Shown here: one piece after another, positions 1-64,000 of the stretch
How positions within the stretch are numbered: the first letter of the stretch is position 1
Layout: every line of letters begins with the position of its first letter
Origin: Rubrobacter marinus
Lineage (GTDB): Bacteria; Actinomycetota; Rubrobacteria; Rubrobacterales; Rubrobacteraceae
Assembly: GCF_011492965.1 (NCBI RefSeq)
Contig: NZ_CP045121.1
Coordinates: 1,922,001 to 1,986,000, forward strand
Direction: 5' to 3'
DNA length: 64,000 nt
Notes under the pieces: model-generated
Seen by the model: the letters and a program-made list of their open reading frames with translations, nothing else
What the model was told of the DNA's origin: nothing
Database searches by the model: none
Translations under genes and position numbers: made by a program

Positions 1-273
1 TCCCCGTACGAGAACGCCCGCCAGCGCGAGCAGCTCCCCACCCGCGACCGCAAGCTCCTGATGCACCGCAAGGAGATAGACCGCCTCACCGGCAAGGCCC
101 AGGAGGACGGCAAGACCATCATCCCCCTGAAGCTCTACGACAAGGGTGGGAACATCAAGCTGCAGATCGCCGTCGCGAGCCGCAAGAGGGAGTACGACAA
201 GCGCCGCGACATCGCCAAGAAGACGGCGAACCGCGAGATAGAGCGCGCCATGAAGGAGCGTCTGAGGAGCTAG
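1..273 (+). CDS. smpB: SsrA-binding protein SmpB, C-terminal part
   Basis: The reading frame is open from base 1, so the gene begins left of the window; 90 codons and the TAG stop are present. The tail reads RKLLMHRKEIDRLTGK, then LKLYDKGGNIKLQIAVA, then YDKRRDIAKKTANREIERAM. These are the conserved C-terminal SmpB segments: the last strands of the OB barrel and the basic tail that enters the ribosome's mRNA channel. SmpB binds tmRNA and delivers it to stalled ribosomes. Its RNA partner, ssrA, starts 60 bases downstream on the same strand, the usual arrangement. The family is about 150-160 residues, so roughly the first 60-70 residues are missing only because of the window edge. Confidence 0.95.
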   Translation, partial: SPYENARQREQLPTRDRKLLMHRKEIDRLTGKAQEDGKTIIPLKLYDKGGNIKLQIAVASRKREYDKRRDIAKKTANREIERAMKERLRS

Positions 274-292
274 ACGGCGCCCCGCAAGGGGT

Positions 293-320
293 TTGAAGCG
301 GGCCGCTCACGCGGTATAAT
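293..320 (+). promoter_or_regulatory. Sigma-70-type promoter of the tmRNA gene
   Basis: A TTGAAG at 293-298 and a perfect TATAAT at 315-320 are separated by 16 bases. Transcription would start near 327-333, at the mature 5' end of tmRNA. It lies just after the smpB stop, so ssrA has its own promoter. Confidence 0.75.
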
Positions 321-332
321 ACGGGTTGTCAA

Positions 333-685
333 GGGGGCGTACCGGCTTCGACGTGAGCGGTTAGCGCCTAGCGAGACGAGCCGAGTTTGCTGGAGACTCG
401 TTAAACGCCGGCACCACAAGATACACGCCGATAACGATATGGCTCTGGCTGCCTAACTAAAACGGTAGCCGATCGGTCCGGGTAGCCCACGGCTCGGGTA
501 CCGGTCTCATTTTAGTGGGCTTACCCTACGGGTCCTGGCCCGGGGCACGTAGGGAACACTCAACGGGCTAGCCTCTCGGCGGTGCCCCGGTCCGTCGAGG
601 CGGGCGAAACGAAACTGGGAGCGACGCTCGTACAATCTCGTGGGCAGCACGTTCGCGGACGCGGGTTCGATTCCCGCCGCCTCCA
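333..685 (+). ncRNA. ssrA: Transfer-messenger RNA (tmRNA)
   Basis: One-piece tmRNA that rescues stalled ribosomes and tags incomplete proteins. The 5' GGGGGCG (333-339) pairs with CGCCTCC (678-684) to form the tRNA-like acceptor stem, and 661-676 holds the T arm with GGTTCGATTCC. The discriminator base is A685; CCA is not encoded. The tag frame ends ATG GCT CTG GCT GCC TAA (439-456), giving the typical degradation tail ALAA, followed by a second stop one base later. The resume codon is most simply GCC at 427, giving ADNDMALAA, but the exact start of the tag cannot be fixed by eye. Size (about 353 nt) and position next to smpB fit the family. Confidence 0.93.
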
Positions 686-689
686 CTAC

Positions 690-719
690 AAGGGCCCCGG
701 TCGAGAGACCGGGGCCCTT
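690..719. terminator. Strong hairpin after tmRNA
   Basis: Perfect 13-bp stem: 690-702 pairs with 707-719 around a GAGA loop. It sits between ssrA and the convergent alcohol dehydrogenase gene that ends at 744, so it may stop transcription from both sides. There is no real T tract on the + side. Confidence 0.7.
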
Positions 720-743
720 CCCTCGTCCGCCTCTACCGGGTGC

Positions 744-1757
744 CTACTCCATCGTCAGAACGACGCGGTTGCGGAGGCGTCCCTCGTGCATCTCGTTCAG
801 GGTGTCGCCGGCCGCTTCGAGGGGGCGGGTCGTGATGAGGGGACGCACGCCGGCCTTTGCGGCGAACTCGAGGGCGTCGCGGACATCCTTGCGGGAGCCC
901 GAGGGGGAGCCCATGAGGTGGCGGCGGGCCCCGATCAGGTCCATGGGGGAGACCGTGATCTCACCGGGTGCGGCGCCGAGCACGGCGAGGGTGCCGTCGG
1001 GAGCCAGGCCGGGGAGCGCCGCCGTCATCGGCTCGACTGACGGGGCGGTGGCGAGGATGACGTTCGCGCCGCCCTCCCAGCCGAGGAGGGCCTCCGCGAC
1101 CGATCCCTCGCGGGAATTGATGAACAGCTCCGCGCCGAGCTCCTTCGCCTCACCCTCCTTGTCCGCGCTGCCGGAGAGGACGGCGACGCGGGCGCCCATC
1201 GCCTTCGCGTAGAGGACGCCGAGGTGTCCGAGGCCGCCGAGGCCGATCACGGCTACCCTCATGCCCGGCTGGAAGCCCGCGTTTCTGAGGCCGTTGTAGA
1301 CGGTGAGGCCGGCGCACATGAGCGGGGCCGCCTCGGCGAAGTCGAGGGCGTCGGGGATCGGGGCGACGTAGGCGGCCGGGGCGAGCATGAACTCGGCGTA
1401 GCCGCCGTCGACGGTGACGCCGGTGACGTTCGGGGCGACCTGGCAGAGCACCTCTTCGCCCCTCGTGCACTGCTCGCAGTGGCCGCAGGAGGAGTAGAGC
1501 CACGGCATCCCCACCCTCGCGCCCGCCTGGGGCCACTCGACGCCTTCCCCGACCTCCTCGACGACGCCCGCGACCTCGTGGCCCGGCACGACGGGGTACT
1601 GCGCGAAGGGGAAGGCGCCCTGCAGGACGTTCAGGTCGCTGTGGCACACGCCGCAGGCGCGCACCCGGATCAAGACCTGCCCGGGGCCGGGTACCGGCCT
1701 CTCGCGCTCCTCTATTGCGACCCCGCCGTTGGGTTCGTTGATCACCGCTGCTCGCAT
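744..1757 (-). CDS. Zinc-dependent alcohol dehydrogenase (MDR family)
   Basis: 337 residues. Oxidises an alcohol to an aldehyde or ketone with NAD(P)+. The N-terminal GroES-like domain has ACGVCHSDL (Cys38, His39) and VPGHEVAG (His60, Glu61) for the catalytic zinc. CGHCEQC plus a later Cys (EEVLC) form the structural zinc site. The Rossmann motif GLGGLGHLG follows at about residue 172. The ATG is preceded on the minus strand by GGAAGGA, a good ribosome site. The gene is divergent from murI and stands alone. The substrate cannot be read from sequence; the layout resembles bacterial ADH1/AdhP-type enzymes. Confidence 0.88.
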   Translation of the reverse strand: MRAAVINEPNGGVAIEERERPVPGPGQVLIRVRACGVCHSDLNVLQGAFPFAQYPVVPGHEVAGVVEEVGEGVEWPQAGARVGMPWLYSSCGHCEQCTRGEEVLCQVAPNVTGVTVDGGYAEFMLAPAAYVAPIPDALDFAEAAPLMCAGLTVYNGLRNAGFQPGMRVAVIGLGGLGHLGVLYAKAMGARVAVLSGSADKEGEAKELGAELFINSREGSVAEALLGWEGGANVILATAPSVEPMTAALPGLAPDGTLAVLGAAPGEITVSPMDLIGARRHLMGSPSGSRKDVRDALEFAAKAGVRPLITTRPLEAAGDTLNEMHEGRLRNRVVLTME

Positions 1758-1876
1758 GCAAGCTCCTTCCTTTTAGGTGACGGCCCGGATATTAACCGCT
1801 ATCGCGTATAGGACAAGGGGCGGGCTCGGCGCGGACGGGTGCCATAAGTAGCATGCTAAGGGGGGCGGTCAATGGG

Positions 1877-1893
1877 TATAATTCGTCGCCGTG
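1877..1893 (+). promoter_or_regulatory. murI promoter; transcript probably leaderless
   Basis: A perfect TATAAT lies at 1877-1882 and the GTG start of murI at 1891, only 8 bases further. Transcription should start at or within a base or two of the start codon. No ribosome binding site precedes the GTG. No convincing -35 box is visible. Confidence 0.6.
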
Positions 1894-2703
1894 AGCGATC
1901 CCAGGCCCATAGGCGTGTTCGATTCCGGGGTCGGCGGCCTGACGGTGCTCTCGGAGATCCGGGACAGGCTGCCGTACGAGCATACGATCTACTTCGGCGA
2001 CACGGCGAGGGTGCCGTACGGCGTTCGCGACCTCACCGAGGTTCGGTGGTTCGCCTTCGAGATCATCCACTACCTGATCGACCTCGACGTGAAGATGGTC
2101 GTCATCGCCTGCAACACCGCGACGGCCGCGGCGCTGAAGGCGGCGCAGCGCTCCTTCGACGTCCCGGTGATCGGAGTGATAGAGCCCGGGGCGCGGGCCG
2201 CGGCGCTGGAGACCCGCAACCGCCGCGCCGGCGTTCTGGCGACGGAGGCGACGGTGACGAGCGGGGCGTACAGGCGGGCGGTCCACGCCTTCGACGCCGG
2301 CATAAGCGTCTACGAGCAGGCCTGCCCTGCGTTCGTGCCGCTCATCGAGCGCGGCATCGTGGACGGGCCGGAGCTCGAAAGGGTCGCCACGGGCTACCTC
2401 ACGCCGCTCATGGAGCGTCGGGTCGACGCCGTGATCCTGGGTTGCACCCACTACCCGCTCATCTCGGCCACCATCAACCGCATCCTCGGCCCCGGCGTGC
2501 GCCTCATCTCCTCCGCGGGACAGACCGCGTTGGAGGTCGGCCGCATCCTCTCCCGCCGCGGCTTTCTCCGCAGGCCCAAGCACCCCGACGACGAGGGCCG
2601 CTCGACCTACATCTGCAGCGCCGACCCCGAGGAGTTCGCCCTCCTCGGCAGCCGCTTCCTCGAAGAAGAGATCGAGGCCGCCGCCCCCGCCGCGGCCCTC
2701 TAG
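1891..2703 (+). CDS. murI: Glutamate racemase
   Basis: 270 residues, the family's usual length. Converts L- to D-glutamate for peptidoglycan synthesis in the cytoplasm. GVFDSGVGGLTVL opens the protein. The two catalytic cysteines are visible in VIACNTATA (Cys74) and LGCTHYPL (Cys185). GTG at 1891 is chosen because the protein then begins MSDPRPIGVFDSG, with no extension before the conserved opening. The start sits 8 bases after a TATAAT, so the message is probably leaderless. Three tRNA genes follow on the same strand but have their own promoter signal. Confidence 0.95.
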   Translation: MSDPRPIGVFDSGVGGLTVLSEIRDRLPYEHTIYFGDTARVPYGVRDLTEVRWFAFEIIHYLIDLDVKMVVIACNTATAAALKAAQRSFDVPVIGVIEPGARAAALETRNRRAGVLATEATVTSGAYRRAVHAFDAGISVYEQACPAFVPLIERGIVDGPELERVATGYLTPLMERRVDAVILGCTHYPLISATINRILGPGVRLISSAGQTALEVGRILSRRGFLRRPKHPDDEGRSTYICSADPEEFALLGSRFLEEEIEAAAPAAAL

Positions 2704-2720
2704 GGGGCGCTCACATGCTC

Positions 2721-2821
<101 letters not shown>

Positions 2822-2835
2822 CGGATAGGTCGCTC

Positions 2836-2906
2836 GCGGGTGTAGCTCAAAGGCAGAGCCCCAGCCTTCCAAGCTGGTTATGGGGGTTCGATTCCCCTCA
2901 CCCGCT
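2836..2906 (+). tRNA. tRNA-Gly (TCC)
   Basis: Acceptor GCGGGTG (2836-2842) pairs with CACCCGC (2899-2905); the discriminator is T2906. Anticodon TCC sits in the loop CTTCCAA. The T arm is GGGGGTTCGATTCCCCT. CCA is not encoded. It lies 14 bases after tRNA-Pro. Confidence 0.95.
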
Positions 2907-2944
2907 CTGTGTCCCCGGAAGCACCACCCCCGGGGCCTACCCTA

Positions 2945-3018
2945 GCGCCTGTAGCTCAGCCGGATAGAGCAGCGGACTTCTAATCCGCAGGTCGTAGGTT
3001 CGAATCCTACCGGGCGCG
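2945..3018 (+). tRNA. tRNA-Arg (TCT)
   Basis: Acceptor GCGCCTG (2945-2951) pairs with CGGGCGC (3011-3017), with one G-U pair; discriminator G3018. The loop CTTCTAA gives anticodon TCT. CCA is not encoded. Decayed genes and accessory genes start right after it. tRNA-Arg(TCT) is a common integration site, but I found no second copy of its 3' end in the window. Confidence 0.94.
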
Positions 3019-3194
3019 CCCCCGTTTTCCCCGCAAAACGCTGTTTTCCCTCCCGGCGCCTCCCCGTCCCGGTCGGGCGTTTACCACTTCCTTACCACTC
3101 AACCCCTTCGACCGCGCCCCCCGAGGCCCTCTCTCGCGCCGGCCCGAAGCGCCCCAGGCTCGCTGCCTGCGTCCTCCGGCGGCCCTGCACGTAG

Positions 3195-3537
3195 GTGTCC
3201 ATCCCGCTCTTTCTCGAGCCGGTGAGGTGGACGAACCCCGAGACCGAAGCCGAGCACCTGGTCGCGGACGGTGGGATGTCGAGCAACTTCCCCGTGTGGC
3301 TCTTCGACGCCCCCGGCACGGGGTACGAGTTGGGGGTGCTCGGCTACCTGCGGGCGCTGGCGGACACGATGATCGAGGAGCACGACCGGCTCTACCTGGA
3401 GGAGCACGACTTCGTCAGGACCGTCCCCATAGACACCCTGGGTGGACGGACCTGTGGAGGTCGGCCTCTCGCCGGAGCTCGCGGCCGACCTCCACAGGTC
3501 CGGGCGCTTCGCCGCGAAACGTTACCTGAATAGCTAG
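3195..3537 (+). pseudogene. Patatin-like phospholipase remnant
   Basis: Only the C-terminal part of a patatin-like lipase can be read: SIPLFLEPVRWTNPETE, VADGGMSSNFPVWLFDAPG (the DGG motif with the catalytic Asp), then ALADTMIEEHDRLYLEEHDF and VRTVPIDTLG. The frame then breaks near 3440; the natural continuation DGPVEVGLSPELAADLHRSG and a stop at 3537 lie in another frame. The N-terminal half with the GxSxG nucleophile is absent, and an in-frame TAG precedes 3195. Compared with intact relatives I also miss a stretch after WLFDAPG. This is a truncated relic. The break itself is explained by two Gs missing from the run at 3440-3442. Confidence 0.75.
3447..3502. repeat. Perfect 20-bp inverted repeat inside the lipase relic
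   Basis: 3447-3466 is the exact reverse complement of 3483-3502, around a 16-base loop. Both arms are readable as lipase coding sequence (GPVEVG and ADLHRSG), and the frameshift of the relic lies 5-7 bases left of the first arm. Confidence 0.85.
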
Positions 3538-3600
3538 ACGTCGAGCCGCCGGCTCCATCGCCACGGGCGCGGCGGGGTCGGGGGGGTTCTCGTTACCGCG

Positions 3601-4695
3601 CTACTTGGGCTTCCTCTCCAGGAACGGCCGCTCGACGAACCGGTGGCTCAGGTAGGCCACCGGGATGCTGAGGGCCAGGATCGCGGCTAGCGCGCACGAG
3701 AAGGCGAGCCACGGCGACGAAGTCGCCCACGCCTCGAACTCCGCCGACCAGCTCGACGCAAGGAGGACCAGGACGGTCTGGTGCAGCAGGAAGAGGCTGT
3801 AGGAGATCGTCCCGACGAACCGAAACGGCGCGAACGAAAGCACCGGACGGAGGATGCGGCTGCCCGCAACGGCCGCGAAGAAGAACGCCGCCATCGACAG
3901 ATCCACCAGGAGCCAGGCGGGCACGTGGATCGCGGCGGCGACCTCTGCCCCGAAGTAGGGGTACCCGAACAGGTAGACCGCGGCCGGCGGCGTGAGCGCG
4001 GTGGCGAGGGCCGGCCGCTCCCCGAAGCGCCCGACGAGCATGGCCAGCAGCATCCCCCCGGCGAACAGGTAGAGGTGCGTCGTGGGCAGGTGGTTGGCGT
4101 AGAGCTCCCCCTCCGGCCCGGGCGTGGCGGCCATCGCGTGTACGTAGATCGCCCGCCCGCCGACGAGGAGCCCCACCAGCAGGAGCGCCCTCTGCCACCA
4201 GCGCGGCACCAGCACGATCACGAACGGGAGGATGAGGTACCAGGCGACCTCCGAGGCCAGCGACCACATCACCGGGTCGGCCGAGGCGGTAGTCTCCGGG
4301 AACAGGGTGTGCACGAAGAAGGCGTGCGTGAGGAGGTCCCAACCCGTCGTCTCCTTCGGCCACAGGAGCCACACCACGGCCAGGGCGAGGTAGTACGCCG
4401 GGAGGATCCTCAAGGCCCGCCTGGCGAAGTACGAGCGCATCCGGTAGGGGCCGCGCTCCTTCCGGCCTTCCTCGACGCGGGTCAGGAGATAGCCGGAAAG
4501 GAAGAAGAACAGGAACACCCCGCCCGGCCCAAGCTGCAAGCCTTTCACCACGTCGAAGCCGAGGAAGGGCACGACGAGCGGGAGCCCCACGAGCGCGGCC
4601 CACTGCCCAGCCACGTGGGCGAGGACCACCTTGAGGACGGCCAGGCCTCGCAAGGCTTCTACCTCGGCAGAATGATCGGATATATCGTATTTCAC
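3601..4695 (-). CDS. Membrane acyltransferase 3 family protein (OafA/YrhL-like)
   Basis: 364 residues with about ten hydrophobic segments. Family members O-acylate cell-surface sugars or lipids. The catalytic motif R-x10-H is present at the start of the first helix (Arg16 in EALRGLAVL and His27 in VVLAH). FFLSGYLLTRVEEGR and FARRALRILPAYY are the other conserved family segments, and the end reads YLSHRFVERPF. The ATG at 4695 follows an AT-rich stretch. The gene stands alone among decayed genes, so the acceptor is unknown. No sugar transferase or polysaccharide operon accompanies it. Confidence 0.85.
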   Translation of the reverse strand: MKYDISDHSAEVEALRGLAVLKVVLAHVAGQWAALVGLPLVVPFLGFDVVKGLQLGPGGVFLFFFLSGYLLTRVEEGRKERGPYRMRSYFARRALRILPAYYLALAVVWLLWPKETTGWDLLTHAFFVHTLFPETTASADPVMWSLASEVAWYLILPFVIVLVPRWWQRALLLVGLLVGGRAIYVHAMAATPGPEGELYANHLPTTHLYLFAGGMLLAMLVGRFGERPALATALTPPAAVYLFGYPYFGAEVAAAIHVPAWLLVDLSMAAFFFAAVAGSRILRPVLSFAPFRFVGTISYSLFLLHQTVLVLLASSWSAEFEAWATSSPWLAFSCALAAILALSIPVAYLSHRFVERPFLERKPK

Positions 4696-4837
4696 GGGGG
4701 AAGAGTTTAAGGCTTATCGGGGTCCCTGCCAAGATCGGCCACGGAACTCCCTGGCCTTTCCGATCCTACTCGCCGACGAGTCCGAGCTTCCGGCTGCCCC
4801 GAAACCGAGCAAGCGCGGATACGCAAGAATCCGCAGT

Positions 4838-5303
4838 ATGGAAACCCTCATGAGGACCGAGAAGGTCGAGGCTTGCGTCCTGTGTCAGCACCCGGGCCGT
4901 AGGATCCTGCACGGCGGCCTCGTGGGCCGCCGTGCAGGGCGTCTCGGGCTTATGGGCCTACGAGCAGCGCGTGGCGCGCCGCCTGATCCACCTCGATCCC
5001 GTGCCCGCCCCTGAGGACCTGCACCTCGCCTACGAGAGCTAACCGACCCACGGGGCGGACGAGCTCCCTGGGAGGACCGCCCTCCGCCGGGCAAGGGGAT
5101 ACGTTCGCGAAGGGTACCTGGCCCTCAGGTTCGGCTATGGGGCCTCTCCGGCCGGGCGCCTCGCTGGCCTCCTCGCCTACGTTCACCCCGGCCAGAGGGC
5201 GTGCTTGGAGGGGTCCGTCGCGTGGCGCCCCGCCTCCTGGCGGGTCCTGGACGTCGGGGCGGGCGCAGGGAGGACGCTCGACGCTCTCGCGGAACGAGAC
5301 CGC
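4838..5303 (+). pseudogene. Class I SAM-dependent methyltransferase relic
   Basis: From ATG 4838 the frame reads METLMRTEKVEACVLCQHPG and then ILHGGL. The protein continues in another frame from 4938 with GVSGLWAYEQRVARRLIHLD and PVPAPEDLHLAYES, which hits an in-frame TAA at 5040. It resumes in the same frame with GYLALRFGYGASPAGRLAGL, LLAYVHPGQRACLEG and RVLDVGAGAGRTLDAL, the SAM-binding motif I. After about 5303 nothing of the expected C-terminal half is readable. Frameshift, nonsense codon and truncation together make this a true relic. Such proteins (zinc-site N-terminus plus SAM domain) usually methylate sugars or lipids. On the minus strand of 5300-5412 there is a further coding trace (LPEVCGSCRREAQERVVVPL) of an unknown protein. 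Confidence 0.7.
4906..4938. repeat. Perfect 14-bp inverted repeat at the methyltransferase frameshift
   Basis: 4906-4919 pairs exactly with 4925-4938 around a five-base loop. The relic's reading frame changes between the left arm and 4938. Confidence 0.8.
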
Positions 5304-5415
5304 CGCGGCCCTCTTCTTTCTGCCGGTCAGCGGCACGACTACCCGCTCCTGCGCCTCGCGGCGGCAGGACCCGCAGACCTCGGGCAGGGTCAGCAGGGCG
5401 CGCCATTCTACCGAC

Positions 5416-5454
5416 CGAGCGGGGCGGGCGGATTCTCGCCGCCCGCCCCGCTCG
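5416..5454 (-). terminator. 16-bp perfect hairpin after the secreted repeat protein
   Basis: 5416-5431 pairs with 5439-5454, with a 7-base loop. It begins 12 bases beyond the stop of the minus-strand gene ending at 5466, so it is probably that gene's terminator. No T tract follows. Confidence 0.65.
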
Positions 5455-5465
5455 TGCGAAGGCCG

Positions 5466-5972
5466 CTAGAGGAGCCTTACCCTTTCGCAGCTGGTCAAGA
5501 GCGAGAGGTCGCCCTCGATCGTCGGCGACACGCCCTCTATGAGGTCCGTGGCGTCCACGTAGGCCGTGTCGGTGCCGGCCCCGCAGTTGACGAAGTCGCT
5601 CGCGCCGTCGTTGGCCGCGTAGATCGTGTCGCCGCCGTCGCCGCCGTAGAGCCCGTCGCGGTCGGCGCCGCCGTAGACCTGGTCGGCGTCCGGGCCGCCG
5701 TTGACCTGGTCGGCCCCGGCGCTGCCCTGGAGGGTGTCCGAGCCGGCCTCCCCGTAGATCGTGTCGTTGGCGCCGAGCCCGTAGACGGTGTCGTTGCCGG
5801 CGCGGGCGGAGATGTTGTCGGCCGCCTCGGTGCCGGAGATGTTGTCGTTGCCGGCCGTGCCCGTCAGCGTGGCGGCCAGGGCGGCCGAGGCCAGCGCCAG
5901 GGAGAGGGCGAGGGCCAGGGCGAGGCCCAGGCCGAAGGACGTGCCCTTCTTGCGTATACTCGTCGCGTTCAC
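5466..5972 (-). CDS. Secreted calcium-binding repeat protein (RTX/hemolysin-type)
   Basis: 168 residues. Residues 1-34 form a signal peptide (MNATSIRKKG, a run of Leu/Ala, then ALA|A). From residue 35 come degenerate nonapeptide repeats of the type GGxGxDxxx: GTAGNDNISG, ARAGNDTVYGLGANDTIYG, EAGSDTLQG, GPDADQVYGGADRDGLYGG, GDGGDTIYA. These build a calcium-binding parallel beta roll. Two cysteines (VNCGAGTD, LTSCERV) near the C-terminus may form a disulfide. There is no enzyme domain, so this is a small exported calcium-binding protein of unknown role. No type I secretion genes are nearby, and the signal peptide suggests Sec export. It is bounded by decayed genes. Confidence 0.8.
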   Translation of the reverse strand: MNATSIRKKGTSFGLGLALALALSLALASAALAATLTGTAGNDNISGTEAADNISARAGNDTVYGLGANDTIYGEAGSDTLQGSAGADQVNGGPDADQVYGGADRDGLYGGDGGDTIYAANDGASDFVNCGAGTDTAYVDATDLIEGVSPTIEGDLSLLTSCERVRLL

Positions 5973-6486
5973 GGAAACGCTCCTTTCGTGGGTGGGTTCT
6001 CCGTGGATTTACGGTCCCGGCGGCGCCTGCACGCGCCCCGGGGCTTCTTGCCTATGCTCTTCTTTGCTCGCGCGGAGTTCGGGCCGGACGGCCCTTCTCT
6101 TCTTCGCCCGTCGTCGGGCGCGTTACGCCCGGGGAGGACCATGCATCCCCACCACCCCTTTCGGTAGCCCGGCTGCCTCGCCCATCCTCCGAGGCCCGTG
6201 GCTTTGCGTCCCCGCCTCGCGACGGGTTTGCCTTTGTCGTTTTCCCCTACGGAGTCATTATCGGCACGTCGATGAGAAACCTTTAATCCTCGTCCCCGCC
6301 CGCGTCGTCGATCGCCCTGCGCGTCTCCTCGAGGTCGTCGAGGGCGTGGTGGGCGAGAGCCTCGGCGCTGCCGCCGGCGTCGCGCTCGAGCGCGGCGAGG
6401 ACGACCATCGCCTCGCGGGGATCGCCGCGCCTGGCCGCGCCGTCTGCGCACCCCAGCGTCTCCGCCATCCTCTGCGTCGCCGGCAA
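5973..6486. other. Region without a convincing gene upstream of the repeat protein
   Basis: About 500 bases. Two short hairpins are visible: GGGCC/GGCCC at 6081-6094 and CGCCCG/CGGGCG at 6105-6120. They may lie in the leader of the minus-strand secreted protein. A minus-strand reading frame at 6283-6486 (67 codons, starting MPATQRMAETLG) is open but I do not recognise it, and it has no clear ribosome site. Confidence 0.4.
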
Positions 6487-6690
6487 GAGTGACCTTCGTG
6501 TCGTACCCGCCGATCTCGTCGATATTCAAGAAAACATAGATGCCCTCAAGGACCTGCCTGCGGGGTGGAGCGGTTACGATGTGGCTGCGCCGAAGCTCCA
6601 GTCGATCCAGAGCGCGACCGAGTGGATCCAGCAGGTGTACGAGGACGCGGCGCGCTCGGGATCGGTTCCTCGAGCAGGATGGTGGATGGG
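6487..6690 (+). pseudogene. Relic of a small unknown protein with an LPAGW motif
   Basis: The frame reads SDLRVVPADLVDIQENIDAL, KDLPAGWSGYDVAAPKLQSI and QSATEWIQQVYEDAARSG. This matches my memory of a small hypothetical family (LPAGWDSY.A.AP, then A...I). There is no start codon upstream in this frame before the conserved part, and the family pattern is lost after residue SGS, so both ends are gone. It abuts the rifamycin phosphotransferase gene. I know no function for the family. Confidence 0.45.
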
Positions 6691-6743
6691 GGTCCGGCGA
6701 GACGCTGCGACGTTCTCTAGAGGAGACACGAGGGAGGTAGCGG

Positions 6744-9337
6744 ATGGGCTGCTACGTGTTGGGTTTCGGGGAGATCGACCAGATGCAGGTCGCGGTCGTT
6801 GGCGGCAAGGGCGCGCACCTGGGGGAGCTTTCGCGGATCGAAGGCCTCCGCGTGCCGGCCGGCTTTTGGGTGACGACGGACGCCTTCCGCCGGATCATGG
6901 CGGAGGCGCCGTCGATCGACGATCGGCTCGATCGTCTGTCGCGCCTGGGGCCGGACGACCGGGAGGCGATCTCCGCGCTCAGCGCGCAGATCCGACGGAC
7001 CCTCGAAGGGATCGCCATCCCCGACGATCTGGCGGCGGAGATCACCCGCCAGAGCGCCCGGCTCGGCGAGGGGGCCGCCTACGCCGTCCGATCCAGCGCG
7101 ACGGCGGAGGACTTGCCGACGGCCTCCTTCGCGGGCCAGCAGGACACGTACCTGAACGTCGTGGGGCCGGCGGCGATCCTCCGGCACGTCGGCCGGTGCT
7201 GGGCCTCGCTCTTCACCGAGCGGGCCGTGACCTACCGCCTGCGGAACGGCCTGGACCACCGGAAGGTCCGCATGGCCGTGGTCGTGCAGCGGATGGTCTT
7301 CCCGCGGGCGGCCGGCACTCTTTTCACGGCCGATCCCGTCACGGGCAACCGGAAGGTCGCCTGCGTGGAGGCCACCTTCGGCCTCGGCGAGGCCCTGGTC
7401 TCCGGCCTGGTGAACGCGGACGTCTACGGGGTGCGGGACGGCGAGGTCGTCGCCATGGCGGTCGCCACCAAGCGGCTCGCCATCCACGCCTCGCCGGCAG
7501 GCGGTACGCGGGAACAGGAGATCGAGCCGGAGCGGCAGGACGAGCCGGCGCTGACCGAGCGCCAAGTCATGCGGCTCGTGCGGCTGGGACGGCGGATCGA
7601 AGCGCACTTCGGCCGCCCCCAGGACATCGAGTGGTGCCTGGTCGACGACGGCTTCCAGATCGTCCAGAGCCGGCCGATCACCACGCTGTTCCCCATCCCC
7701 GAGGCCGGCGACCGGGAGAACCACGTCTACGTCTCCGTCGGCCATCAGCAGATGATGACCGACCCCATGAAGCCGCTGGGCTCTCGTTGTGGCAACTGAC
7801 GGCCGGCCGGCCCATGTACGAGGCCGGCGGGAGGCTGTTTGTCGACGTCACCCGGGGCCTGGCAACGCCCGCGAGCCGCGCAGGCCTCCTGGAGGTCCTG
7901 GGGAGAGGCGATCCGCTGATCGGAGACGCGCTGCAGACCATCCTCGACCGCGGCGACTTCATCCCGACGCTCCCGGACGAGGATCCCGGCGGGGCGCCGG
8001 CGGGCGGCGCCCCGGCCCCGATCGAGACCGATCCGGCCATCGTCGCCGGGCTGATCGCGAGCAGCGAGGCCTCTATCGCCGCCCTGAAGCGAGACATCCG
8101 GACAGAGTCCGGACCGGCGCTGCTCGACTTTATCCTGACGGACATCCAGAAGCTGAAGCGGATCCTGTTCGATCCGCAGAGCCATGGGGTGATCATGGCG
8201 GGGATGGAGGCCGCCTGGTGGCTCAACGAGAATCTGCAGGCGTGGCTGGGCGAGAAGAACGCGGCCGACGCGCTAACGCAGTCCGTCCCCCACAACGTCA
8301 CGTCGGAGATGGGGCTGGCGCTCCTGGACGTCGCGGACGTGATCCGCCCGCATCCGGACGTGGTGGCTTTTCTGCAGCACGTCGAGGACGAGGGCTTCCT
8401 GGACGAGCTGCCCAAGCTCGCGGGCGGGCGGGAAGCGCGGGACGCCATCCGGGCCTGGCTCGACAAGTACGGCATGCGCTGCGTCGGCGAGATCGACATC
8501 ACGAGGCCGCGTTGGAGCGAACGCCCCACCACGCTCGTGCCCATCATCCTGGGCAACGTCAAGAGCTTCGAGCCGGGCGCCGGCGGGCGGCGCTTCGAGA
8601 GAGGAAGGCAGGAGGCCCGGAAGAAGGAAGAGGAGCTGCTGGAGCGCCTGCGGGCCTTGCCGGACGGGGAGCGGAAGGCCGAAGAGGCCAAGCGGATGAT
8701 CGACCGGGTCCGGACCTTCAGCGGGTACCGGGAGTATCCGAAGTACGCCATGGTCGGCCGCTACTTCGTCTATAAGCAGGCCTTGATGGAAGAAGCCCAG
8801 CGCCTCGTGCGGGCCCACGTGCTTCGTGAGGAGGAAGACATCTTCTACCTCACGTTCCAGGAGCTCCACGACGTCGTGCGCACGAACGGGGTGGATGACG
8901 GGCTCATCCGCGAGCGCAAGGACGCGTTCAGGTCGTATCAGGCGCTCACGCCGCCCCGGGTGCTCACCTCGGATGGCGAGGCCGTCGCCGGAGCGTACCG
9001 GCGCGGCGATCTGCCGGCCGGCGCGCTGGTCGGCTTACCGGTCTCCGCCGGGACCATCGAGGGGCGGGCCCGCGTCATCCTGGACATGGCACAGGCCGAG
9101 CTCGAAGCGGGCGACATCCTGGTCACCGCCTACACGGACCCCAGCTGGACGCCCCTGTTCGTCGCTATCGGGGGCCTGGTGACGGAGGTGGGGGGCCTGA
9201 TGACGCATGGCGCGGTGATCGCGCGGGAGTACGGCTTGCCGGCCGTCGTGGGGGTGGAGCACGCAACCCGGCGGATCCGGGACGGGCAGCGCATCCGCGT
9301 GCACGGAACGGACGGGTACGTAGAGATCCTGCCCTAG
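6744..9337 (+). CDS. rph: Rifamycin-inactivating phosphotransferase (one frameshift)
   Basis: Homologue of RPH, a PEP-synthase-like enzyme that phosphorylates rifamycins with ATP. The ATP-binding domain covers codons 1 to about 330 (VGGKGAHLGELSRIEG, AVRSSATAEDLPTASFAGQQ, RPQDIEWCLVDDGFQIVQSR). The rifamycin-binding region is in the middle, and the swivelling His domain ends the protein (GGLMTHGAVIAREYGLPAVV, phospho-acceptor His). The frame breaks once at 7778-7780: after DPMKPLG the family continues LSLWQLTAGRPM in the next frame, restored by one extra G in the GGG run. Everything else is full length (about 864 codons). Start ATG 6744 has AGGGAGG six bases upstream. I see no rifamycin-associated palindrome. 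Flanking relics suggest an acquired gene. Treated as one gene, probably intact in the cell. Confidence 0.88.
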
Positions 9338-9674
9338 TGGGCCAGCCCGACGGGTAGCCGGGCGGCAAGTGGTAGGCCAGACGCCGTTGGCGGCCTCGTG
9401 GAAGGCGCGGCCGCGTGCATGGCCGCGGCGTCCACCGTCAGGACGACGGGCGCCTCGCGGGCCGAGCGCCACCCGGTCGGGCCCGGCCGAAAGAGATGGT
9501 GACGTAGCGCTCGGTGCCGTTTAGCGGAGACCGGGGCTCCGCTATCATTGCGCTTATGGGACGAGGCCTGTAACTCAGAGGTCAAGCCGCGGGGGGAACC
9601 TGCTGCTCTTACGCGAGATTTGTAGCAGCTTCCGCACTTGGGATTCGGGTCGGGCAGGAGGAGAGGGGAAGGCG
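9338..9674. other. Intergenic region before the alditol oxidase
   Basis: No gene recognised. A purine-rich ribosome site (GAGGAGAGGGGAAGG) ends the region in front of ATG 9675. A short tRNA-like string near 9570 (GTAACTCAGAGGTCAAGC) does not fold into a tRNA. Confidence 0.4.
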
Positions 9675-10940
9675 ATGATCCAGGACCATTCCTTGGGAAC
9701 GAATTGGGCCGGCAACTATGCGTACCGGGCGGCGAAGCTGCACCGGCCGTCGACGATCGAGCAGGTGCAGGAGATCGTCGCCAACGCGCCCGGCGTGCGC
9801 GTTCTGGGTTCGCGGCACTCGTTCAACGACGTCGCCGACTCCTCGGAGCTTGTAACGCTCGAAGCCATGCCCGCGGACGTGGTCGTCGACCACGAGGCGA
9901 GCACGGTCTCCGTCAACGCGGCCCTGAAGTACGGCGAGCTGGCGGAGATGCTGAACGCCGAGGGCGTGGCCCTGCACAACCTCGCCTCGCTTCCCCACAT
10001 CTCCGTCGCGGGCGCCGTGGCGACGGCGACGCACGGCTCGGGCGACGCGAACGGCAACCTCGCGGCGGCCGTCGCGGGGGTCGAGCTCGTGACGTCGGCG
10101 GGGGAGATCTTCGAGGTCTCCAGGGGAGAGCCCGACTTCGAAGGCGTCGTGGTCGGGCTCGGCGCGCTTGGCGCGGTCACCCGCGTCACCCTGGACGTGG
10201 AGCCGGCCTACGAGGTGCGGCAGCGGGTCTTCGAAGGCTTGAGCTGGGACGCCCTCCTCGAGAACTTCGACGAGATCACTTCGCGCGGCTACAGCGTGAG
10301 CGTCTTTACCCGCTGGGGCGAGACGAACGACCAGGTCTGGGTCAAGAGCCGCGTGACGGACGAGGCCGAGGAGACGGAGGCCGACCTCTTCGGCGCGGTC
10401 GCGGCAGCCGTCGACCGGCACCCGATCCTCGAGCTCGACGCGTCTCCGTGCACGCCGCAGCTGGGCAGGCCCGGCCTCTGGTCGGACCGCCTGGCGCATT
10501 TCCGCATGGGCTTTACGCCGAGCAGCGGCGAGGAGCTGCAGTCGGAGTACCTGCTCCCGCGCCGGCACGCCGTGGAGGCCATAGAGGCCGTGCGCGCCCT
10601 CGCGGACGGCATCCGGCCGATCTTGCAGGTCTCCGAGCTCCGCACGGTGGCGGCGGATCGGCTCTGGATGAGCACGGCTTACGGGGAGGACGCCGTCGGC
10701 ATCCACTTCACCTGGAAGCCCGAGCCAGGCGCGGTCGAGGCAATGCTCGTCCACATCGAGGACGCGCTCCTCCCACTCGGGGCACGCCCGCACTGGGGCA
10801 AGGTCTTCAATGCGGACGCGGCGGCGATCGCCCCGCACTACGAGCGCAGAGCGGACTTTGTCGGCCTGGTCGAGCGGCTCGACCCACGGGGAGCGTTCCG
10901 CAACTCCTGGCTGGAGGCCCATGTGCTCGGGGAGCCGTGA
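9675..10940 (+). CDS. FAD-dependent alditol oxidase-like protein (VAO family)
   Basis: 421 residues, collinear in my memory with Streptomyces alditol/xylitol oxidase, which oxidises the terminal hydroxyl of sugar alcohols and makes H2O2. NWAGN opens the protein. RVLGSRHSFND carries the His that binds FAD covalently in the family. LHNLASLPHISVAGAVATAT and HGSGDANGNLA form the FAD-binding loop. LGALGAVTRVTLDVEPAYEV, HFRMGFTPSSGEELQSEYLL, LQVSELRTVAADRLWMS and ARPHWGKVF follow in family order. The related arabinono-lactone oxidases share the fold and cannot be excluded, but the similarity is to the alditol type. ATG 9675 follows a strong purine-rich ribosome site. No partner genes are adjacent. 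Confidence 0.82.
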   Translation: MIQDHSLGTNWAGNYAYRAAKLHRPSTIEQVQEIVANAPGVRVLGSRHSFNDVADSSELVTLEAMPADVVVDHEASTVSVNAALKYGELAEMLNAEGVALHNLASLPHISVAGAVATATHGSGDANGNLAAAVAGVELVTSAGEIFEVSRGEPDFEGVVVGLGALGAVTRVTLDVEPAYEVRQRVFEGLSWDALLENFDEITSRGYSVSVFTRWGETNDQVWVKSRVTDEAEETEADLFGAVAAAVDRHPILELDASPCTPQLGRPGLWSDRLAHFRMGFTPSSGEELQSEYLLPRRHAVEAIEAVRALADGIRPILQVSELRTVAADRLWMSTAYGEDAVGIHFTWKPEPGAVEAMLVHIEDALLPLGARPHWGKVFNADAAAIAPHYERRADFVGLVERLDPRGAFRNSWLEAHVLGEP

Positions 10941-11261
10941 CGCGCCAGGCCGCAAGACCGGAAGCACCGGCGTCTCCCCGATGGGTGTGGCCCCGAGCGT
11001 GGGCGGCGGCCGTCCACCGTGTCCAGGATACTCATACGCGCACGTTCTCCTGCGGGCCTGACAGGAGCCCCCGAGGATCGTTGCTCGCACCCTCTGGTGG
11101 GCTTACACACAGCTAGCTATCTCGAGTTCGAGGACATGCCCATCCGGGAACCTTCGAGAGCTACCGCTACGGTCCTCCCGCCTCCGCCCAGGCGTCGTCA
11201 GAGGGCCTTCGAGGAGCAAGGTGCCGGTCCGCCAGGCGAGCCCTACGGGAGGGGGCTCTTG
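10941..11261. other. Intergenic region, nothing recognised
   Basis: Between two genes whose 3' ends converge (alditol oxidase + and hypothetical protein -). No clear hairpin or open frame with family features. Confidence 0.4.
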
Positions 11262-11609
11262 CTAGGAGGACCGGGAGCGGCGTTCGTCCCCGATCAGGCC
11301 TTCGGCCTCCTCCGCGACGGCCACGAGGTCGTCCATGGAGGGGTTGTACGCCTCAGATCGCCGCCCGCCGACGCAGACCCTGGACGGTCGATCGGGCTCC
11401 GGGGAGAGCTCCACCCACGCGGCCCCGGTACCGAAGGCGCCGGGGAGGCTGGCGATCACCAGGTGGGGGTCGAAGGCGGCCACCTTGTCCCCTATCGCCG
11501 GGAGCGCGGCGGCCTCGACCTCGTCCTCGGGGCGCAACGCGCTTAGCGCACCTGAGATGGCCTCGCGGAACGCACGATACTCGTCGTCGAAGGCCACCAG
11601 GATGCGCAT
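11262..11609 (-). CDS. Small conserved hypothetical protein
   Basis: 115 residues from ATG 11609 (MRILVAFDDEYRAFREAISG), or 118 from a TTG at 11618. The ATG is preferred because GAGGAGGGG lies about 9-11 bases before it. The sequence RILVAFDDEYRAFREAI, DPHLVIASLPG, AWVELSPEPDRPSRVCVGGR and NPSMDDLVAVAEE suggests a single alpha/beta domain of the response-regulator-receiver shape without its phosphorylation site. I recall similar uncharacterised proteins in Rubrobacter. No function can be assigned. Confidence 0.65.
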   Translation of the reverse strand: MRILVAFDDEYRAFREAISGALSALRPEDEVEAAALPAIGDKVAAFDPHLVIASLPGAFGTGAAWVELSPEPDRPSRVCVGGRRSEAYNPSMDDLVAVAEEAEGLIGDERRSRSS

Positions 11610-12003
11610 CTCGACCAACCCCTCCTCACCGGCGTGTGCTCTCTGGCAAAACTAATGCCTCGAAGGCGAAAAAGTTGTAACGCGCAACACAACATGCAAC
11701 ATATCAGGCTGCAGGTTTGTCCGCCCGCGAACGCGCGGCAACGGCGCCCGGAGACCGCAGGTTCGGAGGGAGGTGCTGCCTTAGATCACGCTGTTCGTTA
11801 CCGCGTGCGTCGGGAGGGTACTGCCCTGGTGCTGACCGCTGTGGGCGCGCTACGCCTCCCGGAGCGCCTCACCTGTACGTCGGGCGCTTTCTTCCTGCTA
11901 CTCCTCGTCGGCGCCGTAGCCTCGGTGGCGATGCTCCCACAAGCCGCGCCCCTAACTTATGCAAGACGATTTTTGCAATCGGCGTGAAAGATGGTGCGGT
12001 GAA
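11610..12003. other. Intergenic region with a CAAC-rich stretch
   Basis: No gene recognised. 11668-11705 is locally AT-rich with repeated GTTG/CAAC words, which could be an operator. 11955-11985 holds two TGCAA words in an AT-rich patch upstream of the next promoter. Confidence 0.35.
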
Positions 12004-12050
12004 TGTCAATAAAGGTTGACACATCTACTAGCGTCAATTATAGTTGACGC
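12004..12050 (+). promoter_or_regulatory. Promoter with two copies of one palindromic operator
   Basis: TTGACA (12016-12021) and TATAGT (12039-12044) are 17 bases apart, an ideal promoter. TGTCAA-N6-TTGACA (12004-12021) covers the -35 box and GCGTCAA-N6-TTGACGC (12031-12050) covers the -10 box and reaches the start codon. Both share GTCAA-N6-TTGAC with centres 28 bases apart. Transcription would begin at or near the ATG at 12051. This is a classic self-repression layout; the HTH protein that follows is the natural candidate repressor. Confidence 0.75.
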
Positions 12051-12308
12051 ATGAACGAGAAGACGAGGACACGAGTTGGAGGGCCGGAGGATCCGCGGGA
12101 GGGCTTGGAGGCCGTCGTCGCTTTGAGGCGGACGCTGGAGGCGCTGGAGGCGGCGCAGGTCGAGAACGCCATCGTGGCCGGGTGGTCCTGGGCGAGGATC
12201 GCCGAGGTCCTGGGCGTCAGCAAGCAGGCCGTGCACAAGAAGCATGCCAGGCGGATCAGGGACAGGTACCCGGGGGAACCGCCGGGGAGGAAGGGGAGGG
12301 GCGCATGA
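12051..12308 (+). CDS. Small HTH DNA-binding protein, probable autoregulator
   Basis: 85 residues. A helix (EGLEAVVALRRTLEALEAAQ) is followed by a clear helix-turn-helix, AIVAGWSWARIAEVLGVSKQ then AVHKKHARRIRD, and a basic tail. The ATG sits 7 bases after a -10 box with no ribosome site, so the mRNA is probably leaderless. It overlaps the Clp-N gene by ATGA, so the two are translated together. The paired palindromes over its promoter suggest that it represses its own operon. Actinobacterial genomes often pair such an HTH protein with a Clp N-domain protein. I know of no assigned biological role. Confidence 0.8.
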   Translation: MNEKTRTRVGGPEDPREGLEAVVALRRTLEALEAAQVENAIVAGWSWARIAEVLGVSKQAVHKKHARRIRDRYPGEPPGRKGRGA

Positions 12309-12817
12309 TGTTCGCTCGTTTCACGGATGGGTCTCGCGGATCGGTGGAGGCCGCCTTCGAGGAGGCGAGGGCGCTCGGGCACGACTCGCTTGGGGACGAG
12401 GACCTTCTGCTCGGGATCCTCCGGGTCGACGAGGGGATCGCCGGGGAGGCGCTCTCCTCGCTGGGCGCGACGCTCGAAGGGGCGCGCGAGGAGTCCGAAG
12501 CGATGCTCTCCGACGCCCTCTCCGCGATCGGGGTCTCCCTCGAGGGGCTGCGCCGGGAGGCGGGGGAGGCCTTCGACATGAGCCTCCCGGACGACCGCAA
12601 GATCCCGCACTCCCCCTTGGCCAAGAACGCGCTCGTGGGGGCGCGCAAGGAGATGCGCAGGCTCGGAGACAGGCACCTCGGCGCCGAGCACGTGCTCTTG
12701 GGGATACTCGGCAACGAGGACGGTACGGCCTCGAGGCTGCTGGCGCGCTTGGGCGTGTCCCCGGCGGCGCTGGAGGAGCGGCTGTTCGAGCTACGAGGGG
12801 AGCCGCGCGGCCGGTAG
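12305..12817 (+). CDS. Clp N-terminal repeat domain protein (no ATPase)
   Basis: 170 residues. It contains two Clp-N repeats and nothing else. Repeat 1 reads EAFEEARALGHDSLGDEDLL then LGILRVDEGIAGEALSSLG. Repeat 2 reads NALVGARKEMRRLGDRHLGA then EHVLLGILGNEDGTASRLLA. In ClpA/ClpC this domain binds substrates and adaptors, but here no AAA+ domain follows, so the protein could act as an adaptor, a sensor or a competitor of ClpC. The start ATG overlaps the stop of the HTH gene (ATGA). A small loss of similarity between the repeats (SLPDDRKIPHSPLAK) is a linker. Confidence 0.82.
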   Translation: MMFARFTDGSRGSVEAAFEEARALGHDSLGDEDLLLGILRVDEGIAGEALSSLGATLEGAREESEAMLSDALSAIGVSLEGLRREAGEAFDMSLPDDRKIPHSPLAKNALVGARKEMRRLGDRHLGAEHVLLGILGNEDGTASRLLARLGVSPAALEERLFELRGEPRGR

Positions 12818-13189
12818 CGGCATGGGGGAGGGGTAACGTTTCGGCGGCGCGAAACCCTCGCCTGCGGTGCGATGCCGAGTGCGAGTGCGAACCCGCCGAC
12901 GTTCAGGCGCGGTGGTTGACGCGGAACGACGGCGGGTCGATCATGGTTCTCCGTGTCGGTCGGCTGCGGCGGCTCGTACGGCCAACCGGAGAAGGATGTC
13001 CGCGGGGAACGGACATCTGGACGAGCAGATCGACCCCACGAGCCGCGATGACCGGGTTCGTACCGGGGGTTGCGACGCCCCGGTACGAGTCGCAAGCGAT
13101 CGGCGCTTCTGAGGAGGAGCTCGTGGGCACGGTATGCCGGGGGGCGGGGGAGGCACGAATGCGGTACGCCGAGTGCTAGGAGGAGAGTC
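12818..13189. other. Leader or regulatory region with two hairpins before the dioxygenase
   Basis: GATGTCCG (12995-13002) pairs with CGGACATC (13010-13017), and an 11-bp perfect stem joins 13058-13068 with 13078-13088 around a 9-base loop. One may terminate the HTH/Clp-N operon; the other may be an operator or attenuator for the dioxygenase. GGAGGAG at 13179-13185 is the ribosome site of the next gene. Confidence 0.5.
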
Positions 13190-14149
13190 GTGAACGAGCG
13201 AAGGGGAGAGGCGGCGAGCGGGGCGCGCAACCTCGCCGACGAGGACCTGACGCGGGCGGTGCTGGAGAGCTTCGGGGGCGCGGAGTCCGGACGGTTCAGG
13301 GAGGTGGCGCAGAGCCTCGTCAAGCACCTCCACGCGTTCGTGAGCGAGGTGAAGCTGACCGAAGAGGAGTGGTTCGAGGGGATAAACTTCCTCACCCGCA
13401 CCGGCCACATCACCGACGACAAGCGCCAGGAGTTTATCCTGCTCTCCGACGTACTGGGCGTCTCGATGCTCGTGGTCGGGCTCAACCACCGCCACGTCGA
13501 GGGGGCCACGGACTCCGGCGAGGGCGTCGAGGTGGTCCGGGGTGACGGCAGCCTGCCCACGGGGAGCACCGAGGCTACGGTCTTCGGTCCGTTCTTCGTC
13601 GAGGGCGCGCCGGCCTTCGAGAACGGCGACGACATCTCGGGCGGCGCCCCCGGGGAGCCCTGTTTCGTCTCGGGGAGGGTGTTAAACGCCGGGGGGGAGC
13701 CGATCCCGGGCGCACGGGTGGACGTCTGGCAGGCCGACGAGGAGGGCTTCTACGACGTGCAGTACGACGATCTCGAAGGGGCGCGCGGCCGGGGACGGCT
13801 CCGGACGGACGAGGAGGGGCGCTACTCGTTCTGGTCCGTGAAGCCGGAGCCCTATCCGATCCCCTACGACGGGCCGGTAGGCGATCTGCTTCGGGCCGCG
13901 GGCCGCAGCCCGATGCGGCCCGCGCACGTCCACTTCATGGTGCAGGCGCCGGGCTACGCGACCTTGATCACGCACGTCTTCGCCGAGGGCGACGAGCACC
14001 TCGACACCGACGCGGTCTTCGGGGTGAAGGAGACCCTGATCGCCCCGTTCGTCCGCCACGACGCGGGCGCGGCCCCGGACGGCAGGGAGACGAAGGGGCC
14101 GTTCTACACGATGGAGTATGACCTCGTCCTGGCACCCGCCGGCGAGTAG
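13190..14149 (+). CDS. Intradiol ring-cleavage dioxygenase (hydroxyquinol/catechol 1,2-type)
   Basis: 319 residues. Opens an ortho-dihydroxylated ring with O2 using Fe(III). The N-terminal helical dimerisation domain (ARNLADEDLTRAVLESF ... LTEEEWFEGINFLTRTGHIT) is typical of hydroxyquinol and catechol 1,2-dioxygenases. TVFGPFFVEGAP, then DVWQADEEGFYDVQ and PEPYPIPYDGP with the two Fe-binding tyrosines, and RPAHVHFMVQAPGY with the HxH ligands complete the site. The GTG at 13190 is chosen for the GGAGGAG ribosome site; longer starts add unconserved residues. The flavoprotein hydroxylase follows 14 bases later. Hydroxyquinol is the likely substrate by overall similarity, but catechol remains possible. 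Confidence 0.88.
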   Translation: MNERRGEAASGARNLADEDLTRAVLESFGGAESGRFREVAQSLVKHLHAFVSEVKLTEEEWFEGINFLTRTGHITDDKRQEFILLSDVLGVSMLVVGLNHRHVEGATDSGEGVEVVRGDGSLPTGSTEATVFGPFFVEGAPAFENGDDISGGAPGEPCFVSGRVLNAGGEPIPGARVDVWQADEEGFYDVQYDDLEGARGRGRLRTDEEGRYSFWSVKPEPYPIPYDGPVGDLLRAAGRSPMRPAHVHFMVQAPGYATLITHVFAEGDEHLDTDAVFGVKETLIAPFVRHDAGAAPDGRETKGPFYTMEYDLVLAPAGE

Positions 14150-14163
14150 CGAAGGAGGAGGGT

Positions 14164-15966
14164 TTGGGCGCAACGATGGAGACGGACGTCCTGATCGTCG
14201 GGGCCGGACCCGCGGGCCTGGCGGCGGCGCTCTTCTTGAGCGAGTACGGCGTCGAGAACGTCTTGCTGGAGAAGTACGGCTGGCTCGCCAACACTCCCAG
14301 GGCGCACATAACGAACCAGCGCACCATGGAGATCCTGCGTGATGTCGGCCTCGAGCGGGACGTCATCGAGAAGGGCGTGCCCCAGGAGCTTATGGGCGAC
14401 ACCGTGTTCTGCGCGAGCCTCGCGGGCGAGGAGCTAGCGAGGTTGCACACGTGGGGCACGCACCCGTTGCGCAAGGCGGACTACGATCTCGCCAGCCCCT
14501 CGCGCCACTGCGACATCCCGCAGACCCTGATGGAGCCGATCCTGCTCGGCGGCGCCGCCTCGCGCGGGACGAAGGTCCGCTTCGACACCGAGTACCTCTC
14601 CTTAGAGCAGGACGAGAGCGGCGTCACCGCGACGGTGCGCGACCGCCTCGACGGGAGGACGTACGAGATCCGCGCCCGTTACCTGATCGGGGCCGACGGC
14701 GGCCGGAGCAAGGTCGCCGCGGACATCAGTCTGCCCATGGAGGGGCAGATGGGCATCGCGGGGAGCATGAACATCGTCGTCAAGGCCGACCTGACGCAGT
14801 ACGTCGCCCACCGCCCGAGCGTCCTGTACTGGGTCCTCCAGCCGGGCTCCGACATAGGCGGCATCGGCATGGGCCTCGTTAGGATGGTGCGCACCTGGGA
14901 CGAGTGGCTGATCCTGTGGGGCTACGACATAAACGACGACCCGCCGGAGCTGGACGACAGGCAGGCCGTCGAGATCGTGCACAACCTCATAGGCGACGAC
15001 ACGGTCCCGGTCGAGGTCCAATCGTTCTCCTTGTGGACGAACAACCGCGCCTACATGACGCGCTACTCGGAGGGGCGCGTGTTCTGCATGGGCGACGCCT
15101 GCCACCGCCACCCGCCCTCCAACGGCCTGGGCTCGAACACCTCGATCGCCGACTCCCACAACCTCGCCTGGAAGCTCGCCCTCGTCTTGAAGGGCAAGGC
15201 CGGACCCTCGCTCCTCGAGACCTACGACGCAGAGAGGGCGCCGATCGGCAGGCAGATCGTCGAGCGGGCCAACAAGAGCATCGAGGAGTTCGGCCCGATC
15301 TTCGAGGCTCTGGGACTCCTCGACACCACCGACCCCGACGTGATGCTCGCCAACATGGAGGCGCGCAAGGAGAACACCCCGGAGGCCCGAGACCAGCGGG
15401 AGAAGCTCCGGAAGGCCATCGAAGGGAAGAACTACGAGTTCAACGCCCACGGCGTCGAGCTCGGCCAGCGCTACCGCTCGTCGGCCGTGGTCCCCGATGG
15501 GACGGACGAGCCCGCCTTCACGCGCGACCCGGAGCTCTATTACCACCCCACCACCTGGCCCGGCGCCAGGCTACCGCACGCTTGGGTGGGCCACGAGGGA
15601 CGCAAGGTCAGCACGCACGACCTGGCGGGCAAGGGACGCTTCGTGCTCTTCACCGGCATAGGCGGCGAGGCGTGGAGGGAGGCGGCGCTCGAGACGAGCC
15701 GCAGGACGGGCGTGGAGATCGCCTGCTACGAGATCGGGCCGGGCCGCGAGGTCCTGGACCTCTACGACGACTGGGCGCGCCTCTCGGAGATCGAGGATAG
15801 CGGCTGCGTGCTCGTGCGACCCGACGCCCACGTGGCCTGGCGGCGGCGCACCGCCGCCGGAGACTGCACGCAGGAGCTCGGCCGCGCCGTGGACGGGATC
15901 CTCGGCCTCGCGCAGCCCGCGAACGGGCGAGGCGCGCGGACCGGGGAGGCGATAAGAGCGCAATAG
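14164..15966 (+). CDS. FAD-dependent aromatic hydroxylase (phenol hydroxylase/TfdB type)
   Basis: 600 residues. Class A flavin monooxygenase that hydroxylates an aromatic ring with NAD(P)H and O2. DVLIVGAGPAGLAAALFLSE is the FAD Rossmann motif; YLIGADGGRSKVA is the DG motif; GRVFCMGDACHRHPPSNGLG is the second FAD motif, followed by NTSIADSHNLAWKLALVLKG. A thioredoxin-like C-terminal domain completes it, as in phenol 2-monooxygenase and 2,4-dichlorophenol 6-monooxygenase. TTG 14164 is preferred because AAGGAGG ends five bases before it; ATG 14176 is the alternative. It follows the ring-cleavage dioxygenase, so the pair probably hydroxylates a phenol or resorcinol and then opens the ring. No maleylacetate reductase is adjacent. 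Confidence 0.86.
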   Translation: MGATMETDVLIVGAGPAGLAAALFLSEYGVENVLLEKYGWLANTPRAHITNQRTMEILRDVGLERDVIEKGVPQELMGDTVFCASLAGEELARLHTWGTHPLRKADYDLASPSRHCDIPQTLMEPILLGGAASRGTKVRFDTEYLSLEQDESGVTATVRDRLDGRTYEIRARYLIGADGGRSKVAADISLPMEGQMGIAGSMNIVVKADLTQYVAHRPSVLYWVLQPGSDIGGIGMGLVRMVRTWDEWLILWGYDINDDPPELDDRQAVEIVHNLIGDDTVPVEVQSFSLWTNNRAYMTRYSEGRVFCMGDACHRHPPSNGLGSNTSIADSHNLAWKLALVLKGKAGPSLLETYDAERAPIGRQIVERANKSIEEFGPIFEALGLLDTTDPDVMLANMEARKENTPEARDQREKLRKAIEGKNYEFNAHGVELGQRYRSSAVVPDGTDEPAFTRDPELYYHPTTWPGARLPHAWVGHEGRKVSTHDLAGKGRFVLFTGIGGEAWREAALETSRRTGVEIACYEIGPGREVLDLYDDWARLSEIEDSGCVLVRPDAHVAWRRRTAAGDCTQELGRAVDGILGLAQPANGRGARTGEAIRAQ

Positions 15967-16005
15967 GGCGGCCGGGAGAGCGTCCGCACCGGCTCTCTGC
16001 GCCCT
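15965..16005. terminator. Compound hairpin between convergent genes
   Basis: AGGGCG (15965-15970) pairs with CGCCCT (16000-16005) and, inside it, GAGAGC (15976-15981) pairs with GCTCTC (15992-15997). It lies between the hydroxylase (+) and the ABC permease gene (-). Confidence 0.55.
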
Positions 16006-16078
16006 ACACGAAGGCGTGGCTCGGACGGGAGCCGGCTCCCCGGTGCCTGCGCCGACCGTCTGCTGCTACGCGCGGGGA

Positions 16079-16840
16079 TCAGGCCTTGAGCCGGTAGCCC
16101 GTCTTGAAGATCCAGGCCACGAGCCCCAGGCAGATGGCGAGGAAGAGGAGCGTCATGCCCAGGCTCACGCCGACGCTCACGTCGGCGATACCGTAGAAGC
16201 TCCAGCGGAAGCCGCTGATCAGGTAGACGACCGGGTTGAAGAGCGTCACCGTCTGCCAGACCGGCGGCAGCATCTCGATGGAGTAGAAGCTGCCGCCGAG
16301 AAAGATGAGGGGCGTGACGATGAGGAACGGGACGAGTTGGAGCTTCTCGAAGCCGTCGGCCCAGATGCCGAGGACGAAGCCGAAGAGGCAGAACGTGAAG
16401 GCGGTGAGCACGAGGAACAGGAGCATCCAGAGGGGGTGTTGGATCTCCAGCGGCACGAACAGCGCCGACGTCGCGAGGATGATCAGGGAGAGGATGATCG
16501 ACTTCGTCGCCGCTGCCCCGACGTAGCTTATGACGATCTCGACGTAGGAGACGGGGGCGGAGAGCAGCTCGTAGATGGTGCCCGTGAACTTGGGGAAGAA
16601 GATGCCGAACGACGCGTTGGAGATGCTCTGCGTGAGGAGCGAGAGCATGATCAGGCCGGGCACGATGAACGCGCCGTAGCTGACCCCGTCGATGCCGGTG
16701 ATGCGCGAGCCTATCGCCGCGCCGAAGACGACGAAGTAGAGGCTCGTCGAGATGACGGGCGAGACGATGCTCTGCAGCAGCGTTCGGAAGGTCCTCGCCA
16801 TCTCGAACGTGTAGATGGCGCGTATCGCGTGGAAGTTCAC
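16079..16840 (-). CDS. ABC-2 type transporter permease
   Basis: 253 residues, six predicted membrane segments. It starts [20 protein letters not shown] with GTG at 16840, which overlaps the stop of the ATPase gene by GTGA. Segments such as [20 protein letters not shown] and [20 protein letters not shown], then [14 protein letters not shown], match the YadH/NodJ branch of ABC-2 permeases, which export drugs or polysaccharides. The substrate is unknown. It is the second gene of a two-gene operon. Confidence 0.87.
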
Positions 16841-17763
16841 CGTTCCTCCTTGAGCAGGTCGACGAAGATCTCCTCCAGCGAGCTCTGTTTGGTCTGGAGG
16901 TCCTTGAACCGGATGCCCGCCCGGTTCAGATCCGCGAGCAGGGCGGTGATGTCCGTGCGCTCCGTCTGCGTGTCGTAGGTGTAGACGAGCTCGCCGCCGC
17001 CGGCCGCCAGCTCCAGCCCGTAGCCGGCGAGCTCGGTCGGGATCTCGTCGAGGTTCTCGTCGAGCTGCAGCGCGAGCTGCTTTCTGCCGAGCTTGCGCAT
17101 GAGCTCGGCCTTCTCCTCGACGAGGATGATCTCGCCGTGGTTGATCACCCCGATCCGGTCGGCCATCTCCTCGGCCTCCTGGATGTAGTGGGTGGTCAGG
17201 ATTATGGTGACGCCGGTCTCGCGCAGCGCGCGCACCATCTCCCACATGTCCCGCCTCAGCTCGACGTCCACGCCGGCCGTCGGCTCGTCGAGGAAGAGGA
17301 TCTGCGGCTCGTGCGAGAGGGCCTTGGCGATCATGACCCTGCGCTTCATGCCGCCGGAGAGCGTGATGATCTTGTTGTCCTTCTTGTCCCACAGGGAGAG
17401 ATCCCTGAGCACCTTCTCGACGTAATCGGGGTCCTTCGGCTTGCCGAACAGCCCGCGGCTGAAGCTGACGGTGGCCCAGACGGTCTCGAAGGCGTCGGTC
17501 GTGAGCTCCTGCGGGACGAGCCCTATTAGCGACCGGGCCGCGCGGTAATCGGAGATGATGTCGTGGCCGTCGGCCCGGACGGCGCCCTCGCTCGGGTTGA
17601 CGATCCCGCAGATGATGTTGATGAGCGTCGTCTTCCCCGCGCCGTTGGGGCCCAGAAGGGCGAAGATCTCGCCGCGCCGGATGTCAAGGTTGATCTTCTT
17701 GAGCGCCCGGAACCCGGAGGCGTAGGTCTTGGCGAGGTTGGAGACGGAGATTATGGCGCCCAA
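16837..17763 (-). CDS. ABC transporter ATP-binding protein (YadG/CcmA type)
   Basis: 308 residues. Powers export with the permease encoded just after it. Walker A is [12 protein letters not shown], the Q loop is GLVPQELT, the signature is [15 protein letters not shown], Walker B is [12 protein letters not shown] and the switch His is in [16 protein letters not shown]-terminal extension of about 75 residues ending [16 protein letters not shown] is typical of exporters of this branch. The ATG at 17763 begins [14 protein letters not shown]. Confidence 0.9.
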
Positions 17764-18125
17764 GATCAGACCGCCAACCCCGCGAAGACCCGGCCCGCCT
17801 CCGAACGCCCCCGATCTTCGGTGCCGCCCTGTACCCTCAGCTCCCTCGTCTCGCCGGGCATCCCGCGACCGAAAACGGCCGGTCCGTCGTGGACCCCGTC
17901 CCCTCCAAGATTACGTGGTAGCGTCGCGCAATGGGCTCGGTGCATGGGTAGTCTCCTCCGCCGATAGCTTCCTGACCCCTATAGTCGCAAGGATACGACC
18001 CGTACACACCGGACAAAAGTACGGGTTTTCGATACGCACCTCGACGCGGGACGAACCTCGCGGAGCCGAAGAGGCTCGCACGCGCCGTCTCCCTTCCGCA
18101 GAGGAGGCGCGCGACGGCGAGCGTC
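17764..18125. other. Intergenic region with one hairpin followed by T4
   Basis: No gene recognised. CCCGTAC (17999-18005) pairs with GTACGGG (18019-18025) and is followed by TTTT on the + strand. No + strand gene precedes it, so its role is unclear. Confidence 0.4.
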
Positions 18126-18155
18126 TTGATCTATCATTTTGACCGTCCATACAAT
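18126..18155 (+). promoter_or_regulatory. Promoter with TetR-type operator half (site A)
   Basis: TTGATC (18126-18131) and TACAAT (18150-18155) are 18 bases apart. Between and over them lies TGACCGTCCATACA (18140-18153): its left half and spacer match the perfect palindrome upstream of paaA, while its right half is degenerate. It precedes the 3-hydroxyacyl-CoA dehydrogenase gene. Confidence 0.5.
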
Positions 18156-18204
18156 CAGGTTGTCGAGCGATTGGCTGGAGACGACGCTCGGGTTGGAGGT
18201 CCGG

Positions 18205-19335
18205 ATGGCGGAAGTTGGCGTGGTGGGGGCGGGGACCATGGGCGCGGGGATCGCGGAGAGCGCGGCGCTGGCGGGCATGTCGGTGGTGATGCTGGACGTC
18301 GGGGAGGACGCGCTGGCCCGTGGGAGGCAGACCATCGAGAAGGACCTGGACCGCCGGGTTAAAAAGGGCCGGATCTCCGAGGCCGAGCGGGCCGGGATCC
18401 TGGGCCGCGTCACGCCGACGACCTCCATGGGCGACCTGGCCGGCATCCCCCTCGTCGTCGAGGCCGTGGTCGAGGACATGGACCTCAAGAAGAAGGTCTT
18501 CGCCGACCTCGAGGGCGTGGTGGGCGAGGACGCGGTGCTCGCCTCCAACACTTCCTCGCTCTCCGTCGCCGGCATCGCCACGGGCGTGAGTAGACCCGAG
18601 CGCGTCGTGGGCATGCACTTCTTCAACCCCGTGCCGGCGATGAAGCTCGTCGAGGTCGTCTCCGGCCCGTCCACGTCCCCCGAGGCGGTGCGCCGGACCG
18701 AGGAGGTCTCGGAGCGTCTGGGCAAGACCCCGATCCGCGTTTCCGACACGCCGGGCTTCGTGGTGAACCGCGTCGCCCGGCCGTTCTACCTGGAGGCACT
18801 CAGGATCGTCGAGGCCGGCGGGAAGCCCGGGGCGGTGGACGCGGCGCTGCGCGGCGCGGGTTTCCGGATGGGTCCCCTCGAGCTCGCGGACCTCATAGGC
18901 ATGGACGTCAACCTCGCCGTCTCCGAGTCGCTCTTCGAGCGGTACTACTTCCAGCCCAGGTTCCGGCCCTCCTTCCTCCAGCGCTCGATGGTCGAGGCGG
19001 GGACCCTCGGCAGGAAGAGCGGACGCGGCTTCTACGACTACGGGGGCGAGGGGCAGAGGGAGGCAGAGGCGGAGGAGGGAGACGAGGCTATCGCCCTGCG
19101 CGTGATCTCCTGCATCGTCAACGAGGCCTTCCTGGCGCTCTCCGAGGGCGTGGCGACCGCCGAGGACATCGACCGGGCGATGAAGCTCGGCGCGAACTAC
19201 CCGAAGGGCCCGTTCGAGTGGGCGGAGGAGTTCGGGGCGGGCGCCATCGTGCGGACGCTCGACGGGCTCAGAGAGATCCACGGCGACGCGTACCTCGCCG
19301 CGCCGTCGCTGAGGGAACGAGCCGCGAGCGCTTAG
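18205..19335 (+). CDS. 3-hydroxyacyl-CoA dehydrogenase (PaaH/Hbd type)
   Basis: 376 residues. Oxidises an (S)-3-hydroxyacyl-CoA to the 3-ketoacyl-CoA with NAD+. GVVGAGTMGAGIAESAAL is the NAD site. VVEAVVEDMDLKKKVFADLE, LASNTSSLSVAGIA, MHFFNPVPAMKLVEVV (catalytic His) and DTPGFVVNRVARPFYLEAL are family blocks. A second C-terminal 3HCDH domain follows (GMDVNLAVSESLFERYY, then CIVNEAFLALSEGVAT and GANYPKGPFEW). ATG 18205 is chosen because the conserved protein starts MAEVGVVGAG and GGAGGT precedes it. An operator resembling those of the aromatic-acid genes lies upstream, so it may supply the late beta-oxidation step of that pathway. Confidence 0.88.
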   Translation: MAEVGVVGAGTMGAGIAESAALAGMSVVMLDVGEDALARGRQTIEKDLDRRVKKGRISEAERAGILGRVTPTTSMGDLAGIPLVVEAVVEDMDLKKKVFADLEGVVGEDAVLASNTSSLSVAGIATGVSRPERVVGMHFFNPVPAMKLVEVVSGPSTSPEAVRRTEEVSERLGKTPIRVSDTPGFVVNRVARPFYLEALRIVEAGGKPGAVDAALRGAGFRMGPLELADLIGMDVNLAVSESLFERYYFQPRFRPSFLQRSMVEAGTLGRKSGRGFYDYGGEGQREAEAEEGDEAIALRVISCIVNEAFLALSEGVATAEDIDRAMKLGANYPKGPFEWAEEFGAGAIVRTLDGLREIHGDAYLAAPSLRERAASA

Positions 19336-19560
19336 GGGCGCCGACAACGACACGAACCCGGGGAACCCCGCAACGACGATCTCTGCGACCCGTAGCAAGA
19401 CCGGCGTCGTCGGCTAACCGGCAGGCGCATCAGGTTCCCCGAAAGCGCGTCGGCCTGGCGGTTCGCTTGCTCGTCGCTGGGACGACATCTCTTACCGGTT
19501 CGCGAGCGGGACGAGTCGAAACAGACGGGCCTCGTCCCAGGGGCTCCGCGAGGGCCTCGG

Positions 19561-21935
<2,375 letters not shown>

Positions 21936-21939
<4 letters not shown>

Positions 21940-22289
21940 CGTCTCCCCCTCTGTCGGGCGCGGCGCAGCCGCGCGAGGTCGCGCAGGCGCTGCGCCGCGG
22001 CGGGTCGGCCGGTCGCCTGCGCGATCACGCCGCGCCGCACCAAAGCGAGGTGAATAGCGCGGGGCCCCGGCACGGCGGCATAGGCGACCTTCGTCGTGTC
22101 GCCGCCGAACGCCGCCCGTAGCCCCACCCCCGTCTCGATCACGGCCACCTCCCGTCCCGCACGTTGGCCTCCGCAGCAACCGGTCGCGTCGATTCCTGCC
22201 AGGGTGATTCTACGCAGAAGAGGGTGTTTCGCATCGCGGAAATCGTCCCCCCGATCCGGCGTCGGCGGACAGCCTCTCCATAACGTCAC
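21936..22289 (-). CDS. Possible small protein upstream of the UvrA-like gene
   Basis: Up to 117 residues. Its TGA overlaps the ATG of the UvrA-like gene, which favours a real, translationally coupled gene. The C-terminal 70 residues (VIETGVGLRAAFGGDTTKVA, VPGPRAIHLALVRRGVIAQA, TGRPAAAQRLRDLARLRRAR) look protein-like, while the first 45 do not. I do not recognise it; it could be the remains of a longer protein. Confidence 0.35.
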
Positions 22290-22515
22290 GCGTCCCGGAG
22301 CGTGCCGCGACGGCGACCGTTTGCCGACAACGCCGGTCTCGCTGTGGGTCGCAGACGTCGCGGCGAGGCTCGAACCCGGGCATCGAACCTCCTCAGCGCG
22401 GAGCGCCTCAGAGAGAGCCGACGCCCCCAGCTTCCGCAGCAGCTCCGCAGCCGTCGACCGCCTTCTTACTGGTGCTGCATAGCGAAAACTCTGTGAAGAC
22501 TCAATAGTCGTTCCG

Positions 22516-22545
22516 TTGACACGGATTTGACTGATCGGTTAGACT
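22516..22545 (+). promoter_or_regulatory. Promoter of the aromatic-acid symporter with TetR-type operator (site B)
   Basis: TTGACA (22516-22521) and TAGACT (22540-22545) are 18 bases apart. TGACTGATCGGTTA (22528-22541) fills the spacer, a variant of TGACCG-NN-CGGTCA. The 34 bases 22515-22548 are almost identical (two differences) to 24610-24643 in front of the aldehyde dehydrogenase. Confidence 0.7.
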
Positions 22546-22927
22546 AATCCGCGCACAGGGAGTTGTCCTTCCGCTTGGGGAAGCAGGAGGGCGTCGAGGA
22601 GACGGGGGCTGGGGCGATGGTAGAAGGTGCGCGCTCTACGGGGAGCCGCGGGGCCTTGGGCAAGGCCCGCATCGCTCTGGCCCCGTCGTCCGTCGGGCGC
22701 AGTGGGGAGGAGATCAGAGGAGAGAACCGTCGGTTTCGTTGTGGTCCTGCCTCGCGCGGGGGCGTACCGCGTCTCGGAGGCGGATCGTCGAGGCGCCGTT
22801 GCGCGTGGAGGAAGGGGGTGCTGGAAGAGAGGCTGCCTCGGGCTTCCGGCTCGGGAGTACCGGAGGAAGGGGATGGTTGCCGGCCGCGTCAGCGGCGGGA
22901 GAACTTCTGGAAAGGAGAAGAGTTCGA
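22546..22927. other. Long 5' leader of the symporter gene
   Basis: About 380 bases lie between the promoter and the ATG. I see no conserved gene, and no riboswitch that I can name. It ends in the ribosome site GGAAAGGAGAAG. The stretch just left of the promoter (22290-22515) also holds nothing I recognise. Confidence 0.4.
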
Positions 22928-24264
22928 ATGTCTGCGAGTACAGTAGGCCAGGCGCGAACATCGCGTTCCGCCATATGGTTGGTTCCGGCCTTGTGTGGCT
23001 TCGCGGTCGGGTTCGACGGGTACGACCTGATCGTCTACGGGACGGTGATTCCGGCCCTGCTGGCGTACGAGCCGTGGGGGCTAACGCCCGAGCGGGTGGG
23101 GCTCATCGGCAGCTACGCCGTCATCGGCATGCTCTTCGGCGCGCTGCTCGCGGGCACCGTCACGGACATAATAGGGCGTCGCAGGGCGCTGCTGATCTGC
23201 GTGACCTGGTTCTCGATCTTCACGGCGGCGTGCGGCCTGGCGCCGACGCCCGAGATGTTCGGGTTGTTCCGCTTCCTCGCCGGGATCGGCCTGGGCGGGC
23301 TCATACCCGTGGCGACGGCCCTTACGCTGGAGTACGCGCCCGGCCACCGGCGCAACATAACATACACGGCCATGATGGCCGCCTACAACGTCGGGGGCCT
23401 CCTGGCCGCGGGTCTCGCTATCCTGCTCATACCCTCCTTCGGCTGGCCGATAATGTTCCTGGTCGCGCTCGTGCCGCTCGTGGTCGTCGTGCCGCTGGGC
23501 CTGAAGTACCTGCCGGAGTCGATCAGCTTCCTCGTGGCGCAGGGCCGCAGGGGGGAGGCGGAGGAGCTCTCCCGCCGGTTCGGGGTACCGTTGCAGGAGG
23601 TCGCCAGCACGGTGCAGAGAGAGGAAGAGACCGCCGCGCACGGGGCAAGCTCCACGGGCTAAGGACGATCCTCGGCAGGCTCTATTTCCTTCGCAGCGTG
23701 GCCTTCTGGGCCGCCTCCTTCTGCGGCCTCATGCTGATCTACGGCTTCAGCACCTGGCTGCCCGATACGATGACGAGGGCCGGGTTCTCGGTCGGTTCGG
23801 CGCTCTCGTTCCTGTTGCTCTTCCAGGGCGGCGCCGTGATCGGCAACCTGGTCGCCGGCGGGCTCGCGGACAGGTTCGGCACGAAGCTGATCTGCGGGGT
23901 GTTCTTCGCGATCGCCGCGATAGGCATCTCTTTGTTGAGCGTCAATTTGCCGCTCCTCCTGACCTACCTGTTCGCCGGTGTGGCCGGTGCCGGGGTCTTC
24001 GCCGCCATGGTGCTCGTGTACTCCTACATCGGGCAGTACTACCCGGCGAGCAGCCGCGCCACTGCGCTCGGATGGGCGGCGGGGATCGGGAGGACGGGAG
24101 CTATCGTCGGCCCGATTTTGGGAGGATTCCTGGCGGGGGCCGGTCTGGCGGTGCCGTGGGGCTTCTACAGCTTCGCTATCGCCGGGGTGATCGCGGCGCT
24201 CATAATCTTCCTGCTTCCGAGGTCCCCCGCTCACGTGGACGTCGAGAAGTCCGAGTGGATCTAG
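22928..24264 (+). CDS. Aromatic acid:H+ symporter, MFS AAHS family (one frameshift)
   Basis: About 445 codons, 12 membrane helices. Imports aromatic acids such as benzoates or protocatechuate with protons. CGFAVGFDGYDLIVYGTVIP is the AAHS signature in helix 1 (DGYD). GTVTDIIGRRRALL is the MFS loop 2-3 motif, and GLGGLIPVATALTLEYAPGH the helix 4 motif. The second half begins LHGLRTILGRLYFLRSVAFW and continues LADRFGTKLICGVFFA and IGRTGAIVGPILGGFLAG. The halves lie in different frames; one G missing from the run at 23642-23645 explains it. ATG 22928 follows AAAGGAG. TetR-type operator B lies in its promoter, so it is probably induced by the aromatic substrate. Confidence 0.87.
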
Positions 24265-24366
24265 TGCGCGAAGACGCGTCCGCGACCCGTCTTCACCGAA
24301 CCTTCACCGACCTGAGGCCGGCGAAGGTAGGCGTGGCTTCGTAGAACCGACGTTCGAGAGCTCATC

Positions 24367-24401
24367 TCCCCGGAGGCGCTGGCTATCTTCGCCTCCGGGG
24401 A
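24367..24401 (+). terminator. 12-bp perfect hairpin after the symporter gene
   Basis: 24367-24378 pairs with 24390-24401 around an 11-base loop, about 100 bases after the symporter stop. There is no T tract. Confidence 0.6.
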
Positions 24402-24610
24402 TCGGACGCTTCGGGCGAGAGACGGCCGTCTCGGGGCTTCGCGGGTTCGGATGCCCGGGCGTAGTGCCGCATGAACTCGCCCGAGCAGCTCGTGAACGGT
24501 GGGACCTTCTCGCCACCCTTCGAAGAAGGCGCTTCGGCCTGCCCTTCGAACGCACCCAGAAGGATCGCGTTCCGCGGCCCGCGTACACGGGCACGGAACG
24601 AGTGAAAGCG

Positions 24611-24640
24611 TTGACACGAGTTTGACTGATCGGTTAGACT
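24611..24640 (+). promoter_or_regulatory. Promoter of the aldehyde dehydrogenase-CoA ligase operon (site C)
   Basis: TTGACA (24611-24616) and TAGACT (24635-24640), 18 bases apart, flank TGACTGATCGGTTA (24623-24636). Same architecture and almost the same sequence as site B. The leader to the ATG at 24799 is about 150 bases. Confidence 0.7.
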
Positions 24641-24798
24641 AATTTTCGTTACGGGAACGGGGACCGCGAAGATGCGTTCGGGGAGCGTAGGGATGTTCGA
24701 GGTGAGGGTTGGGGGTGGACCGGGCGTTGGTCCTGTGGAGGTCGCGTCGATGGCTGACGGCTATTCGGGGCTACCTCCGAGCGCGTAAAGGAGAGTTT

Positions 24799-26283
24799 AT
24801 GGCCGAGGTGTTTATCAACGGCGAGAGCGTGGAGCTTTCGCGGCTCGAGCGCATGGCGATCGTGGATCCGGCGATCGGGGAAGAGGTGGGCAGCGTCCCG
24901 GCCGGTGGGGCCGGGGAGGTGGATCAGGCGGTCAGGAGCGCCTACGAGGCGTTTCCGGCGTGGCGCGACACTCCGGCGGCGAAGCGGGGCGAGATCCTCG
25001 GTGGGGCCGCCCACGCCGTCCTCGGCGCGGTTGGGGAGCTTGCTCCGCTCTTGACCTCGGAGCAGGGGAAGCCCTTGCGCGAGGCGCGGCTGGAGATACG
25101 GCGGTTCGTCCACACGCTGGAGCACTACGTCGGGCTCGCCAAGAACATCCGGGGCGGCTACGTGCCCGACCTCGACGTGGATACCTACGGGCTCATCATC
25201 CGGCGCCCCCTCGGGGTGATAGGGGCGATCGTGCCGTGGAACTTCCCGACGACCCTGCTGGGGAACAAGCTCGGCCCGGCGCTCGTCACCGGCAACGTCG
25301 TGGTGGCGAAGCCGGCCGATACCACGCCGCTCACGACCCTGAGGATCGCGGAGATCATGCACGAGGCGGGGCTTCCGGCCGGGGTCTTCAACGTGGTCAC
25401 GGGGACGGGGGAGGGGGCGGGGCAGGCGCTCGTGGAGCACCCCCTGGTCCGCAAGATCGCCTTCACCGGCTCGACGCCGACCGGCAAGAAGCTCATGGCG
25501 CTGGCGGCGAACGACCTGAAGCGGACCACGCTGGAGCTCGGCGGCTCCGACCCGATGATCGTGTGCGACGACGCGAACCTGGAGAAGGCGGCGAGCGCCG
25601 CGAGCGTCGGGCGGTTCTTCAACTGCGGCCAGGCGTGCCTCGCCATAAAGCGGCTCTTCGTCTTCGAGAGCGTCGCCGACGAGTTTATAGAGAAGCTCGC
25701 GGGCAAGGTCGGGAGGCTGAAGCTCGGGCCGGGGACGGCCGAGGGCGTGATGCTCGGCCCGCTGCACTCGGCGCGCCAGCGCGACCTGCTCGAGGAGCAG
25801 GTCCGGGACGCCGTGGACTCCGGCGGCGAGGTGCTGCACGGGGCGAAGCGGCCCGGGGGGGACGGCCTCGACAGGGGCTTCTTCTACGAGCCGACGCTGC
25901 TCGTGGAGCCTGCGCGCGATTCGAGGGTCGCCACCGAAGAGGTGTTCGGGCCCGCGCTGCCGGTGTGGCGCGTGAGGGACATGGAGGAGGCGCTGGAGCT
26001 CGCCAACAGCTCCGTCTTCGGGCTCGGCTCCTCGATCTGGACGGCCGACCTGAACCGCGCCTCGGACGCGGCCCACCGTCTGGAGGCGGGGTACACCTGG
26101 ATCAACAGCCCCCAGCTCGTCTACGACGAGTTGCCCTTCGGCGGCTTGAAGCAGTCGGGCTACGGCAAGGAGCACGGCATCGAGGCGCTCGACTTCTACA
26201 CGGAGACGAAGTCCGTCGTCGTCAAGAAGGCGGTCGCCACCCAGGAGCTCGGCGGCGCCGAGCCGCAACCTTCGCAGAGGTGA
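24799..26283 (+). CDS. NAD(P)-dependent aldehyde dehydrogenase
   Basis: 494 residues. Oxidises an aldehyde to the acid. IGAIVPWNFPTTLLGNKLGP is the cofactor-site block, IAFTGSTPTGKKLM the dinucleotide motif, LELGGSDPMIV carries the general-base Glu and GRFFNCGQACLAIKRL the nucleophilic Cys. The end reads DELPFGGLKQSGYGKEHGIE. Similar to succinate-semialdehyde and aromatic aldehyde dehydrogenases; the substrate is uncertain. ATG 24799 has AAAGGAG seven bases upstream. The CoA ligase starts four bases after its stop, so the two form one operon. An aromatic aldehyde would fit this neighbourhood: its acid product could be activated by the ligase. Confidence 0.9.
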   Translation: MAEVFINGESVELSRLERMAIVDPAIGEEVGSVPAGGAGEVDQAVRSAYEAFPAWRDTPAAKRGEILGGAAHAVLGAVGELAPLLTSEQGKPLREARLEIRRFVHTLEHYVGLAKNIRGGYVPDLDVDTYGLIIRRPLGVIGAIVPWNFPTTLLGNKLGPALVTGNVVVAKPADTTPLTTLRIAEIMHEAGLPAGVFNVVTGTGEGAGQALVEHPLVRKIAFTGSTPTGKKLMALAANDLKRTTLELGGSDPMIVCDDANLEKAASAASVGRFFNCGQACLAIKRLFVFESVADEFIEKLAGKVGRLKLGPGTAEGVMLGPLHSARQRDLLEEQVRDAVDSGGEVLHGAKRPGGDGLDRGFFYEPTLLVEPARDSRVATEEVFGPALPVWRVRDMEEALELANSSVFGLGSSIWTADLNRASDAAHRLEAGYTWINSPQLVYDELPFGGLKQSGYGKEHGIEALDFYTETKSVVVKKAVATQELGGAEPQPSQR

Positions 26284-26287
26284 AGCC

Positions 26288-27868
26288 ATGATCGAGATAC
26301 CGAACTGGTACAACGCCAGCTTGCTCGTGGACCGGAACCTGGAGGCCGGGCGGGCCAACAAGGTCGCCATCTACCACGGCGAGGGCGAGGTCACCTACGG
26401 GGAGCTTGCCCGCCGCATCAACCGCTTCGGGCACGCCCTCAAGGGGATGGGGGTGCGCCAGGAGGACCGGGTGCTGCTCCTCCTCAACGACACGCCGTCC
26501 TTCCCGACCGCCTTCTTCGCCGCGATCCGCATCGGCGCCGTTCCGATCCCGGTCAACACCCTGTTGCAGGCGGCGGACTACCGCTTCTTCGTCGAGAACA
26601 GCCGCGCGCGCGTCGTGGTCGCCGACGGGATGTTCGACGAGACGCTGACGGAGGCGCTGGCGGGCTACGACGAGCCCGTCGAGGTGATCCTCACCAACGT
26701 CGAGGATGCGGGGGGCAGGAAAACCCTCGAGGCGCTGCTGGAGGAGGGCGAGGACGAGCTCTCGCCCGCGGCCACCCACAGGGACGACCCCGCGTTCTGG
26801 CTCTACAGCTCGGGCTCCACGGGGAGGCCGAAGGGCGCCGTCCACCTGCAGCACGACATAATCTACACGTGCGAGACCTACGCCAAGCACGTGCTCCAGA
26901 TCACCGAGGAGGACAAGGTCTTCTCCGCCTCCAAGCTCTTCCACGCGTACGGGCTCGGGAACGGCATCTCCTTCCCGTACTGGGCCGGCTCCTCGACGGT
27001 CCTCCACCCCGGGAGGCCCACGCCGCAGGCCGTCCTCGGGACCATCCAGCGCCACGAGCCGACGCTTTTCTTCTCCGTGCCGACGCTCTACAACGCGATC
27101 CTGAACTGGGAGGACGCGCGGGACTACGACCTCTCCTCCGTCCGCCTCTGCGCCTCGGCGGCCGAGGCGCTCCCGGCCGGCCTCTGGCGGCGCTGGAAGG
27201 AGGCCTTCGGCTCCACGATCCTCGACGGCATCGGCTCGACGGAGATGCTGCACATCTTTATCTCCAACACCGTGGACGGCCTCAAGCCGGGATCTTCGGG
27301 GAGGCCGGTGCCCGGCTACGAGGCCAGGGTTCTGAACGAGGAGGGCTACCCGGTGGAGCCCGGGGAGGCGGGCTACCTCTCCGTGAAGGGGGACTCGGCG
27401 GCGGCGTTCTACTGGCGCAGCCACGAGAAGACGAAGGCGACCATGCAGGGCGAGTGGATGTTCGCCGGGGACTGGTACCGAATGGACGAGGACGGGTTCT
27501 ACTGGTACGAGGGGCGCTCGGACGACATGATCAAGGTCAGCGGCCTCTGGGTCTCGCCGGTCGAGGTCGAGAGCGCGCTCGGAGATCACCCGGCGGTCAT
27601 AGAGGCGGCGGCGGTCGGCATCCCGGTCGACGGCCTCACCCGCGTCAAGGCCGCCGTCATCTTGAGGGAGGGCTACGAGCCCTCGAACGACCTGACCGAG
27701 GAGCTGCAGACCTGGTGCAAGGAGCGCCTGAAGCGCTACCAGTACCCGCACATCGTCGAGTTCGTCGACGACCTGCCGAAGACGGTGACCGGCAAGATCC
27801 AGCGCTTCAAGCTGCGCCGGCCGGAGCCGAACGTCCAGATGCCCCAGCAGGAGGACGAGCTGGTCTAG
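26288..27868 (+). CDS. Benzoate-CoA ligase family protein
   Basis: 526 residues. Adenylate-forming enzyme that makes an aromatic acyl-CoA from the acid, ATP and CoA. FWLYSSGSTGRPKGAVHLQH is the P-loop; SKLFHAYGLGNGISFPYWAG, LDGIGSTEMLHIFISN and TGDWY-like AGDWYRMDEDGFYWYEGRSD follow; the C-terminal Lys is in KTVTGKIQRFKLR. The opening PNWYNASLLVDRNLEAGRAN is characteristic of the benzoate-CoA ligase branch, not PaaK. Substituted benzoates, or anthranilate-like acids, are possible substrates. ATG 26288 follows AGAGGTGAAGCC. It lies in the operon between the aldehyde dehydrogenase and the amidohydrolase, upstream of the epoxidase genes. Confidence 0.87.
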   Translation: MIEIPNWYNASLLVDRNLEAGRANKVAIYHGEGEVTYGELARRINRFGHALKGMGVRQEDRVLLLLNDTPSFPTAFFAAIRIGAVPIPVNTLLQAADYRFFVENSRARVVVADGMFDETLTEALAGYDEPVEVILTNVEDAGGRKTLEALLEEGEDELSPAATHRDDPAFWLYSSGSTGRPKGAVHLQHDIIYTCETYAKHVLQITEEDKVFSASKLFHAYGLGNGISFPYWAGSSTVLHPGRPTPQAVLGTIQRHEPTLFFSVPTLYNAILNWEDARDYDLSSVRLCASAAEALPAGLWRRWKEAFGSTILDGIGSTEMLHIFISNTVDGLKPGSSGRPVPGYEARVLNEEGYPVEPGEAGYLSVKGDSAAAFYWRSHEKTKATMQGEWMFAGDWYRMDEDGFYWYEGRSDDMIKVSGLWVSPVEVESALGDHPAVIEAAAVGIPVDGLTRVKAAVILREGYEPSNDLTEELQTWCKERLKRYQYPHIVEFVDDLPKTVTGKIQRFKLRRPEPNVQMPQQEDELV

Positions 27869-27964
27869 GGGAACGAGGAGGAGGGTGAGTTTGAGCGACC
27901 ACTCGGCGACCGGGACGAATTCGGCGGCTCGACGGGTCGGCGGGAGTCCGCCGGGAGCACGGCG

Positions 27965-28825
27965 TTGCTGAACGGCATCCCCCTGATCGACGCGCACGTC
28001 CACGCCGCGCGCCTGCCCACCCTGAAGCAGTCATGGAGGGACTGGGCGGCCCGCTTCGGCTCGCCCTCCCTCATGGACCTCTACGACGACGAGGGGACTC
28101 TGGTCCCCGAACGCTTCGACGAGTACATGGCCTCGGAAGGTGTGGACGTCGCGATCCTGTTCTGCGAGTACAGCCCGAAGTCCACCGGCATCCAGCCCGT
28201 CGAGGACCTCGTCCCTATCCTCTCGTGCAACCCCGAGCGCTTCCGCCTGATGGCGAACCTGAACCCGCACCTGCACTACCCGCTCGTCGAGGAGCTGAAG
28301 CGCCAGATCTCCTTCGGCGCCGTCGGCCTGAAGCTCCACCCCGTCCACGGCACCTTTGCCCCGAACGAGAGGATGCTCTACCCGGCCTACGCCTTCTGCG
28401 AGGCGAACGGCTTCCCGGTCGTCTTCCACTGCGGCACGAGCGTCTTCCCCGGCTCCACGAACCGCTACGCCGACCCCGCCCTCATCGAAGACGTCGCCCG
28501 CGACTTCCCGGACCTCACGGTCGTGCTCGCCCACGGCGGGCGGGGCTGGTGGTACGACGCGGCGGCGTTCATCACCCTGATGCGCCCGAACGTCTGGATC
28601 GAGGTCTCCGGCCTCCCCCCGAAGAAGCTCCCCGACTACTACAAGGCCTACGACTTCGCCCGGCTCGCGAAGAAGATGATCTTCGGCACCGACTGGCCCG
28701 GCGTCCCCGGCAACCGCGCCAACGCCCAGGCCATCATCGACCTCGGCCTCGAACGCGAGACGGTCGAACTCATCCTGCACAAGAACGCCCGCGAGGTCTA
28801 CGGGCTGGATCGAGAAGCCCCGTGA
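27965..28825 (+). CDS. Amidohydrolase_2 family metal-dependent hydrolase or decarboxylase
   Basis: At least 286 residues. IPLIDAHVHAARLP carries the HxH metal site; GLKLHPVHGTF, VVFHCGTSVFPGSTNR, LTVVLAHGGRG and IFGTDWPGVPGN (metal Asp) follow in family order. The family includes aromatic decarboxylases (ACMSD, gamma-resorcylate) and lactone hydrolases. The frame opens at TTG 27965, which has a weak ribosome site. A better start is TTG 27891, ten bases after GAGGAGGAGGG, with the protein beginning MSDHSATGTNSAARR. One missing G between the two (for example in the GGG run near 27943) would join them. Either way it belongs to the ligase operon. Confidence 0.78.
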   Translation: MLNGIPLIDAHVHAARLPTLKQSWRDWAARFGSPSLMDLYDDEGTLVPERFDEYMASEGVDVAILFCEYSPKSTGIQPVEDLVPILSCNPERFRLMANLNPHLHYPLVEELKRQISFGAVGLKLHPVHGTFAPNERMLYPAYAFCEANGFPVVFHCGTSVFPGSTNRYADPALIEDVARDFPDLTVVLAHGGRGWWYDAAAFITLMRPNVWIEVSGLPPKKLPDYYKAYDFARLAKKMIFGTDWPGVPGNRANAQAIIDLGLERETVELILHKNAREVYGLDREAP

Positions 28826-28896
28826 ACGAGGCGACGGGGCCCGTTCGTCCCGCCCACCTCCGGGCGCAACCCCTCGTGCGAAACCTCCCAAACCCC

Positions 28897-28924
28897 TTGA
28901 TTTTGACCGTCCGGTCAGTTACTC
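28897..28924 (+). promoter_or_regulatory. paa operon promoter with a perfect TetR-type operator (site D)
   Basis: TGACCGTCCGGTCA (28904-28917) is a perfect palindrome of TGACCG and CGGTCA with two central bases. It starts just after TTGATT (28897-28902), a plausible -35, and a weak -10 (TTACTC, 28919-28924) follows. It is the best copy of the operator in the window and lies 43 bases before the paaA start. Confidence 0.7.
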
Positions 28925-28959
28925 TGTGCGAGGATTGGAAGGCTAGAAAGGAGCGGGGC

Positions 28960-29913
28960 ATGACTATGACGGCCGTAACCGAGGAGATACTCCTCGACCG
29001 CATAAAGAGCGGGAAGTTGATCGAGGATTCTTCCCAGGCGACGGAGCGTTACATCGAGGGGTTGAAGCGGACTTTGATCGTCTCGGCCGACACGGAGCTC
29101 ATAAGCGCCCCGGCCTACATGAACGCGACGAAGGACTTCTCGACGCTGCCGAGCGTCAACAACTACATCACCGTCATGGGCATTGTGCAGGACGAGCTCG
29201 GGCACGCGCACATCGCGTACCGGATGCTCCGCGACCTCGGGGTCGACACGGAGGAGCTCGTCTACGAGCGCAAGCCGCGCCAGTTCAAGTACCCCTACGC
29301 CTTCGACGTGCCGCTGGAGAGCTTCACCGAGCTTATCGTGGGGAACGGCTTCTACGATAGGGCCGGGTTCGTGCTCCTGAGCGACATCCACCAGAACTGC
29401 TCGTATGGTCCTTGGAAGAGGGCGCTGGTCAAGGTCGACCGGGAGGAGAACTTCCACCTCAGGCACGGCGAGAAGTGGATGAAGGCCTTCTCGAAGGACC
29501 CGGAGAAGAAGGCCGAGCTGCAGCGGGCGGTCGATTGGATGTTCCCGCTCACGCTGGAGTGGTTCGGGCTGCCGGACGGCAAGAAGAAGCACAACGAGCA
29601 GATCGAGTACGGCTACAAGGGCTCGACGAACGACCAGTTGAGGCAGACCTGGATGTCCCACACGGTGCCGCTCTGCGAGGGCCTCGGGCTCGACGTGCCG
29701 GCGCACTACGACGCCGAAGGGGAGAAGTACGTCGTGGACTTCCCGTTCCCGGCGCAGTTCGACGCCGAGGAGAAGCGCTGGAAGTTCGAGGACGGCGCCA
29801 TCACCTGGGACGACGTCATGAAGCGCTGGAAGGACCGCGGTCCGAACAACGAGGAGTACGTGAACCACCTCCAGCGCGGCTACAAGGAGCTCTACGCCAA
29901 AGACGTGGTCTAG
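28960..29913 (+). CDS. paaA: PaaA-like catalytic subunit of an aromatic acyl-CoA epoxidase
   Basis: 317 residues, the PaaA length. PaaA is the di-iron subunit that epoxidises the ring of phenylacetyl-CoA with O2. Iron ligands are visible: Glu46 (SADTELISA), Glu79 and His82 (VQDELGHAHIAYR), and Glu163 and His166 (DREENFHLRHGEKWM). GNGFYDRAGFVLLSDIHQNC lies in the helix between. ATG 28960 has AAAGGAG upstream. It opens a compact operon running to 35936. The acyl-CoA ligase in this locus is of the benzoate type and no paaE or paaZ is present, so the true substrate may not be phenylacetyl-CoA. Confidence 0.88.
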   Translation: MTMTAVTEEILLDRIKSGKLIEDSSQATERYIEGLKRTLIVSADTELISAPAYMNATKDFSTLPSVNNYITVMGIVQDELGHAHIAYRMLRDLGVDTEELVYERKPRQFKYPYAFDVPLESFTELIVGNGFYDRAGFVLLSDIHQNCSYGPWKRALVKVDREENFHLRHGEKWMKAFSKDPEKKAELQRAVDWMFPLTLEWFGLPDGKKKHNEQIEYGYKGSTNDQLRQTWMSHTVPLCEGLGLDVPAHYDAEGEKYVVDFPFPAQFDAEEKRWKFEDGAITWDDVMKRWKDRGPNNEEYVNHLQRGYKELYAKDVV

Positions 29914-29915
29914 GG

Positions 29916-30638
29916 TTGAGCACGTTCGTACTCATCCACGGGGCCTATCACGGCAAGTGGTGCTGGGAGAAGCTCGCGCCCCTTCTCGAAAGGGAGGGGC
30001 ACGAGGCCGTCGCGGTCGATCTGCCCGGCCACGGCGAGGATGGGACCCCCGTCGGCGAGGTTACGCTGCAGGACTACACGGACCGCGTTTGCGAGGTCCT
30101 GCGGCGGCAGTCCGGGCCCGTCGTGCTCGTGGGGCACAGCCTGAGCGGCATCGCCATAAGCCAGGCCGCGGAGCAGTGTCCGGGCAGGATCGAGAAGCTC
30201 GTCTACCTGAGCGCGTTGCTGCTGCCGAACGGCAAGAGCGCGGCGGAGGCCTCTCAGGAGGACCCGGAGTCGGTGATCTCCGAGAGCACCGAGCTCGACG
30301 CGGAGAACGGGCGGCTCGTGCTCGAGGACGCGGGGATAACGGACGCCCTCTACAACGACTGCTCCGAGGAAGACGTGGAGCGGGCCAGGCGGATGGTCGG
30401 ACCGCAGCCCCTGGCGCCTCTCGCGACGCCGGTGCAGCTCACGCAGGGCAACTACGGCGGCGTCAGGCGGACGTACGTAAAGACCCTGCGGGACAGAGCC
30501 GTCAGCCCGGCGGTGCAGGAGAAGATGCTCGCCGAGATGCCCTGCGAGAAGGTCGTCTCGATGGAGACCGGGCACATGTCGTTCTTCGCCGACCCCGAAA
30601 ATCTGGCGAAGAACCTCGATTCTCTCGCGAGACTCTGA
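29916..30638 (+). CDS. Alpha/beta hydrolase (esterase of the EstC/methylesterase type)
   Basis: 240 residues. FVLIHGAYHGKWCWEKLAPL has the oxyanion HG motif; VVLVGHSLSGIAISQAAE carries the nucleophile Ser in GHSLSG; the catalytic His is in METGHMSFFADPENLA. TTG 29916 lies two bases after the paaA stop and gives the natural opening MSTFVLIHGA. In this operon it could hydrolyse an ester or lactone, or a wrongly formed thioester as PaaI does in the classical pathway, but that is inference. It is placed between the epoxidase subunits, which is unusual. Confidence 0.8.
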   Translation: MSTFVLIHGAYHGKWCWEKLAPLLEREGHEAVAVDLPGHGEDGTPVGEVTLQDYTDRVCEVLRRQSGPVVLVGHSLSGIAISQAAEQCPGRIEKLVYLSALLLPNGKSAAEASQEDPESVISESTELDAENGRLVLEDAGITDALYNDCSEEDVERARRMVGPQPLAPLATPVQLTQGNYGGVRRTYVKTLRDRAVSPAVQEKMLAEMPCEKVVSMETGHMSFFADPENLAKNLDSLARL

Positions 30639-30648
30639 AAGGAGCGGG

Positions 30649-30954
30649 ATGCACACGGTAGAAGAAGTGCGGGACGCGCTGCGGGAGGTTCTGGATCCCG
30701 AGTACCCGATCAGCCTCGTCGACCTCGGGCTCATACGCGGGATCGAGGTAGAGGGCTCGAAGGCTTACATCAAGCTGACGTACACCTGCATGGGGTGTCC
30801 GGCGATGGACATGATCCAGGATGACGTCCGGGACCGGCTGCTGGAGATGGAGGGCATCGACGAGGTAGACATCGAGGTCGTCTGGGAGACGTGGTCGCGC
30901 AAGGACATCACGCCGCTGGGCAAGAAGCAGCTCAAGCAGGTCGGGGTCGTCTAA
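30649..30954 (+). CDS. paaD: PaaD N-terminal domain (DUF59/MIP18) protein
   Basis: 101 residues. DUF59 proteins help load iron or iron-sulfur clusters; PaaD is needed for an active epoxidase. DPEYPISLVDLGLIRGIEVE and KLTYTCMGCPAMDMIQDDV (family Cys motif) define the domain. Typical PaaD is about 165 residues with a C-terminal zinc ribbon; here it stops after the DUF59 domain, and the zinc ribbon is encoded separately at 32138. The ATG follows AAAGGAGCGGG. Its TAA overlaps the next start (TAATG). Confidence 0.85.
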   Translation: MHTVEEVRDALREVLDPEYPISLVDLGLIRGIEVEGSKAYIKLTYTCMGCPAMDMIQDDVRDRLLEMEGIDEVDIEVVWETWSRKDITPLGKKQLKQVGVV

Positions 30955-31151
30955 TGCGCCCCGTGGACAACTACGAGGTCTTCACGGCGCGGGTGGGGGA
31001 GGAGAACCCCCTCAGGCACAACGGCAACGTGCGGGCCTCGGAGCCGAAGGACGCGGCGGTCTACGCCCACCTCATGTACGACGAGTGGCGCTGGCGCGAG
31101 ATGTTCGTCGTGCCGAGCGAGGCGCTCGTACGGGTGATCAGGCCGGAGTAG
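30954..31151 (+). CDS. paaB: PaaB-like epoxidase subunit, first copy
   Basis: 65 residues, shorter than the usual 90-95. NYEVFTARVGEENPLRHNGN, VRASEPKDAAVYAHLMYDEW and MFVVPSEALVRVI match the single PaaB domain. PaaB bridges PaaA-PaaC heterodimers in the Paa complex. Its start overlaps the PaaD stop by one base. A second protein of the same pattern follows 11 bases later. Confidence 0.75.
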   Translation: MRPVDNYEVFTARVGEENPLRHNGNVRASEPKDAAVYAHLMYDEWRWREMFVVPSEALVRVIRPE

Positions 31152-31161
31152 GGGGAGGGGC

Positions 31162-31371
31162 ATGGAGAGGTACATGGTCTTTGCGCGCACGGAGTACGAC
31201 CAGCCCATCGAGCATCGGGGCGACGTCGAGGCCGGGAGCGACGAGGAGGCGGCGAAGGTCGCGCAGGAGCGCCACGGCAGGGACTGGCTGGAGATGACGC
31301 TCGTCCCGGTGAGCAGGGCTTACTGGGCCGAGAAGGAGACCCAGGAGGGCGAGACGGAGGTGCAGGTGTGA
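31162..31371 (+). CDS. PaaB-like protein, second copy
   Basis: 69 residues. RYMVFARTEYDQPIEHRGDV, EAGSDEEAAKVAQERHGRDW and LEMTLVPVSRAYW repeat the layout of the protein before it (start strand, charged turn, helix EAA..A, then the VP strand). It is therefore probably a diverged PaaB paralogue. A GGGGGAGGGG ribosome site precedes the ATG, and its stop overlaps the PaaC start (GTGA). Confidence 0.6.
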   Translation: MERYMVFARTEYDQPIEHRGDVEAGSDEEAAKVAQERHGRDWLEMTLVPVSRAYWAEKETQEGETEVQV

Positions 31372-32195
31372 CCGGTCGTCCGGAAGGCACGGATAAGGTG
31401 GCGCCGGGACGCGGCGCCGAGAACGAGTTTCTCGTCGAGAGCGACGACGCTCTGGCGGCGCTGGTCAACGTCATCGCGGTCATAGGCGACAACGAGTACT
31501 TTCTCGGCCGCCGCGTCTCCGAGTGGGCCGACGCAGGACCGCTGCTGGAGTCGACGGCGGCGTGCGCGGCGATCACGCAGGACAAGCTGGGGCACTCCCG
31601 TGCGATCTACCCGCTCCTGGAGGAGCTCCCGTGGCCGAACCCGCCGACGGGCTTGCAGGGCGAGGTGGACCGGGCGCGGCGCTACTCGGTCAGCTTCCTC
31701 GACGACCCGCTGCCGAGCTGGTCGAACGTCGTCGCGGCGCTCGCGCTCGTGGGGCCCGCGGTGAACGTCGTGCTCGAGTCCGTCGAGAACTCCAGGTACG
31801 AGGCGCTCGCCAGGAGGGCGCACCGCATCCTCGACGAGGAGAAGCTCACCTCCGCCTACGCCGAGAGCCTCGTGCGCCAGATCGCCTACGAGGAGCGGGG
31901 CCGCGCACTGCTCCAGGAGCGGGTGAACGACCTGTTCCCGGAGATGCTGTGCTGGTTCGGGCCCGAGGGCGAGGAAGGCATCGAGGCCCTGAGGGCCGAG
32001 GGGCTGGCGAGCATGAGCAACGAGGAGATGCGCCAGAGGTACCTCGACCGGATCGTGCCGCTCCTCAAGGGCTGCGGCGTGGAGATCCCGGTGGAGCGAG
32101 ACGAGAGCGAGGGACGATGGGAGTACGGAGACCTGCCATGGAACGAATGGAACCAGCTGCAGCGCCGTCTGGAGAGGTCGAAGGCAACGGCGTAG
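31368..32195 (+). CDS. paaC: PaaC-like structural subunit of the epoxidase
   Basis: 275 residues. Ferritin-like partner of PaaA. ALAALVNVIAVIGDNEYFLG and ITQDKLGHSRAIYPLLEELP match the first helices; SVSFLDDPLPSWSNVVAALA is a family block. In the last helix pair the second iron motif has decayed (RQIAYEERGRALLQERV has no ExxH), as expected for the non-catalytic PaaC. GTG 31368 overlaps the previous stop. The C-terminal 58 bases overlap the zinc-ribbon gene. Confidence 0.85.
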   Translation: MTGRPEGTDKVAPGRGAENEFLVESDDALAALVNVIAVIGDNEYFLGRRVSEWADAGPLLESTAACAAITQDKLGHSRAIYPLLEELPWPNPPTGLQGEVDRARRYSVSFLDDPLPSWSNVVAALALVGPAVNVVLESVENSRYEALARRAHRILDEEKLTSAYAESLVRQIAYEERGRALLQERVNDLFPEMLCWFGPEGEEGIEALRAEGLASMSNEEMRQRYLDRIVPLLKGCGVEIPVERDESEGRWEYGDLPWNEWNQLQRRLERSKATA

Positions 32196-32326
32196 ACGGG
32201 CCGCTCATCTGCCCCTGGTGCGACGGGGAGGACGTCGAAAAGATCTCCGAATACGGCCCGCACCTCATGGTCTACTCGTTCATGTGCCGGGAGTGCAACA
32301 GCCCGTTCGAAGTCATCAAACGATGA
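32138..32326 (+). CDS. PaaD C-terminal zinc-ribbon as a separate protein
   Basis: 62 residues from ATG 32138 (53 useful residues from 32165 on). LICPWCDGEDVEKISEYGPH and YSFMCRECNSPFEVIK form a four-cysteine zinc ribbon like the end of PaaD. The start lies inside paaC; ATG 32147 is an alternative. Its TGA overlaps the enoyl-CoA hydratase ATG. With the DUF59 protein at 30649 it makes up a complete PaaD in two pieces. Confidence 0.75.
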   Translation: MERMEPAAAPSGEVEGNGVDGPLICPWCDGEDVEKISEYGPHLMVYSFMCRECNSPFEVIKR

Positions 32327-33111
32327 CCGAGCCCTCGGGCCTGAGCGTCACGCCGGAGGAGGGCGGCGCGCTCCTCGTGGAGTTCGACCGCCCCGAGAAA
32401 CGGAACGCCCTGGACGAAGGGCTGCAGGGCGAACTGCTCGCCGTCCTCCAGGAGGCGGCGGTAGACCGTGGGGTGCGCGGCGTGATCCTCACCGGGAGCG
32501 GCGAGGCGTTCTCTGCGGGCGGCGACCTCTCCAGGTTCGAGAAGGACTGGGACCCCGCCGAGTTTCGGGCGCAGAGCCACGAGTTGACGCGGCTCATCTC
32601 CGCCGTGGAGAGGTTGGAGAAGCCGGTGGTCGCGGCCGTCAACGGGCTCGCGACCGGGGCCGGGACGCAGCTCGCGCTCTCTTGCGACCTTCGGATCGCC
32701 TCCGAGAACGCGCGTTTTTTGTTCAGGGAGGGCATGATCGGGCTAATACCGAGCCACGGCGGGACGTCGCGGCTCGTCAAGCTCGTCGGGCTTGCCAGGG
32801 CACGCGACATCGTGCTCGGCGGCGAGGATCTGGACGCGTCCGAGGCGTTCCGGCACGGGCTCGTCACGCGCGTGGTCCCGCACGGACGGCTGCTCGACGA
32901 AGCGAGGGAGCGCCTGGGACACATCCTGAGGCGGGCGCCGCAGGCCTACGGGCTCGCCAAGCGCCTCCTTCACCTCTCGGCGAGCGTGGACCTGGAGAGC
33001 GGGCTCTTCGCGGAGAGCCTCGCGCAGAGCTCGCTCGTAGGGACCGAAGACCACAAGGAAGGCGTGCGGGCCACCCGCGAGCGGCGCGCGCCCCTCTTCG
33101 AGGGAAGGTAG
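32323..33111 (+). CDS. Enoyl-CoA hydratase/isomerase
   Basis: 262 residues, crotonase family. VEFDRPEKRNALDEGL, LTGSGEAFSAGGDLSRFE (oxyanion loop), AVNGLATGAGTQLALSCDLR and REGMIGLIPSHGGTSRLVKL are the family blocks. The usual catalytic Glu pair is partly replaced in the last block (FREGMIGLIPSHGG), so it could be an isomerase or ring-opening type enzyme and not a hydratase. It is coupled to the preceding gene by ATGA. Confidence 0.83.
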   Translation: MTEPSGLSVTPEEGGALLVEFDRPEKRNALDEGLQGELLAVLQEAAVDRGVRGVILTGSGEAFSAGGDLSRFEKDWDPAEFRAQSHELTRLISAVERLEKPVVAAVNGLATGAGTQLALSCDLRIASENARFLFREGMIGLIPSHGGTSRLVKLVGLARARDIVLGGEDLDASEAFRHGLVTRVVPHGRLLDEARERLGHILRRAPQAYGLAKRLLHLSASVDLESGLFAESLAQSSLVGTEDHKEGVRATRERRAPLFEGR

Positions 33112-33114
33112 GGT

Positions 33115-33666
33115 TTGGCGCATTTTCTTGCTTTCGAGGGGAAGGAGCCCCGGGTCGCCCCCGACGCCTTCGTCGCCCCGACCGCGGTCCTTGTCGGGGA
33201 CGTGGTCGTCGAGGAGGGGGCGAGCGTCTGGTTCGGGGCCGTCCTGAGGGGCGACTTCAACCGGATCGTGGTAGGGGCCGGGAGCACCGTGCAGGACAAC
33301 TCCGTGCTGCACACGGCGGAGGACCAGCCGACGGTCATAGGGGCCAACGTCACGGTCGGGCACCTCTCGATGCTGGAGGGTTGCACGGTCGGGGATGGGG
33401 CCCTGATCGGGATGGGGAGCATCGTGCTCAACCGGGCGCGCGTCGGGAAGGGGGCGATGCTGGCGGCGGGGAGCGTGGTGAGGGAGGGCGGCGAGATCCC
33501 GCCGGAGGTCCTCGCGGCGGGGGTACCGGCGCAGGTGAAGAAGGAGCTCGGGGGGAGTTCCTCGGAGTGGGTACAGACCGCCGCGCGCGAGTACCAATCG
33601 CTGCGGCTAAAGTACATGGGCAGGCCGGAGTATTCCATGGGTGAGAGCGGGAAGGGAGAAGCTTAA
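33115..33666 (+). CDS. PaaY-like gamma-carbonic-anhydrase-fold protein
   Basis: 183 residues. Left-handed beta-helix hexapeptides (APDAFVAPTAVLVGDVVVEE, ASVWFGAVLRGDF) with metal ligands in NSVLHTAEDQP and ANVTVGHLSMLEGC. PaaY is a thioesterase that detoxifies dead-end CoA products in the phenylacetate pathway. TTG 33115 starts MAHFLAFEGK three bases after the hydratase stop. The C-terminus SSEWVQTAAREYQSLRLKYM is the usual helix. Confidence 0.8.
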   Translation: MAHFLAFEGKEPRVAPDAFVAPTAVLVGDVVVEEGASVWFGAVLRGDFNRIVVGAGSTVQDNSVLHTAEDQPTVIGANVTVGHLSMLEGCTVGDGALIGMGSIVLNRARVGKGAMLAAGSVVREGGEIPPEVLAAGVPAQVKKELGGSSSEWVQTAAREYQSLRLKYMGRPEYSMGESGKGEA

Positions 33667-33668
33667 GC

Positions 33669-35144
33669 ATGACTCAGGCGTTGATAAACGGGGAGAGGGT
33701 AGGAGCGAAGTCCGGCGAGGAGATGCCGGTCGTCAACCCGGCGACGGGGGAGCAGTTCGATTCCGTGCCCAAGTCGGGCGCGGAGGATGTGGACGCGGCG
33801 GTCGAGGCGGCGAAGGCGGCGTTTGGCCCCTGGTCGAAGACCGACCCGGACGAGCGGGCCCAGATCATGCGCGCCGGGGTGGCGAAGATACAAGAGAACT
33901 CCAAGGAGATCGCGAAGCTCCTCGTGCAGGAGCAGGGCAAGCCGATGATGGAGGCGATGGGCGAGCTCCATCACTTCCTGCACGGGATGAACTTCTACGC
34001 GGACCTGGCCAGCAAGATCCGGGGCTCCTACGCCCCGCTGCCGTCCACGTTCGGGACGAGCTACGGCATGGTCATCAAGCGCCCGATCGGCGTCTGCGCC
34101 GCGATCGTCCCGTACAACTTCCCCCTTACGCTCATGGGGACGAAGGTCGGACCGGCGCTCGCCGCCGGCAACACGATCGTCGTGAAGCCGGCCGACACGA
34201 CGCCGCTGGCGACCTTGAGGATCGCGGAGCTCATGCAGGAGGCGGAGCTTCCGGCGGGCGTGCTGAACGTCGTGACCGGCCCGGGCAAGGAGGTCGGGGA
34301 GGCGCTCGTGGGGCACCCGGACGTGCGCCGGGTAGCGTTCACGGGGAGCACGGCCGTGGGCCGGAGGGTCATGGAGATCGCGGCTCCGCAGTTCAAGCGG
34401 GTCTCGGCGGAGCTCGGCGGCTCGGACCCCGTGATCGTCTGCCCGGACGCGAACGTCGAGAACGCTGTGAAGGGGATCAACGTCGGCCGGTTCTTCAACG
34501 CGGGCCAGGCGTGCCTCGCGGCCAAGCGGGTCTACGTCTTCGAGGAGGTCTACGACCAGTTTATGGAGAGCCTCATAAAGAGGGTCTCGCGCTACGAGGT
34601 CGGGGACGGGATGGAGAAGGCGGAGAAGCCGAAGATTCGGATGGGCCCCCTGAACGCCGCCCGCCACCGCGACGCCCTCCAGGAGCAGCTCGACGACGCG
34701 GTGAAGGGCGGGGCGAGCGTCGCGTACCAGGGCGAGACGAACGGGGGCGGCGGGTACTTCTTCGCCCCGGCGATCCTGGAGAACGCGCCCCACGACAGCC
34801 GGGTGACACGCGAGGAGACGTTCGGGCCGCTGTTGCCGGTCTTCAAGGTCAAGAGCATCAACGAGGCCATCGGACTCGCGAACGACACGAGCTACGGGCT
34901 CGGTTCTTCGATCTGGACGTACAACGTCAGGTACATCAATAAGGCCGCGCAGGAGATCGAGTCGGGGATGACGTGGGTGAACCAGCTCCACTTCGGCTAC
35001 GACGAGCTGCCGTTCGGGGGCATAAAGGACTCCGGCATCGGCCGCGAGCACGGACCGGAGGCCCTGGAGTCGTACCTCGAGGCGAAGTCCGTCGCGGTCG
35101 GCGACCTCGACGTCGTGGAAGAAGAGGGCTCGGGCCTACAGTAA
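33669..35144 (+). CDS. Aldehyde dehydrogenase in the paa operon
   Basis: 491 residues. AAIVPYNFPLTLMGTKVGPA, AFTGSTAVGRRVM, AELGGSDPVIV (Glu) and GRFFNAGQACLAAKR (nucleophile Cys) are clear. It resembles the aldehyde dehydrogenase at 24799 closely in layout and end (DELPFGGIKDSGIGREHGPE), so the two are paralogues. In the classical pathway the fused PaaZ oxidises a ring-cleavage semialdehyde; no PaaZ is present here, so this stand-alone enzyme may take that step, as BoxD does in the benzoyl-CoA pathway. That role is inference. The ATG is three bases after the PaaY stop. Confidence 0.87.
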   Translation: MTQALINGERVGAKSGEEMPVVNPATGEQFDSVPKSGAEDVDAAVEAAKAAFGPWSKTDPDERAQIMRAGVAKIQENSKEIAKLLVQEQGKPMMEAMGELHHFLHGMNFYADLASKIRGSYAPLPSTFGTSYGMVIKRPIGVCAAIVPYNFPLTLMGTKVGPALAAGNTIVVKPADTTPLATLRIAELMQEAELPAGVLNVVTGPGKEVGEALVGHPDVRRVAFTGSTAVGRRVMEIAAPQFKRVSAELGGSDPVIVCPDANVENAVKGINVGRFFNAGQACLAAKRVYVFEEVYDQFMESLIKRVSRYEVGDGMEKAEKPKIRMGPLNAARHRDALQEQLDDAVKGGASVAYQGETNGGGGYFFAPAILENAPHDSRVTREETFGPLLPVFKVKSINEAIGLANDTSYGLGSSIWTYNVRYINKAAQEIESGMTWVNQLHFGYDELPFGGIKDSGIGREHGPEALESYLEAKSVAVGDLDVVEEEGSGLQ

Positions 35145-35159
35145 GGGAGGGGAGAGAGC

Positions 35160-35936
35160 ATGGCGGTAGAGTACGGCAGGGAAGGCAACGTAGGGTACGT
35201 GACCCTGAACAAGCCCCCGGCGAACAGCTACGACTACTCCTTTATGGAGGAGCTGGGCGAGAGCGTCAACGAGGCGGCCTCGGACGCCGGAGCCCGCGCG
35301 GTCATCCTCAGGAGCGCCTCGGAGCGGTTCTTCAGCGCGGGCGCGGACATCAAGGCGTTCAACCAGAACCCGCCCGAAGAGAACATGGACATGATCCGGC
35401 TCGCCCACGAGAACCTCGCGCGCATAGCCGAGCTCCCGAAGGTCTTTATCGCCCAGATCGGCGCGACGGCCCTGGGCGGCGGCCTGGAGATGGCGCTCGC
35501 GTGCGACTTACGCTTCGGCGCGGAGGGCGAGTACTACCTCGGGCTCCCGGAGGCGACGCTGGGGCTCCTGCCGGGCAACGGCGGCACGCAGCGGCTTCCG
35601 CGCCTCATCGGGGCGCCCAAGGCGCTGGACCTCATGATCACGGGCCGCAGGCTCTCGCCCCCGGAGGCACACGAGCTCGGCATCCTCGACCGGCTGTTCC
35701 CGGCCGGTTCGTTGGAGGAGGAGACGCTGAAGTACGCCCAGGGGCTCGCGGACGGGGCGGCGCAGGCGATCGGCTCCATAAAGCTCGCCGTCCACCGCGG
35801 GATGGACAAGCCGCTGGCGGAGGGGCTCGGGATCGAGCGCGAACTGGTCGAGCCGTTGTTCAGCAGCGAGGAGTCGAAGGAGGGCATAGGGGCCTTCATG
35901 GAGAAGCGCAAGCCGGAGTTCGCCAAGCAAACGTAG
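35160..35936 (+). CDS. Enoyl-CoA hydratase
   Basis: 258 residues. YVTLNKPPANSYDYSFMEEL, RFFSAGADIKAFNQ, IGATALGGGLEMALACDLRF and GLPEATLGLLPGNGGTQRLP with the catalytic Glu are classical crotonase blocks. Last gene of the operon; ATG follows GGAGGGGAGAG. It and the hydratase at 32323 are distinct paralogues, consistent with the PaaF and PaaG roles (hydration and ring isomerisation or opening), but which does which cannot be told. Confidence 0.87.
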   Translation: MAVEYGREGNVGYVTLNKPPANSYDYSFMEELGESVNEAASDAGARAVILRSASERFFSAGADIKAFNQNPPEENMDMIRLAHENLARIAELPKVFIAQIGATALGGGLEMALACDLRFGAEGEYYLGLPEATLGLLPGNGGTQRLPRLIGAPKALDLMITGRRLSPPEAHELGILDRLFPAGSLEEETLKYAQGLADGAAQAIGSIKLAVHRGMDKPLAEGLGIERELVEPLFSSEESKEGIGAFMEKRKPEFAKQT

Positions 35937-35978
35937 CATCTTGCTCCGGCATGTAAAATAGTTTCAAGAGCGGTTCCT

Positions 35979-36002
35979 GGGGGAGGGCTCCACCCCTCCC
36001 CC
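35979..36002 (+). terminator. Terminator of the paa operon
   Basis: GGGGGAGGG (35979-35987) pairs with CCCTCCCCC (35994-36002), followed by GATCTTCT. It lies 43 bases after the last paa gene and before tetR. Confidence 0.65.
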
Positions 36003-36035
36003 GATCTTCTACGAGCAACGTAAGGAGCGCATAGC

Positions 36036-36671
36036 GTGTCCCAGCCCGACACCCTTATACAGATCTCAGACCGGGACGGCGACTCCCTCGCGCCGAAGCA
36101 GGCGCGCCTCATCAGGAGCGCGTACAAGGTCATGGGTGAGAAGGGGCTGGGACACCTCTCGTTGCAGGACGTCGCGGACGACGCGGGGGTGAGCAAGGCC
36201 ATCCTCCCGTACTACTTCGAGTCCAAGGAGAACCTGATCCTCCTCACCATGCGCTGGGTGCTCGCGCGCGTCGCCCAGCGCATCCGCGAGGCGATCTCGC
36301 GCGCCGAGAGCGCCGAGTCGAAGGTCTCGGCGATGATCGACGCGATCTTCGTGAACGCGGAGTCCAACCGCCGCTTCTACCTGGTCTTCTTCGACTTTCT
36401 CGGCTACGCGGCCCGCAACGACCGCTTCGCCGACGTCGGCGCGACCTTTCACGAGATCTGCAACGGCCTCTACGCCGAGGTCGTGCGCGCCGGGCAGGAA
36501 GAAGGGGTCTTCAACGGGACGGACGCGCGCGAGGCGGCAACGGTGGTCCGCGCCCTCGTGGACGGGCTGTTCACGCAGTGGATCCAGGAGAAGGACTGGG
36601 AGAACACCCACGCGGAGTACCGCGAGGTCTGCAAACGCTCCGTCCTTGCCTACCTTACCGCCGGCGTCTAG
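36036..36671 (+). CDS. TetR-family regulator, probable controller of the aromatic-acid regulon
   Basis: 211 residues. The N-terminal HTH reads LIRSAYKVMGEKGLGHLSLQ, DVADDAGVSKAILPYYFESK, ENLILLTMRW. The rest is a helical ligand-binding domain with FYLVFFDFLGYAARNDRF. GTG 36036 has AAGGAG upstream. It follows the paa operon, and palindromes of TetR type occur at five promoters in the neighbourhood, so it probably represses them until an aromatic acyl-CoA binds. No such operator lies directly before tetR itself. Confidence 0.87.
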   Translation: MSQPDTLIQISDRDGDSLAPKQARLIRSAYKVMGEKGLGHLSLQDVADDAGVSKAILPYYFESKENLILLTMRWVLARVAQRIREAISRAESAESKVSAMIDAIFVNAESNRRFYLVFFDFLGYAARNDRFADVGATFHEICNGLYAEVVRAGQEEGVFNGTDAREAATVVRALVDGLFTQWIQEKDWENTHAEYREVCKRSVLAYLTAGV

Positions 36672-37018
36672 CGCGTAGAGGCCTTCCCTCAGGGCGCTTG
36701 CCCGTGGCGCCACACACCGACCGATGCCGGCTTCGCCATGCCCTCGCGTCCCACACCCGGCGCCTGCGCTCCGCCCGGCCTCGTAGCCGTTGCCCGGAGT
36801 TGTCCGATCGGTCAATAATGAGGCCGGTTCGAGGCTTGGCGCCTCGGCGGGGCAAGCGGCAGCAAGCCGGGAGGATTGGCTCGTGAGCGACAGGGCGTGG
36901 TACGGCGGTTTGATGAGGCGACCGTGTGCTGCTTCGCTTCGGTCACTCCGGCCCTCGTCCTCGGTGTCGCGCCGGTCGTTTTCCGCAGGCTCGCGTCGCG
37001 GCGACCCGGGAAGGTAGC
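36672..37018 (+). promoter_or_regulatory. Intergenic region with TetR-type operator (site E)
   Basis: TGTCCGATCGGTCA (36801-36814) matches the operator at 12 or more of its 14 positions, and an AT-rich ATAAT follows at once. The remaining 200 bases up to the permease start hold no recognised gene. Confidence 0.6.
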
Positions 37019-38250
37019 TTGCCCCTGCGCCTGACCGGTCCCGAACCGCCCGGGGACGTCGCACGCAACCTGCGGGACCTGCCGCGGTATACGACCGCGT
37101 CCACGCTCGGGGCCGGTTTCGTGGCGGCGCTTCTCGGGTCGACGGGGCCGGCGCTGCTGGTGTATCAGGCGGCCTCGGGCGCGGGTATCCGGAGGCGGTG
37201 ATCTCCTCCTGGTTTCTCGCGATCTTTGTCGGTGGCGGGCTGTTGAGCCTGCTCTTGACGGTTCTGTACCGCGAGCCCATCTGCGGGGCCTACCCGATCG
37301 CGGGTAGCGCCCTGCTGGTCACGGTGCTCGGCGAGTACAGCATCGCGGAGGCGGTGGGGGCGTTCCTGGTCTCCGGCGTGCTCGTCACCCTGCTCGGTGT
37401 GACCGGCCTCTTCGACGCGGTGATGGAGCGCGTGCCCAACGAGGTCCTCATGGGGGCGCTCGCGGGGATACTCCTGCCGTTCGGGATCGAGGTCTTCGCC
37501 CTGCTCCCGTCGCAGCCGCTCCTGATCGGCTCGATGGTCGCGGCCTACCTCCTCGGCGTCCGCTTCGTGCGCGCGGTCCCGCCCGCCCTCCTCGCCCTCG
37601 TCGCCGGGTTCGCCGTGGCGGGGGCGAGCGGCCGGGTCGAGGTGGCGGAGCTCGAGCTCGCGCTCTCTCGGCCGGTCCTGATCCCGCCTTCCTTCGATTG
37701 GGGCGCGGTCGTCTCCGTCGCCGTGCCGCTCACGCTGCTCGCCGTCGCGACGCAGAACGCGCCCGGGGTCGGGATACTCAGGGCAAATGGGTACGCGCCG
37801 CCGACGAACGCCGTCACGATCTTCAGCGGGATAGGTTCGATCCTGACCGCGCCCCTCGTCGGCAACGGGGTGAACATCGCCGCCCCGATGACGGCGGTCT
37901 GCGCGGGGCCCGAGGCGCACCCGGACGTGGAGGGGCGCTACGTCGCCACGGTGACGCAAGGGGTGTTGTTCGTCGCCTTCGGGCTCGCGGGGGCCACCGT
38001 GATCTCGCTTATCGGCGCGCTGCCCGCCGCCCTCATCGCCGGCGTCGCGGGGCTCACGCTCCTGCCGGTGATCCTGCAATCTCTGAGGCTCTCCGTCGGG
38101 GGCGAGAGGCACGCCCTCGCGGCGGGCGTGGCCCTGCTCGTCGGGGCCTCGGGCCTGAGCATCCTCGGCATAAACTCGACCTTCTGGGCGCTCGTCGTCG
38201 GGGTGGCGCTCGCCAAGGTGCTCGGCGGGAACGAGGGGAAGAAGCCGTGA
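37019..38250 (+). CDS. benE: BenE-family (benzoate/H+) permease, one frameshift
   Basis: About 410 codons. The N-terminal part (VARNLRDLPRYTTASTLGAG, LGSTGPALLVYQAA) is in one frame and the rest (VISSWFLAIFVGGGLLSLLL, GAYPIAGSALLVTVLGEYSI, ATQNAPGVGILRANGYAPPT) in the next. One extra G in the GGG run at 37183-37185 restores GYPEAVISSW. About 11-12 membrane segments. BenE proteins import benzoate with protons. TTG 37019 is the likely start but is uncertain. Operator E lies 205 bases upstream. With the MFS symporter this gives the locus two possible uptake systems. Confidence 0.82.
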
Positions 38251-38274
38251 ATCACCCCCGGGGCGGCTCTTTTG
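38243..38274 (+). terminator. Hairpin and T4 at the permease stop
   Basis: AGCCG (38243-38247) pairs with CGGCT (38264-38268), with CCCC/GGGG inside, followed by CTTTTG. It overlaps the stop codon. Confidence 0.6.
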
Positions 38275-38344
38275 TAGGATCGGCGCGTGGCGCCGAAGGT
38301 GCCGTGGCGGATTTCCCTATAAAAGACGGCGCACGAACCTCATC

Positions 38345-40131
38345 GTGCCCGAAGCCCTGGAGAATCTGAGCATGCAGCCCAGCCCCGAGGAGCACGCGAA
38401 GGTCATAGAGACGGCTCGCGGCGAGCGCCCGGCGGAGCTTTTCGTGCGCGGCGGCACGATAGCGAACGTCTACTCGGGCGAGCTGCACCCGGGGAACGTC
38501 GCCGTCACCGGCGGGCGCATAGCGTACGTGGGGGAGGGCGAGGGGGCCATAGGGCCCGAGACGCGGGTGGTCGAGGCGGACGGGATGGTCGTGGCGCCCG
38601 GCTACGTCGAGGCGCACTTCCACCCCTGGGTCCTCTACAACCCCGTGAGCCTCGTCGAGGGCGTCCTCCCCCTGGGCACGACCACGATCTTCGCCGACAA
38701 CCTCTTCTTCTACATGCAGATGGGGCCGGACGGCTTCCGGGCCATGATCGAGGACCTCGAGGAGCTGCCGCTCTCCTACCTGTGGATGGCGCGCCTCACC
38801 TCCCAGGCGAAGTTCCCCGGCGAGGACGAGATGTTCGCCCTCGAGAAGGTCGAGCCCCTCCTCCGGCGCGACGACGTCGCCGGCACGGCCGAGGTGACGC
38901 GCTGGCCCGCCCTCGCGGCCGGAGATCCCAACCTCTTGGCCGGCATCCGCGCCGCCAAGGCGCTCGGTAAGATCGTGGACGGCCACACCGGGGGCGCCTC
39001 GGAGGCGCGCCTGCAGCCGGTCGTCGCGGCGGGCATCGACGCGGACCACGAGGCGATCTCGAAGACCGAGGTCCTGAACCGCCTCAGGCTCGGGGTGTGG
39101 ACGATGCTCCGGAACAGCTCGCTCCGCCCCGACCTGCCGGAGCTGCTGCGCGCCGTGACCGAGGACGGCGTCAGCACGCAGCGGCTCATGATGAGCACGG
39201 ACGGCCCCTCCCCCGAGTTTGTCGCCGAGAACGGGCTCGTGGACGGCCTGCTCCGCATAGCCGTCGAGAGCGGCGTCCCACCCGTACAGGCGCTCCAGAC
39301 CGTAACGATCAACCCGGCCACGCTGTTCAGGATCGACGGACAGGTGGGCGGCATAGGCATCGGCCGGCGCGCCGACCTCCTGCTCCTGCCGGACCTCGTC
39401 TCCTTCCGCCCCGAGACGGTCATCACCAGGGGCCGCGTCGTCGCCGAACGGGGCAAGCTCACCGCCCCGCTGCCGCGCCTCGACTGGTCGCGCTACGGGA
39501 GCCGGCCGCGCTTCGACCGGGGCCCCGACCTCGCGGACCCCGCGCTCTACCCGCAAAGAGCCGCCGGAGAGGAGGCCGAGGTCCCGGTCCTGCACCTCAA
39601 GACGGCGGTGATCTCCGAGAGGAGGGAGGCGCGCGTTGGGGTGAAGGGCGGGCGCGTAGCGCTCGACGGGCGGCCGGGCCTGCTGCACGCCGCGCTCGTG
39701 GACCGGGAGGGGGCCTGGATCTCCCGCGCCCTCGTCTCCGGCCTCGCGGACGACCTCGAAGGTCTCGCGAGCACCTACAACACGACCACCCAGACCCTCG
39801 TCCTCGGAAGGGACCCGGACGCGATGGCCCGGGCGGCCCGGCGGGTGAGAGAGCTCGGCGGGGTATAGCGATCGTGAAGGGCGGGGAGGTGACGTACGAG
39901 ATCGCCCTCCCCATCACCGGCATGATGTCCGGGCGCCCCTTCGACGAGGTGGTCGAGCTGAACCGGAGCCTCACCCGAGCCGTCAACGAAGCGGGCTACC
40001 GGCACCACGACATCCTCTACACCCTCCTGTTCCTGACCTGCGACTTCCTGCCCGCCCTGCGCCTCACGCCGCTCGGCCTCCTGGACGCAAAATCCTCCGA
40101 GGTGCTGCTGCCGAGCGCTAGACCCGAATAG
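38345..40131 (+). CDS. ade: Adenine deaminase family amidohydrolase (one frameshift)
   Basis: About 595 codons. The family deaminates adenine to hypoxanthine, but many members act on other substrates. RGGTIANVYSGELHPGNVAV opens the composite domain; VEAHFHPWVLYNPVSL is the metal HxH; DGHTGGASEARLQPVVAAGI, MMSTDGPSPEFVAENG (metal Asp) and INPATLFRIDGQVGGIGIGR follow. The C-terminal adenine-deaminase domain continues after 39863 in another frame (IAIVKGGEVTYEIALPITGM, then YTLLFLTCDFLPALRLTPLG). One G missing from the run at 39860-39863 explains the break. The usual HIHIES metal loop is replaced by HFHPWV. GTG 38345 is the first start in frame. Confidence 0.8.
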
Positions 40132-40329
40132 CAGCCCCCCGCAGCGGCGGAACCCACCGCTGCGCGAGACGGACGTGCCTCGATCGTCGCGCCCGAAGGT
40201 TCATCCCGGCCCGAGAACACCGGCGAGAGCCTTTTGCGGGCGCTTGGCCGGTCAGGGATGCTCCCCCGTCGACCGGGGCCGGCGGGAGAGGGGCTCGCTT
40301 GTTCCGTCGTGCTCGATTCCCGCGGGGCG

Positions 40330-40555
40330 TAGAGGTTCCCCGGGAGGAGCAGCGGGTTCGCCGTCCAGGGGGGTCTCGTAGGGCTCCCCGGTCGGGGACC
40401 CGTAGCGGCCGGTGAGCGTGATGCCCTCCCGCAACCCCATCTCCCGGAGCGGGGGCACGAGGTTGTGGTGACTCCCAGACGGTCGCGATCTCCGCTCCGG
40501 CGGCGAGGTAGCTCGGCAGACAAAGCCCTGCGTCACGCAGCCTCGACTCCCTCAT
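40330..40555 (-). pseudogene. Degraded fragment of an unknown protein
   Basis: Coding traces run through three minus-strand frames: RLRDAGLCLPSYLAAGAEIA with TVWE, then HHNLVPPLREMGLREGITLT with GRYGSPTGEPYETPLDGEP, then LLLPGNLYAPRES. Two frame changes and no C-terminal half. I do not recognise the family. Confidence 0.4.
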
Positions 40556-40968
40556 TGCCCGCTAGTAACAAACGTGGTATATGTTCTGTAATGAGGTGAA
40601 TGTTCTTTATGACGCAACGTGAGAGGCCAGAGGTGTTTACGGGCGGCGCCGGTCGTATGGGGGGACCGGTGCGCTGGGGTACGGCCTCTTCCGGCGGGTA
40701 TCGCGGGCCGGCGGTCTTTCTCGGCCGGTCGTTGGCGCCGGCGGTGCGCATGGGTTGCATGCCGGGCAGGAGCCTGGCTTCGAGGCTCTTCGCTGCGGAG
40801 AAGCCGGCGCACCGGATGAACCCGTGGTCGGACGAGGATCTGCACAGGATGGACGGTCAGGAGGGGGGAGGCCAGTATCGCGCGGGCCGCCGCGCGCCGC
40901 CGCGTCTCCGTCCGTAGCAAGAAGGGGGGTCGACTCTACAAACCATACGTCCGGTGCAGGAGGATCGT
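40556..40968. other. Leader region before the sulfatase-like gene
   Basis: AT-rich 40562-40600 (AACAAACGTGGTATATGTT, then CTGTAATG) looks like promoter DNA with a partly palindromic element. A plus-strand frame from 40609 is open for about 100 codons but shows no family features. GGAGGAT precedes the ATG at 40969. Confidence 0.4.
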
Positions 40969-42418
40969 ATGTCAGATCGCCCGAACATCCTGGTCATCGT
41001 CTCGGACACGTTCCGGCGCGACCATCTCGGCGCATACGGCAACCGCAACATCCACACGCCCCACCTCGACGCCTTCGCGCGCTCGTCGGTAGTCTTCGAC
41101 GGGCACCTGATCTCTTCCTTCCCCACGATGCCCGCCCGCGCGGACATCCTGACGGGGACCTTCTCGTACACCTTCATGGGGTGGCAGCCCCTGCCGAGGG
41201 ACCTTCCGACGCTCCCGGGCTCTTGTCGCAGGCCGGGTACCTGACGATGGGATCGTGGACACCCCGTTCTTCGTTCGCGGCGGCTTCGGGTACGACCGGG
41301 GCTTCGACGACTTCGTCTGGGTCAGGGGCCAGGGCGACGACACCAGGCCCCGGGAGCGCTCCGACTACCGCGCGACGTGGAGGCACGAGGCCGACCGGCT
41401 CGTGGCGCGCACGGTGGACGCAGCGGAGCGCTGGCTGGAGAGGCACTACGAGGAGCCGTTCTTCCTGTACGTGGACACGTGGGACCCGCACGAGCCGTGG
41501 GACGCGCCCGCGTACTACACGGCCAGGTACCGGCCGCAGTACGCAGGAAGGGAGCTCTACCCCGTCTACAGCAAGTGGGAGGAGGCTGGGCTCACCCCGG
41601 ACGACATGGCCCTGGCGCACGCTTTGTACTGCGGCGAGGTCACGATGGTCGACTTCTGGGTCGGGCGCCTGCTCGCCAAGCTTGACGTGCTCGGGCTCCG
41701 GGAGAACACCATCGTCGTCTTCACCTCCGACCACGGGTTCTACTTCGGCGAGCACGGCTACTTCGGCAAGGCCGAGTGGTTCCACGACGCCGGGGCCACC
41801 GTCAAGGAGGGTTCGATGCTGCCGGCCTGGCTGCCCGAGTCGTGGCTCCTGACGATCGGGTGGTCGCCGCTGCACCGGGAGCTCACGAGGGTCCCCCTCA
41901 TGGTGCGCGGTCCCGGGCTGGAGCCGGGGCGCAGGACGGCGCTCACCACCGCGCCGGACCTCGCGCCCACGATCCTCGAGCTGGCCGGCGTCGAGCGCCC
42001 GGCGAGCATGCAGGGGGAGTCGTTGCTGGAGGTCCTCGGGGGGGTGAGGGACGAGCACCGCCCGTTCGTCATAAGCTCCTGGCCGCTGTACTTCGCGGAG
42101 GGCGAGATCACCACGGCCGTCGACTCGCGGCCGCGGCGCATCTCCAGCTATATGCCGCTCACCGTGTCCACGAGGGACCGCTCCCTCATCCTCGGCGGGC
42201 CGTCGGAGATGCCGGAGCTCTACGACCTGACGGTAGACCCCGGCGAAGAAGTGAACGTCTGGGAGGAGCACGTCGCCGAGAGCAGGGCGATGTGCGAGGC
42301 CGCGATCTCGTTTCTCGAGAGGTGCGGGACGCCCGAGGAATACCTCACACCGAGGCGAGCTGCGCTCGATAAGTGGCTCCGGTCGGAGCGTAAAGGGCCG
42401 GCCAGCACGGTGGCGTGA
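40969..42418 (+). CDS. Sulfatase/phosphodiesterase superfamily hydrolase (two frameshifts)
   Basis: About 484 codons. RPNILVIVSDTFRRDHLGAY is the alkaline-phosphatase-superfamily opening with metal Asp; NIHTPHLDAFARSS, FLYVDTWDPHEPWDAP, IVVFTSDHGFYFGEHGYFGK (metal Asp/His) and RVPLMVRGPGLEPG follow. The nucleophile block reads SFPTMPARADILTG: the position that is Cys or Ser in formylglycine sulfatases is Thr53 (T-x-P-x-R). Such proteins may be phosphonate or phosphate ester hydrolases. The frame breaks at 41217-41219 and 41249-41251; one G added to each run restores LPGLLSQAGYLTMGIVDTPF. Start ATG 40969 has GGAGGAT. Confidence 0.82.
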
Positions 42419-42443
42419 GCGGCTATCTGAAGGAGGCAATGCG

Positions 42444-43616
42444 ATGAGCGTCGAGGTCGAGGTTGTCCGCACCGTCGAGGTGCCGACCCGCATGGTACAC
42501 GGGCCGGGCGCGCTCTCCCGTCTGGGCGAGCTCGCGAGGGAGTTGGGGATACGCAGGCCGTTTCTGGTCACCGACGGGGGCGTCTCCGCCGCTGGGATCG
42601 CCGATGAGGCGCTAAAGCACCTCGAAGGCGCCGTCCCCTTCGACGGCGTGTACCCGAACCCGGACGTAGGGCTCATCGGGCGGGCGAGCGCGCTTTACAA
42701 CGAAGAAGGCTGCGACGGGCTCGTGGCCCTGGGCGGCGGCAGCTCCATCGACACCGCGAAGGGCGTGGGCGTCGAGGTCACGCACGGAGGCTCCATCTCC
42801 GAGTACGAGTACGGTAGGACCCCGATCACGAGGCGCATACCGCCGCTCGTCGCCGTGCCGACCACCGCCGGGACCGGGAGCGAGGTCACGCTGTGGGCCG
42901 TGATCGCCGACCACGAGCGGAAGATCAAGTTCAACGTCGGGGGCACGCTGCTGATCGGGGCAAGCGTCGCCCTCGTGGACCCCTCCCTCATGACCGGGCT
43001 GCCGCCCACGATCACGGCCGCAACCGGGATGGACGCCCTCTCGCACGGGATCGAGTGCTACACCTGCGACTACCACCAGCCGTTCAACGACGCCGTCGCC
43101 CTCGCCGCGATAGAGCTCGCCGCCCGCTGGCTCAGGACCGCCTGCGGGGACGGCGCCGACCTCGAGGCCCGCACGCACATGGCGCATGCGGCGACGCTCG
43201 GCGGCCTCGCCTACGGCACCGAGAGCGCGGGCGCGGCCCACGCCATGAGCCAGTCCGCCGGCGGCGTCCACGATTGTCCGCACGGCGCCCTGACAGCCCG
43301 CGTCCTCGGGCCGGTCTGCGAGTACAACGTCCCCGCCGCCCCCGAGCGCTACGCCCGCGTCGCCCAGGCCCTCGGTGCCGACGTCTTCGGGCTGCCGCCG
43401 ATGGAGGCGGCAGCGGCCGGTATAGAGGAGCTGTACCGCCTGACCGAAGACGTCGGGATACCGACGATGCGGGAGCTCGGCTTCTCGGAGGAGGAGATCC
43501 CGCTGCTCGCCCGCATCGCCTACGAGGACCCGCAGACCGTCGGGAACCCGCGCGAGGTCGGCGTGGAAGAGTACGAGGAGATCTACAGGAACGCCTTCGC
43601 GAGGGGTGAGCGATGA
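42444..43616 (+). CDS. Iron-containing alcohol dehydrogenase (group III)
   Basis: 390 residues. LVALGGGSSIDTAKGVGV is the NAD-binding block; PLVAVPTTAGTGSEVTLWAV is the family signature. Metal ligands are in GMDALSHGIECYTCDYHQPF (Asp position in VDPSLMTGLP nearby, His) and AHAMSQSAGGVHDCPHG. Oxidises an alcohol or reduces an aldehyde. It overlaps the following aldehyde dehydrogenase by ATGA, so the pair may take an alcohol to an acid. Maleylacetate reductases share the fold but not these blocks. RBS AAGGAGG precedes the ATG. Confidence 0.88.
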   Translation: MSVEVEVVRTVEVPTRMVHGPGALSRLGELARELGIRRPFLVTDGGVSAAGIADEALKHLEGAVPFDGVYPNPDVGLIGRASALYNEEGCDGLVALGGGSSIDTAKGVGVEVTHGGSISEYEYGRTPITRRIPPLVAVPTTAGTGSEVTLWAVIADHERKIKFNVGGTLLIGASVALVDPSLMTGLPPTITAATGMDALSHGIECYTCDYHQPFNDAVALAAIELAARWLRTACGDGADLEARTHMAHAATLGGLAYGTESAGAAHAMSQSAGGVHDCPHGALTARVLGPVCEYNVPAAPERYARVAQALGADVFGLPPMEAAAAGIEELYRLTEDVGIPTMRELGFSEEEIPLLARIAYEDPQTVGNPREVGVEEYEEIYRNAFARGER

Positions 43617-45070
43617 TAACGCGGACGCAAGACCACCGGATGTACGTCGCCGGCGACTGGACCCCGGGCGCCTCGGCGAGGCGCCTGGAGGCGACGAGCC
43701 CGGCGACGGGGGAGCCCATCGGCACCGTCCCCGAGGGCACCCGCGAGGACGCCCGCCGCGCGATCCTCGCCGCGAACGACGCCTGGCCCGCCTGGGCGGC
43801 ACGCTCCGCCTTCGAGCGCGCCGCCGCGATGGACCGCGTGGCCGACCTCATCGAGGAGCGCCGCGACCACCTCGCGTACACGCTCACCCTGGATCAGGGC
43901 AAGCCGCTCCACGCCGAGGCCTACGACGAGGTCGACGAGCTCGTCGTGTACTTCCGCATGGCGGCCGCGGACGCCACGCGCCTCGACGGCTCGATGCCGC
44001 CCTCCGTGGACGCCACGAAACGCGTGTTCCTCCACCGCGTCCCGCGCGGGGTGGTCGGCGTCATAACACCCTGGAACTGGCCCTACACCATGCCGGCCGA
44101 GCTGCTCGCCCCGGCCCTCGCCTCCGGCAACGCCGTGGTCTGGTCGCCGGCCTCCTCGACCTCGATCTGCGCCGTCGGGCTGGCCGAATGCATCGCCGAT
44201 GCCGAGCTGCCGCCCGGGGTCTTCAACATGATCACCGGGCCCGGCTCCGAGGTCGGGGACGAGATAGCCGCGAGCCCCGGAACGCAGGCGATCGGCTTCG
44301 TCGGCTCGACCGCGACCGGCCGGAGGGTCGCCGAGCGCGCCGCCGGGAAGGCGACCCTCCTGGAGATGGGCGGCAACGGGCCTATGGTGATCCTGGAAGA
44401 CGCGGACCTCGACGCTGCGGCTGAGGCGACGCTGGCCTCGGCCTTTCTGTGCGCGGGCCAGAGCTGCACCGCCGGGGAGCGCTTCCTCGTCCACGAGAGG
44501 GTCTACGACGGCTTCCTGGCTCGGCTCGAAGCCGCGATAGGACGGGGGCTCCGGCTCGGCGATCCCTTCTCCCCGGAGACGACGATGGGGCCGCTGAACA
44601 ACGAGACGACCGCGAGCAAGATGGACCGCCACGTGGCCGACGCCCTCGACCGTGGGGCGGAGCTCCTGCGCGGCGGCTCCCGGGCCGGCGGCTTCCCGAC
44701 GCGTCTCTACTACGAGCCCACGGTGCTCGGCGGGGTGACGGAGGAGATGGAGGTCGCGCGCGAGGAGACCTTCGGGCCTATCGTCCCCGTCACGGCGATT
44801 CGGGACGAGGCCGAGGCGCTACGGACGATCAACTCCTCGCCCTACGGCCTGCTCACCGCCGTCTGGACCGGAGACCTCGCCCGGGGACTGCGCTTCGCAG
44901 AGTCGGTGCGGACCGGCTGGGTAAACGTCAACGCCTCCTCCAACCACTGGGAGAGCCACCTGCCCTTCGGCGGCCGCGCCGGCTCTCGATCCGGCATCGG
45001 ACGCGTCGGGGGCCGCTACCCGATGGAGACCTTTACCGAGCTGAAGACCGTCATCCTGAGCCTGCGCTAA
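43613..45070 (+). CDS. Aldehyde dehydrogenase
   Basis: 485 residues. GVVGVITPWNWPYTMPAELL, GFVGSTATGRRVAERA, LLEMGGNGPMVILEDAD (Glu) and CAGQSCTAGERFLVHE (Cys) are the catalytic blocks; EETFGPIVPV and the C-terminal SHLPFGGRAGSRSGIGRVGG follow. It belongs to a different branch than the two aldehyde dehydrogenases of the aromatic locus. It is coupled to the Fe-alcohol dehydrogenase. Confidence 0.9.
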   Translation: MITRTQDHRMYVAGDWTPGASARRLEATSPATGEPIGTVPEGTREDARRAILAANDAWPAWAARSAFERAAAMDRVADLIEERRDHLAYTLTLDQGKPLHAEAYDEVDELVVYFRMAAADATRLDGSMPPSVDATKRVFLHRVPRGVVGVITPWNWPYTMPAELLAPALASGNAVVWSPASSTSICAVGLAECIADAELPPGVFNMITGPGSEVGDEIAASPGTQAIGFVGSTATGRRVAERAAGKATLLEMGGNGPMVILEDADLDAAAEATLASAFLCAGQSCTAGERFLVHERVYDGFLARLEAAIGRGLRLGDPFSPETTMGPLNNETTASKMDRHVADALDRGAELLRGGSRAGGFPTRLYYEPTVLGGVTEEMEVAREETFGPIVPVTAIRDEAEALRTINSSPYGLLTAVWTGDLARGLRFAESVRTGWVNVNASSNHWESHLPFGGRAGSRSGIGRVGGRYPMETFTELKTVILSLR

Positions 45071-45116
45071 ACGGGCGAGGTTGTGGGCGGCCGGCGCCGG
45101 TGGGACGCCCGGGTGC

Positions 45117-45935
45117 TCAGCGGGCCGGGCTCTCGCCCCGGCTACGGAACCCGAGGCACTGGGAGATCTCGGCGGCCGCTTCCCGCACCGGGGCGACGAC
45201 CTCCTCCGCGGACTCGACCGGCAGCCGGAAGGACGGGCCCGAGACGGAGACGGCGGCGACGACCGAGCCGTTGGCGTCCCGTATGGGCGCCCCGGCCGCG
45301 CTCAGGCCGATCTCGAGCTCCTCGACGGTGAAGGCGTAGTCGTCGCGCAGGACCTCTCTCAGCTTGTCCTCGAGGTTGGCCGGGTCGACCACGGTGTGCT
45401 CCGTGAAGCGCTCCAGCGGCCTCCTCAGGATGCGCCGGCGCTGGTCCTCGGGCATGTGGACCAGGAAGAGCTTGCCGGAGGCCGTGGCGTGCAGCGGGGT
45501 GTGTACCCCGGTCCAATCGGCGCTCAGGGCGGAGGACCTGGAGATGGTCTGGTGGATGATGACGGCGTCGTCGCCCTCCAGCATCGCCACGGTGACCGTC
45601 TCGCGCGTCTGCTCGCTGAGGCGCTCGCAGATCGGGCGGGCGCACCGGACGACGTCGAGGTCGGCGGTCACCGCGCTCGCGAGCAGCACCAGGCCGAAAC
45701 CCAGGCGGTACTTCTCCGTCACCGCGCTCTGCTCGACCATCCCACGGTCGCGCAGCGTGGTGAGCAGCCGGTAGGCGGTGGACTTGTGGATGTTCAGCTC
45801 GTTCGCCACCTCGGTCACCCTGGACCATCCCCGGTTGGCGAGAAACTCGAGCACGGTGATCGCCCGGTCGACCGACTGGACGCCGCCTCCCTTGCGATCC
45901 GTGGCTTCCATGGCCGAGCATTCTACATCGTTCAT
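45117..45935 (-). CDS. IclR-family transcriptional regulator
   Basis: 272 residues. The winged HTH reads VQSVDRAITVLEFLANRGWS, RVTEVANELNIHKSTAYRLL, TTLRDRGMVEQ; the ligand domain has ETVTVAMLEGDDAVIIHQTI and THPLHATASGK-like HTPLHATASGKLFLVHMPED. ATG at 45935. It lies downstream of the one-carbon operon on the same strand, so it may control it. The only IclR-like palindrome I see is far upstream, at 55684. Confidence 0.9.
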   Translation of the reverse strand: MNDVECSAMEATDRKGGGVQSVDRAITVLEFLANRGWSRVTEVANELNIHKSTAYRLLTTLRDRGMVEQSAVTEKYRLGFGLVLLASAVTADLDVVRCARPICERLSEQTRETVTVAMLEGDDAVIIHQTISRSSALSADWTGVHTPLHATASGKLFLVHMPEDQRRRILRRPLERFTEHTVVDPANLEDKLREVLRDDYAFTVEELEIGLSAAGAPIRDANGSVVAAVSVSGPSFRLPVESAEEVVAPVREAAAEISQCLGFRSRGESPAR

Positions 45936-45989
45936 GCTTGTACTCCCACACCTCGCGGCGCGCGGCCCGGACGAGGTACGGGCCCGCCC

Positions 45990-47225
45990 CTACCAGGGGG
46001 GGCTCACCGCCCCCGCCCTGGGGAAGGGGCGCACCGCCCCGTCACGCCCCGCGTCGGGCCCGGGCGCACGGCGGGCCCCGGGCCGCAGGAGGCGCTCCAG
46101 CCGGAACGGGCTTATGGGGTGGCGGGTCGTCCCCTTCTCGGCGAGGTCGGCCATGATCTCGCCGACGACGCTCGCGAACTTGAAGCCGTGCCCGGAGCAG
46201 GGCGACGCGAAAGAGACCTGCTCGTACTCCGGGTGCAGGTCCATGACGAAGTGGTGGTCGGGGGTGTTGGTGAACATGCAGGTCTGCAGGTTCATCGTCG
46301 GGCCCGCCCCCTCCGGGAAGTACCGCTCGGCGAAGGCCCTGAGCAGATTCTCGTCGCGGTCGTGGACCTCCCGGTCCACGGTCTCGGGGTCGGTCGCCTC
46401 CTCGAGGTGGTGGTACTTGCCGAACTTGAAACCGGGGACCCCGAAGACCGGGAAGCCGTAGTAGCGGCCCTCTTCCACGAGGAGGTTGAAGACGGGGAAG
46501 TTGTCGAGGCGGAAGCGCTCGGGGCGTAGGGGCTGCAGCCAGGCGAGAACCTGGCGCTCGGGGACGGCGAGCCCTCCTAGAAAACCGAGAAGCTGGCCGT
46601 CCCAGGCGCCCGCGGTCACGACCATCTTGTCGGCCTCGTAGGTCCCCCGCCCGGTTCGGACGCGCACCCCGCCGTGCAGGGGCTCCCACTCCAGCACCCG
46701 CTCGTGGGCGTGGAACTCGGCGCCGAGGGCCTGCGCCGCGGTCGCGTACGAGACGATGCACCGTTCGGGCACGAGAAACCCGCCGTCGGGCTGGACGAGT
46801 GCCGCCGTCTCGGGGGGGAGGCGGTAGCCGGGGTAGCGGCGGCGCACCTCGGCGCCGGTCAGCACCTCGTGCGGCAGGTCGTGGAGCTTGCAGGAGTCCC
46901 AGGACCCCTTGAAGACCCAGCTCTCGGGCGGCCCGGCGTCTATGGAGCCGGTGGTGTACAGGAGCTTCTCCCCGGCGGTTCTCTGCAGCTCGCGCCACAG
47001 CTCGTAGGCACGGACGATGAGCGGGACGTACGAGGGATCCTCGTAGTAGGCCATGCGGATGATGCGGGTGTGGCCGTGCGAGGAGCCCATCGCGTGCGGG
47101 ATGCCGAACCGCTCCAGGCCGAGCACGCGCCTCCCCCTGCGCGCGAGGTGATAGGCGGTCGCGCTCCCCATGCCGCCGACGCCGACGACGATGACGTCGA
47201 AGCGCCCCGAGTACGAGACGCCCAT
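45990..47225 (-). CDS. solA: Sarcosine oxidase-like FAD protein (monomeric, SolA type)
   Basis: 411 residues. Removes the methyl group of sarcosine or another N-methyl amino acid, giving formaldehyde and H2O2. DVIVVGVGGMGSATAYHLAR is the FAD motif; GLERFGIPHAMGSSHGHTRI is the family block. The covalent-FAD Cys region reads FASPCSGHGFKFASVVGEI. KFGKYHHLEEATDPETVDRE and TCMFTNTPDHHFVMDLHPEY also match. The ATG overlaps the preceding stop (TGATG). The last 25 residues are Pro/Arg-rich and unconserved. Confidence 0.87.
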   Translation of the reverse strand: MGVSYSGRFDVIVVGVGGMGSATAYHLARRGRRVLGLERFGIPHAMGSSHGHTRIIRMAYYEDPSYVPLIVRAYELWRELQRTAGEKLLYTTGSIDAGPPESWVFKGSWDSCKLHDLPHEVLTGAEVRRRYPGYRLPPETAALVQPDGGFLVPERCIVSYATAAQALGAEFHAHERVLEWEPLHGGVRVRTGRGTYEADKMVVTAGAWDGQLLGFLGGLAVPERQVLAWLQPLRPERFRLDNFPVFNLLVEEGRYYGFPVFGVPGFKFGKYHHLEEATDPETVDREVHDRDENLLRAFAERYFPEGAGPTMNLQTCMFTNTPDHHFVMDLHPEYEQVSFASPCSGHGFKFASVVGEIMADLAEKGTTRHPISPFRLERLLRPGARRAPGPDAGRDGAVRPFPRAGAVSPPW

Positions 47226-48511
47226 CAAGTGTTCCCGTTGGGGGAATGCCTCGCCGGGACGTTGGGCCGGGCGCCGTCCCTGCGCGCCGGAGCCTCCGGG
47301 CGCCGCTCCTCCGGGGGCTCCGCCCGCACGCGGGCGTTCTCCGGGTCGAAGAACGGCGTGTGGGCGATCCTCGCCGGTACGAACCGTCCCGCGGTCTCCA
47401 CAATGAGGGAGTTGCCCGGCCAGGAGTGGGCGGTCTCGACGTAGGCCATCGCGAGCGTCTCGCCGACGGAGGGCCCCACGGCGCTGGACGTGACGCGCCC
47501 GATGCGGTGTTCGGCGGGTTTCAGGCGGTCTTCGTACGCGCCGGCCTCGGCTCCGGTCTCCACGATCTCCCTGAACGTCGCCTCGTCGGCGACGGCGTAG
47601 ACCGCGTCTCCGGAGGATGCGGGCGCCTCGCTCTCCAGGGTCAGGCCAACCCAGCGCTCGTCCAGGCCGCGGTAGCGGGCCCGCAGCAGGGCCTCGCGGC
47701 CGACGAAGTCGCGCTTGTCGAAGCGGATCCAGCGTCCCAGCCCCGCGTGGAAGGGGGTGTGGCGCTCGTCGATGTCGGGTCCGTACAGCGGGAGGGCCTT
47801 CTCGATGCGCAAAGATTGCATGGCCGCCACGCCGTAGGGCTTGAGGTTGAACTCCCGGCCTCTCTTCAGGAGGTGCTCCCAGAGGACGGAGGCCTGGTCG
47901 GCGGGGGTGTAGAGCTCGTAGCCGAGCTCGCCGGTGTAGCCGGAGCGCGAGATCAGGAGCTCCACCTCCCCGATGCAGCCCGGCGCGAACCGGAAGAAAC
48001 GGAGGGCGTCGAGGTCCGCCCCTTCGACCACGGTCTCGAGAAACTCCCGCGAGCGCGGCCCCTGCACGACGGGCAGGGCGACGGCGGCGGTCACGTCGGT
48101 GACGTAGGCGCTGGCGCCGGCGGCGTGATCGGAGATCCAGCGGTACGTCTTCAGGCGCGGCCCGGAGCTCGTGACCACCATGAAGTGCTCGTCGTCGAAC
48201 TTGTAGACGGTGACGTCGTCGACGATGCCGCCCTCCTCGTTGCACATCGTCGAGTAGCGCAACTGGCCGGGCTCCATGTCGGCCACCTCGTTGACGAGCA
48301 GCCGCCTCACGAGCCTCTCGGCCCCCGGACCCTTTACGTCCACCTCGCCCATCGTGGAGAGGTCCTGCGCCCCGACGTGCCTTCGGACGTTGAGGTGCTC
48401 CTCCACGGGCGAGGTGTACGACGTCGGGAACACGTAGTCGCCTCCGCCCTTGACGAGATCCCGCGCCGAGCGCAGGTGAAAGTCGTAGAGCGGGGTCCTC
48501 CTCTCCGTCAT
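47225..48511 (-). CDS. GcvT-family aminomethyltransferase
   Basis: 428 residues. Binds tetrahydrofolate and takes up a methyl or methylene group. TPLYDFHLRSARDLVKGGGD and HVGAQDLSTMGEVDVKGPGA open it; NEEGGIVDDVTVYKFDDEHF, ISRSGYTGELGYELYTP, ALRIEKA-like MQSLRIEKALPLYGPDIDER and DFVGREALLRA follow. The final 45 residues are an unconserved Arg/Pro/Glu-rich tail. Coupled to the cyclodeaminase gene (ATGA) and to solA (TGATG). It may act on sarcosine-type substrates and not the glycine cleavage lipoyl protein, since no gcvH or gcvP is present. Confidence 0.85.
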   Translation of the reverse strand: MTERRTPLYDFHLRSARDLVKGGGDYVFPTSYTSPVEEHLNVRRHVGAQDLSTMGEVDVKGPGAERLVRRLLVNEVADMEPGQLRYSTMCNEEGGIVDDVTVYKFDDEHFMVVTSSGPRLKTYRWISDHAAGASAYVTDVTAAVALPVVQGPRSREFLETVVEGADLDALRFFRFAPGCIGEVELLISRSGYTGELGYELYTPADQASVLWEHLLKRGREFNLKPYGVAAMQSLRIEKALPLYGPDIDERHTPFHAGLGRWIRFDKRDFVGREALLRARYRGLDERWVGLTLESEAPASSGDAVYAVADEATFREIVETGAEAGAYEDRLKPAEHRIGRVTSSAVGPSVGETLAMAYVETAHSWPGNSLIVETAGRFVPARIAHTPFFDPENARVRAEPPEERRPEAPARRDGARPNVPARHSPNGNT

Positions 48512-49185
48512 CTCCTACCTCCTTGTCGCCGGCCCTCCCGGGAAGGGGGGCGCGTCGATCGATCTCGTCCTTGCAGGACGTTCGCAACGTCGGCCCTCTC
48601 CTCTGCCCCGAGTGCGTGCGCGGCGGCGGTCCGGGCGAGCTCTCCGGCGCGCTCGACGCATCCATCGTAGAGGCCGGCGGCGGAGAGGTTGATCTTTGCC
48701 AGCGTGACCGCGGCCCTCGTTCCCGCCTCGGCCAACAAGGCGGCGCAGACCGCGTCGCCCCTGAGGTTGGGGTTGCCCTCCCGCGCGAGCCTCGCGGCCA
48801 GCCCGGCGATCTCGGCCCCGGCTTCGGCCACGGCGAGCGGCACGCCGGCGGCCTCCGACAGCGCCTCCCCGACGCGCCTCCGACGCAGTTCCGGATCTCT
48901 GGGGGAACGGCGTGCCTCCAGGACGCGCGCGTAGGCCGCGGCGTCGGCGCGCGCGAGCCCGGACGCCTCCTCCCCGAGGAAGTCCGCGCGGGCGGCGAGC
49001 TCGTCGGCCTCCGCGAGGTGGTCGTCCGAGAAGCGGGCGGCCATGCCCGTTAGCGCGGCGGCGAGCGCCACGGTCACGGCCGCGGCGGAGCCTCCGGCGG
49101 GGGCCGGCTCGCGGGAGGCCGTGAGGTCGAGGAACCGTTCGAGCGGAAGTTTCGGGTAGTCCGGCGTCGGGTCCTCCGCGTTCAC
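48508..49185 (-). CDS. fchA: Methenyltetrahydrofolate cyclohydrolase / cyclodeaminase (FchA type)
   Basis: 225 residues. Interconverts methenyl- and formyl-THF (or removes ammonia from formimino-THF). LPLERFLDLTASREPAPAGG, SAAAVTVALAAALTGMAARF is the family opening (PxPGGGS-like); SEAAGVPLAVAEAGAEIAGL and NPNLRGDAVCAALLAEAGTR (the N..SD..A block) follow. GTG 49185 overlaps the fhs stop (GTGA). The Arg-rich tail after DVANVLQG is unconserved. Confidence 0.85.
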   Translation of the reverse strand: MNAEDPTPDYPKLPLERFLDLTASREPAPAGGSAAAVTVALAAALTGMAARFSDDHLAEADELAARADFLGEEASGLARADAAAYARVLEARRSPRDPELRRRRVGEALSEAAGVPLAVAEAGAEIAGLAARLAREGNPNLRGDAVCAALLAEAGTRAAVTLAKINLSAAGLYDGCVERAGELARTAAAHALGAEERADVANVLQGRDRSTRPPSREGRRQGGRR

Positions 49186-50893
49186 GAGAGGCCCACGATC
49201 TCGCCGTGCTCGTCCAGGTCTATGCGCGTGGCGGCGGGGACGGGGCTGAGGCCGGGCATGGTGCGCACGTCGCCGCAGAGCACGTAGATGAAGCCCGCGC
49301 CGACCGAGGCGCGCACCTCCCGCACCGGGAGGGTCCAGCCGGCGGGCGCCCCCACGAGGGCCGGGTCCGAGGAGATCGAGAGGTGCGTCTTCGCGATGCA
49401 GACCGGGAGATTGCCCAGGCCGCCCTTCTCGAAGGAGTCGAGCTGGCGGGAGGCCGCGAGGTCGTACTCCACCGCCCCGGCGCCGTAGATCACGGTCGCG
49501 ATCGCGTGGATCTTCTGCCGCAGGCTCGCAGAATCTGGGTAGAGCGGCCGGAAGGCGGTCGGCTCCTCGCACGCCTCGGCGACCGCCTCGGCCAGCTCGA
49601 CGGCGCCCTTGCCGCCCTCCGAGAAGTGGTTGCAGACGGCGACGCGCACCCCCAGGCTCTCCGCGACCTCGCGGATCGCCTCTTGCTCTGAGGGGTGGTC
49701 GGTGGGGAAGGCGTTGACGGCCACGACCGGCGAGACGCCGTGGACGAGGATGTTCTCGATCTGCTTGCGCAGGTTCTCCGCCCCCGCGTACACGTCGCCG
49801 GGTTCTCCTGGAGCATCTCGGGTGGCAGGGGGCGACCCGCGACCACCTCGTAGCGGCCCGAGTGGGCCTTGAGGGCGCGCACCGTGGCGACGAGCACCGC
49901 GGCGTCGGGCGTAAGCCCCGAGGTTCGGCACTTTATGTTGAAGAAGCGCTCGGCCCCCATGTCCGCGCCGAAGCCCGCCTCTGTAACGAGAAAGTCGCCG
50001 GCGCGGATGCCGATAAGGTCGGCCACCACGGAGGAGTTGCCGTGGGCGATGTTGCCGAAGGGGCCGGCGTGGACGAGGACCGGGGTGTTCTCCAGGGTCT
50101 GCATCAGGTTCGGCTTTACCGCCTCGCGCATGATGACGGCCATGGCCCCGGCGGCCTTGAGGTCCTCCGCCGTGATGGGCTCCCCGGTGGTGCTCCTGCC
50201 GATCACGATCCGCCCCAGCCGCTCGCGCATGTTCTTCAAGGAGGTCGAGAGCGCGAGGACCGCCATGACCTCGGAGGCCGCGGTGATGTCGAAGCCGGTC
50301 TCGCGCGGGACGCCGTCGGTGCGCGAACCGAGACCCGTGATGATGTTGCGTAAGGACCTGTCGTTGACGTCCAACACTCGCCGCCAGGTGACGCTGTGGC
50401 GGTCGACGTGGAAGAAGTCGTCGTTCTGGTGGATGTGGTTGTCGATCATGGCGGCGAGCAGGTTCGTCGCCGCCGTCACCGCGTGCGTGTCGCCGGTGAG
50501 GTGCAGGTTGAGCATCTCCATCGGCACGACCTGGCTGTAGCCGCCGCCCGCGGCCCCGCCCTTGATCCCGAACGTCGGGCCCATCGAGGGCTGGCGCACC
50601 GTGACCGTCGCCCGCCTGCCGATGTGCTCGAACGCCTGGCCGAGGCCGACCGCCGCCGTAGTCTTGCCTTCCCCCAGAGGCGTCGGCGTGATCGCCGAGA
50701 CGAGCACGTACTTCGCCCTGGGCCGCTCCGCAAGCTCCTCGATCGCCTCCAGCCTCACCTTGGCGACGGAGCCGCCGTAAGGCTCCAGGAGGTGAGGACC
50801 GATGCCCATCCCGGCGGCGATCTCCGGGATGGGCTTCAACGTCGCCTTCCGGGCGATCCCGAGGTCGTCCGGCATCGTGGTCGGGTACACCAT
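49182..50893 (-). CDS. fhs: Formate-tetrahydrofolate ligase (one frameshift)
   Basis: About 571 codons. Joins formate and THF using ATP, or makes ATP in reverse. VLVSAITPTPLGEGKTTAAV is the P-loop; QPSMGPTFGIKGGAAGGGYS and MEMLNLHLTGDTHAVTAATN are signatures; HNDFF-like IHQNDDFFHVDRHSVTWRRV follows. After LPPEMLQENP the frame shifts; GDVYAGAENLRKQIENILVH and VNAFPTDHPSEQEAI continue. One C missing from the plus strand at 49798-49799 explains it. ATG 50893 starts MVYPTTMPDDLG. Confidence 0.9.
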
Positions 50894-50899
50894 CCGAAA

Positions 50900-51832
50900 C
50901 TACTCCTTGCCTTGCATCGGCGCGGGAGCGGCGCGCCGGACCCCTTCGAACACCCCTCCGTCGGCCGTGGAGCCGAGCCTCCCCCTTCGCCACCTCTCCG
51001 TCTCCTCCACGTGGTTGAAGGTGTTGACGTGGAACCCGCGGATGCCGTAATCGGGGTCCCCGACGTACGGCGAGAGGCCCTCGATCAGGGCGTCCGGGCT
51101 GTAGCCGCGCGGCCGGAGCAAGCGCCCGACGAGGCCGGTCTGCTTCTTGAGGAACCTCATCGAGTCGCCGAGGCCGATCTTGAGCGAGATCCGGAGCAGC
51201 TTCTTCCGGTCCACGACCCCCGGAACCCCGACGTAGACGGGGAGCTTCAGGCCACCTTCGCGGGCGCGGGCGAGCCAGCCGAGGACCGTCTCCGGCTCGA
51301 AGCAGATCTGGGTGACCGCGTAGGACGCGAAGGGCTGCTTCGCCAGCAGCGCCCGCGTCAACTCCTCCTCCGCGACGAGCGGGTGTCCCTCCGGGTAGGC
51401 GGGGACGCCTACCCGCTCGATCCCGGCCCCGAGCCGCGACATGGCCCTCAGGAGCGTGAGCCCGCTCGCGTACGGCCCGGCGGGGACCTTGGAGTCGCCC
51501 CCGACGACGAAAACATCCTTCAGGCCGCGTTCCTCCAGCCTCCCGAGCACCGCCTTCAAGCGGGTCTCGTCCTCGATCAGGCGCGCAGCCAGGTGCGGCA
51601 CGACGGGGAAGCCCCGCGCGAGAAGCTCCTCGGCGAGCGCGATGGTGCTCCCGATCCCCAGGGTCGGCGAGCAGGTGACGGAGACCTCCGCGCCTGCGGG
51701 GAGATAGATGGCCTGCTCGCGCGCGCCCTCGACGGGGACGAGCTCGTAGCGCGGGTGCTCCAGCCCCCGGAGCGGGGCCGCTCCGTACCCTTCGCGCCTC
51801 TCGTCCGAGGCCTCTTCGTGTTCCCCGATCAC
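50900..51832 (-). CDS. Methylenetetrahydrofolate reductase-like protein (MetF family)
   Basis: 310 residues, TIM-barrel MTHFR family. VSVTCSPTLGIGSTIALAEE, VVPHLAARLIEDETRLKAVL, VFVVGGDSKVPAGPYASGL and QICFEPETVLGWLA match the family (HxxA..., GGD, Q..F). In this locus it could interconvert methylene- and methyl-THF from demethylation. GTG 51832 is the start. It lies seven bases before fhs. Confidence 0.82.
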   Translation of the reverse strand: MIGEHEEASDERREGYGAAPLRGLEHPRYELVPVEGAREQAIYLPAGAEVSVTCSPTLGIGSTIALAEELLARGFPVVPHLAARLIEDETRLKAVLGRLEERGLKDVFVVGGDSKVPAGPYASGLTLLRAMSRLGAGIERVGVPAYPEGHPLVAEEELTRALLAKQPFASYAVTQICFEPETVLGWLARAREGGLKLPVYVGVPGVVDRKKLLRISLKIGLGDSMRFLKKQTGLVGRLLRPRGYSPDALIEGLSPYVGDPDYGIRGFHVNTFNHVEETERWRRGRLGSTADGGVFEGVRRAAPAPMQGKE

Positions 51833-51851
51833 CGCCGGCCCTCGTCCCTCG

Positions 51852-53078
51852 TCACCCCTGGGAGAGCGTCTTTTTCGGGTCGGTCTTCGGGATCTCCTTC
51901 TGCGGGTCCACGAACGGCCGCCGGACGACGACCGCGCGCTGCCGTCCGTGGGGAGTCTCGACCGTAAGCTCGGTCCCGTACTCGACGTACTCGATCGGCA
52001 CCATCGCGTAGCCGATGTTCTTCTCCAGGCGCGGCGAGAAGCAGGCCGAGGTTACCCGGCCCACGTGCCGGTCTCCGTCGTGGACGGGGAAGTAGTCGAT
52101 CATGGAGCCGTCGTTGTACGAGCCCAGAGGCTCGCCCCCGATCTCCACCCCGACGAGCTTGCGCCTCACGCCCTCTTCCTTTATGCGCTTGAGGGCCTCC
52201 TTGCCGACGAAGTCGGCCTCCTGCTCGAGGTCCACCATCCACTCGTAGCCGTAGTCCACCTCGTACGGGTTCGTCTCGATCGTCATGTCGCACCCGTGAG
52301 CGAGGATGCCGCCTTCTATGCGGCGGATGTGGCACGGTCCGATGACCTTGAGGCCGTGCGGCTCCCCGGCCGCGAGCACCGCGTCCCAAAGTTTCTGCCC
52401 GTTCCGGTAGGCGTCCTTCAGGTAGATCTCGTACCCGAGCTCCGAGGTGTAGCCGGTGCGCGAGACGATCACGTCCATCCCGTCGAGCTGTTCGTGGGCG
52501 AGGAAGTAGTAGGGGACGTCCAGGATGCCCTCGCCGAAGAGGTCCACCATCACCTCCTTGGACTTCGGCCCCTGCACCTGCACCGGCCCGACGTCGGGCT
52601 CGCGGATCCGGACGTTCATGCCGGAGTTGTAGGCGAGGGCGCGGGCCCACAGGAGGACGTCGCTGTCGGCCAACGAGAGCCAGAAGTGGTTCTCGCCGAG
52701 GCGCAGGAGCACCGGGTCGTTCACGATGCCGCCGTCCTCGGCGGTGACGAAGACGTACTTGCACTGCCCTACGGCGCACTTGTTCAGGTCGCGCGGGACG
52801 AGCATGTTCGTGAAGGCGAAGGCGTCGGGGCCGGTGATCTCGACCTGCCGCTCCACCCCGACGTCCCAGAGCGTGACGCCGTTGAGGAGGTCCCAGTACT
52901 CCTGCACGGGATCTCCGTAGTGGCGCGGGTGGTACTGGTGGTTGTAGACGCTGTACATCTCGACGCCGTGCTTGCGCGAGGCGTAGAAGTACGGCCCCCG
53001 CCGGATCCTGGTGTACAGCAGTACCTTCGGCGCCTCGCGTACGAGGTCCGCCGGGGACGTCGTCGCCGTCTGGGTCAT
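51852..53078 (-). CDS. THF-dependent demethylase of the GcvT/DmdA type
   Basis: 408 residues. Although annotated by family as a glycine cleavage T protein, its blocks resemble DMSP demethylase DmdA: VYNHQYHPRHYGDPVQEYWD, VTLWDVGVERQVEITGPDA, VPRDLNKCAVGQCKYVFVT, WLSLADSDVLLWARALA and REPDVGPVQVQGPKSKEVM. The end DFVGKEALKRIKEEGVRRKL is the GcvT C-domain. It transfers a methyl group to THF; the substrate (DMSP, glycine betaine or another methylated compound) cannot be fixed. ATG 53078 has GGAAGGAGAAGC. Confidence 0.85.
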   Translation of the reverse strand: MTQTATTSPADLVREAPKVLLYTRIRRGPYFYASRKHGVEMYSVYNHQYHPRHYGDPVQEYWDLLNGVTLWDVGVERQVEITGPDAFAFTNMLVPRDLNKCAVGQCKYVFVTAEDGGIVNDPVLLRLGENHFWLSLADSDVLLWARALAYNSGMNVRIREPDVGPVQVQGPKSKEVMVDLFGEGILDVPYYFLAHEQLDGMDVIVSRTGYTSELGYEIYLKDAYRNGQKLWDAVLAAGEPHGLKVIGPCHIRRIEGGILAHGCDMTIETNPYEVDYGYEWMVDLEQEADFVGKEALKRIKEEGVRRKLVGVEIGGEPLGSYNDGSMIDYFPVHDGDRHVGRVTSACFSPRLEKNIGYAMVPIEYVEYGTELTVETPHGRQRAVVVRRPFVDPQKEIPKTDPKKTLSQG

Positions 53079-53165
53079 GAAGCTTCTCCTTCCGGATCTC
53101 CTCGCCGGTCCGCCGGGCCGGCTCCGCTACGAAACCCCTCGCCTAGTGCATCGCGCCCCTCCCTC

Positions 53166-55607
53166 CTAGCTCCTCATCCGCTTCATCGCGGGGTCGAAGA
53201 GCGGCTCGTCGGCGACGGTGGCCGCGTAACGCTCCCCGAAGTAGCCGATGTCGAGCCACGTGCCCTCCTCGGCGAGCTCGGGCGGCAGCCAAGCGTAGGC
53301 GATGCTCTGCCCGACGGTGTGGCCGTACGCGGCGCTCGTCACGTACCCGACCGCCGCGTCGCCGCTAAAGACCGGCTCATTGCCGAGGACCATCACCCTC
53401 GGGTCCTCCAGAACGAGGCAGGCCAGCTTGCGCCTCGGCCCCTCGGCCCTCCGCCTCTCGAGCGCCTCGCGGCCGACGAACTCGCCCTTCTCCGGCTTGA
53501 CCGCGAAGCCCAGACCCGCCTCGTAGGGGTCGTGTTCGCTCGTCACGTCCGTGCCCCACATCCTGTAGCCCTTCTCCAACCGCAGCCCGTTGAAGGCCCC
53601 GCGCCCGGCGGCGATGGCGCCCAGGGGCCGGCCCGCCCGCCACAAGAGGTCCCACAACCTCAGGCCCATGTCGGCGGAGGCGTACAGCTCCCACCCGAGC
53701 TCCCCGACGTAGGAGAGGCGCAGCGCCACGACCGGGACTTCTCCGACGTGGATCCCGCGCGCCCGGAAGAACCCGAACGACTCGTTCGAGAGGTCGTCCT
53801 CGCTCAACGACTGCACGAGCTCCCGCGCCATCGGCCCCCACACCCCGACGCAGCACGTCCCCGCGGTGATGTCCCGTACCCGCACCGTCCCGCCCTTGGG
53901 CAGGTGCCCCTCCATCCACGCGAGGTCGCGCACCCCGTTGCAGCCGACCTGGAAGTGCTCCTCGCCGAGGCGGGCCACGGTGACGTCGCTCCTGACCCCG
54001 GCCTCCTCGTCGAGCATCAGCGTGTACGTGACCGTGCCGACCGGCTTGTCGAGCTCGTTCGTGTTCAGCCCCTGGAGGAACGCGAGCGCCCCCGGTCCCG
54101 TGACCTCGACCTTCTTCAGCGGCGTCATGTCGTAGAGGGCTACCCGCTCCCGGGTGACCCCGTGCTCGGCGCCGACGATGGGCGACCAGTAGCGCCCCGC
54201 CCAGTCGTCGGGGTGGGGGATGTCCCGGCCCTCCACGAGCCGCTCGTTCGCCCCGAACCACTGGGGGCGCTCCCACCCGGAGGCTTCGAGGAAGTAGGCC
54301 CCGAGCTCCCCCTGGCGCGCGTAGAAGGGGCTGGTGCGCAGCGGCCTGGGTCTCTCGATGGGCTGCTGGGGGTGGATGATGTCGTAGACCTCCCGGAAGG
54401 CCCGGTCGCTCCGTACCCGCACGTAAGCGGGGCTCCGGGCGAAGGCCTCGAAGCGGTTGACGTCGCACTCGCGCAGGTCGATGCTCGGCACACCACGAGC
54501 GATCCACTCGGCCACGACCCTCCCTACGCCGGGGCCGTGCGTCACCCAGACCGCCTCCGCCACCCAGAGACCGCCCACCTCCCGCGTCTCGCCCAGCAGG
54601 GGCAACCCGTCCGGCGTGAACGAGAAGAGGCCGTTGATCCCCTCTTCTATCCCGGCGTCTCCGAGGGCGGGCAGGAGCTCCACCGCGTCCCGCCACGCTC
54701 CCTCGAAGTCCTCCGGCGTGAACGGCATGACGGAGGGCATCCCCGCGACCTCCCCGTGACGCGGGATATCCTCGGGCGAGACGGGCATCGTCCGGTGCCC
54801 GTAAGAGCCGACTCCATAGCGCTCCCCGACCTGCCGAAAGTACATGGAGGCGTCCTGGTGGCGCAGGATCGGATGTACGGCCTCTTCCGTCTCCCCTGCT
54901 AGCTCCGCGAGCGGCCCGGTCCGCGCGTACTGGTGCTGCATCGGCACCAGCGGGATGGAGACCCCCGCCATCCTTCCGAGGCGCGGCCCCCACATCCCGG
55001 CGCAGCTGACGACGAGACCGGTCTCGATCCGTCCGGCGGAGGTCTCGACCGACCGGACGCGCCCACCCTCGACGTCTATCCCCGTCACCTCGGTCTCGCC
55101 GTGGAAAACCGCCCCTCGCGAGCGGGCCTCGCGCGACAGGGCCTCGCACGCCCACACGGCTCTCGCGATGCCGTCCGAGGGCACGTAGTAACCGCCCAGG
55201 ATCCTGCCGCCATCGAGCAGCGGCACCTTCTCGACGCATTCCCGCGCCGTCAGCAGCGCGGACGGGATGCCCCACGAGGAAGCCAGCCCGTGCTTGCGCT
55301 CGAGGTCGCGCCAACGCGCCGGGGTCGCCGCGACCTCGATGCTCCCGACCTGCCGGAAACACGGCCGCCCCTCCGACCGCAAACTACCGTAGCGCCGCAC
55401 CCCGTAGCAGGCGAACGCCGACATCGTCTTCGAGGGGTTGGTCTGAAAGACGAGCCCGGGGGCGTGGCTCGTCGACCCACCGGTGGTGAACAGCGGGCCC
55501 TGGTCCAGAACAACCACGTCCCGCCACCCCATCCGCGTGAGGTGCTCCGCCACCGCACAGCCCACGATCCCTGCGCCCACGATCACGACGTCGGCTCTCG
55601 CTTCCAC
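53166..55607 (-). CDS. Dimethylglycine dehydrogenase-like FAD/GcvT fusion
   Basis: 813 residues. The N-terminal FAD domain (VVIVGAGIVGCAVAEHLTRM, QGPLFTTGGSTSHAPGLVFQ with the covalent-FAD His region) oxidises an N-methyl group. Residues about 420-813 are a GcvT domain (VALYDMTPLKKVEVTGPGAL, EAGVRSDVTVARLGEEHFQV, RLSYVGELGWELYASADMGL) that takes the one-carbon unit to THF. This is the layout of dimethylglycine and sarcosine dehydrogenases. GTG 55607 is preferred since MEARADVVIVGAG then opens the protein and GGGGAGAG precedes it. First gene of the one-carbon locus. Confidence 0.87.
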   Translation of the reverse strand: MEARADVVIVGAGIVGCAVAEHLTRMGWRDVVVLDQGPLFTTGGSTSHAPGLVFQTNPSKTMSAFACYGVRRYGSLRSEGRPCFRQVGSIEVAATPARWRDLERKHGLASSWGIPSALLTARECVEKVPLLDGGRILGGYYVPSDGIARAVWACEALSREARSRGAVFHGETEVTGIDVEGGRVRSVETSAGRIETGLVVSCAGMWGPRLGRMAGVSIPLVPMQHQYARTGPLAELAGETEEAVHPILRHQDASMYFRQVGERYGVGSYGHRTMPVSPEDIPRHGEVAGMPSVMPFTPEDFEGAWRDAVELLPALGDAGIEEGINGLFSFTPDGLPLLGETREVGGLWVAEAVWVTHGPGVGRVVAEWIARGVPSIDLRECDVNRFEAFARSPAYVRVRSDRAFREVYDIIHPQQPIERPRPLRTSPFYARQGELGAYFLEASGWERPQWFGANERLVEGRDIPHPDDWAGRYWSPIVGAEHGVTRERVALYDMTPLKKVEVTGPGALAFLQGLNTNELDKPVGTVTYTLMLDEEAGVRSDVTVARLGEEHFQVGCNGVRDLAWMEGHLPKGGTVRVRDITAGTCCVGVWGPMARELVQSLSEDDLSNESFGFFRARGIHVGEVPVVALRLSYVGELGWELYASADMGLRLWDLLWRAGRPLGAIAAGRGAFNGLRLEKGYRMWGTDVTSEHDPYEAGLGFAVKPEKGEFVGREALERRRAEGPRRKLACLVLEDPRVMVLGNEPVFSGDAAVGYVTSAAYGHTVGQSIAYAWLPPELAEEGTWLDIGYFGERYAATVADEPLFDPAMKRMRS

Positions 55608-55683
55608 CGCTCTCTCCCCGTGAATCCGATCGGGGCGACCACCGGATAACCCGCGCCCCGACCCCATACTTTCGCCAGGTTCT

Positions 55684-55759
55684 GTTGCGCATAAAGCAAC
55701 GCGTTCTTATATAAGAAACGAATACCACAAGCGATGTTGCTAGTCAAGAAAGTTGCTAG
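55684..55759. promoter_or_regulatory. Palindrome-rich control region of the one-carbon locus
   Basis: GTTGC-N7-GCAAC (55684-55700) resembles IclR-type operators. TTCTTATATAAGAA (55704-55717) is a perfect 14-bp palindrome containing a -10-like TATATA. GTTGCTAG is repeated directly at 55736-55743 and 55752-55759. The region lies 77-152 bases upstream of the dimethylglycine dehydrogenase-like gene. Confidence 0.55.
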
Positions 55760-56203
55760 CGTCGGTGCTCGCTGCGTCGGGTCTCGACGGCATGCGGCCG
55801 TTATCCGGGGCTCGCCGCGGGATCAGGGGCTGCGAGGGTTGCCACCGGTGGGGACGTCGTTCGGGGGGTCGGGATCTCGCGCGGGGAGCTCGACGGGGTC
55901 GGGGCGAGTCGAGAAGAGGAGTATGGGAAGGTCATCGCGAGCGATCGCGGGTTCCGCAAGCGCTACGTGGTTACTGGCGAGACCCCGGTGGGACGGAGCG
56001 TGTGATCGCCGCGGACGGGGGCGCCTCTAGCGGAGACGAACCCTGCGCGCGCGACGCCGCGCCGGTCGGACGCAGGGTAAAGACGCTCTATCGGCCCTCG
56101 CGCCGGGGCAGGTGCGGCGTGGGGTCCTCGTCGGAGCGTTCCCCTTTCCCCCTGATGTCGTGCCCCGCCGCCGAGGGCTCGAAGAGGTTGTCCATGGGGG
56201 AGG
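55760..56203. other. Intergenic region, no gene recognised
   Basis: A short coding trace (RYVVTGETPVGRSV then stop, 55960-56003, +) could be the end of a lost gene. Otherwise nothing is recognised. Confidence 0.35.
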
Positions 56204-57019
56204 TTACGCGTCCCCCTTCTGGACCCCTCGGGCGACGAGGCCCCCGAAGAGGTCGACGAGGCGCGGGGCGAGGGCACCGAAGACGAAGGCGGCCTTGCCC
56301 TGAATGCCCAGCGGTATGTTTCTCGTTCCCGGCTTCTCCAGGCAACGGACGACGGCCTTCGCCACCGTCTCGGGGTCCTGCAGGAAGGGGGCGACCCTCT
56401 TGGAGAGCCTGAAGCCGCGGGTGCGCTGGTGGAAGAAGCCCGCGGTGTTTACGCCGACCGGCATCACCTGGCAGACGCGGATGCCGCTCCCCTTCAACTC
56501 CCTCCTGAGAGAGTCCCCGAGGGCGAAGACCCCCGCCTTGCTCACCGAGTAGGCCGATCCGACGGGGAGCGCGACCAGCGAGGCCAGGCTGGCGATGTTG
56601 ACGATGACGCCCGAGCCCTGGCGGCGCATGGCGGGCAGAGCGGCCCACGCCCCGTACACGCAGCCCATAAGGTTCACTTCGAGGATGCGGCGGAACTCCT
56701 CCTCGGTGGTGTCCTCGAAGAGCGACCAGGCGATAACGCCGGCGTTGTTGATCCAGGCGTCGATCCGGCCCCACCGCTCCTCGGCGGCGCGCGCGACCCC
56801 CTCTACCTGCTCCCTCACGGTCACGTCGCAGGGGACCACCAGCGCCTCCCCGCCCCGGTCCTCGACCTCCCGGGCCGTCGCCTCCAAAAGCTCGACCCGC
56901 CGGGCCGCGAGCACGAGGCGCGCCCCCCTGTCCGCAAGCGCGAGGGACATGGCCTTCCCGTTCCCGCTCGAGGCCCCCGTAACGACCACTACCCGTCCTC
57001 GCACGCTCTCCTGCGCCAT
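56204..57019 (-). CDS. Short-chain dehydrogenase/reductase (SDR)
   Basis: 271 residues. NAD(P)-binding VVVTGASSGNGKAMSLALAD (the usual Ile of GxxxGIG is Asn), DAWINNAGVIAWSLFEDTTE, IASLASLVALPVGSAYSVSK with the YxxxK catalytic pair. The C-terminal extension RNIPLGIQGKAAFVFGALAP is typical of SDRs of the YqjQ/DltE branch with membrane tendencies. Substrate unknown. ATG 57019 has GGAAGGGAGC. Confidence 0.87.
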   Translation of the reverse strand: MAQESVRGRVVVVTGASSGNGKAMSLALADRGARLVLAARRVELLEATAREVEDRGGEALVVPCDVTVREQVEGVARAAEERWGRIDAWINNAGVIAWSLFEDTTEEEFRRILEVNLMGCVYGAWAALPAMRRQGSGVIVNIASLASLVALPVGSAYSVSKAGVFALGDSLRRELKGSGIRVCQVMPVGVNTAGFFHQRTRGFRLSKRVAPFLQDPETVAKAVVRCLEKPGTRNIPLGIQGKAAFVFGALAPRLVDLFGGLVARGVQKGDA

Positions 57020-57320
57020 GCCAGCTCCCTTCCGCTCAACGAACCTGCCGCCATCCCGTGAAGCCGCGCCCCGAAACCCGCCGCGACCACACCGAGCCGC
57101 CCGATCGCGCCCGGACGGTGTTCGAACTCCCGCGCCCGGCCATGCTTACCCCGATCCCGCGAGTCGCAAAGACGGCATGTCGGGTCTTCTACCGCGGGCG
57201 TTCGTGCTCCCGGAGCTCTTCGGGTCGTTTCCCCGTCGAGCGGACGTACGGTTCCCCGGTCCTACCGCGTTCGGGGACGTTCGGTCAGCCTACCGGCGGG
57301 GGTAGGGCGACGGATGCTTG
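57020..57320. other. Intergenic region, nothing recognised
   Basis: No hairpin or open frame with family features between the SDR start and the stop of the cyclase-like gene. Confidence 0.35.
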
Positions 57321-58700
57321 TCAGCCCTGATCCCAGTAGGTGACGCCGTCGCCGTGGCGGCGGACGAACCGTACGTTGCCGTCCTTGGAGACGACGACCG
57401 CCAGGGCGTCGGGCAGCTCCTTGCAGAGGCGGTAGGCGGAGCGGTGGCGGGTGCCCACGATCTCCGTCGGCTCCTCCTGCACCACGTTCCCCTCGATGTC
57501 GAGCGCTCTGTGGACGGTCTCCACGCTGGAGAGCTTGCCAGAGATCTCGCCGCCGAACCCGAGCAGCTCGTAGCGCTTGGTCATCACCACCGCGCCGTCC
57601 GTCGTGGCGAGGGCGGCGACGAGGTGCGCCACCTCGAGGACCGCCTCCTCGAGGGTCGCGATCCCCTCGTCGTTGGTCTCCTGGTATTCCCGCCAGCCGA
57701 TCTTTCGCGGGGGCTGGGACGCGTCGCTCGTGCAGTGCGCCTGCGCCAGGCGGTTCATGATCTCCACGATAAGAGTGCGGAAGCGCCTCCGCGGCTTGCC
57801 GTCGGAGATCCTGTACTTAAGGGCGACGTAGCGGTTCGAGGTGGAGAACTCCTCGGTCCGCTCCGGGGGCACGAAGATCACCGTCCCCCCGCGCCCGAAG
57901 TTCTGCACGGTCGAGACCAGCCGCTTGAACATCTGTCTGCTGATCCTGCGCGCAAGGTCCGGGTCGAGCGACGCCCACCGCTCGCCGTCGCGCTCGTAGG
58001 CCCGTTCGCGGGCCTGCGAGTGCAGGTTCATCAGCTCCGCCCTCTCCGCCGCGAACACGGCCGGCATCCAGCCGGATTCGAAGACGTCCATCGAAGCGTC
58101 CGAGAGGACGCCGTTCTCCAGCTTGCCGACGATCTCCGAGCCCTTCCGTACCTCGATGCGCCCCGGCCCCGTCACGTGCACGACCGCCAGGGGCGGGAGC
58201 GGCGCGGAGGTGACCCGCCCGCCCTGGCGGTCCCGCAGCCAGCGGGGACCGGAGTGCAGGAGCCCCCAGATCCTCAGGCCCTCCTCCCCGTCGTGCCTGA
58301 CCCCCACGATGGAGCGAGGGTAATCGGTGGCGGGGGAGAGCCGGCGCAGCTCCTGCTCGTCGAAGGTACGGGGCTCCGGAAACTCGAGGGGCTGCAGACC
58401 GTCCGGGGGCCCACCCTCCGGAGGAAACACCTCCGGCGAACCGAGCGCGAGGCGGAAAAGGACGGGCTGGTCCTCCTCGCGGAGGAGGCTCGCCTGGAAA
58501 CAGGTCGAAAGTACCTTTTCCAGCACGGCGATCCGGGGCAGAGGATCGACGGGGGCGCGATGGGAGACGGGGGCGCGAGGGTCCGAAGCGCCCGACGCCT
58601 CCGCCCACCGCGCCGTCACGAACGCGGCGAGATCCCGGGGGTAAGCGTGCTCCGCGTCCGTCCTCTGCTCGTACCCGCGCGACACCATCTCCTCGGACAT
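57321..58700 (-). CDS. Protein with a DisA-N/diadenylate-cyclase-like domain (DACNV type)
   Basis: 459 residues. The C-terminal 180 residues resemble the DAC domain that makes cyclic di-AMP: ATTDGAVVMTKRYELLGFGG (DGA at 368-370) and IVGTRHRSAYRLCKELPDAL (RHRSA at 418-422). These are the two catalytic motifs of DisA and CdaA. The N-terminal 270 residues are not recognised; they contain a beta-rich block (PLAVVHVTGPGRIEVRKGSE). No membrane helices. I recall such proteins being called sensor domain DACNV-containing. ATG 58700 has GGAGGG eight bases upstream. Whether it makes, binds or senses a nucleotide is unknown. Confidence 0.72.
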   Translation of the reverse strand: MSEEMVSRGYEQRTDAEHAYPRDLAAFVTARWAEASGASDPRAPVSHRAPVDPLPRIAVLEKVLSTCFQASLLREEDQPVLFRLALGSPEVFPPEGGPPDGLQPLEFPEPRTFDEQELRRLSPATDYPRSIVGVRHDGEEGLRIWGLLHSGPRWLRDRQGGRVTSAPLPPLAVVHVTGPGRIEVRKGSEIVGKLENGVLSDASMDVFESGWMPAVFAAERAELMNLHSQARERAYERDGERWASLDPDLARRISRQMFKRLVSTVQNFGRGGTVIFVPPERTEEFSTSNRYVALKYRISDGKPRRRFRTLIVEIMNRLAQAHCTSDASQPPRKIGWREYQETNDEGIATLEEAVLEVAHLVAALATTDGAVVMTKRYELLGFGGEISGKLSSVETVHRALDIEGNVVQEEPTEIVGTRHRSAYRLCKELPDALAVVVSKDGNVRFVRRHGDGVTYWDQG

Positions 58701-59365
58701 AACAACTACCCTCCGTTTTCCTTCTCCACGAGGTCGATCCCGGCCAGGCATCCCGTATTCCCCGGATGCGTTACCGGTCCCGCTGAATCCCTACCACTGC
58801 GCCGTCCCACCGCTACGGATGGCGCCTCTCTGCCCGTCGACCGGGAAGCGCGTCCAAGCTAGGTACCCGCGCGGGAACCAGGCTACTCGCTCGACCCGCG
58901 CCCAACAAGAGGACCGACCGAGTCTCCGAAGAGGGGCATCTACACCGGAGGCTATCCCTGCCGCACCGGCAAGAACGCACCTGGTCCATTCAGGGTGCAA
59001 ACTTCCGCCGATCGCGGCAACGGGTGACGCGAAGAGCCGGAGCGGGAACATCGTTGCGGGCGAGATCTTGATGGGAAGTCTTCTCCGACAGCCAGGGAGG
59101 ACCAAGGCCGCACGCGAGGGCGGCAGCGAACCGCCAGGGTCAGACCTGCGGGTACCCGGACGGTCTGCCGTAGGCGCCGGACGCCCGGGCCGGGTGGCAC
59201 CCGGTAAGAATCATCCCCGAGGTAGGATGCTCTGCCCGGATCCACTCCTTACGCTCTTGGCATGCACGAGATAACGCGAGCCGAAGCGTCCTCGCTCGAA
59301 GTCGGATCTATACCTTCGAGCTCGAAACGCCGCGACGCTCGTCCACCCACCGGTAGGGAGACACC
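58701..59365. other. Intergenic region, no gene recognised
   Basis: 665 bases between the divergent cyclase-like gene and the small secreted protein. Several open frames exist but none has family features or a ribosome site. Confidence 0.4.
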
Positions 59366-59842
59366 ATGAGAAAGATAGCCCTGCTCGCCGTCGCGACGCT
59401 GCTCGCCTGCGCTTTGCCCACCGAAGGAGCGACCGCCCAGGAAGACGGGACCGGAGAGCGCCTGTTGGAGGCGGCCGAGGGCTTGCAGATGCCCTCCTCC
59501 GAGGCCGACTCCGCCTGGTACCTCGTGTCCTACGCCGGTGTGGACGAGTTGCCGGACGCCGAGTCGTTCGGCGTGATGTCGGGATGCCCCCGTGCCGGCA
59601 CGACCCGCCAGGACTTCGACGAGACCCTGGCTCGACTCAGCGAGGTCGAGCCGTGGATGGACGAGGGCCAGGTGCGCAGCGCCCGCGGCTTCCGCAAGCT
59701 CGGGAAGACCTTCCGCCACGCGCTCGGCGAGGACCTGGCCGTCTACCGTTGCGAGGACGGCGGTCCGGAGGTCGGCATCTACTTCGTCGGCGCCGCGGAC
59801 GGCCGCCTCACGGGCTTGAAGACCATCAGCATAGAAACGTAG
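59366..59842 (+). CDS. Secreted nuclease A inhibitor-like (NuiA family) protein
   Basis: 158 residues. A signal peptide (MRKIALLAVATLLACALPTE, cleavage near ATA|QED) precedes a NuiA-like domain: LLEAAEGLQMPSSEADSAWY matches the family's SESDYPFE opening and VYRCEDGGPEVGIYFVGAAD with LTGLKTISIET matches its end. NuiA of Anabaena inhibits a sugar-nonspecific nuclease. Most homologues are of unknown function, and here export makes it an odd inhibitor. RBS GGGAG before ATG 59366. Confidence 0.68.
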   Translation: MRKIALLAVATLLACALPTEGATAQEDGTGERLLEAAEGLQMPSSEADSAWYLVSYAGVDELPDAESFGVMSGCPRAGTTRQDFDETLARLSEVEPWMDEGQVRSARGFRKLGKTFRHALGEDLAVYRCEDGGPEVGIYFVGAADGRLTGLKTISIET

Positions 59843-60140
59843 GCGGAAGCGGCCGTGGATAAGCCCCGCTACGGGGGCCGTGGCACCACGCTCCGGCTCC
59901 CTCCGGCTCGGACGCTGCGTCGAGAAAAGTTAGAAAATACTACTTTTGTAGGATGTTTATTGAGTTCTTGTGTGAGAAACTCCGTCGTGTCCAGGGTGGT
60001 GCCCGGGTGCCAACACGCCGAGATCCCTTCGTGCGTAAGTTAGCTCGGTTCGGGCCGGAAGCAGGGGAGGAAGGGATGAGGATGCGTGCCGGAGATCGGG
60101 TAGAGGCTTCGGGCGGGGGGCTCGGGGCTTCGGGGGTTGC
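59843..60140. other. AT-rich intergenic region
   Basis: 59925-59975 is strikingly AT-rich for this genome and contains a small hairpin CTAC-TTTT-GTAG. It probably holds the promoter of the next secreted protein gene. No gene seen. Confidence 0.4.
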
Positions 60141-60629
60141 GTGGAGCAGCCCGAAGAAGCTTCTCGGGTCCTGGCCGGGGTTGTTCTGATGCTAGGCCTG
60201 GCCATCGCGGTGTGGGGCGATACCACAAGCTCCGCCCAGACCAGCGACCGGGCCGCGCAGGCCGCGTCGGAGTGCAAGAGCATCGGCGGCAAGGTGAACT
60301 ACAGGAACGCGCGCGGACAGTTGCTGGCCTACTTCTACGTGAGCCAGAGGTCCTGCTGGAACTACTCCCAGATCACCTACCTCTCCAGGCCGGCGGTCAC
60401 GGCGGGCGTGACCGAGATCGGCGAGGACAGCGGCTGGACGTACGACGGCATCCTCCGCAAGCGCGACTTCTACTACACGTACAAGGGCAACGACTACGGC
60501 GCGCACCTCAGCTCCCGCAAGGGCGGCTTCACCGTCTGCCAGAAGGGCGGCGGCTGCTACCAGGAGACGCCGGTCATCAAGCGTTACGCGTTCTTCGACA
60601 AGGCGGGCTACCAGATCTCGAAGGGCTAG
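60141..60629 (+). CDS. Small secreted protein of unknown function
   Basis: 162 residues from GTG 60141 (ATG 60190 is an alternative). A hydrophobic segment VLAGVVLMLGLAIAVWG and cleavage near SSAQ|TS indicate Sec export. The mature part has four cysteines (AASECKSIGG, RSCWNYSQ, FTVCQKGGGCYQE) that could pair, and many aromatic residues (RKRDFYYTYKGNDYG). I do not recognise the family. Confidence 0.6.
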   Translation: MEQPEEASRVLAGVVLMLGLAIAVWGDTTSSAQTSDRAAQAASECKSIGGKVNYRNARGQLLAYFYVSQRSCWNYSQITYLSRPAVTAGVTEIGEDSGWTYDGILRKRDFYYTYKGNDYGAHLSSRKGGFTVCQKGGGCYQETPVIKRYAFFDKAGYQISKG

Positions 60630-60641
60630 ACCGCCCGCGAG

Positions 60642-60673
60642 CGCGGCGAGGGCTCTGGAACCCTCGCCGCGCG
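60642..60673 (+). terminator. 12-bp perfect hairpin after the secreted protein
   Basis: 60642-60653 pairs with 60662-60673 around an 8-base loop, followed by GGCCTTGTTT, 12 bases after the stop codon. Confidence 0.75.
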
Positions 60674-60742
60674 GCCTTGTTTCGCTCCCGGTCCCGGGGG
60701 TTTTGCAGTAGAGGGCGGGCTGGTAGAATCTCGTAGTTGCCT

Positions 60743-60816
60743 GGTGATCGTAGCTCAGTTGGCAGAGCATCGGGTTGTGGTCCCGAAGGTCGCGGGTTCG
60801 AGCCCCGTCGGTCACC
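60743..60816 (+). tRNA. tRNA-His (GTG)
   Basis: G60743 is the extra 5' G(-1) opposite discriminator C60816, as in bacterial tRNA-His. GTGATCG (60744-60750) pairs with CGGTCAC (60809-60815). Anticodon GTG lies in the loop TTGTGGT. CCA is not encoded. TGGTAGAAT at 60721-60729 is an extended -10 like that before tRNA-Pro. Confidence 0.94.
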
Positions 60817-60954
60817 CTCTTCGATAAGTCCCCGTTGGCGCGGTCCGTCGGCGGGATTTCGTCGTTGCGGCCGGTCCCCACGCGGCTTGCGCCCTTAGCG
60901 TACAGGGCCGAGGGGAGCGGGGCGACTGTTATAATCCCGCCAGGTTTGAGGCGA

Positions 60955-61035
60955 GCGAGAGTGGTGGAATGGTAGACACGCTAGATTTAGGATCTAGTGC
61001 CCTCGGGCGTGCGGGTTCAAGTCCCGCCTCTCGCA
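60955..61035 (+). tRNA. tRNA-Leu (TAG)
   Basis: GCGAGAG (60955-60961) pairs with CTCTCGC (61028-61034), discriminator A61035. Anticodon TAG in loop ATTTAGGAT; the long variable arm (TGCCCTCGGGCGT) marks a type II tRNA. A perfect TATAAT lies at 60930-60935. CCA is not encoded. Confidence 0.94.
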
Positions 61036-61090
61036 CTACGCCGATGGTGGCGCCCGTACCGCAGGAGATGGTCGAGAAGAGTTGGGGTGT

Positions 61091-62542
61091 ATGACGGCGA
61101 ACGTAACTAAGCTCGAGGACAACAAGGTAAAGCTCGATGTCGAGGTCTCCCCGGAGGCCGTCAAGAAGGGCGTCGACGCGAAGGTCCGCGAGCTCGGCAA
61201 TCAGGTGCGGGTTCCGGGCTTCAGGCCGGGCAAGGCTCCACGCAGGATCATCGAGAACCACGTCGGGCGCGACTACATCTACATGGAGGCGCTCCAGGAC
61301 GGGCTGCCGACCTGGTACTCCGAGGCGGTCGTCGAGAACAACCTCAGGCCGATAGACCGGCCGGAGATCCACTTCGACGAGGGGCTCGACGAGAAGGAGG
61401 GCTTCAAGTTCTCCGCCACGGTCGAGGTTCGTCCGGAGGCGACGCTCGGCCCGTACAAGGGCCTCGAGGTGCCCCGGCGCGAGGTCGAGGTCCCGGACGA
61501 TCAGGTCGAGGCGCAGCTCGAGGAGCTTCGCGGCCAGTTCGCCACGCTCGCGGCGGTCGAGGGCCGTCCGGCGCAGCAGGGCGACTACGTGATCATCGAC
61601 TTCAACGGCGAGAAGCTCACGGGCGGGCCGCTCGAAGGCGGTCAGGCCGAGGACTACATGCTGGAGATCGGGGGCGGCGAGCTGCTCCCGGACTTCGAGA
61701 AGGAGCTCGTCGGGATGAACGCCGACGAGCGCAAGAAGTTCGCCGTCACCTTCCCGATGGACTACGGCGAGGAGTCGCTGCGCGGGCAGTCCGTGCTGTT
61801 CAACGTTCACCTCAAGGAGATCAAGGAGCGCGACCTTCCGCCGCTGGACGATGACCTCGCCAAGGAGGCGAGCGAGTTCGAGACGCTCGACGAGCTCCGC
61901 GGCGCCGTGAGGGGCCAGCTCGAGGAGACGGCGAACCAGCGCGTCGAGGGCGAGTTCCGGGGCCGGGTGCTCGACGAGGTCACCAGGGGCGCAGAGGTCG
62001 CGGTGCCGGACGTGATGGTCGAGGAGAAGGCCGACGAGATGGTCGCCTCGTTCGAGCGGAGCATCCGGTCGCAGGGCATCGAGCCCGAGCAGTACTACCA
62101 GCTCGCCGGCGCCAACAAGGACGAGGTCAAGGAGCGCGTCCGCGAGGACGCGGCCGACACCGTCAAGAAGGAGCTCGTGCTCGACGCCGTCGCGGCGGCC
62201 GAGGGCATAGGGGCCGACGAGCACGAGGTCTCGCACCAGATCGAGCACATCGCAGAAGACGCCGGGCGCAAGCCCAAGGAGATCGAGAAGACGATGCGCC
62301 GCAACGGGACGTACGCGCTTCTCGAAGAGGAGATCGCCCGCTCCCGCGCCCTCGACTTCCTCGTCGAGAACGCGGTCGCCGTGCCGATGCCCGAAGAGGA
62401 AGAGGTTTCCGAGGCCGACGAGGGCGGGGAAGAGATCTCCGGTACGGAGGCGTCGGAGCCCGAGGCCGGCGAGGCCCGGGTCGAGGCTACGGTCGAAGCG
62501 GGCGAGAGCGGCTCGTCCGAGACCAGCGAAGGAAAGGAATAG
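61091..62542 (+). CDS. tig: Trigger factor
   Basis: 483 residues. Ribosome-bound chaperone with prolyl isomerase activity. The ribosome-binding loop is [16 protein letters not shown] (residues about 39-54). The FKBP domain spans about 150-235 ([39 protein letters not shown]) and the helical C-terminal chaperone arms follow. The last 50 residues are a Glu/Ala-rich acidic tail. ATG 61091 ([19 protein letters not shown]) is preferred; TTG 61082 is an alternative. clpP starts four bases after the stop. Confidence 0.95.
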
Positions 62543-62546
62543 CAGC

Positions 62547-63146
62547 ATGAGTTACGACATAAACAACGTGATCCCCTACGTAATCGAGCAGAGCCCGCGG
62601 GGGGAGCGGGCGATGGACATCTACTCCAGGTTGCTGAAGGACAGGATCATCTTCCTCGGCACCCCGGTGGACGACCAGGTGGCGAACGCGATCATGGCGC
62701 AGCTTCTGCACCTCGAGAGCGAGGACCCGGACCAGGACATCAACATTTACATCAACTCCCCGGGCGGCAGCGTCACGGCGGGGCTGGCGATCTACGACAC
62801 GATGCGCTTCGTGAAGCCGGACATCGTGACCACGGCGCTGGGGATGGCCGCCTCGATGGGCGCCTTCCTGCTCGCGGCCGGGACGAAGGGCAAGCGGAAC
62901 GCGCTGCCGAACACGCGGGTGCTGCTGCACCAGCCGAGCATCGGCGGTCTCGCCGGGCAGGCGTCCGACGTGCAGATCCACGCCGAGGAGCTCATCAGGA
63001 CGAAGCGCCGCCTGAACGAGATCCTGGCCGAGAACACCGGCCAGCCGTACGAGAAGATCGAGCGCGACACCGATCGCGACTACATCCTCGGGGCCGAAGA
63101 GTCCATCGAGTACGGCGTTATCGACAACATCGTCCAGCAGCACTAG
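62547..63146 (+). CDS. clpP: ATP-dependent Clp protease proteolytic subunit
   Basis: 199 residues. Serine protease barrel. The catalytic triad is Ser in [17 protein letters not shown], His in [10 protein letters not shown] and Asp in [40 protein letters not shown] is the oxyanion block. The ATG follows AAAGGAATAGC, directly after tig. Standard order tig-clpP-clpX. Confidence 0.96.
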
Positions 63147-63219
63147 GGACGAAGCGACTAGCGGATGAAGACGCCGGGTAAAGCCGTAGCGGCAACGTAC
63201 AGGGGGAGGGCCTAAACGT

Positions 63220-64000
<781 letters not shown>

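Follow-up and report, generated by a model that had tools for sequence, protein, structure and literature searches.

The window, the whole 64,000-nucleotide stretch of Rubrobacter marinus DNA that was analysed, contains a reverse-strand gene encoding a protein with an N-terminal DACNV domain and a C-terminal half that resembles the diadenylate cyclase (DAC) domain of c-di-AMP synthases. The features of this DACNV-DAC gene are, in window coordinates:

57321..58700, (-) strand: DACNV-DAC gene, ATG at 58700, stop codon ending at 57321, 459 amino acids
58709..58714, (-) strand: GGAGGG, Shine-Dalgarno-like, 8 nt 5' of the ATG
58254..58550, (-) strand: DACNV domain (Pfam accession PF21751), residues 51-149, assigned by Pfam match
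58086..58253, (-) strand: predicted continuation of the N-terminal alpha/beta domain past the Pfam model, residues 150-205, modelled jointly with DACNV
57987..58052, (-) strand: predicted long helix leading from the N-terminal domain to the DAC domain, residues 217-238, from the AlphaFold2 model
57324..57962, (-) strand: divergent DAC domain as judged by sequence and model, residues ~247-459, carrying additional residues that separate the GALI-like strand from the DGA motif
57876..57887, (-) strand: G272-T-V-I, putative GALI equivalent, residues 272-275, register set by eye
57591..57599, (-) strand: DGA motif, residues 368-370, read from the sequence
57435..57455, (-) strand: GTRHRSA motif, residues 416-422, read from the sequence
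57381..57392, (-) strand: V437-S-K-D440, equivalent of (V/I)SEE by sequence comparison

This open reading frame is a real gene. G+C content at the third codon position is 92%, and comparisons with the two nearest relatives (79% identical) gave a dN of 0.13-0.14 and a dS of 0.67-0.72. The resulting dN/dS ratio of ~0.2 indicates that the gene is under purifying selection and is thus maintained. We found no membrane helix in the encoded protein, as every 19-residue hydropathy window falls below membrane-helix level and the maximum (1.55) is located inside the DAC domain.

The DACNV-DAC gene stands alone in the window, with a short-chain dehydrogenase gene ~300 bp downstream and the genes for trigger factor and ClpP further upstream on the opposite strand. 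Across lineages, no conserved operon partner was identified apart from genus-level synteny of the Geomonas type, and the recurrent neighbors reflect either this synteny or very common families (histidine kinases, response regulators). The first-pass annotation had raised the prospect of nucleotide signaling in a new context, an idea that gained no support: the neighborhood survey gave no new genomic context, and the fusion to an N-terminal DACNV domain is already catalogued. Neither the protein nor three proteins encoded nearby gave a match in a PADLOC search for anti-phage defence systems, and the only RNA element near the gene is a tRNA (60744-60816). Also nearby on the forward strand are a small protein (59366-59842) with a signal-peptide-like start and a match to NuiA (nuclease A inhibitor-like; E 6.7e-10) and a 162-amino-acid open reading frame (60141-60629) whose start resembles an export signal and which matches no Pfam model. 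At Geomonas-type loci (L054, L058, L068, and others), a gene of ~409 amino acids is conserved downstream of DACNV-DAC on the opposite strand. Y-family DNA polymerase (IMS) domains occur in three Geomonas-type neighbor proteins, which are most likely the products of these ~409-amino-acid genes.

Sequence comparisons and structural modelling identify the C-terminal half of the protein as a divergent DAC domain. The Pfam DAC model (Pfam accession PF02457) matches the single protein weakly (23.6 bits versus a cut-off of 27), with a score of 27.7 bits in a whole-frame search, and matches 54 of 56 aligned relatives at E ≤ 0.01. Profile-profile comparison of the C-terminal half to aligned DACs (DisA, CdaA-like proteins, and others) yielded an hhalign probability of 95.6 (E 1.2e-8) over a region that spans the DGA, RHR, and Ser motifs, with GTVI lying outside the match. 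The AlphaFold2 model of the full-length protein, built on 56 natural sequences, has a mean pLDDT of 88, and its 50 best Foldseek matches in the PDB are CdaA, CdaM, DacM, DisA, and the related Bacillus cereus structure 2fb5 (probability 0.99-1.00 for the top matches, best E 5e-4).

Inspection of the putative active site showed that the two hallmark motifs noted at first pass, DGA at 368-370 and RHRSA at 418-422, are indeed found at these positions. D368, G369, and A370 of the DGAhh motif (D368-G-A-V-V) are invariant across the 56 relatives, as are G416, R418, and H419 of the GxRHRxA motif (G416-TRHRSA), in which R420 is present in at least 90% of sequences and T417 is usual without being invariant. 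At the (V/I)SEE position the Ser (S438) is kept and an Asp (D440) stands in for the metal-binding Glu; both residues are invariant in the same set. In CdaA, ATP is bound by residues at the DGA, RHR, and SxE positions, with the Asp contacting the ribose, the Arg, His, and Ser contacting the phosphates, and the Glu binding the metal (PMC7288161). Mapping the protein onto this description would place D368 at the ribose, T417, R418, H419, and S438 at the phosphates, and D440 at the metal. An active site devoid of ATP-binding residues, which had been named as an outcome that would count against the first-pass reading, is thus not what we observe, since the key residues are kept. The motifs are also spaced differently from those of CdaA, with ~95 residues rather than 40 between the GALI-like strand and DGA (~55 extra) and 50 rather than 32 between DGA and RHR (18 extra). 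These longer spacings indicate insertions in the DAC domain, which could alter dimerisation or substrate.

Five classes of c-di-AMP synthase have been listed (PMC10167629) and, judged by the NCBIfam models, the DACNV-DAC family falls outside all of them. The protein shares with CdaA (DacA) the predicted DAC fold and active-site motifs, and CdaA is among the best PDB matches, but the protein has no transmembrane region, contains SxD in place of SEE, carries the DAC insertions and an N-terminal DACNV domain, and does not match the CdaA model TIGR00159. DisA is similar in its DAC fold, solubility, and RHR motif, whereas the protein's DAC domain is C-terminal and searches with the Pfam DisA-linker and HhH models and the NCBIfam DisA model returned no match. 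DacZ (CdaZ) likewise has a DAC domain with an RH motif, but the protein does not match the NCBIfam DacZ model; across the models for CdaS, CdaM, and DacZ (NF038328, NF038327, NF041371), the only signal was a sub-threshold CdaS match (15.1 versus 225 bits). Motifs, profile-profile comparison, and fold all support the initial characterization of the protein as a DAC-like enzyme distinct from both DisA and CdaA. The lack of fit to the NCBIfam models for DisA, CdaA, CdaS, CdaM, and DacZ, along with the apparent presence of GTVI instead of GALI at the adenine-contacting strand and longer pocket loops, would also be compatible with a DAC-fold nucleotidyl cyclase that makes another product, such as a linear or mixed dinucleotide. 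This possibility seems quite improbable, given that every residue contacting phosphate or ribose matches its counterpart in ATP-using DACs and that the host genome contains a c-di-AMP riboswitch.

We turn now to the N-terminal half, where the first 270 residues had been described as unrecognized. The Pfam DACNV match at residues 51-149 (E 6.5e-31, 106.8 bits versus a curated cut-off of 27) overturns this description in part, and the domain is found in 56 of 56 aligned relatives. The first-pass annotation thus recognized the DAC signature correctly and missed a catalogued domain, which Pfam titles 'Probable sensor domain DACNV'. On the basis of this match, the front half of the protein is a catalogued probable sensor domain that is fused to DAC domains of this type in many phyla. 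Our literature search found no paper or experimental work on DACNV.

The Pfam model spans just part of the predicted N-terminal structural unit. An AlphaFold2 model of the N-terminal fragment alone (residues 17-246; pLDDT 84, pTM 0.79) predicts a single alpha/beta domain that extends to approximately residue 205 and is followed by the helix at 217-238. Conservation within DACNV is highest in the stretch C67-x-QASLLREE-x-x-PV-x-FR83, in which Q69, A70, S71, L72, E75, E76, and R83 are invariant among the 56 relatives. Foldseek searches with the fragment model identified no counterpart in the PDB (best E 0.88) or among viral models (best E 0.18), and a search of the PDB with the N-terminal sequence profile gave chance matches to thermonuclease alone (E 1.3). 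By eye, the helix/strand order and a few motifs (IWGLLHSG...LAVVHVTGPG) resemble the C-terminal half, as might be expected if the N-terminal half were a degenerate second DAC domain that pairs internally with the C-terminal domain as a pseudo-dimer. Such an arrangement is very hard to reconcile with the comparisons, as hhalign probabilities were 0.4-1.3% against the C-terminal half and 0.1% against canonical DACs, and the Foldseek search contained no DAC match. We thus rejected a second DAC domain.

When each GTDB species, represented by a single genome, was scanned for two peptide patterns, at least 73 DACNV-DAC loci were identified, a count that this method makes a lower bound. Full-length, conserved proteins are encoded in Rubrobacteraceae, Geobacterales, Syntrophobacteraceae, Nitrospirota, Verrucomicrobiota, Acidobacteriota, Melainabacteria, Myxococcota, and Planctomycetes, and the 73 loci also extend to Binatota. 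Among the 297 genomes sampled from the host phylum, DACNV occurs in the host's own family only. Family members have the same two domains (PF21751 and PF02457) in the same order as the R. marinus protein, which shares 40-79% full-length identity with most of them and ~30% with the planctomycete ones, and shows no substantive difference. In the phylogenetic tree, the protein and two Rubrobacter sequences fall together within a clade composed mostly of Rubrobacteraceae. The protein is not new in kind but adds a Rubrobacter member to a family that is known and widespread and, since DACNV is already in Pfam, our contribution is an active-site census, a domain anatomy, and a phyletic range, and not the discovery of a family. 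DACNV-DAC sequences from two Acidobacteriota MAG contigs (L047, L067) are nested within the Rubrobacteraceae group, reflecting either horizontal transfer or mis-binned contigs.

Other parts of a c-di-AMP network are present in the host genome. These include DisA (C1:1099056; NCBIfam equivalog, 420 bits), a small DacZ-like DAC (C1:2585170; NCBIfam DacZ E 1.2e-42, far below cut-off), and one c-di-AMP riboswitch (RF00379; C1:2306912-2307080, 76.5 bits). A second DACNV-DAC copy (C1 ~293.9-295.3 kb) is broken over at least three reading frames and represents a pseudogene or assembly errors. DACNV-DAC is similarly accompanied by one or two better-scoring DACs in most other named genomes that we checked, and so appears to be an accessory synthase. 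Its occurrence in addition to a canonical DAC, together with the Glu to Asp replacement and the DAC insertions, could alternatively point to a non-catalytic nucleotide sensor that binds ATP or c-di-AMP, forms no product, and relays its state through DACNV. We regard this as unlikely. Pseudoenzymes usually lose catalytic motifs, whereas the motifs here are invariant across several phyla, and no canonical DAC was found alongside DACNV-DAC in three draft or MAG-level genomes, although absence from assemblies of this kind is weak evidence.

The R. marinus protein is thus probably a soluble accessory c-di-AMP synthase that is gated by its N-terminal input domain. This reading draws on the DACNV and DAC assignments, the invariant residues, the hhalign comparison, the predicted fold, the dN/dS ratio, the network parts, and the lack of membrane helices; the weak single-sequence DAC match, the replacement of the SEE Glu by Asp and the apparent one of GALI by GTVI, and the DAC insertions count against it. 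DAC catalysis needs two facing DAC domains, and an input domain attached to the enzyme may control it (PMC7288161). The anatomy seen here, in which a long helix connects an input domain to a DAC that retains every key residue, is consistent with synthesis of c-di-AMP gated by a signal. In the proposed mechanism, two ATP-bound DAC domains would come face to face and join their two ATP molecules into c-di-AMP, with the DACNV module promoting or blocking this pairing through the long helix upon binding a signal. The c-di-AMP produced would then feed a cellular network that includes DisA, the DacZ-like enzyme, and the riboswitch. If the protein is active, c-di-AMP signaling might have a soluble, signal-gated branch beyond the five listed classes, and the conserved DACNV motif would be a starting place in the search for the signal.

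Several minor observations concern neighboring genes and related proteins. The DacZ-like gene, which encodes an archaeal-type DAC in an actinobacterium, lies immediately downstream of a gene that resembles a sensor histidine kinase. The riboswitch precedes a gene for a 683-amino-acid permease-like protein that has no Pfam, NCBIfam, or PDB match, and genes with TrkA_C domains (2304507 and 2305170) lie close by. Polyangium genomes (L134) encode a third DAC protein of ~385 amino acids whose DAC part resembles the DACNV-associated type (GHGGTVLVVPD ... GTRHRSA ... SQDG).
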